Origin: Acidobacteriota bacterium
Lineage (GTDB): Bacteria; Acidobacteriota; UBA6911; RPQK01; JAJDTT01
Length of the DNA stretch: 40,672 nucleotides
NCBI GenBank assembly: GCA_028874215.1
Contig: JAPPLF010000079.1
Span: forward strand, 1 to 40,672
Direction of reading: 5' to 3'
Shown here: piece by piece, positions 1 to 40,672 of the stretch
Position numbering within the stretch: position 1 is the first letter of the stretch
How the letters are laid out: each line of letters starts with the position of its first letter
The notes under the pieces: model-generated
Told to the model about the DNA's origin: nothing
Databases searched by the model: none
What the model saw: only the letters and a program-made list of their open reading frames with translations
Position numbers and translations under genes: made by a program

Positions 1-211
1 AAAGAAATAACTTAGATGAGATCTCTCATCCAACACGGTAAACTTGGGCTAGAGTTGGACCCCGCGCCGCTCTCCGTTTCCCAGGCCTGTAGTGTACTCT
101 GAGAACACTTGCATAATTAAATCAATAGCTTACAGTTCGAGACCGTCGAAGTCAGGAAAGCAGTTTGCGTGCTGGAGGGGGGGTGGAGATGTCGGGCTGG
201 AACCTCACCGC

Positions 212-1525
212 CTACGCCACGGGCAACACTAGCACGGCTCTGCAGCCCGGCGCCTGCCTTCGGTTGGTCAGGCTGAGGAAGCCGCCGTGGGCTTCGGCGA
301 TCTGCCGAGCCAGGACCAAGCCGATGCCGCTCCCCTGGGGCTTGGTGGTGAAGAAGGGGACGAACAGGTTGGCGGTGTCGGCCAGTCCCTTTCCCTCGTC
401 CTCCACGGAGACTTCCAACTGGTCGCCGATCCGTCTCCAGCCGACGCTGGCTCCCCCGCCGGTTTCCGTCGCGGCGTCGACTGCGTTCCGAACCAGGTTG
501 ATCAGCAACTGCTCCAATTGATCCGGGTCGGCCCGAAACCGGACCGGCTGGCCGTCTCGAATCGCCACCGGCATCCGGGTCTCCAGGCTCACCACCTTGC
601 GAACCGAGTCTTCGATGGAGACTGGGCGCTTGTCCGGGGCCGGTAGCCGGGCGAGCCGGGAATAGGCGCCCATGAACCGGCTCAGCGCCTGGGCCCGGGA
701 GGAGATGACGCCGAGACCCTCCCTCAGGTCCTGTTCCCGGTCCGTATTCGAGCGGTCCTGCTCCAAGAGGGATTCGAGACTGCCGGCGATGGACTTGATG
801 GGGGTCAACGAGTTGTTCAATTCATGTCCCAAAACCCGGATCAGCCGGCGCCAGGCCTGCCGCTCCTCCTCTCGGAGCGTCTGGTTCAAATCCGTCAGGA
901 CCACCAGGTGATGGGGCCGACCCTCCTCGCGAAACACGATCCGGTGCATTCCCCAGCGGCCGCTCCCCCCGGGCAATTGGATTTGGAGCGTCTGGACCGG
1001 CTCACCTTTCAAGCAGTCCTTCAGATCCAGCTCTGCCGCCGACTTGCCCAACGCTTGCTTTTCCGGAATTCCTAGGAGCCTCTGCCCGGCCCGGTTGATG
1101 AGGCGCACGCGCCATCCGTCATTGAACGCGAAGACCGCAACGTCGATCTCCTTCATCACCTTCTGCAGCAGGGCGGCCGCCTCGACCGCTCCCAGGCGTT
1201 GCCGCCGTAGGACCTCGCCCAGAATGTTCAGTTCCGCGGCGAACTCGCCCAGCCCCTTGTCGGTTCCACTCCGGGCCCGGATGGAGAAGTCCCCCTCTCG
1301 AATCGCCGAAACCACGTTGGCAAGTGTCTGAAACTGAAACGTCAACTTCCGGTACAGCAGGATCAGGCCGCCCGCCAGGGCTCCCACGGCCAGCAGCGAG
1401 AGGCCGTAGCGCACTGGGGGATCGTGATCGCCGGTCCAGAGCAGGACCAGCAGTGCGGCGCAGGAGGGGAGGCCGGCGGCAAGAGAGATCAAGACGATCC
1501 GCGCCTGAAAGCCGAGTCGGTTCAT
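212..1525 (-). CDS. NtrY-like sensor histidine kinase
   Basis: Membrane sensor kinase, predicted to phosphorylate the NtrC-type regulator encoded just upstream. The protein is 437 residues. Two hydrophobic segments lie in the first 65 residues. A HAMP-like stretch (VVSAIREGDFSIRA) and a PAS-like region (IDVAVFAFNDGWRVRLIN) follow. The kinase core is complete: H-box LGHELNNSLTPI, N-box NLVRNAVDA, G1 DEGKGL and G2 GSGIGLVLA. The open frame extends to 1789, but the ATG at 1525 is chosen because it overlaps the regulator's TGA in an ATGA junction, and because the extension would lie inside the regulator gene. This is the last gene of the efflux operon transcribed from near 7448. The periplasmic loop is very short, so the signal may come from the membrane, the cytoplasm or the transporter itself; that is inference. 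Confidence 0.9.
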   Translation of the reverse strand: MNRLGFQARIVLISLAAGLPSCAALLVLLWTGDHDPPVRYGLSLLAVGALAGGLILLYRKLTFQFQTLANVVSAIREGDFSIRARSGTDKGLGEFAAELNILGEVLRRQRLGAVEAAALLQKVMKEIDVAVFAFNDGWRVRLINRAGQRLLGIPEKQALGKSAAELDLKDCLKGEPVQTLQIQLPGGSGRWGMHRIVFREEGRPHHLVVLTDLNQTLREEERQAWRRLIRVLGHELNNSLTPIKSIAGSLESLLEQDRSNTDREQDLREGLGVISSRAQALSRFMGAYSRLARLPAPDKRPVSIEDSVRKVVSLETRMPVAIRDGQPVRFRADPDQLEQLLINLVRNAVDAATETGGGASVGWRRIGDQLEVSVEDEGKGLADTANLFVPFFTTKPQGSGIGLVLARQIAEAHGGFLSLTNRRQAPGCRAVLVLPVA

Positions 1526-2892
1526 AGCCCGAGTTTTTCTATGCGCCGGTAGAGGGCGGTTCGGCTCAGCCCCAAACTTCGAGCGGCGTGGCTCACGTTG
1601 CCGCCGGCGCGGGACAGTGCCTTGCCGATCAGGACGCCTTCGGCTTCCTCCAGGGTCATCATCTCCAGCGGATTCGAATAGGGCGAGTCCGCCGGCAGGC
1701 TCAGATCCTCGACCGAAATGGAGGACTCCCGGGCCAGCAGGACGGAGCGCTCCACCACGTGGCTGAGCTCCCGGACGTTTCCCGGCCACGAGTAGTGAGC
1801 CAGGGCGGCCAGTGCCGGTTCGCTGAATCCGTCCAGCCGCTTTCGGTACTTCTGGTTGTAGCGGCCCAGAAAGTAGTTGGCCAACAGGAGGACGTCCTCA
1901 CCCCGGTCCCGAAGCGGCGGCAGGCGGATCTCCACCGTGTTGAGACGAAACAGGAGGTCCTCCCGAAACCGGCCGCGGTCCACCTCCCGCTTCAGGTCGG
2001 CGTTGGTGGCCGACAGCACCCGCACGTCGACGTGCTTGGTGCGGGAGGAGCCGACACGCTGCATCTCTCCGCTCTCCAGGACGCGGAGGAGGTTGGCCTG
2101 TTGGCTTACGGGAATGCTGGTGACCTCGTCCAAAAGCAGCGTTCCTCCGTCGGCCAGTTCGAAGCGTCCGATCCGGTCTGTGCGGGCGTCGGTAAAGGCA
2201 CCCTTGACGTGGCCGAACATCTCGCTGACGAAGACACCTTCAGAGAGACCTCCCAGATTGACGGCTACTAGAGGCATTGAGGCGCGAGCGGAGACCGAAT
2301 GCAGAGTTCGGGCCACCACTTCCTTGCCGGTGCCGTGGTCGCCGGTGATCAGCACCTGGGCGTCGGAAGGTCCTACCCGGGCGATCAGATCGAGGACAGG
2401 CCGCATGACCGGCGACTGTGTGATAAGACGAACGTGTTGTCGAGAGCGGAGGACCCGGTTCTCTTCCTCTAGACGGCGGCCTTGCCGTAGCGCCTGCCGA
2501 AGCTCGATCTGGCTCTTCAAGACCGTGAGGAGTCGTTCGTTTTCCCAGGGTTTCTGAATGAAGTCCCGGGCACCGCGCCGAATGGCTTCCACAGCCAGGT
2601 CAATTGTGCCCCACGCAGTCATGACCACCACGCGTAGCGATCCGTCCACCGCCAGCAACTTTGTCAGAAGATCGAGTCCCTCCCGGCCCGAAGTCGTGTC
2701 CCGGGCGTAATTCATGTCCATCAGGACGATGTCGACGTCGAGACGCCGCGCGCACTCCAGGACGCGCGCGGGAGTGTCGGCGGTAGTGATCTCGTAATCC
2801 TCGCTCTTCAGCAGGAGCCGGAGGGAATGAATCACGTCGGCCTGATCATCGGCGATCAAGACACTGGGTCTCTTGGAACGGGTTCCGACCAT
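1522..2892 (-). CDS. NtrC-family sigma-54-dependent response regulator
   Basis: Activator of sigma-54 promoters, 456 residues. The N-terminal receiver domain has acidic residues D15/D16 and phospho-acceptor D59 (VLMDMNY). The AAA+ domain has Walker A GDHGTGKE and Walker B TLLLDEV. The sigma-54 contact loop reads GAFTDA rather than the usual GAFTGA. The C-terminal Fis-type helix-turn-helix is NVSHAARSLGLSRTALYRRIEKLGL, which ends the protein. The gene lies 27 bp after the permease and overlaps the kinase by an ATGA. Paired palindromes and perfect sigma-54 promoters stand before the adaptor and TolC genes of the same locus, so this protein very probably controls both and is autoregulated as part of the adaptor operon. 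The regulator type is clear from sequence; the target assignment is inference from context. Confidence 0.95.
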   Translation of the reverse strand: MVGTRSKRPSVLIADDQADVIHSLRLLLKSEDYEITTADTPARVLECARRLDVDIVLMDMNYARDTTSGREGLDLLTKLLAVDGSLRVVVMTAWGTIDLAVEAIRRGARDFIQKPWENERLLTVLKSQIELRQALRQGRRLEEENRVLRSRQHVRLITQSPVMRPVLDLIARVGPSDAQVLITGDHGTGKEVVARTLHSVSARASMPLVAVNLGGLSEGVFVSEMFGHVKGAFTDARTDRIGRFELADGGTLLLDEVTSIPVSQQANLLRVLESGEMQRVGSSRTKHVDVRVLSATNADLKREVDRGRFREDLLFRLNTVEIRLPPLRDRGEDVLLLANYFLGRYNQKYRKRLDGFSEPALAALAHYSWPGNVRELSHVVERSVLLARESSISVEDLSLPADSPYSNPLEMMTLEEAEGVLIGKALSRAGGNVSHAARSLGLSRTALYRRIEKLGL

Positions 2893-2919
2893 CTTCTTCG
2901 TTGTCAGATCTGCTCACCA

Positions 2920-5430
2920 TTATTCATGACGCAGCGCTTCCATGGGTTCCAGCCGGGTGATTCGGAAGGCAGGGACCCAGCATGCCAGCAGGGAGGCAGC
3001 CAGAATTACTAGTGTGGCGACGACGAACGTCACCGGATCGCCCAAGTCAAATCCGGGAAGAAAAACACCCATCAGTTGACCCAAACTCAATGCCAAGCCA
3101 ATGCCGATGGAGAGACCGATGGCCACTGTCACCAGGGTTTGTCTTAGGATCAGCCAAACCGTGTGGTCCCGCCTTGCCCCCAGGGCTAACCGAACCGCGA
3201 TCTCATGGGTCCGTCGAATGACCGAGCGCGAGAGCACTCCGTACAGGCCAACCGAGGCCAGGGTGAGGGCCAAAACCCCGAACGCGCCCAACAGTAAGTT
3301 CAAGAACAGCCATGGGGCAACGCTTTCCGCAATCGCCGCTGACAAGGATGTTGCGCCGAAGGTCGGCAGATCGTTGTCCATTTCCTGCACTGCCCGGCGC
3401 ATCGTCGCAACCATGGCGGAAGTCGGTTGTTGCGGAGATCGAGCCATGAGAGTGAAAGTGCCCTGATACCGCTGGAGCAACGAAAAGTACACATGTGGAT
3501 TTTGGGCGGCGCCGAGCTGGCGCCCCCGGACCTCTCGAGCGACGCCGACCACCTCCCAGCTATCTGATTCGGAATAGATCCGTTTTCCGATTGGATCGGC
3601 ATCGGGCCAGAATTGTTCGGCCACCGGCTGACTGATGATGGCGATTTGCCTGGAGTCTTGATCGTCTGTCCAGCGAAAATCGCGGCCCCTTATCAGGGGG
3701 ATACGGACTGTTTCGAAGTATCCGGGGCCGACGGAATTGACTTCGACCTGAATCCGTTCCTCATCGTTCTTGTGGATGGAAGTGCTGAAATAGCGGTCGT
3801 CGGCAGGAGTGAATCGCGCCAGAGTCGCGGATTCCACTCCCGGTGCCGTCTCGATCCGTCGCAGAAGTTGTCGCAGAAACAGGGCTCCTCGAGTTTCGTC
3901 GTACCCTTGGGTGGCAACGTCAACGGAAAGTGTGCCCACGTTCTCTGGATCGAAACCCGGATCCAGAGCGAGTCGATGGTCGAGCGTATGGATGGAGAGT
4001 CCGGCCGCCACCAACAACGTAAAGGACAAGGTCACCTGAAGGATGACCAGAAGGTTCCGCCAGCGAACCGACCGGCCGCCACGGGCCGCCCCTGTGGCTT
4101 TGAGTTCCGAGAACAGGTCGATTCGGCTGGATTGTGCTGCTGGAGCGAGGCCAAAGATCATGGCTGTCGACAATGAGAGGAGCAGGGTGAACAACAGCGT
4201 GCGATTGTCCAGTGCCAGTCCGAAGTTCAGAAGATCCGGCCGAATGAGATGGCTGGGGAGCGAGAGTAAGCTCGTCATTGCCATAAAACAGGGTGCTACC
4301 AGAACAGCGGCAGCGCCTCCGGCCAGAAAGAGCATGGTGGTCTCGGTGAGGAGGTAGCGCACCAAGCTACTCCGGTTGGCGCCTGCGGCCAACCGAATGG
4401 CCATTTCATTCCTTCTTCCCATGGCACGGGAGAGGAGGAGATTGGCGACGTTAGTGCAAGCGATGAAGAGCACAGAGCCCATGATCGCAATAAGGATGAT
4501 CCCCGAGATCCGGATTTGGGACCGCGCGTCGTCGCCCCTCGTTCCCCAGTGTCCTTGGGCCAAGCGCAGGACTCGATCCTTCCACCCGGGATCTTCAAGT
4601 TCCAATTGAGAGACTACGGCAGCCAAACTGGATTGAGCGCTTTCCAAATTGAGATCGGGGTTGAGTCGTCCGATCATTCTCAACCAAGCGTAGTCGGCAT
4701 CGTCGAGACGATTCGGGGGCAGCACTTGGGGCTGCATCATCGTAGGCACCCACACGTCTGGCTCCCCTAAGATCCCTTTGAATTCGGCGGGCATGACTCC
4801 CACCAGAGTGAGTGGATGACCGTTCACTCGTACAGTTTTTCCAACAATATCTCGACTCCCTTGAAACCGATCTCGCCAGAGGCGATCACTGATCATGGCC
4901 ACCGGATTGCGCCCGGGGACTTGTCCCTCCTCCGGTAGAAACCCCCTGCCGATGCCCGGTTCTATCCCGAGGACATGCGTATAGTTGGACGAAACCAATC
5001 CACCCCAAAGCCTCTCCGTAAATCCATCGGCACTCAGGTGGACCGTGAACCCGCTGTGGGCAATCAGCCCGGAGAAGACCTCGTTGGATTCCTGGATCGT
5101 GCGAAATGCGGCGTGCGAAAAGAACTGGTTGTCGCGATTTGGCCGTCCTTTCGTGAATGAACCGAAGCTTACGATCTGATGGGGATTCAAGACAGGTAAC
5201 GGACGAAAAAAGGCATTATCGACCAGCGTGAAGACCCCCGTGTTCACTCCGATTCCCAGGGCCAAGGTCAAAATCACGACGATTGTGAATCCGGGATTCC
5301 TAGTCAACGTTCGAAATGAGAGCCTGAGGTCCCGAACGATGTCCTCCAGTAAGAGAACGAAACGTCGTCGTGATTCGTTTCCTTGCAAAACGTGATCCTT
5401 GGGTGAGGTCGGTTGCGGTTCTCCACTCAT
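2920..5430 (-). CDS. long FtsX/MacB-type ABC transporter permease (ADOP-like)
   Basis: Inner-membrane permease of 836 residues. The N-terminal cytoplasmic stretch leads into LRLSFRTLTRNPGFTIVV and the first membrane helix (ILTLALGIGVNTGVFTL), then a large periplasmic MacB_PCD-like domain. A set of three helices near the middle (from IILIAIMGSVLFIACTNVANLL) is followed by a second helix, periplasmic domain and three-helix unit ending in EPMEALRHE. This duplicated FtsX layout is about twice the length of MacB-type permeases that have one FtsX unit, and matches the duplicated permeases abundant in Acidobacteria. The frame opens with a GTG at 5451, but the ATG at 5430 has GGGAG about 9 nt before it. 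Unlike orphan members, it sits 33 bp behind a matching ATPase gene. Substrate unknown. Confidence 0.93.
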   Translation of the reverse strand: MSGEPQPTSPKDHVLQGNESRRRFVLLLEDIVRDLRLSFRTLTRNPGFTIVVILTLALGIGVNTGVFTLVDNAFFRPLPVLNPHQIVSFGSFTKGRPNRDNQFFSHAAFRTIQESNEVFSGLIAHSGFTVHLSADGFTERLWGGLVSSNYTHVLGIEPGIGRGFLPEEGQVPGRNPVAMISDRLWRDRFQGSRDIVGKTVRVNGHPLTLVGVMPAEFKGILGEPDVWVPTMMQPQVLPPNRLDDADYAWLRMIGRLNPDLNLESAQSSLAAVVSQLELEDPGWKDRVLRLAQGHWGTRGDDARSQIRISGIILIAIMGSVLFIACTNVANLLLSRAMGRRNEMAIRLAAGANRSSLVRYLLTETTMLFLAGGAAAVLVAPCFMAMTSLLSLPSHLIRPDLLNFGLALDNRTLLFTLLLSLSTAMIFGLAPAAQSSRIDLFSELKATGAARGGRSVRWRNLLVILQVTLSFTLLVAAGLSIHTLDHRLALDPGFDPENVGTLSVDVATQGYDETRGALFLRQLLRRIETAPGVESATLARFTPADDRYFSTSIHKNDEERIQVEVNSVGPGYFETVRIPLIRGRDFRWTDDQDSRQIAIISQPVAEQFWPDADPIGKRIYSESDSWEVVGVAREVRGRQLGAAQNPHVYFSLLQRYQGTFTLMARSPQQPTSAMVATMRRAVQEMDNDLPTFGATSLSAAIAESVAPWLFLNLLLGAFGVLALTLASVGLYGVLSRSVIRRTHEIAVRLALGARRDHTVWLILRQTLVTVAIGLSIGIGLALSLGQLMGVFLPGFDLGDPVTFVVATLVILAASLLACWVPAFRITRLEPMEALRHE

Positions 5431-5463
5431 GGCTTGGTCTCCCAGATCCACAGAATCATGTTT

Positions 5464-6162
5464 CTACGCCGCCTCGTCCTCGTCGACGATCTGCCCGTCG
5501 AAAAGGTGCACCGTCCGCTCGGTGTGTTCGGCATAGCGGGGATCGTGCGTGACGATGCAGATGGTCGATCCTTCCTGGTGCAGCTCTCCCAGAAGTTCCA
5601 TGACGGCTCCGCCGTTCCTGGAATCCAGGTTCCCGGTGGGTTCGTCCGCCAAGAGAATCGCCGGTCGTCCCACCAACGCCCGCGCCACCGCCACGCGCTG
5701 TTGTTGACCGCCCGAGAGCTGAGTGGGGTAGTGGTTCATCCGGTGGGACATGCCAACCCGCTCCAGGGACTCCTCCACGCGCCTCCGCCTCTCGGCCCGT
5801 TTCAGATTGCGGTAGGTCAGCGGCAACTCCACGTTCTCGAAGACCCGGAGATCGCCGATGAGGTTGAAGTTCTGGAAGATGAATCCGATCTCCCGGTTTC
5901 GCAGGTGGGTCCTCTGGGCGAAGGTGAGGTCCGCAACCGGGTGGCCGTGGAGGTAGTATTCCCCGGCTGTGGGAGCGTCCAACAGTCCCATGATGGAGAG
6001 CAGAGTCGACTTGCCGCAGCCCGAAGGGCCGCCAACGGAGACGTACTCCCCCTGCCTCACTCCCAGGTGAACCCCGGACAGGGCATGGGTCTCTACCTCC
6101 TCCGTCAGGAAGATCTTAGTGATCCCGTTCATCCGTATCAGCCATTCCGTGTTTCCATCCAT
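5464..6162 (-). CDS. MacB/LolD-type ABC transporter ATP-binding protein
   Basis: ATPase of 232 residues that should energise the adjacent long permease. All ABC motifs are intact: Walker A GPSGCGKST, Q-loop IFQNFNL, signature LSGGQQQRVAVARAL, Walker B ILLADEPTGNLD and H-loop IVTHD. The family is that of tripartite MacAB-TolC exporters and LolD-like transporters, which use ATP to drive periplasmic movement rather than transport across the inner membrane. The ATG is preceded by AAGGAG with good spacing. It lies 30 bp after the adaptor gene and before the permease, the usual order for such operons. Confidence 0.95.
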   Translation of the reverse strand: MDGNTEWLIRMNGITKIFLTEEVETHALSGVHLGVRQGEYVSVGGPSGCGKSTLLSIMGLLDAPTAGEYYLHGHPVADLTFAQRTHLRNREIGFIFQNFNLIGDLRVFENVELPLTYRNLKRAERRRRVEESLERVGMSHRMNHYPTQLSGGQQQRVAVARALVGRPAILLADEPTGNLDSRNGGAVMELLGELHQEGSTICIVTHDPRYAEHTERTVHLFDGQIVDEDEAA

Positions 6163-6192
6163 TGATTCTTCTCCTTGGTCTGATCCTTGTAT

Positions 6193-7446
6193 TTACTCCA
6201 ACCGGATCCGGTCATGGTCCTTCCACTGGGCCATGTCGGAGAGCACCACCTGATCCCCAACGTTCAGGCCCTCCAGAATTTGAATCTCGCTGACAGAGCT
6301 GGCCCCCAGACCGACGCGGATCCGCTGGGCATGAATCCCGTCCGCTTCCATCCGAAACAGGCTGGCCGAGCCGTCCTCCTGGCTGAAGCCGGGCCGCGGC
6401 ATGTAGACGACATCGGCTAGATGCTCCAGCTCCACGGTTCCATCCACGCTGAGGTCCGGACGCGCCCCCCGGGGCAGCTCTCCCGCGAGCGCCACGTCCA
6501 CAGTTACCAGCCCTTCCTTCACTGCAGGGTCGATCCGCGAAACTCGTCCCGGGACGACGCCGTTGCGGGTGTCGATCTCCGCCTTTTGACCCACCTCCAG
6601 ATCCCGTGCCTGGGTCGCCGCGACCTCGATCTCCGCCTTGAGCCGGCTGGGTTCGGCGATCCGGACCAGGTTCGTACCCGGGGTGACCTGCTGGCCGACT
6701 TCCACCTCCACCTGTTGAAGCACGCCGGAGATTCCGGGCCGCACTCGCAAAGACTCCAGTTGGCTCCTCCGCAGTGAGTGGAGCAGACGCCGCTGCTCGA
6801 CCTCGGCCCGCTTGGCCTCCAGTTGGGCCTCCAGAGATTTGGAGAAGATGTCCGTCCTTCTCTTTTCAAGCAGACGTTGAGTCTCAAGGGCCTCGGCTTT
6901 GCTTCGGCTGATCTTTGTATCCATCTCCGAGACCAGGCCCTCGCGAAGCAGAGCGGCGTCCGCCTCCGCCTTGAGGGTTGCCTCCAGATAATCTGACTCG
7001 ACGCTGGCGGCGTCGGCTTGGCGTTGCATCTTCTCGCTTTCGAGCTGGATCCGGAGATGGGCCATCTCCGCTTCGGCTCGTTTCAACTGGCTCTCCGCAT
7101 CCAGAGCCTGCTGCTCCAGCTCGGGATTGCTCAATTCCAGGAGAACCGTCTGGGGAGTGACCCGTCCGCCCGGTTGAATCAGGACCCGCTCGACGCGGCC
7201 CTCGGTGGCGGCGGGAATCCAGCGGATGATCTCGGGGATCAGCTTGCCCAGGCCGCGAACGCGGCGGGTGAGTTCGCCCCGCTTGACCTCCCCCATCCAG
7301 AGGGTGGATCGGTCGACACGGGGAGCGGCCGGCTCCAGGCGGGAAAGGCCCGCGCTGATGGCGGCAATGGAGACGATCACCGACAGCAGGTAAAGAGTGT
7401 GTCTGATTTTGCGTCGGCGGGCGGCGAAGGGTCTTTGGATGTCCAT
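6193..7446 (-). CDS. HlyD/MacA-like periplasmic adaptor (membrane fusion protein)
   Basis: Adaptor of 417 residues that should bridge the inner-membrane ABC permease and the TolC-like channel. It has a positively charged N-terminus (MDIQRPFAARRRKIRH), one membrane anchor (about residues 18-35), a first lipoyl half (AATEGRVERVLIQPGGRV), and a long coiled-coil hairpin rich in Gln, Glu, Arg and Ala (about 105-235). The second lipoyl half is RPGISGVLQQVEVEVGQQV. Beta-barrel and membrane-proximal domains follow (AEIEVAATQARDLEVGQ and VGLGASSVSEIQILEGL). A MDIxRP start is typical of a family of such adaptors, which supports this ATG. A GAGGAG lies 8 nt before the ATG, but it falls between the sigma-54 -12 element and the predicted transcription start, so it would be missing from the sigma-54 transcript. 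First gene of the five-gene operon. Confidence 0.93.
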   Translation of the reverse strand: MDIQRPFAARRRKIRHTLYLLSVIVSIAAISAGLSRLEPAAPRVDRSTLWMGEVKRGELTRRVRGLGKLIPEIIRWIPAATEGRVERVLIQPGGRVTPQTVLLELSNPELEQQALDAESQLKRAEAEMAHLRIQLESEKMQRQADAASVESDYLEATLKAEADAALLREGLVSEMDTKISRSKAEALETQRLLEKRRTDIFSKSLEAQLEAKRAEVEQRRLLHSLRRSQLESLRVRPGISGVLQQVEVEVGQQVTPGTNLVRIAEPSRLKAEIEVAATQARDLEVGQKAEIDTRNGVVPGRVSRIDPAVKEGLVTVDVALAGELPRGARPDLSVDGTVELEHLADVVYMPRPGFSQEDGSASLFRMEADGIHAQRIRVGLGASSVSEIQILEGLNVGDQVVLSDMAQWKDHDRIRLE

Positions 7447-7459
7447 GCTGTATCTCCTC

Positions 7460-7474
7460 GCAATCAGTGTGCCA
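7460..7474 (-). promoter_or_regulatory. sigma-54 promoter of the adaptor operon
   Basis: On the minus strand this reads TGGCAC-ACTGA-TTGC, a perfect match to the -24/-12 consensus (TGGCAC-N5-TTGC). With -12 at 7460 the transcript should start near 7448, only about 2 nt before the ATG at 7446. Paired palindromes 83-117 bp upstream provide enhancer sites. Confidence 0.85.
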
Positions 7475-7500
7475 AGTTTAGGGAAAGAGTCAAATGTATG

Positions 7501-7513
7501 TAATTAAATGATT
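7501..7513 (-). promoter_or_regulatory. possible IHF-type DNA-bending site
   Basis: The minus strand reads AATCATTTAATTA, one mismatch from the IHF consensus WATCAR-N4-TTR. It lies in a notably AT-rich stretch (7490-7530) between the sigma-54 promoter and the activator palindromes, where a bend is commonly needed. Whether this organism uses IHF here is unknown. Confidence 0.3.
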
Positions 7514-7547
7514 TATATGAAAGCGGATATTTGAGCCCGAGATCCGG

Positions 7548-7589
7548 AGTGTCCGGTTCCGGGATCAAGTGTCCGGTATCGGACACTTG
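7548..7589. promoter_or_regulatory. tandem palindromic activator sites upstream of the adaptor operon
   Basis: Two sites share the core TGTCCG-N4-CGGACA. The distal (from the promoter) site at 7566-7589 is a perfect palindrome with 10-base arms (CAAGTGTCCG and its complement) around GTAT. The promoter-proximal site (core 7550-7565) keeps TGTCCG and CGG but degenerates at the other end. Centres are 20 bp apart (7557.5 and 7577.5), about two helical turns, as expected for cooperative NtrC-type dimers. Confidence 0.8.
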
Positions 7590-7703
7590 GACGTTGAAGG
7601 AGAAAAGGACATCGAGTACGTAGAAAAAATACAGATCAGTACGGTTCGGATGCCTTAGGACCGGCGGGATGTAGTGCTGCTCAACCACCGGAGAGCCTCC
7701 CGT

Positions 7704-9440
7704 CTAATCACGGCGGGCCAGCACGATGTCGTTGCTGTCGACAATGGTGTACATGGCCATTTCCAAGTCGGTCACGGCCTGCTGATAGTCCAGCCGCGCC
7801 CTCAGTTCCTGCACCTGCGACTGGCTCAGGTCCCGCTGATACCGGAGCACCTCGAAGTTGGTGGACAATCCGGCCTGGAAACGTTTGTTCTCGCCCTCCA
7901 ACTGGGCTTCGGAGAGATGTCGAGCAACACGGGCCGCTTCCAGCCGCTTCCTCTGGGTGGCGATGCTCTCGTAGGCATTGCGGACTTCCACGATGATCAT
8001 CTGCTGCTGGTTCTTGCGCTGGCTGGCGAGTTGGCGGTCCCGGATCAGCAGGCTGGCCCTCTCCGCCTCGTTGGCACGGTTTCTCAGGGGAATTTCCATG
8101 CTGACGCCGAGAGTGTAGTTGACGTAGTCGAACCCGAAGACTTGACCCCACGAATTTCCGAAGCCCCCGAAAAACGGATTCGACGGCTGGGGAACGTTCT
8201 GCAAACGGGTGTCGGGGACGCCGTCTCCGTCCGTATCCACGAACTCGCTTGCGAAGATCTCGCCGGCCCGTCCCGTATTGGTCAGGCCTACCACCAGGTC
8301 CACGGTAGGCCTGCCGTCCTGTTTGTAATACTCCCGGTCCACCTCCACCTGTTCCCGGAGCAGCCGGTTCTGTTCCAGCTCGGGACGCCTCTCCATGGCC
8401 CTGGCGATGGCCTCATCCAGGGTGATGGCCAGATCCTGGACTTGTGGAAGCTGAGTCGGGATCAGGGTCAGGTTCCAGATGGCCGCCGTCGGGTCCGGCG
8501 CCAGATGGCGCTTGAGTCCGTTCTGGGCGGTGATGATCCGGACTTCCGACTGGATCATCTCCTGCTCGCGCGTGGCCACCTCGGCCCGGGAGGCGGTGAT
8601 CTCGATGGACGCCATGACGCCGATCTGGACCCGTTTCCGGTTGTTCTCATGCTGGATGATGGCCAACTCCATGGACTTGCGAATGGCCTCGTAGCTCTGG
8701 ATGGCGAACACCAGCTCCCAGTACTGGTTCTGCACCTGCTGCACGATCTCCGACACCTTCTGTTGGAACTGGCTTTCGCTGATCTCCGTCTCCAGGTTGT
8801 AAAGCATGAGCTCGCGCCTGGTCTGGGTCTTGCGGAATCCCCTCCAAAGCGGCTGGCGCAACGAGACGGCGAAGTTGGAACCGAAGGAGGGGTTCATGAA
8901 GGAGAAGGCGCTGTTAGTGCTGAAACGGTTGTTGTTGAAGTTCAAGGTGAGGCTGCTTCCGTTGGGCAGATTCTGCACCAGCGACGTGTCGAAGTAGATG
9001 AGGCCCGTGGTGTTCACCGGGATTCCCTGACCGGCGTCCAGGATGGACCGGGCCGGGTTTTCGGTGGCCGTCCAGCCCATCTCGACCCGCAGCCGGGGAT
9101 CGTAGAAACCCTTGCTTCTGAAGATATTCTGGCGGTTCAGATCCTCGTTGTAGTCCTCGATGGCGATCTCCAGGTTGTTGGTCAGCGCCAGACGGATGGC
9201 GTCCTTGACGCTCAACTCCCGCACCTGCCTCTCCCGGCGCATCCGGTCCGCCCACGACTCGGGCCGATCGATCGCTGGCATTTCTGACTGGGCCTGATCA
9301 ATGGCCGTTTTCTCTAGAGGACCAGCTCGCAAGAATGGCACGGTCAACACGAGAAAAATCGGAAGGACGATCCCCGCAAGCGGATCGTAGGTGCATTTGA
9401 TTCCGCGTCGGTGAACGGCGAACGGACTTGGGATGTTCAT
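7704..9440 (-). CDS. TolC-family outer-membrane efflux channel
   Basis: Outer-membrane channel of 578 residues, expected to complete the tripartite exporter. It begins with a basic stretch and a hydrophobic export segment (GIVLPIFLVLTVPFLRAG). Two TolC-type halves follow, each with a conserved entry (LSVKDAIRLALTNNLEIAIEDYN; ITLDEAIARAMERRPELEQNR) and long helical coiled coils. An unusual loop carries DTDGDGVPDT, which resembles a calcium-binding DxDxDG repeat. The frame opens at a TTG (9449), but that codon precedes the predicted sigma-54 transcription start; the ATG at 9440 is preferred. The first 14 residues (MNIPSPFAVHRRGI) resemble those of the adaptor (MDIQRPFAARRRKI), with about three quarters of bases identical over the first 48 nt. 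No clear ribosome-binding site is seen. Confidence 0.92.
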   Translation of the reverse strand: MNIPSPFAVHRRGIKCTYDPLAGIVLPIFLVLTVPFLRAGPLEKTAIDQAQSEMPAIDRPESWADRMRRERQVRELSVKDAIRLALTNNLEIAIEDYNEDLNRQNIFRSKGFYDPRLRVEMGWTATENPARSILDAGQGIPVNTTGLIYFDTSLVQNLPNGSSLTLNFNNNRFSTNSAFSFMNPSFGSNFAVSLRQPLWRGFRKTQTRRELMLYNLETEISESQFQQKVSEIVQQVQNQYWELVFAIQSYEAIRKSMELAIIQHENNRKRVQIGVMASIEITASRAEVATREQEMIQSEVRIITAQNGLKRHLAPDPTAAIWNLTLIPTQLPQVQDLAITLDEAIARAMERRPELEQNRLLREQVEVDREYYKQDGRPTVDLVVGLTNTGRAGEIFASEFVDTDGDGVPDTRLQNVPQPSNPFFGGFGNSWGQVFGFDYVNYTLGVSMEIPLRNRANEAERASLLIRDRQLASQRKNQQQMIIVEVRNAYESIATQRKRLEAARVARHLSEAQLEGENKRFQAGLSTNFEVLRYQRDLSQSQVQELRARLDYQQAVTDLEMAMYTIVDSNDIVLARRD

Positions 9441-9453
9441 GCGGAACAACCCA

Positions 9454-9468
9454 GCAATCGGAGTGCCA
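9454..9468 (-). promoter_or_regulatory. sigma-54 promoter of the TolC-like gene
   Basis: The minus strand reads TGGCAC-TCCGA-TTGC, a perfect -24/-12 match. The predicted start of transcription is near 9442, about 2 nt before the ATG at 9440, exactly as at the adaptor gene. Confidence 0.85.
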
Positions 9469-9544
9469 AGGTGGGACGAGATCTATATCTCGCTATAAGT
9501 CAAGAGGTTACGGAACACCAGTACGACCGGTCACAGTATTCAGC

Positions 9545-9584
9545 TGTCCGTTTCCGGGACAAAGTGTCCGCTACCGGACACTTT
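9545..9584. promoter_or_regulatory. tandem palindromic activator sites upstream of the TolC-like gene
   Basis: The site at 9561-9584 is a perfect palindrome with 10-base arms (AAAGTGTCCG and its complement) around CTAC. The second site (core 9545-9560) reads TGTCCG-TTTC-CGGGAC. Centres are 20 bp apart, and the perfect site is 118 bp from the -12 element versus 117 bp at the adaptor operon. The perfect palindrome overlaps the last codons and stop of the upstream glycosidase-like gene. Confidence 0.8.
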
Positions 9585-11157
9585 TCCGGGGATCCGCCAC
9601 CTGGAACGACCAGATGGTCGCGTCCCGGAACAGGAACCGCAGGCGGACGGCCTTGCCCCTGAGGGAGGCCAGCGACCGGCCCTGCCATGTCACCCGGTGG
9701 GCCAGCTCGTCCCCCCGGATCACGTCGCAGTCCTCGCGCCGGAAGCCTTCCAGCTTCTGCTCGGCGGCGCCGATGTAGTGGCTCATGTGGACCTTCTTCC
9801 CGGTGTCGAACTGCCTCCCCGTGGGGTCCACCAGTTCGACACGCAGTTCCCCGCCGATGTCGGCGTTGACGAGCAGCTCGTCCCCCTCCACCACGATGGG
9901 CCGGGTCAGAAAGGCCCCCTTGCCCTCCAGAACCTCCCGGTTGCGGAGACCCATGAGCCGGTCCCTCGGCACCGAACCCAACCCGATCCGGATCTGGCGC
10001 CGGTCCAGGGGAACGTTCTTGGAACCATGGTTGTAGCGGGCGCCGGCGTAGTAGAAGAGCATCTTCTCCCCGTGCACGATCATGGAGGGCCACCAGATGA
10101 TCCGGTCGTCCCAGCTCCCCTCTTCCCCTTGGGGAATGAATGCCTCCTTGGGAAAGGGATGGTCCCAGCGATACCCGTCCCGGCTGACGATCAGGTGCTG
10201 CTCCACGTCTCCCCTCACGTAGTTGTCCAGCATGGAGGGGAGCCCCAGGTAGACTCCTTGGTAGCGGATCACCTGCATGCTCTCCACTTCGGGCCAACGT
10301 TCGCTCATGGGATGGAACACCGTCTGCCGCGGAGACCATTTCACCAGGTCCGGACTCTCCTGGCGGACGATGTAGCGGGGACCGGTGCCGGTCTCGGGAT
10401 CCGCCTTCTCCGTCAGTTGCCGATGAAACAGCACGTATTTCTCCAGGTTCTCGTCCCAGACGATGCTGGGATTCCCGCCCCCGCCTCCGCCTCGAAGGCC
10501 GCCGGGCATCTGGTGCCAGGTGAGGCCGTCGGCGCTGTAGGCCATCCCGTTCCAGCCTCCGAATTTGCCCCCGTCCCGGTGGTAGGGAGGAACCCCGCAG
10601 GTGAGGAACCGGCGTTCCGGCGGCCGTTCTCTCGGGTCCTGGATCAGCCGGATGGCGCCGGCAAGGGGACGGTTCCCCAGGTGGTCCGAGTGGCGCAGGA
10701 CGTTGTTGCGCATGGTTCCCTGGTAGCGGACCAGTCCCAGGTCCGGCTTCACCCAGGTCACGCCGTCCTCGCTCTCGGCGTAGGCGGCCACGTTGCCGCC
10801 GGTATGCTGCTCGATCTGGTACCAGATCTTGAACTTCCGGTCCCGGGGATCGTAGATGGCGGTGCCGAGCTGGATTCCCCAGCTCTTCCGGGCCGTCTCC
10901 TCCCAGGGGGCATCCGCCTCCATCAGTGGGTTCGCGGGATGTTTCCGGAGCACGGCCTGAACCCGCTTCACGTTGTACCAGGCGGCGAGCACGTGGTTGT
11001 CCACCAGAAGCTGCTTCCGGTTGCCGATCTGCAGCGGGGGTTCCGATTCCAATGGCCCCAAGTGGACATGGGGAGATCCGGAGTCCTGCCGGGCAGCCGT
11101 ATTCGACGTCGCCAGGAGCGCAAACGCCGTCACCAGGGCGAGAGTTTTCAGTTTCAT
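9571..11157 (-). CDS. secreted glycoside-hydrolase-like five-bladed propeller protein
   Basis: Predicted secreted protein of 528 residues. A signal peptide (MKLKTLALVTAFALLATSNTAA) is followed by propeller-like repeats typical of clan GH-J/GH43-like folds: GTAIYDPRDRKFKIWYQ, YAESEDGVTWVKPDLGL, YSADGLTWHQMPGG, PSIVWDENLEKYVLFHR and VSRDGYRWDHPFPKEAF. Similar proteins are common in bacteria that degrade plant or marine glycans. I cannot name the substrate or confirm catalytic acids. The frame runs on to 11310, but that extension would overlap the next gene and the signal peptide marks the ATG at 11157. The C-terminal KSVR and stop are encoded within the activator palindrome of the TolC-like gene. 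Confidence 0.75.
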   Translation of the reverse strand: MKLKTLALVTAFALLATSNTAARQDSGSPHVHLGPLESEPPLQIGNRKQLLVDNHVLAAWYNVKRVQAVLRKHPANPLMEADAPWEETARKSWGIQLGTAIYDPRDRKFKIWYQIEQHTGGNVAAYAESEDGVTWVKPDLGLVRYQGTMRNNVLRHSDHLGNRPLAGAIRLIQDPRERPPERRFLTCGVPPYHRDGGKFGGWNGMAYSADGLTWHQMPGGLRGGGGGGNPSIVWDENLEKYVLFHRQLTEKADPETGTGPRYIVRQESPDLVKWSPRQTVFHPMSERWPEVESMQVIRYQGVYLGLPSMLDNYVRGDVEQHLIVSRDGYRWDHPFPKEAFIPQGEEGSWDDRIIWWPSMIVHGEKMLFYYAGARYNHGSKNVPLDRRQIRIGLGSVPRDRLMGLRNREVLEGKGAFLTRPIVVEGDELLVNADIGGELRVELVDPTGRQFDTGKKVHMSHYIGAAEQKLEGFRREDCDVIRGDELAHRVTWQGRSLASLRGKAVRLRFLFRDATIWSFQVADPRKSVR

Positions 11158-11210
11158 GTTGAAGGCAGGCCTTTCCGGTCGGAATGGGGTTCGCCGGATC
11201 GGGAAGACGG

Positions 11211-11561
11211 TCAAATGTCGTAAACGGTCACGTTCCCTTTGATGTCCACCCTGACGAACTCCTTGGATTCCTTGTGGAATGAGATATCGAGCATCCAGAT
11301 GATGGCCCACAGGCCGATGGTGAAAAAACTGAGCATGAGATGAAGGATGTGGTTCACCGGGGTGCCGTCGGCGACAATGGCCTGATAGTCGCCCTGGAAG
11401 ACAATCCTCTTGCCCTCTTCCTGCATAACGGCCAACTGTTGCGACAAAAGGCGTCTTCGTTCGGCAGGTTTCAGATTCTCATTCCTGCTCACTCTGAATC
11501 TCCTTGCGGCCAGGATCGTTTTCGGTTGCCGGCGAAGCCACCCACGGAGATCTGACGTCAT
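11211..11561 (-). CDS. small membrane protein of unknown function
   Basis: Not recognised. The 116-residue form starting MTSDLRGWLRR has a basic N-terminal half, a middle segment KRIVFQGDYQAIVADG, and one hydrophobic helix (LMLSFFTIGLWAIIWMLDI) followed by a short strand-rich tail (FVRVDIKGNVTVYDI). The frame stays open to an ATG at 11639, but that codon overlaps the start codon of the divergent ABC-2 permease (CATG), so the ATG at 11561 is preferred. A later start is possible. It lies 53 bp before the glycosidase-like gene and may share its transcript. Confidence 0.55.
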   Translation of the reverse strand: MTSDLRGWLRRQPKTILAARRFRVSRNENLKPAERRRLLSQQLAVMQEEGKRIVFQGDYQAIVADGTPVNHILHLMLSFFTIGLWAIIWMLDISFHKESKEFVRVDIKGNVTVYDI

Positions 11562-11637
11562 TCTCTCGAAAATATGCCCGGTCCGCCAGCCGAATGGCGT
11601 GGCGGCGCCGGCGGCGGGCTGATATAACACACGAGTC

Positions 11638-12423
11638 ATGTCACAAGCGGTTGCGACATTGTGGCGCCGGGAGGTCCTTCGCTTTTATCGCCAACGGGGA
11701 CGGCTGGTCGGCGCCCTGGGCACTCCCCTGGTCTTCTGGATCCTCATCGGATCGGGAGTCGGCGAATCCTTTCGTCCGGCGGCGGCGCCCGATGACCTCC
11801 ACTACCTGGTCTATTTCTATCCCGGGACCATTCTGCTGATGCTCCTGTTTACGGCCATCTTCTCAACCATTTCCCTGATCGAGGACCGCCGTGAAGGATT
11901 CCTGCTCTCGGTCCTGGTGTCGCCGGTCTCCCGGGCGGGCGTGGTCCTGGGCAAGATCCTGGGAGGGGCGACCCTGGCTTTCCTGCAGGGTCTCATCTTT
12001 CTGCTTCTGGCGCCGCTGGCGGGTATTTCCCTCGGCCTGGAACAGATCTTGTGGATGATGGCCGTCATGGCCCTGATCGCCCTCTCCCTGACCGGCCTGG
12101 GCTTCGTCATCGCCTGGCAGAGCGAGTCGATTCAAGGCTTTCACGCCGTCATGAACCTGATGCTGGTTCCCATGTGGATCCTCTCGGGCGCCCTCTTCCC
12201 CTTCTCGGGGGCGTCGTCCTGGATCCAGTACCTGATGCGGATCAACCCCCTCAGCTACGAGGTGTCGCTGCTCTGGCATGCTCTCCACTCGGAGGTTCCC
12301 AACCTGGGAATCCGTCTCCCCTCCTTCACCGCGTCCCTGGCCGTGACGCTGCTCTTCGTTCTGGTGGTCTTCGGCGTCTCCCTGTGGCTGGTCCGCCGGC
12401 CCGGGCTGCGGGGCCTGGCCTGA
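11638..12423 (+). CDS. ABC-2 type transporter permease
   Basis: Inner-membrane permease of 261 residues with about six membrane segments. The family signature is seen in the stretches FYPGTILLMLLFTAIFSTISLIEDRREGFLLSVLVSPVSR and ALFPFSGASSWIQYLMRINPLSY. Such NosY/DrrB-like permeases need a separate ATPase; none is encoded next to it, since the flanking gene on the left is divergent. It overlaps the DUF420 gene by an ATGA. In several phyla a permease like this sits with DUF420 and cytochrome oxidase assembly genes, so a respiratory assembly role is a reasonable inference. Confidence 0.88.
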   Translation: MSQAVATLWRREVLRFYRQRGRLVGALGTPLVFWILIGSGVGESFRPAAAPDDLHYLVYFYPGTILLMLLFTAIFSTISLIEDRREGFLLSVLVSPVSRAGVVLGKILGGATLAFLQGLIFLLLAPLAGISLGLEQILWMMAVMALIALSLTGLGFVIAWQSESIQGFHAVMNLMLVPMWILSGALFPFSGASSWIQYLMRINPLSYEVSLLWHALHSEVPNLGIRLPSFTASLAVTLLFVLVVFGVSLWLVRRPGLRGLA

Positions 12424-12845
12424 TGAACATTTCGGACCTGCCGGCGCTCAATGCAGGTCTCAACGCCCTCAGCGGCACTTTGTTGGGGGTGGGGTATGCC
12501 ATGATTCGCCGGGGCCGGGTGAGGGCGCACAAGGCTTTCATGCTGGCCGCGGTAGGCGTCTCGACGCTGTTTCTGGTCTCCTATGTCATCTACCACTATC
12601 ACGCCGGGTCCACCCGGTTTCCCGGGACGGGCTGGATCCGGACCCTGTATCTGTCGATTCTGGTGACCCACGCGGTACTGGCGGCGGCGGTGATCCCGCT
12701 GGCGGCCGTAACCCTGGTCCGGGCGTGGCGGGAGGATTTCCCGTCCCACCGGCGCATCGCACGCTGGACGCTGCCCATCTGGTTCTACGTCTCCGTCACC
12801 GGCGTGATCATCTACGTCATGCTCTATCATCTCTATGCCCGATAA
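12423..12845 (+). CDS. DUF420 membrane protein (cytochrome oxidase-associated)
   Basis: Four-helix membrane protein of 140 residues. The order of landmarks fits DUF420: NISDLPALNAGLNALSGTLL, RRGRVRAHKAFMLAA, YVIYHYHAGSTRF, ILVTHAVLAAAVIPLA and HRRIARWTLPIWFYVSVTG. Conserved histidines fall in HKAF, YHYH, THAV and HRRI, in keeping with a metal- or haem-related role. The family is usually found beside SCO1 and cytochrome c oxidase genes. The longer open frame starting upstream is ignored: the ATG at 12423 overlaps the permease stop (ATGA) and begins the recognisable domain. Confidence 0.87.
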   Translation: MNISDLPALNAGLNALSGTLLGVGYAMIRRGRVRAHKAFMLAAVGVSTLFLVSYVIYHYHAGSTRFPGTGWIRTLYLSILVTHAVLAAAVIPLAAVTLVRAWREDFPSHRRIARWTLPIWFYVSVTGVIIYVMLYHLYAR

Positions 12846-13722
12846 GGGATCCGGCGCCGGCAAAGTTTCCCTGAAGACCCATCTTCTCGTGTTCGCTTCC
12901 CTGTTGGCCCTCGTCCTGGTTCCGGGAATGTTCTGGCACGATGTCTGGTTCGGACGCGCCCTCGACGACGCCGAGCTGGAGGCGTATCTCAACGACGAGA
13001 CCAGTGCCAGGCGGATGCAGCATGGATTGGCCCAATTGGGAGAAAGGATGGGCAGAGGGGACCCGGAAGCGCGGAGATGGTACCCGAGGGTGATGGAGTT
13101 GGCGGGACATGACCAGCCGGAAATCCGGAACCTCTCCGCCTGGCTCATGGGACAGGATGCCTCGGCGGAGGCCTTCCGTCTGAGCTTGGGTGAGCTTCTG
13201 AAAGACTCCAACCCCCTGGTTCGCCGGAACGCCGCCCTTTCCCTGGTCCGTTTCGGCGATGGCCGGGGACGGCCCGAGTTGCGGTCCATGCTCCGGCCCT
13301 GGGTCGTGGAGAGTCCCCGGGCGGGACAACTCCGTCTGCTGGTGGAGGCGGACGACGAGATCCGAAGCGGTTCCCCGGTGGCGGAAATCGAACAGGGGGA
13401 GGTGTCCGTGGCGGTCCAGGTCCCCGTTGCCGGCACGGCGGCGAGTCTGGTCGAGGATGGACGGCGGGTCGATGCGGGCGCCGAATTGATGGTCTTGTTG
13501 CCGGATCCGGTGCACCTCTGGGAGGCGCTCCGGGCCCTCTATCTGGTGGGAACGGAGGAGGATCTGGAGCTGATCGAGCTCTATCTGGGCGCCGGCGAGG
13601 AGAACGAGAGCATTCGCAGCCAGGCGCACCTGACCCGCGAAGCCATTCTCAAGAGGTCAATCCATCGGGAGGAAAAGATACCTGAGAGCGGGACGGGGGA
13701 TCAGAAGGGCAGCGACCCGTGA
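12835..13722 (+). CDS. membrane-anchored HEAT-repeat protein with a lipoyl/biotinyl-like domain
   Basis: Protein of 295 residues whose start overlaps the DUF420 gene by 11 bp. A membrane anchor (LLVFASLLALVLVPGMFW) comes first. HEAT-like repeats follow (PEIRNLSAWLMGQ; DSNPLVRRNAALSLVRFGD). A beta-rich stretch at about 175-225 (GSPVAEIEQGEVSVAVQV, then PVAGTAASLVEDGRRVDAGAELMVL) has the paired-strand pattern of lipoyl/barrel-sandwich domains, but no modifiable MKM lysine. More helical repeats end the protein. The linkage to ABC-2 permease and DUF420 suggests a role in envelope or oxidase assembly. The domain calls are by eye; the barrel-sandwich call is the less certain one. Confidence 0.75.
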   Translation: MPDKGSGAGKVSLKTHLLVFASLLALVLVPGMFWHDVWFGRALDDAELEAYLNDETSARRMQHGLAQLGERMGRGDPEARRWYPRVMELAGHDQPEIRNLSAWLMGQDASAEAFRLSLGELLKDSNPLVRRNAALSLVRFGDGRGRPELRSMLRPWVVESPRAGQLRLLVEADDEIRSGSPVAEIEQGEVSVAVQVPVAGTAASLVEDGRRVDAGAELMVLLPDPVHLWEALRALYLVGTEEDLELIELYLGAGEENESIRSQAHLTREAILKRSIHREEKIPESGTGDQKGSDP

Positions 13723-14042
13723 CTGCCTTCGTAGCTCTTGATCGCCACCATGTCGATGGCGTCCCAGGGACATCCGTCCAGGAAGGTTCCTTCCGGGCCC
13801 TTGCTGGTGCAGAGCTTGCAGCCGATGCAGAGCAGGGGATCGACCTCGATCCGGCCGAAGGGGGGATGGTCGTCGTCCGGGATCCAGATCATGCAGTTCT
13901 CGATGGGGCAGTAGTCCACGCAGGCCGGCGAACCGGAACAGCCGGTGCAACAGTCGTTGATGACGGCAACCAGCGCCGGCTTCCGCTTCCGCTTGTCGTT
14001 GCGCTTGACGGTGCTGCTGTCTTTCAGAGCGTCGACTTGCAT
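13701..14042 (-). CDS. ferredoxin with two 4Fe-4S-type motifs
   Basis: Soluble electron carrier of 113 residues. The first cluster motif is CTGCSGSPACVDYCP (C-x2-C-x5-C-x3-CP). The second is CIGCKLC followed twelve residues later by CP (DGCPWDAI), a longer loop than the usual C-x2-C-x2-C-x3-CP. An N-terminal basic stretch (KRNDKRKRKP) precedes the domain. It starts 15 bp after the Janus/Ocnus-like gene and probably shares its transcript. Its 3' end overlaps that of the convergent HEAT gene by 22 bp. Confidence 0.88.
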   Translation of the reverse strand: MQVDALKDSSTVKRNDKRKRKPALVAVINDCCTGCSGSPACVDYCPIENCMIWIPDDDHPPFGRIEVDPLLCIGCKLCTSKGPEGTFLDGCPWDAIDMVAIKSYEGSHGSLPF

Positions 14043-14057
14043 GTCGAAACCATTATC

Positions 14058-14522
14058 TCATTTGGCCCGGCGGCGTTTCAACGGCCGGCGCCGTTTCGCC
14101 GGACGGCGGCGTTTCACCCTGGGCCTGGCCTTGGGGGGAGGCGCCACGTCGGGACCGAACCAGGCGACCTCGTAGTCGGGGAATGCCGCTTTGAAGGTCT
14201 GAGCCAGGGATTCGCGATCCGGGTCCGCGCCATATGCCGTGTTCTTGCCGAATAGAGTGAGAGTCCCGTAGTAGGGATTGCGTGCCAGCGATCCTCCGCC
14301 CTGAACCGTGAACTCTCCGCCCGCCTCCAGGAAACCCGAGTCCTCCAGGTCCTGCAGGGTCCAGCGGATCAGGGCCTCTTCGCTGTCCACGCCGGAACTG
14401 ATGTAGTTGGAGGCCCGGGCAATCCTTTTGGTCGCCCCTTCCAACTGCAGGGAGAAGACCAGATACTGGAAGACGACACCGTCGCCCAGCAATTCGACGT
14501 CGCGGATCTGCTCCAGCGCCAT
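14058..14522 (-). CDS. bacterial Janus/Ocnus (14-kDa phosphohistidine phosphatase-like) protein with basic repeat tail
   Basis: The 154-residue protein resembles animal PHPT1. Shared landmarks in order are IRDVELLGDGVVFQYLVFSL, KRIARA, the GGG-S/I segment (VQGGGSLARN), LTLFGKNTAYG, and FPDYEVAWF. In PHPT1 the catalytic histidine lies between the last helix and the GGG strand; the equivalent stretch here (ASNYISSGVDSEEALIRW) has no histidine. Phosphatase activity is therefore doubtful, and a binding role is possible. The last 21 residues are basic, with three KRRR hexads. The open frame extends to 14750, but the ATG at 14522 begins the domain and lies 12 bp after the 51-residue membrane protein gene. 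The family call rests on remembered PHPT1 sequence. Confidence 0.65.
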   Translation of the reverse strand: MALEQIRDVELLGDGVVFQYLVFSLQLEGATKRIARASNYISSGVDSEEALIRWTLQDLEDSGFLEAGGEFTVQGGGSLARNPYYGTLTLFGKNTAYGADPDRESLAQTFKAAFPDYEVAWFGPDVAPPPKARPRVKRRRPAKRRRPLKRRRAK

Positions 14523-14533
14523 CGCAAATCGTC

Positions 14534-14689
14534 CTAAATGGCGATCATTGCGATCGCCATGCCGGCCAGGAGCAACACGACCCCACCCCGGTGCGCCAGG
14601 GTGGCGAGGCGGCCGGTTCTGCTCGACCAGCCCACCACGGTCATGATCAACGTGCCTGCCAACAAAAGTCCCAAACTCAACCAGATCAC
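14534..14689 (-). CDS. small two-helix membrane protein
   Basis: Not recognised. A 51-residue protein made almost wholly of two membrane helices (IWLSLGLLLAGTLIMTVVGW and VVLLLAGMAIAMIAI) joined by a basic loop (SSRTGRLATLAHR). The GTG at 14689 is chosen because GAGAGGAA lies 5 nt upstream; the open frame continues to 14743 without a better start. It lies 12 bp before the Janus/Ocnus-like gene and is likely co-transcribed with it. Confidence 0.6.
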   Translation of the reverse strand: MIWLSLGLLLAGTLIMTVVGWSSRTGRLATLAHRGGVVLLLAGMAIAMIAI

Positions 14690-14818
14690 TTCGGTTCCTC
14701 TCCCGTTCCGTTCGCCCAATTGGTATAGATCTTTCCGCCCCAATTGTCAAAGAAAGCTCCCCTAAAGAACGGCGAGCGGGGTCGCACGGGACCAGCCGGG
14801 GAGAAGCACCGTCGCCGG

Positions 14819-15067
14819 CTAGACGGCCCGCTTGGCACGGCGCTTGCGTCGAACGGCGCGGGCGCGAATCGGGGCTTGGTGTTTGAGCTTCGGTTGAACG
14901 ACATTCGTGTCCTGTTGATACCGGGCCTTCGTCGCTGCATAGATTTGATTCCAGCAGGAGGAACAGGTGTCCAGGTGCAGGAGGAATTCCAGCTTGTCAT
15001 CCAGGTTCAGGGTGTTGCCCAGGAAGCCCGAGATTCGCTTCCGGTCGCACCCGCCAAAGGTGTTCAT
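14819..15067 (-). CDS. small zinc-binding anti-sigma-like protein with basic tail
   Basis: Protein of 82 residues. The motif HLDTCSSCW (H-x3-C-x2-C) after an acidic helix (LNLDDKLEFLLHLD) is typical of zinc-binding anti-sigma factor N-termini, with an upstream Cys at residue 7 as a possible fourth ligand. No membrane helix follows; instead there is an Arg/Lys/Ala tail (RARAVRRKRRAKRAV). AGGAGA with good spacing precedes the ATG. No sigma factor gene is adjacent, so an anti-sigma role is unproven; a nucleic-acid-binding function fits the tail equally well. Confidence 0.7.
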   Translation of the reverse strand: MNTFGGCDRKRISGFLGNTLNLDDKLEFLLHLDTCSSCWNQIYAATKARYQQDTNVVQPKLKHQAPIRARAVRRKRRAKRAV

Positions 15068-15139
15068 GATCGTCTCCTATTGTTGTTGGTGAAATTGGCG
15101 GAAAGTCGCCTTTGTCCTGCGGTTCAATAACAAAGACAA

Positions 15140-15155
15140 CATTTGGACCCAAATG
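15140..15155. promoter_or_regulatory. 16-bp palindrome between divergent genes
   Basis: CATTTGG-AC-CCAAATG is a perfect inverted repeat with 7-base arms in the AT-rich spacer between the zinc protein gene and efp. It may be an operator; nothing else supports a specific regulator. The rest of the spacer shows no convincing -35/-10 pair. Confidence 0.3.
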
Positions 15156-15236
15156 GTTTCAAAGAATTTTGCAACGGGACCGGCGGGCCGGGACAAATTG
15201 CACGCGGAAAACGGGGTCTGATATCGTGAGCCGGCC

Positions 15237-15797
15237 ATGATCAACGCCACCCAGATCCGAAAAGGAATGATCATCATCCATCTGAACGAGCCCCACCGCG
15301 TGCGTGAGTCCAAACACCGGGCGCCCGGCAAGGGGGCCGCTTTTGTCCGGGTCCTGCTGAAGAATCTACGGACCGGAGCTTCGTACGAACATCGCTTCGC
15401 CTCCGGAGAAGCCGTGGACCGGGCGACGCTGGACCACCGCGAAATGGAGTTCCTCTACCGGGACGGGAACGTCTGCCATTTCATGGACACAGAAAACTAT
15501 GAGCAGATCGGACTGGACCGCGAGGCGTTGGCCGAAAGCTGGGACTATCTCAAGGAGGGCCAGACCATCACGGTGGAATTCTTCGACGGCAACCCCATCG
15601 GCGTGGAGCTTCCCTCCACAGTCGAGTTGAAGGTAGTGGAGACGGAAGCCGAACTCAGGGGAGCCACCGCCAGCAACTCGCCGAAACCGGCCAAGCTGGA
15701 GACCGGCGTCACGGTCCAAGTGCCGCCATTCATCCGCGTGGGCGAGTTGATCCGCGTCGACCCTTCCCAAGGCCGTTACATCGAACGCGCCCGGTAG
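15237..15797 (+). CDS. efp: elongation factor P
   Basis: Translation factor of 186 residues, the normal EF-P length, that relieves ribosome stalling at proline runs. The N-terminal KOW-like domain, OB domain II (EFLYRDGNVCHFMDTENYEQIGL) and C-terminal OB domain (LETGVTVQVPPFIRVGELIRVD) are all present. The tip loop reads APGKGAAF, so the modifiable residue is Lys32, as in the lysine-type family, not arginine. No modification enzyme is encoded nearby. The gene is monocistronic, with a strong hairpin right behind it. Confidence 0.97.
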   Translation: MINATQIRKGMIIIHLNEPHRVRESKHRAPGKGAAFVRVLLKNLRTGASYEHRFASGEAVDRATLDHREMEFLYRDGNVCHFMDTENYEQIGLDREALAESWDYLKEGQTITVEFFDGNPIGVELPSTVELKVVETEAELRGATASNSPKPAKLETGVTVQVPPFIRVGELIRVDPSQGRYIERAR

Positions 15798-15799
15798 GA

Positions 15800-15832
15800 G
15801 GGGGGACTATTAGTCCCCCCGTCTTCTCTTTT
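15800..15832 (+). terminator. rho-independent terminator after efp
   Basis: A G6/C6 palindrome (GGGGGGACTA mirrored by TAGTCCCCCC, 15800-15820) starts 3 bp after the efp stop and is followed by a T-rich stretch to 15832. Confidence 0.75.
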
Positions 15833-15849
15833 GTCATCAGGAAGCGTAC

Positions 15850-15902
15850 AGGGGGGACTCCGTCCCCCCTAACCCCCCCTGGTCGGCGGTTGGAAACCGC
15901 CG
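15850..15902. repeat. two small palindromic hairpins, possible dispersed intergenic repeat
   Basis: AGGGGGGAC-TCC-GTCCCCCCT (15850-15870) and CGGCGGTT-GGA-AACCGCCG (15884-15902) stand in tandem before addB. The first has the same G6AC/GTC6 arms as the efp terminator 50 bp earlier. Such arrangements often occur as dispersed intergenic repeats in metagenome-derived genomes; copy number cannot be judged here. Confidence 0.55.
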
Positions 15903-15944
15903 CTCCCTCGCAACCGGGTCAGTCCCCCGGAGTAAATTGAACCC

Positions 15945-18866
15945 GTGGGAGAGGTTGTCATTTGTCATGGACCCGCCGCGCGGGACCGGTCGCGGCGGCT
16001 GCTTGAGGAGCGCCTTCGGAAGTCCCGGGGCCGCCCGCCCGAGTACCTCTACATCGTCTCCTCCCGTTGGCGAAAACAGCAGTTGGCGGGAGAGTTTCTG
16101 CAGGCAAACCCCCGCACCTTCGAAATCCCGATCCTCACGTTTCAGGACTTGGTCGCCGCCCTCTTCCGGGAGATCGGATCCGGCCGGAGAGTGGTTTCGG
16201 AGACCGGCCGGAGATGTCTGTTGGAGGCGGTCCTGGAGGAGCAACTCCCGGCACCCGGAGGGAACGGCGAAGAGCCACCCGTATCTCTTTCCGAGGCGGG
16301 GGCCTGGGTGACGACGCTCAAGGGCCGGGGCCTGACCAGCGAGCCGCTGATTCGCCTTCATCTTCAGCGGGAGGACCGCGACCCGGAGGAAGCGAGCCGG
16401 TTGATCCGGGTCTTTCTCGCCTACCAAAAGAAGCTGGAGGAGCAGGGATGGGAAGACGCGGCGGGAGTCCGACTGAGCCTTTATGAGGCTCTGTTGACCG
16501 GTTCGCTCGACTGCCGCGATCGTTTTCCCCGCGTCGGAGAGATCCTCTTCGAGGGGCTCATCGCCCGAACGCCGGTAGAGAAGGGGCTGGTGCGCCTGCT
16601 GGCGGATCAGGTGGGGAAGGCCGTCTTCTCATTGGATCTGGAGTCGTCCGAGGAAGAAACGCGGCCCCTCGCGCTTCCGGTGTCCACGGTCAGGGAATGC
16701 TGGGAGGGGACGAACCCGGTGTGGCGTTTCCAGGCCGCGGACGAGACGGTTTCCCAAGTTCGCTTCTGCCGGCCGGAGCACCGGGAAGCGGAGATCCGGA
16801 CGGTGGCCCGGGAAATTCAGGAACTCAAGACCCGGGAGCCCCGGCTCCGGTGGTCCCGGATGGGTGTCGTCTGTCCCCGCGACGAGAGCTACCTGCTGCT
16901 TTTGAGGGAGATCTTTACCCGGCTGGAGATTCCCTGGCTGAATCTGCATGGAGACGCCGTGGGGTCCACCTACGCATTTGGAGTCCTGACCGGATACGTG
17001 GAGCTGTTGTGGCGCGACTTTCGGCGGGACGACCTGTTCGATCTCCTCTCGTCCCCGTGGATCCATCCGGACGGGCTCTCGCCGGATCGAGTTCGGCTCC
17101 TGGAGCAACTGGCCTGTCAGGGCGGCTTTCGGGGCGGCGGAGAAGTGTGGGCAGATGCGTTCCCGGAGTGGATCGAGGGGAAACCGTCCCCGTCTTCGGA
17201 GGATTCGCATTCGGTCCTGGAGGGTTGCGCGGAGGCTTTTCGGGAGTGGGTCCGGAAACTCCAAGCTGATTCGTCGCGGCTCCGGACGGCCGCGGAGTGG
17301 GTTTCCCTGTTGTCCGGCCGGTTGGGCCCGCTCCTCCGACCGCCGGACGGGTGTGGAGACTGGGGGCGAACCGAAGGCCAGGCTCTGGTCCGCCTCCAGG
17401 CGAGCCTCCAGGAAGCCGCCCTGCTCTGGGGAGATTGCCCTCTCAGTCTCTCGCGCTTCCGCTCCCTGCTCCGCCGGCAGGTTTCCCGGATCCGAATTTC
17501 CCGCGCCCTGGATCGGGACGCCGTAGTCGTGGGAGGTGCCCGTCACCTGCAGGAGTGCGAGTTTCGGCATCTCTACTGGCTCGACTTCTCGGAGGGCCGG
17601 ATTCCCGCCCGCCGCCCTTCGCCGTTTTCCGAGACGGTAGCCCGGCGCCCGGAAGAACTTTCCATCTTTCACGGTCTCCGCTGCCGGAGTCGGGAATCGG
17701 TGCTTCTGTCCTCGCCCCGGCATGCCGACAACGGTCCGGTGTTGCCGAGCCATGTTTTGGAGTACCTGGACTTCCGGGAGGAGGTCCTTCCCCCCGCGGA
17801 GATGCCCCGGGACTCGGCGGCCTCTACGGCGAAAGGCGAGAACATCCACCGTGGCGTCCGGGCGCTGACCCTGAGGCGGTCGGACCATCCCAATGCCTTC
17901 GCCGGTGTTCTCGACCGTCCCGAGATCCTGGACCGGATGCGCCGGCGCCACTTTCCGGCCGGTATGGATGTCTCTCCGGAGCGGCTGGAGGAGTATGGAC
18001 GGTGCGGATTCCGGTTTTTCGTCCGGACGATTCTCGGGGCCAAATCGCCGCCGCCGGACTCGGATCTGGTTCGTGAAGAACACCGGCTGGTTCGGAGAAT
18101 TCTGTCCCGCTATTCGCAGGATGCCGCCGCGAGCGGCCCCCTGGGTCCCGAAGACGGTCGGCGCCGCATGGCGGCCATCGTCCGGGAAGAACTGGAGGAA
18201 TTGAGACAGGCCTTGCCTGTGGCCGGCGGCCTGCGCTGGGAGCAGACGCGGGCGTGGCTCATGGACGGACTGGAAGACGCGAACCCTCCGGGGTTGCTGA
18301 TGCGATTCCTGGAGGAGGAGCGGGAGCGGGAGCGGGAAGCCGGCTTGGAGATCCATTCCGTCGAGACCACCCTGGGGCCCCTCGTGCTGGGCCAGCTTCC
18401 CGGCGGTTCGCGGACCGGTGACGGGCCGCCGCGGCCGGTTCGCCTGACGGGTCTTCTGGACCGGATCGAAAGGACTCCCGAGGGCTTTCAACTGGTGTCC
18501 TACGTGGCGGGACACCGGAATCGCCTGCGCGGGATCAAGGAGGGCTGGGGTTTTCGTCTCCCGTTGTCGCTGCTTCTGGTGCACTCCTATTTGGGCAAGG
18601 CGGCATCCGGAGGCTTCTACCATGCCGGACTGCCCGGATACCTGAAGTGGCGGCCGTTGCGGAAACCGGGAAGCCGGGCCCCGGCGGATGACCTGGAACA
18701 ATTGATGGATCGTTATCGGGACGAGGCTTTGCTGGCCTCCGGAAGGATCTGGTCCGGGACCTTTCCGGTGACCACCCACAAGCCGGCGGCCGCCGGCTGT
18801 GCCCACTGCAGCACCAGTCGAGTCTGCCGGCGGGAGGAAGCACAGACCGGAGGGACGCCGGCGTGA
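15945..18866 (+). CDS. addB: AddB/RexB-like helicase-nuclease subunit with degenerate nuclease motif
   Basis: Second subunit of an AddAB-type double-strand-break repair enzyme, 973 residues. The N-terminus (EVVICHGPAARDRSRRLL) replaces a functional Walker A, as in AddB. The C-terminal iron-sulfur staple is visible: C687 (YGRCGFRFF), C952, C955 and C961 (C-x2-C-x5-C), the spacing of known AddB proteins. The PD-(D/E)XK nuclease centre, usually ending D-Y-K, reads LTGLLDRIE with D839 then VSYVAG, so the Asp and Lys are replaced by S852 and V854. The nuclease is therefore predicted inactive while the Fe-S fold is kept. Start is a GTG with a weak ribosome-binding site. The stop overlaps addA by GTGA. 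Confidence 0.87.
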   Translation: MGEVVICHGPAARDRSRRLLEERLRKSRGRPPEYLYIVSSRWRKQQLAGEFLQANPRTFEIPILTFQDLVAALFREIGSGRRVVSETGRRCLLEAVLEEQLPAPGGNGEEPPVSLSEAGAWVTTLKGRGLTSEPLIRLHLQREDRDPEEASRLIRVFLAYQKKLEEQGWEDAAGVRLSLYEALLTGSLDCRDRFPRVGEILFEGLIARTPVEKGLVRLLADQVGKAVFSLDLESSEEETRPLALPVSTVRECWEGTNPVWRFQAADETVSQVRFCRPEHREAEIRTVAREIQELKTREPRLRWSRMGVVCPRDESYLLLLREIFTRLEIPWLNLHGDAVGSTYAFGVLTGYVELLWRDFRRDDLFDLLSSPWIHPDGLSPDRVRLLEQLACQGGFRGGGEVWADAFPEWIEGKPSPSSEDSHSVLEGCAEAFREWVRKLQADSSRLRTAAEWVSLLSGRLGPLLRPPDGCGDWGRTEGQALVRLQASLQEAALLWGDCPLSLSRFRSLLRRQVSRIRISRALDRDAVVVGGARHLQECEFRHLYWLDFSEGRIPARRPSPFSETVARRPEELSIFHGLRCRSRESVLLSSPRHADNGPVLPSHVLEYLDFREEVLPPAEMPRDSAASTAKGENIHRGVRALTLRRSDHPNAFAGVLDRPEILDRMRRRHFPAGMDVSPERLEEYGRCGFRFFVRTILGAKSPPPDSDLVREEHRLVRRILSRYSQDAAASGPLGPEDGRRRMAAIVREELEELRQALPVAGGLRWEQTRAWLMDGLEDANPPGLLMRFLEEEREREREAGLEIHSVETTLGPLVLGQLPGGSRTGDGPPRPVRLTGLLDRIERTPEGFQLVSYVAGHRNRLRGIKEGWGFRLPLSLLLVHSYLGKAASGGFYHAGLPGYLKWRPLRKPGSRAPADDLEQLMDRYRDEALLASGRIWSGTFPVTTHKPAAAGCAHCSTSRVCRREEAQTGGTPA

Positions 18867-21800
18867 GTTCGGCTGTTTCCGCACCCGTCCCCGGGAGAAC
18901 CGGCGCGAGCTCGCCCCGAAACCGGGAAGCCGGCCCGGAGCCGAGCTACGACGAGTCCCAGCGCCGGGCTCTGGACCTCACTACGCACATGGTGGTGTCG
19001 GCGGCGGCGGGGTCGGGAAAGACCCGGGTCCTGGTGGGCCGCTACCTGCGGATCCTGGAGCATCACGGCCACCAACCGCACCGGATCGTCGCCATCACAT
19101 TCACCGAGGAGGCGGCTTCCCAAATGGCGGGCCGCATCCGGGAAGGGGTCCTGGCCAGACTCTCCATAGCTCCTTCCCCAGAGTCGAAACGTCCCTGGGC
19201 ACAGGCGCTGGCGGCCTTGGGAGACTTTCCCATCACCACCTTGCACAGCTTCTGCCTGAGGATTCTCAGGGAACACGGAAGCCGGATCGGCCTCGATCCC
19301 GGTTTCGGCGTCCTGAGCGGAGGGGATCAGCGCCTGCTGCTGGACCGGTGTCTCCAGGAGCAGCTCGACTCCTGGTCCGGCACCCGGCTTCCCGCGTTCG
19401 AGACGCTGCTTCGATATCTGCCGTACCGGAGAATCGAAGGAATCCTGGCCGAAGTGGTCCAGAGACGGAATCACCTGGCAGCCCGCTCGTCCCTCGACCA
19501 GGCTGAGATCCTGGGCCGCCTCTATCGGCGGGAAACGGCGCACTTCCTGGCGCGGTCGGAGGTGTGGGCCCGGTTGCGGCGCCTTCTGGAGCGGGTGCCG
19601 AAACGGCTCTTGATACGGAACGATTCCTTCGCCCGTAAATGCGTTCGGCAGCGGGAACTCTTTCGGGCTCGCCCCACGTTGGACGACAAGGAGTTCCTGG
19701 TTCGATTCGAAGAATCTCTGGGCCTGGTGGCGCGGCCTTCCAAAGCCTGGACGGACTGGGAACATCGAGCCGGCCTGGTGAAGTGCTGGAAGGCGCTCAA
19801 AGAGGAATACGGCCGGTATCCGCTACGGGTCTCCCACCCTTCGGAAGAATCCGGTTTCGACGGCGACGCTCACTTCGACAAGGCGATGCTGGCTCTGGAG
19901 GAACTGGCCGGCCTGGCTCTGGATCGCTATCGGTCAGAGAAGGAACAGGACTCGCTGCTGGATTTCGAAGATCTTCTGGCGCTGGCTCGTTCGTTGATCC
20001 GCTTGCCGGACGTTCGCAGAACGCTTCGAAGCCGGCATCGGTTCTTCCTGGTGGACGAATTCCAGGACACCAACCGCCTGCAATGGGAGATTCTCAAGCC
20101 GCTCGTGGGCGCCGGCGCGAATTTCTTCGCCGTCGGCGACGACAAGCAGTCCATCTACCGCTTCCGGGATGCGGACGTCGCGGTATTTCGAGCGGTTCGA
20201 AAGTGGGTCCGGAAGCGGGGACGCGTCGTCGAGCTTCGCCGGAACTACCGTTCTCATTCCAGCCTGGTGCGATTCAGCAACCGGGTCTTCCGGTACTTGA
20301 TGCAGCCGGGATTGGACTACGAAGCCGTTCATCAGGAGATGACCCCCGTCCGGAAAGAGTCCGCCGTCGCGGACCCGGGTGTCCGTGGTTTGCTCTACGA
20401 GAAGCTCCCGCAAGGTTACGGCACCGAGGCCGAAGTCGCGGCGGAGGCGGCCATGGAACTGCTGTCGGAGGGGTTCCAGGCTCGTGAAATCGCTGTATTG
20501 CTCCGGAACCGCACCCGGCTCCGGGAGTTCGAGAACGCTTTCTGCCGCTGGGATTTGCCATTTTCCGCCCGCGGGGGCAATCGGCTTCACGATCAGCCGG
20601 AGATCGTGGACCTGACGAATCTGCTCCGCTTTCTGGATGATCCAGGGAGGGACCTGGAATTGTTGGGGGTGCTCCGGAGTCCCCTGTTCAATTTCTCGGA
20701 CGAGGATCTTCTGCTCCTGTCGCTGCAGGAGGGGTCCGGGATCTGGAGCAAGCTTCGGTCCGGCGAGCCTCCCTCGGGGGCCTGGCCCCGGCATTGGATC
20801 TTCGCGCGGGAATCGTTGGGCGCATGGGTCCAGGCGCCGTACCAGGGATCGGCCGCCATTTTGTCTCAAGTGATCGCAGAGACCGGCTACGATGAGATCA
20901 TGGCGGCCGGAGGCCGGGGAGATCTGGCCCGCAACAGTATCCGCCGGCTGTTGGAACTGGCTCGAAGATTCGAGATCGGCCATGGTCCTTCACGGCGCCC
21001 ATTTTGCCGCTACCTGGAGGGACTTCGCCGGCTCGGGGCCCAAGAAGGAGGATTTGCGGAAGGCGGCTCGGACCGGATTAGTGTCCACACCATTCACGGA
21101 GCCAAGGGCCTGCAATTTCCGGCGGTCATCCTTCCCGATCTGGGCGCCCCGCTTCTGGCCGGGATGATCGATCCGTTCTTTGGCCAGGCTGTGGGGAAGG
21201 AGGAGAACCAGTATTGTTTCGGCCTCGCGATCCGCAACCCACTGCGGGGATATGAGCGGTACCGGCATCCTCACTACGAGATGTTGCGGCGGCTGGACCG
21301 GTATCGCCAGACGGCCGAAGAGAAACGGCTCCTCTACGTGGCGCTGACCCGGGCCCGCGAGAGGTTGGTCCTGATCGGGAGGAAGTCGGGGCGGCCCTCC
21401 TACGCCCGCTGGTTGCAGGAGGCGGACGCAGAGACGTACATGACCCCGCTGACCCTCCGGACTCTCGACGGTTCCCGCAAATCAGCCGGCCGGGAGCCCG
21501 GGGAGAACGAGCTCTCTCCCACGGTCTCGACCCAGGTTCTCACCGGGCAATCGGCCTTGGCGAGCCGGGATAACCGTCTCGCTCCGGGCGCCGACAGTTG
21601 GAGCAAGACCACCTGGACACCGACCGAGATCGTCTCCTACTATCGATGCCCCCGGAGCTTCTTCCATTCCCGGGTGGAGGGACGCGTGGAGGCTCCGGCC
21701 TCGGGTTGGCGAGCGAGCCCGTCGGCGTTGGTGGGCTCCGCCGTGCACGAGCTGCTTGAGAAACCGGGCGCGCTGGGAGATGAAGCGGCGGTGGAACGAT

Positions 21801-22375
21801 TCCTGGACCGGTGGCGGACGAGGCTTGGCCCGCTCTACTCGGAGGAGGAGATTCGACGAATGAGCCGGCGCATCGAAAAAAGCATCGAGGGTGTCCGGAA
21901 GAGCCGCTTGGCGGAACGTCTCGCTTCCGCCCGCAAAGTCTTCAGCGAAAAACGATTCCATGTCGTGGAGCAGGGCCGCCTGGTGACGGGGATTATCGAC
22001 AAGCTCTTTCAGGAGGGGAACGGCCGCTGGGTCGTCGTGGACTTCAAGACGACACGCCGGACTGAACCTGGAGAGGGACAGGAGATCGTAGAGAAGGGTT
22101 ACCGTCTCCAGGTCCGGATCTACCTGTGGGCCGTGTCCCGGATCTTGGAAACCATGAATCTGGCGGGGCGCCTGCTGTTCACGGAGGCTGGAACTCTGCG
22201 GCCGGTGACCTTCGACGCCAGCGTCGCGGCCCGATGCGGGGATCTGGTCGGCAGGCTGCCCCAAACTCCGGATCCGCACCGTTTTCCCCGGACCCGGATC
22301 GCCGAAACCTGTTCCGGATGCGGCTTCATGACCAGGGGTTTGTGCCCGGGGGCCGCGGGACCCCATCCCGATTGA
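18863..22375 (+). CDS. addA: AddA-like helicase-nuclease
   Basis: UvrD-family helicase fused to a RecB-type nuclease, 1170 residues; it unwinds and trims broken DNA ends for RecA. All helicase motifs are seen: VSAAAGSGKT, ITFTEEAASQM, TTLHSFCLRIL, VDEFQDT (D398), VGDDKQSIYRFRDAD, LRRNYRS, VHTIHGAKGLQFPAVILPD and LLYVALTRARERL. The nuclease is intact: D1046 (GIIDKL), D1060-F-K1062 and a downstream Q-x3-Y-like YRLQVRIYLWA. Unusually, four cysteines flank it like the AddB staple: C929 (SYYRCPRSFF), then C1150, C1153 and C1161. The GTG start overlaps the addB stop. Confidence 0.94.
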   Translation: MSSAVSAPVPGRTGASSPRNREAGPEPSYDESQRRALDLTTHMVVSAAAGSGKTRVLVGRYLRILEHHGHQPHRIVAITFTEEAASQMAGRIREGVLARLSIAPSPESKRPWAQALAALGDFPITTLHSFCLRILREHGSRIGLDPGFGVLSGGDQRLLLDRCLQEQLDSWSGTRLPAFETLLRYLPYRRIEGILAEVVQRRNHLAARSSLDQAEILGRLYRRETAHFLARSEVWARLRRLLERVPKRLLIRNDSFARKCVRQRELFRARPTLDDKEFLVRFEESLGLVARPSKAWTDWEHRAGLVKCWKALKEEYGRYPLRVSHPSEESGFDGDAHFDKAMLALEELAGLALDRYRSEKEQDSLLDFEDLLALARSLIRLPDVRRTLRSRHRFFLVDEFQDTNRLQWEILKPLVGAGANFFAVGDDKQSIYRFRDADVAVFRAVRKWVRKRGRVVELRRNYRSHSSLVRFSNRVFRYLMQPGLDYEAVHQEMTPVRKESAVADPGVRGLLYEKLPQGYGTEAEVAAEAAMELLSEGFQAREIAVLLRNRTRLREFENAFCRWDLPFSARGGNRLHDQPEIVDLTNLLRFLDDPGRDLELLGVLRSPLFNFSDEDLLLLSLQEGSGIWSKLRSGEPPSGAWPRHWIFARESLGAWVQAPYQGSAAILSQVIAETGYDEIMAAGGRGDLARNSIRRLLELARRFEIGHGPSRRPFCRYLEGLRRLGAQEGGFAEGGSDRISVHTIHGAKGLQFPAVILPDLGAPLLAGMIDPFFGQAVGKEENQYCFGLAIRNPLRGYERYRHPHYEMLRRLDRYRQTAEEKRLLYVALTRARERLVLIGRKSGRPSYARWLQEADAETYMTPLTLRTLDGSRKSAGREPGENELSPTVSTQVLTGQSALASRDNRLAPGADSWSKTTWTPTEIVSYYRCPRSFFHSRVEGRVEAPASGWRASPSALVGSAVHELLEKPGALGDEAAVERFLDRWRTRLGPLYSEEEIRRMSRRIEKSIEGVRKSRLAERLASARKVFSEKRFHVVEQGRLVTGIIDKLFQEGNGRWVVVDFKTTRRTEPGEGQEIVEKGYRLQVRIYLWAVSRILETMNLAGRLLFTEAGTLRPVTFDASVAARCGDLVGRLPQTPDPHRFPRTRIAETCSGCGFMTRGLCPGAAGPHPD

Positions 22376-22385
22376 AGAGCGGACA

Positions 22386-24056
22386 GTGATGCAGCGGGAA
22401 CAGTTGGAGGTGGACGTTCTTTTCGTCGGTGCGGGACCGGCGTGCTTGAGTGCGGCGTTCCACCTGTCGCGTCTGGTGAGCCGGCACGACCGTGAAGTGG
22501 AAGCAGGGACCCGGCCGGGTCCGCTCCTGGGTGAGCAGCTCCTGCTGGTGGTGGAGAAGGGCAAGGAGATCGGGTCGCACGCCCTGAGCGGCGCCATCGT
22601 GGACCCCAGGGCGTTTCGCGCTCTGCTTCAGGATCTTCCCGGCACGGAACCGCCGCTGGACGCACCGGTGCGGAAAGAGGACGTCCTGTTCCTCACCAGG
22701 AAGAGGCATTTCCGGCTTCCCGTGATTCCGCCGCCGCTGCACAACGAAGGCAACCACGTGGCCTCGCTGGGCAAGCTGGTGAAGTGGCTGGCCGCCCTCT
22801 GCCAGGACCATGGGGTCGAGGTCTACCCCGAATTCCCGGCGGTGAAGCTGCTCCTGGATGGAAACTGGGTGGTGGGAGCCCGGATGGGAGACCGGGGACT
22901 CGACGCCAAGGGACAACCCCGATCGCACTACGAGCCGGGAACCGACGTATTGGCCAAGATCACGGTTCTGGGCGAGGGGCCCAGAGGCACGCTGACCCGC
23001 CAGGCGGAGGAGCAACTCGGACTGGACCGTGAAGGCGGCCCTCAGCTCTATTCGCTGGGTGTGAAGGAGGTCTGGCGGGTCCCGGGAATCGAGCCGGGAC
23101 GGGTCTGGCACACCTTGGGCTACCCGACGGGAACCCGGGAGTTCGGCGGCGGCTTCATCTATACGTTGACTCAGGAGCAGGTCCACGTGGGGTTCGTGGT
23201 GGGACTGGACTCGCGGGACCCGCGCGAAGACGCTCACCGTTTGCTTCAGGAATACAAGCGTCATCCCTTCGTGCGCCGGCTTCTGGAAGGAGGCCGGGTG
23301 GTCTCCTACGGCGCCAAGGCCATTCCCGAAGGGGGCTACCACTCGATGCCGCGGCCCTACGCCGACGGACTGCTCCTGGTGGGCGATTCGGCCGGTTTCC
23401 TCAACCCGGCCCGGCTGAAGGGGATCCACTTGGCCATCGAGTCGGGAATGATGGCGGCCGAGGCGGCGTTCGAGGCCCTGGTGGCTCGTGACTGTTCCGC
23501 ACAACGGCTGAAACGGTACGTCGAGCTGTTCGAAGCCAGCGAGGCCCGAAAGGAACTCCATGGGGCGCGCAACTTCCGGCAGTCCTTCCAAAGAGGGTTC
23601 TGGACGGGAGTCCTCTACAACGGTTTGCAGACGCTGACCGGCCTGGGGTGGGGAGGCGTCTGGAAGACGGTGCCGGGCCATGAGCGGATGGAAAAAACGA
23701 GTGGTTCCGCAGCGGCCGGGCCGGCGGCGCCGCCTGCCGACGGCGAGCTCACCTTCGACAAGCTCTCGGACGTCTACCTCTCGGACACGGCGCACGAGGA
23801 GGACCAGCCGAGCCACCTGAAGATCTCGGACCTGGACCTCTGCCGGGACCGGTGTCGAAAGGAGTACGGCAATCCCTGCCAGCATTTCTGCCCGGCAGGC
23901 GTCTACGAGATGGTGCAGGATGGGGATCGCCCCAGGCTGCAGGTCAACTTCACCAACTGCGTCCACTGCAAGACCTGCGACATCCTGGACCCGTATCAGG
24001 TGATCCTGTGGACTCCTCCCGAAGGCGGAGGCGGTCCCGACTACAAGAACCTGTAG
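22386..24056 (+). CDS. electron transfer flavoprotein-ubiquinone oxidoreductase
   Basis: Inner-membrane-associated flavoprotein of 556 residues that passes electrons from ETF to quinone. The FAD-binding N-terminus reads VLFVGAGPACLSAAFHLSRL. Later landmarks are EKGKEIGSHALSGAIVDPRAF, GEGPRGTLTRQAEEQLGL, DGLLLVGDSAGFLNPARLKGIHLAIESGM, and the C-terminal ferredoxin domain with NCVHCKTCDI and PPEGGGGPDY, almost as in the mitochondrial enzyme. The third glycine of GxGxxG is a cysteine. It starts 10 bp after addA, at GTG 22386 or ATG 22389. No ETF subunit genes are in the window. Confidence 0.95.
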   Translation: MMQREQLEVDVLFVGAGPACLSAAFHLSRLVSRHDREVEAGTRPGPLLGEQLLLVVEKGKEIGSHALSGAIVDPRAFRALLQDLPGTEPPLDAPVRKEDVLFLTRKRHFRLPVIPPPLHNEGNHVASLGKLVKWLAALCQDHGVEVYPEFPAVKLLLDGNWVVGARMGDRGLDAKGQPRSHYEPGTDVLAKITVLGEGPRGTLTRQAEEQLGLDREGGPQLYSLGVKEVWRVPGIEPGRVWHTLGYPTGTREFGGGFIYTLTQEQVHVGFVVGLDSRDPREDAHRLLQEYKRHPFVRRLLEGGRVVSYGAKAIPEGGYHSMPRPYADGLLLVGDSAGFLNPARLKGIHLAIESGMMAAEAAFEALVARDCSAQRLKRYVELFEASEARKELHGARNFRQSFQRGFWTGVLYNGLQTLTGLGWGGVWKTVPGHERMEKTSGSAAAGPAAPPADGELTFDKLSDVYLSDTAHEEDQPSHLKISDLDLCRDRCRKEYGNPCQHFCPAGVYEMVQDGDRPRLQVNFTNCVHCKTCDILDPYQVILWTPPEGGGGPDYKNL

Positions 24057-24076
24057 GGGTGCAAGGGCGCCCCTAC
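24053..24076. terminator. shared hairpin between convergent genes
   Basis: GTAGGGG and CCCCTAC form a 7-bp stem around a 10-base loop. The arms contain both TAG stop codons: that of ETF-QO (24054-24056) on the plus strand and that of CstA (24073-24075) on the minus strand. There is no T-run, so termination may need Rho or the element may be a dispersed repeat. Confidence 0.55.
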
Positions 24077-25728
24077 GATGGTTTCCCCATTCCTCGTCTC
24101 AGGCGAAGAGCGGCTTCGACGCCGAGCCAGAGCGAAAGCGCCAGGATGATTCCCCCCACGGCCAGCAGCAGGTGGGCTCCCGAGTTCCAGAAGTCGGCCA
24201 TTTTGTAGGACATGGCCACCAGGGTCGTGACCAGCATGAAGAGCATGGGAACGCCCGTAAACCAGAACGGGCGCCGGCGGTGCATCAGGTACAGCGTCAC
24301 CGTCAGCAGGGTGAGTCCCGCCAGAACCTGGTTCGTGGTGCCGAACAGTTGCCAGAGCGCCAGGCCGGCGGCCTTTCCGTCCACTCGATAGAAGGCGAAA
24401 AATCCGATGGTGGCGACTGCCCCGAGAGAGGCGACGTAACGGTTCGAGAGAATCCCGACGCCCAGGGTTTCTCCGATTTCGCTGATGTTGAAGCGGAGCA
24501 GCCGGGTAGCCGAGTCCAGGGTGGTGAGGGCGAACGAGATGGCGATGAGGGCGACGAAGGCCTTGGAGAGTTCCAGGGGAATGCCCAGTTGGCTCATGAA
24601 GAGGCCGGCTCCGTCGATGAACGCCTTCATGTTCGGTCCCAGGCCCAGGGCCGTATCCCAGGTCTGGTAGTGGGCCATCCAGAGATCGCGCGTGAGGAAA
24701 CCCGCCGTGCAGGCCAGCACGGAGACGAGTCCCAGCAGGGATTCTCCGATCATGCCCCCATAGCCGATGAAGGTGGCGTCGGTTTCCCGGTTGATCTGCT
24801 TCGCCGTGGTCCCCGAAGAAACCAGTCCGTGAAATCCCGAAACGGCTCCGCAGGCGATGACGATGAATACGAAGGGGAAGATAGGGGGAGCTCCGGGCGG
24901 ATGAGTCTGAACGGCCGGAGCCGCGAACTCGGGACCGAGCCAGAAGAACCCGGTGTAGATCAGGATCAATCCCAGGTACAGAAGCAGTGAGTTGATGTAG
25001 TCCCGGGGTTGAAGCAGCGACCAGACCGGCAACACGGAAGCGGCCAGGCTGTAGACCAGCAGGATCACGCTCCACTGCCCCAGGCTCAGATCGGGGCTGG
25101 GAAGCTGGACACCCATCCAGACGCTCAGCAGGGTCACGGCGAAGGCGACGGCGGTGGCCTTCTTGATGGACGCGTTGCGCTTGTACACGAGCCAGCCCAC
25201 GACCAGAGCGACCACCATCAGAGTTCCGCTGGGATAGACGGCCTGAGGGTTGTATTGAGTGGTCAGGAGCGTGGCCGAGACGTGGACGAAGACCCCCATG
25301 GCCAAGCCGATGAGGAAGAAGATGATGATGTGGAACAGGCTCTTGGCCCGGGGACCCACGATGTCCTCGGCCACCTTGCCCACCGACATGCCCTTGGCAC
25401 GCATGGAGATCACCAATGCGCTGAAGTCGTGGACGGCTCCGATGAAGAGCGTGCCCAGAACCACCCAGAGCATGGCCGGGACCCATCCCCAGATCACCGC
25501 GATGGCGGGACCCAGCATGGGGGACAGGCCGGCGATGGAGGCGTAGTGATGTCCGAACAGCACCCACCGGTTCGCCGGGACGTAGTCCACTCCGTCTTTC
25601 AGCTCATGGGCGGGCGTGGTGGCGTTCGGATCCAGCCGGAAGATCCTCCGGCCCAGGTATTTGCCGTAGAACCTGTAGCCGATCAGGTAGAGGCAGAAGC
25701 AAAGCAGGGCGGCGAGGATCGGACTCAT
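24073..25728 (-). CDS. cstA: CstA/BtsT-family peptide or pyruvate transporter
   Basis: Polytopic membrane protein of 551 residues with about 15 hydrophobic helices. The CstA signature opens the protein: RFYGKYLGRRIF, PANRWVLFGHHYASIAGLSPMLGPAIAVIWGW, LGTLFIGAVHDFSALVISMRAKG. Later segments include CGAVSGFHGLVSSGTTAKQI and LTTLDSATRLLRFNISEIG. Family members import peptides or pyruvate during carbon limitation. The frame opens far upstream (25953), but the ATG at 25728 has AGGAGACC before it and starts the conserved domain. It follows the CRTAC1-like gene by 20 bp. Confidence 0.95.
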   Translation of the reverse strand: MSPILAALLCFCLYLIGYRFYGKYLGRRIFRLDPNATTPAHELKDGVDYVPANRWVLFGHHYASIAGLSPMLGPAIAVIWGWVPAMLWVVLGTLFIGAVHDFSALVISMRAKGMSVGKVAEDIVGPRAKSLFHIIIFFLIGLAMGVFVHVSATLLTTQYNPQAVYPSGTLMVVALVVGWLVYKRNASIKKATAVAFAVTLLSVWMGVQLPSPDLSLGQWSVILLVYSLAASVLPVWSLLQPRDYINSLLLYLGLILIYTGFFWLGPEFAAPAVQTHPPGAPPIFPFVFIVIACGAVSGFHGLVSSGTTAKQINRETDATFIGYGGMIGESLLGLVSVLACTAGFLTRDLWMAHYQTWDTALGLGPNMKAFIDGAGLFMSQLGIPLELSKAFVALIAISFALTTLDSATRLLRFNISEIGETLGVGILSNRYVASLGAVATIGFFAFYRVDGKAAGLALWQLFGTTNQVLAGLTLLTVTLYLMHRRRPFWFTGVPMLFMLVTTLVAMSYKMADFWNSGAHLLLAVGGIILALSLWLGVEAALRLRRGMGKPS

Positions 25729-25748
25729 GGATACGGTCTCCTGTGGGG

Positions 25749-28700
25749 TCAGTACCAGCGGTCGACGCGGCGGGTGTTCCACTCCTGCAGGTAGCGTTGG
25801 TGGGCCGGCGTGTCCGGATAACGCTCGTTCGGGCCGTACGGAAATCGGCTCATGCCGTGGAAAGGCAGCGGACCGACCGTGTCGGGGGAGGCCGAATGGA
25901 GGTCCATATCCTTCCCGAATCCATCCACATACACGAGAAAATCCCTCACCCATCCTTCGGGGGGAGGAGGAATCCGGTCCAGGTCGAAGAACGCCTCGAT
26001 CTCGTCGCCGGCGCGCGTCGCCACGAACATGTCGTCCCGTTCGAGCAGCAGCGGACTCACCTCGCCGAACCGGGTGTAGTTGCCGATGTGCGCCTTCCAG
26101 GGTGCCGTGGGGAGGATTTGGCTGCGGTCATAACCCAGGAGCGGTTTCCCGATCCCGGCCGGAAACCCCAGGTAGTGAAGATCGGCCTGTTGGGGACTGA
26201 GCCGGAAAGTCCTGAAGTCGCGCCGGGGAGGACTCGCGTCCACCCGAATCCGGTCCCAGTGGATCCGCATGTTGGTTCGAATCCGAACCTTCCGGCTGTC
26301 GCTCAGGAACTTGCCCGAGAGATCGACGGTCATGGGTTTGGGAAGGCCAGCGGGAAAGCCCATGCGCTCGATGACGGTCACCCAGACGCCGTTCGCATCC
26401 TGAACCTGGAGGACCGGGGGACTCAGGCTCAGACCCGACTGGGAGGCCGCCAGGTTGCTGGTGCTGTCCGCATAGTCGATCCAGGCGTCCAGCAGGAGGC
26501 GCGTGTTCTCTCCCGAAACCGGGCCCAGATCCAGGATCAGGTCATGAGGCTCGGCATACCCCTTGAAGGGCAGGTTGCGAAACAGGTCCGGGTATTTTCC
26601 GTCCAGTTTGCTGAGGGCCGGCAGAAGATTTCGGCCTTTGCCGTCGGTAGCCCGAAGCGGCGGCCTTGGATCGGAAAAGGTCAGGATCCGAAAGCCGGCA
26701 TAGGGAGGTCCCGGAAGCAGCTTCTCGTCCGGGTAGATCTCGTAGTCGCCCGGATGGTCCACCACCACCACCTCGAGTTGGTCGAACAGGATCAACTCTT
26801 CCAGCTGGTTGTTCAGCGTGACCGCCAAACGTCCGTCCTTCAGACCCACCTGGCTCCGGTTCAGCTTCACGTATTCGTCGGTGTCGGGATAGTTGAAGGT
26901 CCCCGGCGCCAGCAGGTAACCGTAGGCGCTCCCTCCCAGGAAATCGGTTTGAAAGACGTAGCGTTCTCCGTTCCAGACGTAGAGGATGGGACAGCTCGTC
27001 CCCTTGCGGTCCAGCTCCTGGATCTCCAGAGCCTGGTTCACCTGCTGATTCAGTTCCGACTGCAGGACCCCGCCGGGCCACAGCAGCCGGACGATGTCGA
27101 TGTCCTGCCGGGGGCCCAGTCCGAAGTGCAGGGTGGCCGAATTCTGGCTCAGAAAGCCGTAGCCGCCGCGCACCTCTCCTTTCTGCAGGAGGCGGCCGCT
27201 GCGGATCTCGACCTTGGTTCCGATGCCGCTGCGGTTGCTGTTGGTCCCGCGGGCGGTCACCGAGACCCAACTGTTGCGGTTGCCTCCCTGATTCCGCAGC
27301 AGCAGGGGAGGATGACCGTTCACGTTGGCCACCAGGTCCAGGTCTCCGTCCCGGTCGTAGTCGGCGGCGCTCACGCCGCGAACCGGGAGGCCGCGGAATT
27401 CATCGAGGCCCGCCTGCCGGCTCACGTCCTGGAAACGGCCCCGGTGATTGGCCAGGAGGTGGAAATTGCGGCGCGGATCCTCCCAGCTCGAGGTGAACAG
27501 GGGAGCCGAGACGAGCAGAAGGTCCTGGTCGCCATCGTTGTCAAAGTCCAGAAGGTGGGCCGTGTGCACGTGACCCGGCGTCTTCCAATTTTCCGGCATC
27601 CAGTTTTGGCGGCGAGCGTACCGGCGGTTCCTCGCTTGCCGGGTCCAGAGGTTGAAATCGGATCCGGTCAGAGCGGGGAGCGCCAGGTCCAGGACGCCCC
27701 GGTGCGCCAAATCTCCGATTCCGACGCCGACGCCGTCACCGTCACCGGAGACGCCGGCCGCTTCGGCCATGTCCATAAAGGTTCCGTCCCGCTGATTGCT
27801 GAAGAGCTGGTTCGGGGCGCCCTGATTGACGAAATAGAAGTCGATGTCCCTTCGGTTGTCGAAGTCCGTGCAGACGGAAGACCAGGTCTGCAGCCGCTCC
27901 CCGGCCAAGCCGGAGGATTCGCTGACGTCGGTGAAGGTCCCGTCGGAGTTGTTGCGGAACAACGAGTTGTTCGCTCCCGGGAAATCCTGGGGAAACCGGG
28001 TCCCGGACTCGAGGCTCTCGGGGCGCGCCGTGAGGTTGGTCACCAGGAGGTCCAGGTCTCCGTCGTGGTCGTAGTCGACGAACGCTCCCCCGCTCCCCCA
28101 GGCAGGGTCGCCGACCCGCGCCTGCTCCGTCACGTCCAGAAAGCGGCCGTCTCCTTCATTCTTGTAGAGCACGTTGGGCCCGTAGTTGATGAGGTAGAGG
28201 TCCAGGTCCTGGTCGTTGTCGTAGTCTCCCCAGACGCCGTGCATGGTCCGGCCTTTTTGTTCGAGCCCCGCCTCACGGCTCGTCTCCTGAAACGTGCCGT
28301 TTCCCCGGTTTCGGAAGAGGGAGCTCCGGCTTCCACCCGGGCCGGAGTTGGCGAGGAAAAGGTCCTCGTGACCATCTCCATCGTAATCGCCGAAGGAACT
28401 TCCCGATCCGACCCACGGGACCAGCCCATCTTCCAATTCCTGGACCGACGACACTTCGGATATGGCCTTCCCCGGGCCATCGTGTCGAAAGTTCAGCCCC
28501 GCAGACGCCCCGACCTCCCGGAATCGAACCACGAATTCCTCTCGGCTCTCGACGGATGGTTGTGGAAGGTAGCCGTCGAGATCCTCCAGCACCAGGGCAT
28601 AGCGTCCCTGCTCCAGGTATTGGAGTCCCAGTGTCGTGGCCCCGAACATGCCCTGGAGGGTTCGAAATTTCTCCATCTCCGCGCGGCCTTCCTCCGACTG

Positions 28701-29249
28701 GCCGCTGCGGGTCAGAGCGATGGCCAGATTGTAGTGAGCCGAAGCGTTGTACGGCTCCAGAGAGAGGACCTTTCTGAAGTGGCCAATGGCTTCCTCGTAG
28801 CGGCGGCCACGGGAACTCAGCAGTCCCAGGTAGTACTGGGTGGACGGATCCTGGGGGTCCTGCCGGGAGACCTGGCCGAACGCCTCCGCCGCCTTCGCCG
28901 CCTCGTCCTGGTTCCGATAGATGAGGCCCATCATGTAGTGGGACTGGATCTGCTCCGGATCCAATTCCAAGGCCTGCCGGAAGGATCGGGCAGCTTCCTC
29001 GTGGAGTTGCTGATTGAACAGCGCGACGCCCAGGTTCACGTGGCCGGGCACGAAATTCGGGTCCAGTTCCAGAAGACGGGAAAACTCGTTGCCGGCAGCC
29101 TTGTAGTCGAGTTGTTCCATGTAGGCCACGCCCCGGCTGTTGAGCCGCAGGAGTTCCATCACCTCAGCCGAATCGCTCCGGGGGGGCAACCCGAACAGAG
29201 TCCAAAGGACGACACCGGCGAGGAAGGGAATCAGAAGCAGACGCACCAT
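25749..29249 (-). CDS. TPR / FG-GAP / ASPIC-UnbV (CRTAC1-like) giant exported protein
   Basis: Protein of 1166 residues. An N-terminal signal anchor (LLLIPFLAGVVLWTLFG) precedes about five TPR units (NFVPGHVNLGVALFNQQL; HYMMGLIYRNQDEAAKA; ASAHYNLAIALTRSGQ). FG-GAP/VCBS repeats with calcium-loop motifs follow at about 280-560 (FGDYDGDGHEDLFLAN, WGDYDNDQDLDLYLIN, FVDYDHDGDLDLLVTN, AADYDRDGDLDLVANV). An ASPIC/UnbV domain lies near 670-740 (SGIGTKVEIRSG; LHFGLGPRQDIDIVRLLWPGG). A further 400 residues are unlike the usual short family members. The role is probably extracellular or periplasmic binding; not known. The ATG lies 3 bp after the methyltransferase stop. Confidence 0.92.
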   Translation of the reverse strand: MVRLLLIPFLAGVVLWTLFGLPPRSDSAEVMELLRLNSRGVAYMEQLDYKAAGNEFSRLLELDPNFVPGHVNLGVALFNQQLHEEAARSFRQALELDPEQIQSHYMMGLIYRNQDEAAKAAEAFGQVSRQDPQDPSTQYYLGLLSSRGRRYEEAIGHFRKVLSLEPYNASAHYNLAIALTRSGQSEEGRAEMEKFRTLQGMFGATTLGLQYLEQGRYALVLEDLDGYLPQPSVESREEFVVRFREVGASAGLNFRHDGPGKAISEVSSVQELEDGLVPWVGSGSSFGDYDGDGHEDLFLANSGPGGSRSSLFRNRGNGTFQETSREAGLEQKGRTMHGVWGDYDNDQDLDLYLINYGPNVLYKNEGDGRFLDVTEQARVGDPAWGSGGAFVDYDHDGDLDLLVTNLTARPESLESGTRFPQDFPGANNSLFRNNSDGTFTDVSESSGLAGERLQTWSSVCTDFDNRRDIDFYFVNQGAPNQLFSNQRDGTFMDMAEAAGVSGDGDGVGVGIGDLAHRGVLDLALPALTGSDFNLWTRQARNRRYARRQNWMPENWKTPGHVHTAHLLDFDNDGDQDLLLVSAPLFTSSWEDPRRNFHLLANHRGRFQDVSRQAGLDEFRGLPVRGVSAADYDRDGDLDLVANVNGHPPLLLRNQGGNRNSWVSVTARGTNSNRSGIGTKVEIRSGRLLQKGEVRGGYGFLSQNSATLHFGLGPRQDIDIVRLLWPGGVLQSELNQQVNQALEIQELDRKGTSCPILYVWNGERYVFQTDFLGGSAYGYLLAPGTFNYPDTDEYVKLNRSQVGLKDGRLAVTLNNQLEELILFDQLEVVVVDHPGDYEIYPDEKLLPGPPYAGFRILTFSDPRPPLRATDGKGRNLLPALSKLDGKYPDLFRNLPFKGYAEPHDLILDLGPVSGENTRLLLDAWIDYADSTSNLAASQSGLSLSPPVLQVQDANGVWVTVIERMGFPAGLPKPMTVDLSGKFLSDSRKVRIRTNMRIHWDRIRVDASPPRRDFRTFRLSPQQADLHYLGFPAGIGKPLLGYDRSQILPTAPWKAHIGNYTRFGEVSPLLLERDDMFVATRAGDEIEAFFDLDRIPPPPEGWVRDFLVYVDGFGKDMDLHSASPDTVGPLPFHGMSRFPYGPNERYPDTPAHQRYLQEWNTRRVDRWY

Positions 29250-29252
29250 GGC

Positions 29253-29906
29253 TCAGGACCGCCCGTGGAAGGAATAGACGTACTCTTTGAAACCGTTTCG
29301 AAGCCTGAAGGAGCTGAACAACCGGAAATGGGGCATCATGCGGTTCAGGTCCGCACGGTGATATTGAGGTGAAGGACGCTGCAGCGAGGAGAGGTACTCG
29401 TAGCGGAGCCGCTCCGAATCGATGATCTGGAATCGGATCGGTCTCTCGGGAATGTGCCGGTTTGTGGAAATCATGGTGAACAGCAGGGTCCCCGGATGGC
29501 AAAAGCGGTCCAGGTGCCTGACCAGGGCGGCGAGTTCGAGTTCTTCCAGGTAGTTGAACAGGTCCCAACCCAGGATGAGGTCGAAGCGCGTCTCCTCTCC
29601 GTAGGGGAAAACGTAGCCGTAGACGGCGTCATAGGAACGGGGCTCGCGGGGATCGAAGAAGTCGAAGGAGGACAAGGTCTCGTAGAGGTCTTCGATTGCG
29701 ATGTGCAGGGAGCGAACGCCCTGGGAGAGGAATTGGAGGTTCGAGGCGTAAGCCGACCCCAGGTCCAATACGCTCAATCTCCGGTGGCCCCGGACCTGAT
29801 TGTAGGCGATGTTGAAACCGATGGAGGAGTGAACTTCGGCTTCCGGCAGAGTCGGTTCCGGATCGGATCTGGGCTCAGAATTTCGGAGAAGGGACCACCG
29901 CATCAC
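29253..29906 (-). CDS. SAM-dependent methyltransferase-like protein
   Basis: Cytoplasmic protein of 217 residues with a class I methyltransferase pattern: motif I-like LSVLDLGSAYASNLQFLS, an acidic end to strand 2 (LHIAIEDLYETL), motif IV-like FDLILGWDLFNYLEE and LFTMISTN. The glycine-rich loop is degenerate (LGSAYAS), so cofactor binding is uncertain. Start is GTG 29906 or ATG 29903; either overlaps the bactofilin stop, showing coupling. Its position between bactofilin and the CRTAC1-like gene hints at an envelope-related role, which is inference. Confidence 0.75.
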   Translation of the reverse strand: MMRWSLLRNSEPRSDPEPTLPEAEVHSSIGFNIAYNQVRGHRRLSVLDLGSAYASNLQFLSQGVRSLHIAIEDLYETLSSFDFFDPREPRSYDAVYGYVFPYGEETRFDLILGWDLFNYLEELELAALVRHLDRFCHPGTLLFTMISTNRHIPERPIRFQIIDSERLRYEYLSSLQRPSPQYHRADLNRMMPHFRLFSSFRLRNGFKEYVYSFHGRS

Positions 29907-30469
29907 GCCTTTGGAAAGGGGGATGCGGTTTCGGTGGAGATGACTGGTTCGGAAACGACTCCCGGTGAAGCCAGCACAGCATCCACGGTCGAGTCTTCAC
30001 TTTGGGATTCCTTGCCATCGACTGCCGACGACTCCTGGTCATCGTTCTTGTCGCCCATGTCGATGCTGCCCTTGAACCGGCAACCCTCTTCCAGAACGAC
30101 TTGGGGAGCGATGAGGTTTCCCCGCACGCTTCCGGTCCCACGCAGGACGATCTTCTCTTCGCCCTGGATGGTCCCTTCGACGCTGCCCTCGATGCTGACC
30201 AACTTGGCGAACATGTCCGCCTTGATCCGCCCCTCCCGGCCTACGGTGAGAGTTTGGTTGGCAAGCGATACCTTTCCTTCAATCCGGCCATTGACCAACA
30301 GGTCCTGGCCGCCGCTCACCTCCCCGTGGATGACGATGGCCGTTCCGATGACGGCTCTTTCCTTCAGCCGTTTGACGGGGTTCCGTTGGATGGGGTTCCG
30401 TGGCGCAGGCCCAGGTTGGACCGGGTCCACGGCAGGAATAGATGGTTCAGGCGATTCTTTTTTCCACAT
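29903..30469 (-). CDS. bactofilin
   Basis: Cytoskeletal protein of 188 residues. The DUF583 beta-helix core runs from about 35 to 135 with repeated short strands: TAIVIHGEVSGGQDLLVNGRI, EGKVSLANQTLTVGREGRI, FAKLVSIEGSVEGTIQGEEKI and GTGSVRGNLIAPQVVLEEGC. Flanks are disordered: Pro-rich at the N-terminus, with acidic and Ser-rich residues at the C-terminus. Bactofilins polymerise at the inner membrane and position wall or envelope enzymes. It is the first gene of the bactofilin-methyltransferase-CRTAC1-CstA transcript. Confidence 0.93.
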   Translation of the reverse strand: MWKKESPEPSIPAVDPVQPGPAPRNPIQRNPVKRLKERAVIGTAIVIHGEVSGGQDLLVNGRIEGKVSLANQTLTVGREGRIKADMFAKLVSIEGSVEGTIQGEEKIVLRGTGSVRGNLIAPQVVLEEGCRFKGSIDMGDKNDDQESSAVDGKESQSEDSTVDAVLASPGVVSEPVISTETASPFPKA

Positions 30470-30565
30470 TCGGCGCTCCCAGATAGAATAGTTCTCTTTT
30501 ATAGGCTAATACGCCGCAAGTCAACCGGGACCGGCCGGTAGTTCCATCGATCAGAGGGCGCTACA

Positions 30566-31042
30566 ATGCCGAAAAATCAGTCCATGAAATCGGTTGAGAG
30601 CAGAGTGCGGGATCTGACGAGAGAATTCTTCGCTTACTATCCGGATTATCGGTTATGCAACACCTTGGCCGTCAACGTCGAGAATGGCGTGACGAGCTAC
30701 GGGGATGCGCTGTCCGCCATGTCCGGCAAGGCGCGGGCCGCCGAGTTGAATCGCGAGGCCATCGAAGAGAAGCTGAACCTCCGGAGTGTCAACGTCCAGG
30801 GCCGGACGGTGCGAATCGGCGAACTCTCCCTGGGAGAGATCCTGCGACTGGATCTCGAAACTTGCCGGACCGTGGTGGACTTCTATTTCAAGCATCCCTA
30901 TGCCCATGGCCGGACCAGAAAATCGCGATGGTGGCCGAGGTGGTTTCGGACTCTCTTTCTCTCGACCATTCTGGGACACGCCAAGAGAAACGGAATCGAA
31001 CTGGATTACGGCAGCTGCTTCGAGATCTTGAGGCTGTTATGA
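30566..31042 (+). CDS. hypothetical protein, 158 residues
   Basis: Not recognised. The N-terminal part is helical (KSVESRVRDLTREFFAYYPDYRL), with a middle region containing NREAIEEKLNLRSVNVQGRTVRIGELSLGEILRLD and a basic Trp-rich patch (RTRKSRWWPRWFR) that might meet membrane or nucleic acid. No signal peptide is seen. GAGGG lies 8 nt before the ATG at 30566. It leads a plus-strand group and is followed by the next gene after 19 bp. Confidence 0.7.
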   Translation: MPKNQSMKSVESRVRDLTREFFAYYPDYRLCNTLAVNVENGVTSYGDALSAMSGKARAAELNREAIEEKLNLRSVNVQGRTVRIGELSLGEILRLDLETCRTVVDFYFKHPYAHGRTRKSRWWPRWFRTLFLSTILGHAKRNGIELDYGSCFEILRLL

Positions 31043-31061
31043 CCCGCGCGGATGGAGACAA

Positions 31062-31370
31062 GTGAAGCGGACTCGAGTGGCGATTCTTCTGTTGCCGGTG
31101 GTTTTTCTGGGAGCTCTCCTCGTTCTCAGGTCCTACCGGATCGATCTGGTCCATACTGTTGTCCTGGAGGGCCTGCTGGAACGGGCGCCGGAAGAAACCC
31201 CCCGGCAACCGATCATCGATGCCTTCGAGAATGCGCGACGCCGAGCCCTGGAGACGGACCGGGCCGAGGTCTACCTGGAACAGCTCTTCATGATTTCCCG
31301 GCGCTTGGAGAAGATCCAACACGTGGACGACGAGCAGGTCGCCCAGATGCTGCAAATCCTGAGGCAATGA
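31062..31370 (+). CDS. small exported or membrane-anchored protein
   Basis: Not recognised. The 102-residue protein has an N-terminal hydrophobic helix (VAILLLPVVFLGALLVL) after KRTR, then a charged helical tail (IIDAFENARRRALETD; AEVYLEQLFMISRRLEKIQ). The GTG start is preceded by GGAGACAA. It lies 19 bp after the 158-residue protein gene, suggesting one transcript. Confidence 0.68.
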   Translation: MKRTRVAILLLPVVFLGALLVLRSYRIDLVHTVVLEGLLERAPEETPRQPIIDAFENARRRALETDRAEVYLEQLFMISRRLEKIQHVDDEQVAQMLQILRQ

Positions 31371-31410
31371 GCAGCCTTTACTCTCTCCCCGGCTGTCGTG
31401 AGACCGACGG

Positions 31411-31458
31411 CATGCTCCCCCGGTCGAAGGCCGTGACGACCCTTGCCGCGGGCTGCTA
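31411..31458 (+). repeat. dispersed repeat, copy 1
   Basis: About 48 bp in the spacer between two genes match, in inverted orientation, the copy at 40596-40642. Shared blocks are GGTCGAA, GCCGTGACGAC and CGGGCTGCTA, with single-base changes between them. No open frame or transposase is attached. Confidence 0.6.
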
Positions 31459-31468
31459 ATCTATAGGC

Positions 31469-32272
31469 GTGTTGTGTCCGCGTTGCCGCACCCGGAGCCG
31501 TGGGAACGTCTGCGCCAACTGCGGTTGGACGCCTGAAGCGCGACAGCGGACCATTGCGTTCCAATCCGAGTCTGTCCATTCATCCCAAAGCAGGACCGCC
31601 CACGACGTGACCGCCGGCCACGGCGCCGGTAGGGGTTCCGTCGGGGAAAGCCCCTCGGGATTTCAGCGTGCGAGAACCGGCCAGGGCGACAACAGGCGGA
31701 TCATTGGCGTCGCCGGGAGGCCGCGATCCGGAAATCCGTCCAGGATTCATCGCCAGCAGAAGCTGAAGCTGGAGACTCTGCCTCCCGCCCCGCCGGTCGT
31801 AGAGCCGCCCGAGCCCGCGGTTACGGTGACCAGCCCGCCGAGGGAGATCCTTCTGTCACGGATTCTGGCTGCGATCCTGGACCTCTCGTTGGCGGGCCTG
31901 ATCGGTTTTTCTTTCTGTCTCCTGGCTTCCCGGGCACTGAGCCTCGACTTCTTTTCGCTTGAGTCGTTCCGGCTCGGAGGCGTCTGCACCGCCGGGATCT
32001 ACCTCTTCACTTCCTTCTTCTTTCTCCTGGGCGCCGGACAAACGCCCGGAATGTACTTCACGCGTCTGAGGCTGGTGAGCGAGAAACAGCAGGAATCCAT
32101 ATCCATGTTGGCCGTCGCCCTGTGGATCTTTCTCTATCCTCCGGTGACTTTGACTCTGGTGGGACTCTTGTGGGGACTCATCGATCCTTGGAGGCGGTGC
32201 ATCCACGATCGTCTGAGCGGCACGCGAGTCGTCTCATTGGTCGAGCCGGTCAGCGCTCCACTTCCCGAATGA
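31469..32272 (+). CDS. zinc-ribbon RDD-family membrane protein
   Basis: Protein of 267 residues. The N-terminus is a zinc ribbon (CPRCRTRSRGNVCANCGW, two CxxC pairs). A disordered linker of about 100 residues, ending Pro-rich (PPAPPVVEPPEPAV), leads to an RDD domain with three or four membrane helices: SRILAAILDLSLAGLIGF, then GAGQTPGMYFTRLRLVSE and LIDPWRRCIHDRLSGTRVV. RDD proteins are small membrane proteins of mostly unknown role, some tied to ion or solute transport. Start is a GTG at 31469 or TTG at 31472, both weakly supported, chosen to keep the first CxxC. Confidence 0.85.
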   Translation: MLCPRCRTRSRGNVCANCGWTPEARQRTIAFQSESVHSSQSRTAHDVTAGHGAGRGSVGESPSGFQRARTGQGDNRRIIGVAGRPRSGNPSRIHRQQKLKLETLPPAPPVVEPPEPAVTVTSPPREILLSRILAAILDLSLAGLIGFSFCLLASRALSLDFFSLESFRLGGVCTAGIYLFTSFFFLLGAGQTPGMYFTRLRLVSEKQQESISMLAVALWIFLYPPVTLTLVGLLWGLIDPWRRCIHDRLSGTRVVSLVEPVSAPLPE

Positions 32273-32708
32273 ACTGATTCACCAGCGTCCTCAGGCGGGG
32301 ACGGCAGCGGTACTCGACATCGGGGTCGGCAAGAAACACCTCGACAACGATGACCATGGCCGAAATCGGATCCTCCGAATCCGTTTCCGAGAACGGGTGG
32401 GCGGCCAGGAAATCCAAGGCCTGGCGGAAGTCGCGCCGTTGCAGAAACCTCTGCAGAGGAAACTGTTTCAGGACCAGGCCCAGGATTTGGCAGAATGCCG
32501 GAAACCGTTTTTCGTAGAGCAGGAGCGGGACCAGGTGGTGGCTGTCGTCCGGCGGTTCGCCGTTATGAGCCGAATCGAGCAGTCTATGGAGTTCACCGGC
32601 TGAAGCGGCCGAACGGCGCTGGCCGATGAACAGCAAGATGCCCAGGGCAATCAGGACCAGGGCGAAGATGAGCAGTAGTAAGGGGTAGCTGAGGAGCGCC
32701 TGTTGCAC
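32250..32708 (-). CDS. membrane-anchored protein of unknown function
   Basis: Not recognised. The 152-residue protein has one N-terminal helix (LLLLIFALVLIALGILLFI) and a helical cytoplasmic domain with repeats resembling a TPR or HEAT fold (YEKRFPAFCQILGLVLKQFP; FRQALDFLAAHPF). GTG start, preceded by GGATGA. Its 3' end overlaps the convergent RDD gene by 23 bp. It follows the propeller gene by 48 bp. Confidence 0.68.
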   Translation of the reverse strand: MQQALLSYPLLLLIFALVLIALGILLFIGQRRSAASAGELHRLLDSAHNGEPPDDSHHLVPLLLYEKRFPAFCQILGLVLKQFPLQRFLQRRDFRQALDFLAAHPFSETDSEDPISAMVIVVEVFLADPDVEYRCRPRLRTLVNQFIREVER

Positions 32709-32756
32709 GTGTCATCCGCCAAGCCGGCAGCATCCGCTGGTGTGGGTGTGATGCTT

Positions 32757-34697
32757 TTATTCTACGGGATTGTGGATGAGGTGGATTCCCTCGGAGAGGG
32801 TGCCCGCGAGAAGCTCTCCCGAAGTGGACAGATGCAAGGTCGTGATACGTGGTCCGGAGTTGCCTCGATCGAACGTGCGCCAGCTATCGCCCCCGTCGGG
32901 ACTCGCATACAGGTGCCCCAGCAGGGAGTCGCTGGCGAAGACGCGGAGGTTCGGTCCGCGCGCGCCAATCGAAAGGGCAGAGACGTCCAGAGGCTGAATT
33001 CCATCGGCCTGTACCCATTCGTCCCCGTTCCGGTTGCTGACGAAGACGCCTTTGCTCGTCCCGCAAAACAGGCGCGTTGCAGACCGGCCGACGATGTTCA
33101 CCCGGACTGGCGGCAGCCCGGGGGGTGGAAGCAGCCAGGTGTCCCCGCCGTCGCGCGATCGGAACAGGCCGGAATCGGTCCCGGCAAACAAGGTCGCCGT
33201 CGGCAAGTCATACAGCAGGGACTGCGCCGCGCCGATATCGCCTGATATCTCCTTCTTTTCCAGCGTGCCGGTCTCCAGATCCAAATGGAAGACCCCTTGG
33301 GTCGTGGCCAGGAAGAGACCGGTCTCCTTCCGGTTCGAAAACGAAAGGTCGAGGACGGGCAGCTTCGAGACCTCCCCGACCCGCTGCCATGGGGTCTCGT
33401 CGGGGACCCCCACGAAGAGGCCGGTTCCCGTCCCCAGATACACCTTGGAGGAGAGGCGCGAGGGACGGATCGCCCGGATCGAATCCGCGCTTCCGTCGAG
33501 ACCGTCGTTGAATGCGCTCCACTTCCAACCTCTTCCCTTGAGGGTGAAGAATCCGCCGTAATCGCGGTCCAGGACGACGCTGGCGTAATACACGTGGGAA
33601 CGGCGCGGATCGGACTCCAGAGCGCCGATCTGCCGATGGACGAATCCCCGGTTGGATGGGGAGAAGGTGGCGCCCCCGTCGTCGGAGCGAAGGATGCCGG
33701 CGTCGTCGGAACCCACCAGAATCACCGAAGGCCGGTGGGGATGCACGGCCACGGCGTTCAGGACCACCCCGGAGATCAGCTGCTTCCAGGATTTGCCGGC
33801 GTCTCTGGTGATGAACAGGCCCTTGGTGGTTCCGGCGTATAGGGTTGCCGGGTCGGAGGGATCCATCTGGAGCGCACGGGTTCTCCTCGCCTCCTTGGGC
33901 AGTCCGTTCTTCAACCTGAACCACTTCTCGCCGCCATTGTCCGACTTGTAGATTCCGGAGCAGGCCCCCGCGTAAATGGTGTCGGGCTTGCCGGGCTCCA
34001 CGACCATGGCGAACAGGTCGCTGTCATCAGCCATTCCCTGGTGGATCGGGACCCACTTGCGTCCCAGGTTGGCGGTCTTCCACGCCAAGTGGAAGGTACC
34101 CACAAAGAGAGTCGGCGGGTTCTGGTCATCGAAGGCGAGGGAGTCGACGTTGTAGAGACTCCTGTATCCGCGCGTGATCCGGTCCCACGTCTTGCCCCGG
34201 TCGCGGCTCAGCAGCACACCCTCCAAGATCCCGATGGCGATGATGGACGGGTCCGACGGCGCGATGGCCATGGCGCGGATGGTGCTGTCGTAACGGCCCA
34301 GGGCGATGGGCTCCCACTCCAGGCCCCCGTTCTCGGAACGGAACAGTTTTCCGCGGTTGGCTTTCAGTTCCCAAGCGGCGGCATAGAGGGTGGCCGGATC
34401 GGAGGGGTCGAAGGCCAGGTTGTCCACCACGAGATCCCTGCGTCCCAAACCGGGATCGATTCGAGACCAACCCAGTCCCGTGTTCCGCGAGACGTAGATC
34501 TGGCCATCGCTGGTGCCCAGATAGAAGGTGTCGGGTTTTCCGGGATGGACGGCCAGAGAACGCACGTCTCCTCCGAAGGGACCCAGGACGATGGAATCCG
34601 CGTTGCCCGTCAGGGACGAATCCACCATTGCCAGGGTGAACCAGCAGATGAGAAACGTCCGGCCGCGCGCCCGCCAAATGCTCCTGGAATCAATCAT
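32757..34697 (-). CDS. secreted BNR/Ycf48-like beta-propeller protein
   Basis: Predicted exported protein of 646 residues. A signal segment (RTFLICWFTLAMVDSSLTG) is followed by many Asp-box/BNR repeats: YVSRNTGLGWSRI, FRSENGGLEWEPI, LLSRDRGKTWDRI, YKSDNGGEKWFRL, FITRDAGKSWKQL, LRSDDGGATFSPS and FRSRDGGDTWLLP, each followed by a DPATLYAG-like strand. The fold resembles sortilin/Ycf48 propellers that bind proteins or glycans. The open frame extends to 34784, but ATG 34697 places the signal segment at the N-terminus. Ligand not known. Confidence 0.85.
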   Translation of the reverse strand: MIDSRSIWRARGRTFLICWFTLAMVDSSLTGNADSIVLGPFGGDVRSLAVHPGKPDTFYLGTSDGQIYVSRNTGLGWSRIDPGLGRRDLVVDNLAFDPSDPATLYAAAWELKANRGKLFRSENGGLEWEPIALGRYDSTIRAMAIAPSDPSIIAIGILEGVLLSRDRGKTWDRITRGYRSLYNVDSLAFDDQNPPTLFVGTFHLAWKTANLGRKWVPIHQGMADDSDLFAMVVEPGKPDTIYAGACSGIYKSDNGGEKWFRLKNGLPKEARRTRALQMDPSDPATLYAGTTKGLFITRDAGKSWKQLISGVVLNAVAVHPHRPSVILVGSDDAGILRSDDGGATFSPSNRGFVHRQIGALESDPRRSHVYYASVVLDRDYGGFFTLKGRGWKWSAFNDGLDGSADSIRAIRPSRLSSKVYLGTGTGLFVGVPDETPWQRVGEVSKLPVLDLSFSNRKETGLFLATTQGVFHLDLETGTLEKKEISGDIGAAQSLLYDLPTATLFAGTDSGLFRSRDGGDTWLLPPPGLPPVRVNIVGRSATRLFCGTSKGVFVSNRNGDEWVQADGIQPLDVSALSIGARGPNLRVFASDSLLGHLYASPDGGDSWRTFDRGNSGPRITTLHLSTSGELLAGTLSEGIHLIHNPVE

Positions 34698-34812
34698 GGC
34701 GTCTATTCTACCCCGTTCGTCACTTGTGAAGAATGCCGAAGTCTTCGCTTGCGCCGCGCCGCCGTCGAGAACGCCGCGTTCCATGCAAGCATCGCCCGGA
34801 CACCTTCTTTGC

Positions 34813-35997
34813 TCAATCCCTCCGGCTCAATTTTCTCTCTACCCGGATTTCCACCGTGCAGGTGGAGGTGTTCTCCGAATCGCTCAGCTCCGCAGTGATG
34901 GTGTAGACGCCTTCAACCAGTCCCGTGGAGTCGAATCGGGCCGAATCCCCCTCCAGCGATACGGCGCCCCCGCTGGCAATCCAGGCAATACTCAGGACGT
35001 CGTCGTCCGGGTCCAGGGCGTGGACCCGTATTTTGGTCCACTCCCCTGACTTGACCGTCTGGCGGCCCGGGTGGCAGCGGATGACGGGAGGACGGTTGAT
35101 CTTTCTCTGGATGACCAGTTGGGCCGTCCAGCCATGCCGGCCGGGGTCCGTGCCTTTGAGGTTCAAACTGTAACCGGCCGAGAGTTGGAACCAGCGCCGG
35201 GAGAGGAGCCGCATTCCCAGGTGCAGTTCGAGAGGCGACTCGAATCGGGAACCGCCGAGGCGGGTTCCGGCCAACTCGGCGACGAACGTGGCCTCATGAC
35301 CCAGTGGAAAGTCCAGACCCACGCCGTAGTCGAACTGGTGTCCGGGGATCGCTTCCGGTTCGTCGCCGGAGTAGAGGAAACCTCCGTTGACCGTGAGTCT
35401 TGCGAGGGCGGAGATTTGATGCGAGATGAGAATATCCAATCCCAGTCCCGTCCCCGGCGCAGCCGGTTCGGAGAATGTGGCTGGGAATCCGGTCGAATTG
35501 GAGACTCGCACTTTGGGCTGGAGGGCGAGTCCGAAGGGATGTCCGTGCCTGGGCGACCGCAGATTCAGTTTCAATCCGGCCCACAGGTTTCCGGAAATCG
35601 CCCCTGAGGGAAGGTCCGGATGGGCGGAATGGGCGGGCAAGGCCAAGCTGTCGCCGGGAAGGCGGATCTCGGTGAGGTCGTTCACGGGATTCGAGCCGAA
35701 CCACTTCCGCGCTTCCCAGGAGAGGAAGCCCTCCAGGTGGTCGCGCAGTCCCAAAGTGAACGAGACGGGAAAGTGGGTGACTCGGGCTTGCCCGGCCAGT
35801 CTGTGGAACCGGGCGTGATGAAGCCCCAGGCTGAATTCACCGGTTCGCAGGGTTTCGGGGGTAGCCAGGTTGAAGAGGCCGGTCGACCCCTTCCAACTGG
35901 GACGCAACTGTTTGAATCTGTTGCGGCCGGCGGCAGCGGCCATATCGGGGAGCAGGATCACGAACCCCAAAGCGGCCAGCGTGACGCGTCTACCCAT
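34813..35997 (-). CDS. outer-membrane barrel protein with C-terminal Ig-like domain
   Basis: Protein of 394 residues. A signal peptide (RRVTLAALGFVILLPDMAAAA) precedes about 270 residues of alternating amphipathic strands typical of an outer-membrane barrel (GEFSLGLHHARF, PVSFTLGLRDHLEGFLSW, NLWAGLKLNL, DYGVGLDFPLGHEATFVAEL, WFQLSAGYSLNLKG). The last 90 residues form a PKD/Ig-like domain (IRVHALDPDDDVLSIAWIASGG; TITAELSDSENTSTCTVEI). Function unknown; surface display or structural anchoring is plausible. Confidence 0.75.
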   Translation of the reverse strand: MGRRVTLAALGFVILLPDMAAAAGRNRFKQLRPSWKGSTGLFNLATPETLRTGEFSLGLHHARFHRLAGQARVTHFPVSFTLGLRDHLEGFLSWEARKWFGSNPVNDLTEIRLPGDSLALPAHSAHPDLPSGAISGNLWAGLKLNLRSPRHGHPFGLALQPKVRVSNSTGFPATFSEPAAPGTGLGLDILISHQISALARLTVNGGFLYSGDEPEAIPGHQFDYGVGLDFPLGHEATFVAELAGTRLGGSRFESPLELHLGMRLLSRRWFQLSAGYSLNLKGTDPGRHGWTAQLVIQRKINRPPVIRCHPGRQTVKSGEWTKIRVHALDPDDDVLSIAWIASGGAVSLEGDSARFDSTGLVEGVYTITAELSDSENTSTCTVEIRVERKLSRRD

Positions 35998-36086
35998 GCC
36001 TGCAAAAGTCGATCGGCACGTTTCCCTGGTGCTCCGGAATCGGTGGGGACGGCGAATGGCCGGCGGGTCCCGGCGAGGGATCTCTC

Positions 36087-36239
36087 CTAGGTTCCGGCAT
36101 CCGCCCGAACGCCGTCTCCGTTGAGGTTGGTGTCGTTCAAGCCGGCGTAGTCGTCGATGTCTTCAAAGTCGTCGGTGTCGTCTTCGTCCTCGAACTCGTC
36201 GTACAGATCGTCATCCTGTGCCAAGATGCTTGCAGTCAT
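36087..36239 (-). CDS. very acidic 50-residue protein
   Basis: Not recognised. The short protein begins MTASILAQ and then has an almost unbroken run of Asp and Glu (DDDLYDEFEDEDDTDDFEDI), followed by a polar Asn/Asp-rich end. GGAG lies about 9-10 nt before the ATG at 36239; the frame itself stays open to 36287. No cysteines or membrane helix. It is divergent from the CPBP protease gene 117 bp away. It could bind a basic protein or divalent metal, or be a protease substrate; none is shown. Confidence 0.5.
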   Translation of the reverse strand: MTASILAQDDDLYDEFEDEDDTDDFEDIDDYAGLNDTNLNGDGVRADAGT

Positions 36240-36355
36240 CGATTGAGTCTCCAACGCGATTATCCGCGCCCGCCTGACCCAGTTCAACTCACCCGGCGGG
36301 GATCCACCCGGTATGGAATCTCGTCATGCTGGTTCCGTAGTAGAGTGGTTTCGAA

Positions 36356-37039
36356 GTGAAATCCTTGGGGGCGCTGTTGGAAGTGGTTGCGGTGGCTGTG
36401 GGGGGCATGGTCCTGGCATCGCCGGCGATCAGGTTCCTGGGCTTGTCCGCCGAGGACATCTACGGGGACGTCCCTCATCTCGTCCTCTATCTGATGCTGG
36501 AAACGTCGTTGACGTTGGGCATCATTCTGATCCTGTTGTGGACCGGGGACCGCCGCCTCCGGGACCTGGGATGGGCCAAACGGGGTTGGCGGAAGGAGTC
36601 GTGGGCCGGGGTGTCGGTCGTGCCTCTCCTCTTCGGCGCCACTTTTCTGGTGGGGTTCCTCTTCCGGATCTTTCTGCCCCAGTACGTCTCCGAGTCGAAT
36701 CCGCTGTTGGAGATGATCCAGGACGGGACCGACCTGGGATTGCTGCTGATCAGCAGCGTTGTTGTCGGCGGGATCAAGGAAGAGGTTCAGAGAGCCTTCA
36801 TCCTGGTGCACTTCCGAAACCATCTCGGAGGAGCGGTTCCGGGTTTGATCCTCTGGAGCGCATTCTTCGGAGCGGGGCATTCCTTCCAGGGCGTCGATTT
36901 CGCCGTGGCCGCGGGTGTTCTGGGGCTGCTCTTCGGTCTGCTCTATCTCTGGAGAGGACATCTGGCCGCTCCCATCGTGGCCCATGCCCTCTATGACGTG
37001 GTCACCCTCTTGATCTTCTGGGGATTGCTCCGCTCCTAG
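36356..37039 (+). CDS. CPBP-family intramembrane metalloprotease
   Basis: Polytopic protein of 227 residues with about six to eight helices. The Abi/CPBP motifs are present: motif 1 GGIKEEVQRAFIL (two glutamates with Arg spaced EExxR), motif 2 FFGAGHSFQG, and motif 3 AHALYD. Family members cleave within membranes or process peptides such as bacteriocin precursors. GTG start at 36356. Its 3' end overlaps the convergent rnc gene by 4 bp. Substrate not known. Confidence 0.85.
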   Translation: MKSLGALLEVVAVAVGGMVLASPAIRFLGLSAEDIYGDVPHLVLYLMLETSLTLGIILILLWTGDRRLRDLGWAKRGWRKESWAGVSVVPLLFGATFLVGFLFRIFLPQYVSESNPLLEMIQDGTDLGLLLISSVVVGGIKEEVQRAFILVHFRNHLGGAVPGLILWSAFFGAGHSFQGVDFAVAAGVLGLLFGLLYLWRGHLAAPIVAHALYDVVTLLIFWGLLRS

Positions 37040-37818
37040 CGCGGCTCCAAACGGTCGAGAGCCCGCCGCGCGGCCTTCTGTTCGGCCTGTTTCTTCGACG
37101 TGCCCCGGGCCCGTCCCAACACCCGGTTCAGACCCCGAACCTCGACCAGAAAAATCTTGGAATGCTGCGGACCCAACTCCCGGATCACCGCGTAGCTCGG
37201 TTCTTGTGCTCCCAGCACGTGCAGGCGCTCCTGGAGCCTGGACTTGTAGTTTCCCAGTTCTAGTTCGTTCCGGGCATCCTGCCTGAGATGATCTCGAAAC
37301 TGGTGCAGCACGAAGGACCGGGCCGCCTCCAGTCCGCCATCCAGATAAATGGCGGCGATGACGCTTTCGAAGGCGTCGGCCAGTATGGTATTTCGCCTTC
37401 GACCTCCTGTCTTCTCTTCGTTGGGGCTCAGCCTGAGATACCGTCCAAGTCCCAAGCGCCCGGACAGGGTGGCCAACTCGGACTTGGAGACGAGAAAGGA
37501 ACGGGTTTTTGACAACTCTCCTTCGGCCCGATCCGGGTTGGCGAGGTACAGCGACTCACTGATGATCAGTTCCAGAACCGAGTCCCCGAGAAACTCGAGG
37601 GACTCGTAGTGCTGTCCGGGTGTTCCCGCTTGGTGAGCGAAGGAACGGTGGGTGAGGGCCCGCTCCAGAACACGAATCCGGTGAAAACGATGGCCCAGGC
37701 GGCCCTGCAGGCTCTTGAGATCTTTCTGGCGGGAGGCAGGCTGACGGCGGGAATGAGATCGGATCCAGGCCCGTAAGTGGACCGACAGCCCGGACCATGA
37801 AAGAAGGATTCTTTTCAA
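37036..37818 (-). CDS. rnc: ribonuclease III
   Basis: Double-stranded RNA endonuclease of 260 residues that processes rRNA and other RNAs. The signature ESLEFLGDSVLELII (canonical ERLEFLGDSVL) and the second acidic pair in ADAFESVIAAIYLDGG give all four catalytic carboxylates. The dsRNA-binding domain runs from NYKSRLQERLHVLG to KKQAEQKAARRALDRL. About 34 basic residues precede the domain. The TTG at 37818 is the only usable start in this extension. Confidence 0.95.
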   Translation of the reverse strand: MKRILLSWSGLSVHLRAWIRSHSRRQPASRQKDLKSLQGRLGHRFHRIRVLERALTHRSFAHQAGTPGQHYESLEFLGDSVLELIISESLYLANPDRAEGELSKTRSFLVSKSELATLSGRLGLGRYLRLSPNEEKTGGRRRNTILADAFESVIAAIYLDGGLEAARSFVLHQFRDHLRQDARNELELGNYKSRLQERLHVLGAQEPSYAVIRELGPQHSKIFLVEVRGLNRVLGRARGTSKKQAEQKAARRALDRLEPR

Positions 37819-37870
37819 GTATCGACCCGGGATGCAGTCTCGGCCTCGTCCGGAATGGACCGAATTGGCG

Positions 37871-38851
37871 TCAAGGATTTTCTGTCGGAGGGGCCGCTCC
37901 CACGTCCGGAAGGATGAACTGCTGCATCTCCTGATTCTGGAGTTCTTGAAGCGCCGCTTCCTTGGCGGCCTTTTGCTGCATCAGGTACTCGCGCTGCTGT
38001 TTGATGAGGTCCTCGATGCCATCCGTCTTCTTGTGAATGAAGGTGTAGAGCTGATCGAGTTGCTCCCGTGCGATCTGGGCCGTCATTCCCCCGGTGGCTG
38101 TCGCGCGGGCATAGGCTTCAAGGGCCTTCTCCGCATTCCGCTGTCCAAGGTAGGCCCGCCCCATGCGCAGATAGGCTCGATCATGGTCCGGTTCCAATTC
38201 GACCACCTTGGAGAAATGTTCGACGCAACTGTTCAGGTGCTGGGCCTTGGTGGAGCTGCTCTTCATGGATTGATGCAGATTCGCCAATCCCAGGGCGTAG
38301 TGGCCATCCGCCTCCAGTCGCTCTTTATTGCGAGTCCATTCCACCAGACTCATTTGTCCGGGCTGTTGTGCGGCAGCGGCGCCATCCAGACCCAGTTGCG
38401 CTCTGGCCAAGGCCTTCTGCACCTCACCCCTCTCGGCATATCCAACGGCCAGTTCGATCAGGAGGACGTAACTGGAGGGCAGCTCGGCAATGGCCTTCTC
38501 GCCGTGCTCCACGAACCGCTCGTACTCATTCTGCTGCTGGAAGTAGAGAGCCAGAAGCTGGTGGGCCAACGGCGTCAGGCCGCTCTTCGGATGAAACTCA
38601 AGGAAGTCCATGGCCAGTTCGGCCTTCTGCTGCAGATCCTCGGTCTGATCGATGGCCGTCCAGGCGTCGAACTCCTCCTTGGTCTGGGCTTGCCCCACAA
38701 CCCTGACCGGTTCGGGTGGAGCCACCAGGGGTTCGTCTTCGTCCAAGAGAAATCCTTCGTCTTGCTGTCCCTGGTTCTGATTCTGAGCGACGGCCCAGTC
38801 CCCAGTGGAAAACAAACCCAGGAGAACAATAATGGCGAGAACCTGTTTCAT
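37871..38851 (-). CDS. exported TPR protein
   Basis: Protein of 326 residues. A signal peptide (QVLAIIVLLGLFSTGDWAVAQ) is followed by a Gln/Asp/Glu-rich linker and TPR-like helical repeats (PLAHQLLALYFQQQNEYERFV; VLLIELAVGYAERGEVQKAL; DRAYLRMGRAYLGQRNAEKALEAYARA). The C-terminus is coiled-coil (IKQQREYLMQQKAAKEAALQ). GGAGAAAAAGA precedes the ATG. Probably a periplasmic scaffold; partner not known. Lies 130 bp after the next TPR gene on the same strand. Confidence 0.82.
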   Translation of the reverse strand: MKQVLAIIVLLGLFSTGDWAVAQNQNQGQQDEGFLLDEDEPLVAPPEPVRVVGQAQTKEEFDAWTAIDQTEDLQQKAELAMDFLEFHPKSGLTPLAHQLLALYFQQQNEYERFVEHGEKAIAELPSSYVLLIELAVGYAERGEVQKALARAQLGLDGAAAAQQPGQMSLVEWTRNKERLEADGHYALGLANLHQSMKSSSTKAQHLNSCVEHFSKVVELEPDHDRAYLRMGRAYLGQRNAEKALEAYARATATGGMTAQIAREQLDQLYTFIHKKTDGIEDLIKQQREYLMQQKAAKEAALQELQNQEMQQFILPDVGAAPPTENP

Positions 38852-38981
38852 TCTTTTTCTCCGAATCTCATGAAAAGAGGGCCGCCCCGATCAGGAGGCT
38901 AGACGGTAATTGTGGCACAAAAGGCCAACGAATTCACGGAAGGGAAGATGCAGGAGCACCCGTTGCGGGCGCCCTCTTGAC

Positions 38982-40550
38982 TCATTCCTCCGGTTCCTCC
39001 GGCCCCAGGGATTCGATCAATTCGGAGGCTTCTTTCCTGGCCCCCTTCAGATCCCCTTCCAGGACCAGGACTTGCTGAAAGCGCTTCCGGGCCTCGGCCA
39101 TGGATCCCTGGGAGGCCAGGATGCGGCCCATGCGGACGAGGGACAGACCTCGGACCCACACGGGTGCCCTCGAATTCGAGACGCTCTCGTAGTACGCGAA
39201 CGCCCGCTGCAAGTCTCCCGTCTGGCCCGAGATCTGAGCCATGTAGAAGAGGCCGCTGGTGTTTCCCGGATCTTCCCGAAGAAGTTCTTCCAAGCGCTGC
39301 TCCGCCTCGTGAAACTGCTTCCGGGCCATCAATTGACCGGCCTCGTTGAGAAGCGAAATGATGCGGTTTTTTCGCTCCACCCGCTGCCGTTCGCGTTCCT
39401 GGGCTGCCTGGAGTTTCCTTTCTTCTTCGGCGAGCGATTCTTCCATGGCCGCGATGGCGGATTCCGCCTCCTTCAGGTTGTCCTCATCCAGATCCTGGAG
39501 GAGCAGTTCGGCGTAGGCCGGAAATGAAAGCAACCCGCTGCGTTCATATTCGATCAACTGCCGGTAAAAGGAGGGAAGAGCCACCAGGCCCTGTCGAAAG
39601 AACTCCACGATCTCCCGTTTGGGGTCGTCGGGCGGGTGCATCCGCAGGATCAGACTTTCGATCATGGACTCGGCCAGGATGAGCAGAATCCGGTCCCGGT
39701 ATTCGGGATTCAGTTGGGGCTGCTTGTTGGCCATCCGCAAGATGTCGGCGTCCTCGTCCATCCGGGCCACGTACTTCTCGATCAGAGGATCGATGAGGAC
39801 GTGGAGGTATTCGTGCTGGAGGGCGACGTAGTTCTCTGCGGGGTCGTCCGCGGGCCCCACGATGACGTAGTAGATCCGTTCCAGGTTCCGCGCATTCACG
39901 GTGTCCTTGGCGTTGAGGAGGTCGGGAATGAAGATGATGGTCCGGTCCAGGACTCTCCGGGGACCGATCCGGAAGTAGCGGAGCGTCTGATGGATCAGTT
40001 TTTCGAGTACGGGCCGGTAACGTTCGACTTCGTGTTCGTAGCGCTTGAGATGGCCGGTCCACAGATCGGCAATGCCGGCCGGTGCGTAGAGTTCACGCAC
40101 CAGATCGGCAAAGCCTCGCAAGGGAAGGATGTCCGCCGGCAGGTGGTCGGTCTCTTCCGGGAAGGCCAGCTCCGGGACATCCGAAAGGAGCAGCGCCAGG
40201 GAGATGTAGTCGGCGCTCTCCCGGCCCTCGTCCCGGTATCGGCGGTGGGATTCGTAGTAGGTCTGGAGACGAAGAACCAGATCGGGATCGAGTCCTTCCA
40301 GATGCCGGCGCACTGCTTGCCGCTCCGTCGAGAGCGTTTTCCCGGATCTCTCGTAGTCGAATCCGGCGGCGTTGAGCGCGGCCATGACGGCGAAGACGCG
40401 GGCATCGTTCTTGAAGGTGATGTTGACCAGATCTTCCAGTTCAGGCTGCGAATTCACAGGTGCCGGCTGCGGGTCCTCCGCAGGGGTCTCTTCGCCCCGG
40501 ACCGGCGGCGAAAAGAGCAGAAAGAGAGTGAGTAATCGGATTGGCATCAT
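38982..40550 (-). CDS. exported protein with HExxH motif and C-terminal TPRs
   Basis: Protein of 522 residues. A short signal peptide (MPIRLLTLFLLFSPPVRG) leads into a helical domain with an HExxH motif at H246-E247 and H250 (LQHEYLHVLID). Possible third ligands E294 and E298 (LAESMIESLILR) lie about 45-50 residues later, as in gluzincin-type zinc proteases. A charged coiled coil (EESLAEEERKLQAAQERERQ) and TPRs (NEAGQLMARKQFHEAEQRL; SGLFYMAQISGQTGDLQRAFAYYE) follow. Start choices are TTG 40559, ATG 40550 or ATG 40547; an ATG is preferred. I do not recognise the family. Confidence 0.8.
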   Translation of the reverse strand: MMPIRLLTLFLLFSPPVRGEETPAEDPQPAPVNSQPELEDLVNITFKNDARVFAVMAALNAAGFDYERSGKTLSTERQAVRRHLEGLDPDLVLRLQTYYESHRRYRDEGRESADYISLALLLSDVPELAFPEETDHLPADILPLRGFADLVRELYAPAGIADLWTGHLKRYEHEVERYRPVLEKLIHQTLRYFRIGPRRVLDRTIIFIPDLLNAKDTVNARNLERIYYVIVGPADDPAENYVALQHEYLHVLIDPLIEKYVARMDEDADILRMANKQPQLNPEYRDRILLILAESMIESLILRMHPPDDPKREIVEFFRQGLVALPSFYRQLIEYERSGLLSFPAYAELLLQDLDEDNLKEAESAIAAMEESLAEEERKLQAAQERERQRVERKNRIISLLNEAGQLMARKQFHEAEQRLEELLREDPGNTSGLFYMAQISGQTGDLQRAFAYYESVSNSRAPVWVRGLSLVRMGRILASQGSMAEARKRFQQVLVLEGDLKGARKEASELIESLGPEEPEE

Positions 40551-40595
40551 CGTCCGCAACTCATCGTAATGCAGAATACGAGGAACGAGAAGAGC

Positions 40596-40642
40596 TAGCA
40601 GCCCGTGGTAAAAGTCGTCACGGCATTCGACCGTCCCTGCAT
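40596..40642 (-). repeat. dispersed repeat, copy 2
   Basis: Inverted match to 31411-31458, just upstream of the HExxH/TPR gene. The minus strand shares GGTCGAA, GCCGTGACGAC and CGGGCTGCTA with copy 1. It may continue past the right edge. Confidence 0.6.
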
Positions 40643-40672
40643 CCCGGCGGACTGCGTTGCGATTCGGGCACA

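Follow-up and report, generated by a model that had tools for sequence, protein, structure and literature searches.

The efflux operon of the genome under study (G000; the other three genomes of its genus are G011, G012 and G013) carries two copies of one regulatory unit, comprising paired palindromes, a sigma-54 promoter and a start codon. Comparison of the two copies indicates that they are a real segmental duplication and that the operon TolC is a chimera of an adaptor start and a tolC copy. We regard as likely the joint reading in which the paired palindromes act as upstream activating sequence (UAS) for the operon regulator and drive sigma-54 promoters, and in which this unit was copied and fused to tolC. 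The anatomy of the units, their duplication, the chimera and the conservation were read from sequence.

Operon structure and anatomy of the regulatory units

The following genes of the operon were encoded in the window, i.e., the whole 40,672-nt stretch of DNA that was analyzed:

212..1534 (start approximate), minus strand: PAS/HATPase sensor histidine kinase, proposed partner of the regulator
1522..2892, minus strand: NtrC-type response regulator (REC, AAA+ sigma-54 activator with GAFTDA, Fis-type HTH), proposed activator of both units
2920..5451, minus strand: ADOP-family duplicated permease (TIGR03434, above the cut-off)
5464..6162, minus strand: ABC transporter ATPase (MacB/LolD/DarD-like)
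6193..7446, minus strand: HlyD/RND_mfp-type periplasmic adaptor, mRNA start predicted about 2 nt before the ATG
7704..9440, minus strand: chimeric TolC-family outer membrane channel (Pfam OEP), from about codon 21 a copy of the tolC at G000:C22:34305-35978

The TIGR03434 score of the operon permease was 800.9 with a cut-off of 622.3, which places it in the ADOP permease family. The two regulatory units consist of the following elements:

7460..7474, minus strand: adaptor sigma-54 promoter TGGCACACTGATTGC, perfect TGGCAC-N5-TTGC
7550..7565, minus strand: adaptor unit, site 2, ATCCCGGAACCGGACA, degenerate partner 20 bp from site 1
7570..7585, minus strand: adaptor unit, upstream site 1, perfect palindrome CAAGTGTCCG-ATAC-CGGACACTTG
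9381..9440, minus strand: start codon and codons 1-20 of the operon tolC, adaptor-derived (MNIPSPFAVHRRGIKCTYDP)
9454..9468, minus strand: tolC sigma-54 promoter (-24/-12) TGGCACTCCGATTGC, perfect TGGCAC-N5-TTGC
9545..9560, minus strand: tolC unit, site 2, GTCCCGGAAACGGACA, canonical phylum-wide form, degenerate partner 20 bp from site 1
9565..9580, minus strand: tolC unit, upstream site 1, perfect palindrome AAAGTGTCCG-GTAG-CGGACACTTT

An earlier sequence-only reading had placed one perfect and one degenerate palindrome, 20 bp apart, before each of the two genes. This was borne out: TGTCCG-N4-CGGACA stands at 7570-7585 and 9565-9580, 10-base arms were found at both units (CAAGTGTCCG/CGGACACTTG and AAAGTGTCCG/CGGACACTTT), and a perfect TGGCAC-N5-TTGC precedes each gene on the minus strand (7474-7460 and 9468-9454). 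The spacings it had given also held: the distance from the palindrome centre to -12 measured 117.5 and 118.5 bp (117 and 118 in that reading), and TTGC is separated from the ATG by 13 bases in both genes. The similarity that it had seen in the first coding bases of the adaptor and tolC genes amounts to 35 of 48 identical bases after the ATG, or 35 of 45 over codons 1-15 (codon-shuffle p < 0.0002 for 35/48). From promoter geometry, with transcription starting about 12 nt past the -12 element, the mRNAs of both units are predicted to be almost leaderless, with a 2-nt leader. The two sites of each pair differ: site 2 shows the half-site spacing seen across the phylum, GTCC-N7-GGAC, while site 1 here has N6.

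The 18-bp palindrome GTGTCCG-N4-CGGACAC was found only in these two places in 5.7 Mb; its 16-bp form occurred 7 times in the same 5.7 Mb. The loose palindrome with three mismatches showed no enrichment in the window (32 found, 29.6 expected); genome-wide, the sigma-54 hexamer pair by itself gave 11 matches vs. 13 for the reversed pattern. Both counts are at chance; thus, window-only statistics prove nothing alone.

Chimeric tolC and origin of the second unit

The operon tolC has two parents: the adaptor gene for codons 1-20 and, from about codon 21, a C22-type tolC. In five-codon blocks over codons 1-15, its DNA matches the adaptor gene at 12, 11, and 12 of 15 positions and the tolC paralogue at 2, 5, and 2 of 15. 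The match shifts from adaptor to paralogue around codons 21-26, with about 85% DNA identity to the paralogue elsewhere in the genome from about codon 21. The paralogue, present in all four genomes of the genus, begins with MKSVKGIFLPV... and has no adaptor-like stretch. The proposal of a duplicated unit is upheld by homology that runs from the palindromes through the promoter to codon 20-25 approximately and ends where the gene becomes a tolC copy.

The spacer between UAS and -24 in the adaptor unit aligned with that of the second unit in G013 with a score of 8 vs. a shuffle mean of -9 (p < 0.001). Compared with the adaptor spacer, the tolC-unit spacer gave p = 0.02 in G012 and no significant similarity in G000 (p = 0.15); the coding-start similarity in G012 reached p < 0.0002, as in G000. 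Upstream of the UAS, no similarity was found between the adaptor unit and the second unit; the flank in this position is common to the second units of different species.

Convergence, in which two independent units would have become alike through the constraints of regulator, sigma-54 and start-codon spacing, was already disfavoured and is very improbable. Palindromes, -24/-12 elements and spacing are functional constraints indeed, and the tolC spacer of G000 is little similar to the adaptor spacer; however, two unrelated proteins match over their first 15-20 codons, at the significance given above, before tolC switches to its paralogue, and the second-unit spacer of G013 is clearly homologous to that of the adaptor.

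With segmental duplication as the preferred reading, the adaptor's unit would be the ancestral copy, since adaptors throughout the order keep the MDIPR-type start and sister families have a single unit, before the adaptor only, with tolC downstream. In the genus ancestor, the stretch from the UAS pair through the -24/-12 promoter, start codon and some 20-25 adaptor codons would have been duplicated into a position at the end of the upstream gene. The copy would then, in the lineage leading to G000 and G012, have been joined in frame to a duplicated tolC, yielding a chimeric signal peptide; in G013, the same copied unit would precede an ADOP permease.

Distribution in the genus and the phylum

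The arrangement in the sister species G012 was as in G000. In G013, the extra unit was found before an ADOP/MacB permease, not tolC, with a coupled mini-ORF (ATGATG overlap) before the permease. Perfect sigma-54 promoters were kept in G012 and, for the adaptor, in G013, where the promoter of unit 2 has one mismatch. The operon was absent from G011, in which neither the adaptor nor a close regulator was found. Among the genomes searched, a second copy of the unit inside one operon was confined to this genus.

The sequence-only reading hinged on the presence of palindromes at orthologous loci. Inside the genus, they were present; outside it, the unit was found at the same distance, with a degenerate version instead of the perfect palindrome. 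This degenerate unit consists of TGTYCG-N5-GGGAC and, 20-22 bp on, RTCCC-N5-CGRACA, about 75 bp from the -24/-12 promoter, and stands before orthologous adaptors, ADOP permeases and ABC ATPases. The composite of UAS and sigma-54 promoter was significant: 21 matches, falling in 16 of the 396 phylum genomes, vs. 0 for the reversed-pattern control. Upstream of adaptors, about 15 loci of the collection carried it, against none in 1.08 Mb for the reversed control. Of the 21 matches, 17 lay before an adaptor, permease, ATPase or tolC, and the other 4 are unclassified. In three genomes, the second composite match preceded a separate permease gene, which is what a regulon would show. At many adaptor loci of the collection, the pattern used picked out no clear sigma-54 match.

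Pairs belonging to the same palindrome family but lacking a sigma-54 promoter were also found in G000 on contigs C7, C9, C43, C53, C70, and C80; no convincing sigma-54 promoter was detected within 260 bp of these pairs. Two identical pairs occur in G011 despite the missing operon, adaptor and close regulator; the pair may thus have a different origin or be bound by a different protein. The pairs could be dispersed palindromic repeats (REP/BIME-like or 3'-end hairpin elements) lying upstream by chance and not regulator sites. Their presence at several unrelated loci of the genus, some just after stop codons, the two copies in G011, the strong hairpins formed when the pairs are folded as RNA (z from -3.2 to -8.2) and the stop codon of the upstream ORF 9571-11310, which sits in the centre of the tolC-side perfect palindrome, agree with such an origin. 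We consider it quite unlikely, though, because copies are few (2-5 strict pairs in each genome) and because across the phylum the pair stands at a nearly fixed distance before a -24/-12 promoter that serves efflux genes, an arrangement never matched by the control. RAYT-type transposases are present, but none is flanked by these palindromes; with so few strict pairs, none of them beside Y1_Tnp genes, a RAYT/REP origin was rejected.

Regulator and proposed control

RpoN was encoded in the genome (PF04552, E 4.1e-57). The operon regulator has the NtrC-type architecture of REC, Sigma54_activat and Fis HTH. Its contact loop is GAFTDA in place of GAFTGA, as in 23 of 27 orthologues; GAFTDA was reported among variants compatible with, or expected to keep, sigma-54 activation (PMC4641369). 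The Fis recognition helix SRxALYRR is conserved among orthologues. With the NCBIfam equivalogs for GlrR/QseF, ZraR, AtoC, and NtrC, all scores of the regulator were well below the cut-offs.

Binding of the paired palindromes by the operon regulator, as the sequence-only reading had proposed, is likely: across the phylum, orthologous regulator/kinase/adaptor loci come with the paired site, the helix is conserved and RpoN is present. Against a strict one-to-one correspondence, similar pairs lie elsewhere in the genus without a sigma-54 promoter, even in G011. A paralogous NtrC-type regulator encoded elsewhere in the genome may bind the UAS instead; genomes of the order have tens of candidate homologues each, G000 has a second regulator/kinase copy at C66 (90% identical), and pairs persist in G011 without a close orthologue. 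This alternative is nevertheless unlikely, as in several families the unit is accompanied by an operon-encoded regulator and kinase, and the recognition helix of the operon regulator is conserved together with the site.

We infer binding, activation, the signal and the near-leaderless mRNA as follows. The paired palindromes would serve as UAS for the operon-encoded regulator, each pair driving one sigma-54 promoter. The kinase would sense a signal, and the phosphorylated regulator would bind both UAS pairs and loop to RNA polymerase-sigma-54; tolC and the adaptor-ATPase-permease-regulator-kinase genes would be switched on together. The chimeric tolC is probably induced along with the other pump genes.

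A tentative and rather doubtful extension is that the unit may be a portable near-leaderless sigma-54 expression cassette. Since the predicted mRNA begins only some 2 nt upstream of the ATG, the start and first codons may be part of the translation start signal and travel with the promoter. If so, new genes would be captured in frame (tolC) or via a coupled mini-ORF (G013 permease), enlarging one enhancer-controlled efflux regulon.

Comparison with known systems and significance

The -24/-12 promoter, the paired sites about 100 bp upstream and the AAA+ activator with receiver, Fis helix and its own kinase resemble sigma-54/NtrC-type enhancer-binding-protein regulation (NtrC-glnA, QseF/GlrR-glmY). 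The QseF/GlrR site TGTC-N10-GACA (PMC8745638) resembles TGTC-N8-GACA here, with different half-site spacing. Unlike NtrC-glnA and QseF/GlrR-glmY, the target is an efflux operon, the loop is GAFTDA and the unit is duplicated inside one operon. The ADOP permease, MacB-like ATPase, HlyD/RND_mfp adaptor and OEP channel are those of MacAB-TolC/ADOP efflux operons, from which this one differs in sigma-54 control and in a chimeric TolC with a leader from the adaptor gene. A gene copy under a copied promoter with a donor coding piece is known from promoter capture and chimeric gene birth by segmental duplication; here, however, donor and recipient encode partners of one pump, and capture involved a sigma-54 promoter that depends on an enhancer and has a near-leaderless start.

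A 2025 survey predicts that FtsX-like antimicrobial-peptide exporters of Opitutia, Bacteroidia, and gamma-Proteobacteria are under sigma-54 control (PMC12316311); its FtsX/MacB permease and ATPase genes (COG0577, COG1136) are the same kind of target as here. Its main text does not mention Acidobacteria, and its passages on these genes give no enhancer site, cognate regulator or promoter duplication. Except for this survey, no direct precedent was found in the literature on Acidobacteria ADOP permeases, on sigma-54 with MacB there or on promoter capture. The variant of sigma-54/enhancer control is new, and the promoter-plus-start capture is unusually clear.

The operon provides a clean example of a regulatory module of promoter, start codon and leader codons that was duplicated next to an operon and became joined to a second gene, whereby a copy of the outer-membrane channel would join the control of its pump. 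It also yields a list of genes beyond the operon that may belong to the regulon and, for the ADOP/MacB exporters of Acidobacteriota, which are very numerous but little studied, a concrete and testable candidate for both the enhancer site and the regulator.

Operon and unit organization

The efflux operon of the window comprises the following genes:
9440-7704, minus strand, tolC
7446-6193, minus strand, adaptor
6162-5464, minus strand, ABC ATPase
5451-2920, minus strand, ADOP permease
2892-1522, minus strand, NtrC-type response regulator
about 1534 to 212, minus strand, histidine kinase

The sequence-only reading had placed an equally spaced unit of paired palindromes, sigma-54 promoter and start codon before two efflux genes, and this unit was present at both tolC and the adaptor gene. 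In each, the perfect palindrome has its partner site 20 bp on; a perfect -24/-12 promoter comes next, and the ATG lies 13 bases past TTGC. These distances are equal in the two units. The single motifs (palindrome, sigma-54 promoter) occurred at chance frequency; the combined motif was far above chance. A Shine-Dalgarno-like GGAG precedes the adaptor ATG.

NCBIfam relatives of the adaptor (6193-7446) and ATPase (5464-6162) include, below the cut-off, the darobactin export proteins DarC and DarD, hinting at peptide export. A second regulator/kinase copy, 90% identical, was found in the window genome (C66:1-3098, L049), with a downstream region syntenic with congener G013. Since this copy opens contig C66, while the window contig stops just past its own kinase (window 1-1534), the two contigs probably abut, which would make the permease-regulator-kinase part a tandem duplication.

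Conservation of the unit and the enhancer reading

Both units were retained, with unchanged spacing, in the sister species (G012) and in G013. Other families of the order had a single unit, at the adaptor, with a degenerate pair in the same position (TGTTCGCTTTTGGGAC, then GTGCCGGAGACGAACA 21 bp on in G001; G002 and G017 similar). Among 80 adaptor loci of the genome collection, the composite pattern (site 1, TGTYCG-N5-GGGAC; site 2, RTCCC-N5-CGRACA, 20-22 bp on; then the promoter) occurred ahead of the adaptor in about 15 instances, with no matches in their reversed-sequence control; the promoter usually lay 72-76 bp past site 2 (extremes 64-86). In 396 phylum genomes, the strict pattern gave 21 matches (none in the control): seven adaptors, five permease genes, three ABC ATPases, two tolC genes (the window species and G012), and four unclassified targets. 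Genomes G065, G189, and G017 (L239, L242, L243) had one match at the adaptor and another at a separate permease gene, the picture expected of one activator's regulon; these permeases are candidates for control in trans.

The regulator (1522-2892) has GAFTDA instead of GAFTGA in its sigma-54 contact loop; nearly all orthologues keep this variant, one of those with which activation is reported to remain possible (PMC4641369). The SRxALYRR recognition helix is conserved in the regulator family, and RpoN is encoded in the genome. Because the pattern recurs upstream of pump genes with regulon-like matches, and given these conserved elements and RpoN, the pair is best interpreted as an enhancer for the operon's own regulator; this part of the earlier reading is likely, with binding itself predicted.

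Doubts about the enhancer reading come from pairs of the same type, lacking a sigma-54 promoter, elsewhere in the genus. In the window genome (L199-L204), they are located at:
C7:131640-131675
C9:21783-21818
C43:5125-5160
C53:8465-8500
C70:55821-55856
C80:47085-47119

Such pairs are few in the genus. Some lie inside genes or directly past them, and some sit just past stop codons and can form strong hairpins. The C53 pair is conserved in G012, and congener G011 has two identical pairs despite the absence of the operon. No linkage to RAYT genes was found in the genus genomes.

Chimeric tolC and origin of the second unit

A tolC paralogue was present outside the operon in all four genus genomes (window genome, C22; G011, C64; G012, C579; G013, C16), with 85-88% DNA identity to the operon tolC only from operon residue 21 onward. 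The paralogue begins with MKSVKGIFLPVF..., and the operon copy with MNIPSPFAVHRRGIKCTYDP-LAGIVLPIF..., the extra stretch matching the adaptor's MDIQRPFAARRRKIRHTLYL at the DNA level. In 15-nt blocks of codons 1-25, the operon tolC matched the adaptor at 12, 11, 12, 6, and 12 of 15 (then 1 to 5) and the paralogue at 2, 5, 2, 3, and 9 of 15 (then 9-12). This passage from adaptor to paralogue places the switch near codons 21-26, and the adaptor's cytoplasmic tail supplied the n-region of the present TolC signal peptide. No codon shuffle equalled the tolC/adaptor start match, and in the TolC protein tree the two operon copies fell among the genus paralogues.

The proposed duplication of the unit was borne out by adaptor-type DNA running into tolC codons, and also by the unit 2 spacer of G013, clearly homologous to the adaptor spacer. 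Upstream of the palindrome pair (UAS), the adaptor and tolC units had no similarity. A common upstream flank in the second units of the three species indicates that unit 2 occupies one ancestral place; the upstream ORF has its stop codon within the first palindrome of this unit. In G013, an ADOP-type permease replaces tolC downstream of unit 2, and a 30-codon ORF (start MDIQR) runs from the unit ATG, its stop overlapping (ATGATG) a possible permease start. Where the window has one ADOP permease, G013 (L034 938-8600) carries three in tandem, with about 56-58% identity to the window protein. The direction of copying was from adaptor to tolC, since adaptors throughout the order retain the MDIPR-type start and tolC in G001 and G002 sits downstream of the ATPase without such a unit.

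Proposed mechanism and significance

An earlier survey predicted that FtsX/MacB-type exporters of other classes are under sigma-54 control (PMC12316311); its main text does not mention Acidobacteria. In the literature searched, with most subscription papers outside its scope, no description was found of the enhancer site, the regulon, or a tolC-captured sigma-54 promoter-plus-start unit.

An envelope or drug signal would lead, via the kinase, to phosphorylated regulator, which may act as an oligomer on both pairs, looping to sigma-54 polymerase. The tolC gene and the adaptor-to-kinase genes would be transcribed together, with positive autoregulation because the regulator and kinase genes are in the operon. 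Promoter geometry suggests that the mRNAs begin about 2 nt ahead of the ATG; TTGC-to-ATG distances of 13-16 nt also occur in other families (17-59 nt at the remaining loci). If this near-leaderless start holds, the GGAG before the adaptor ATG would serve only on read-through mRNA from tolC, and the start and early codons would be part of the expression signal. This would account for the extension of the copied segment into the coding region.
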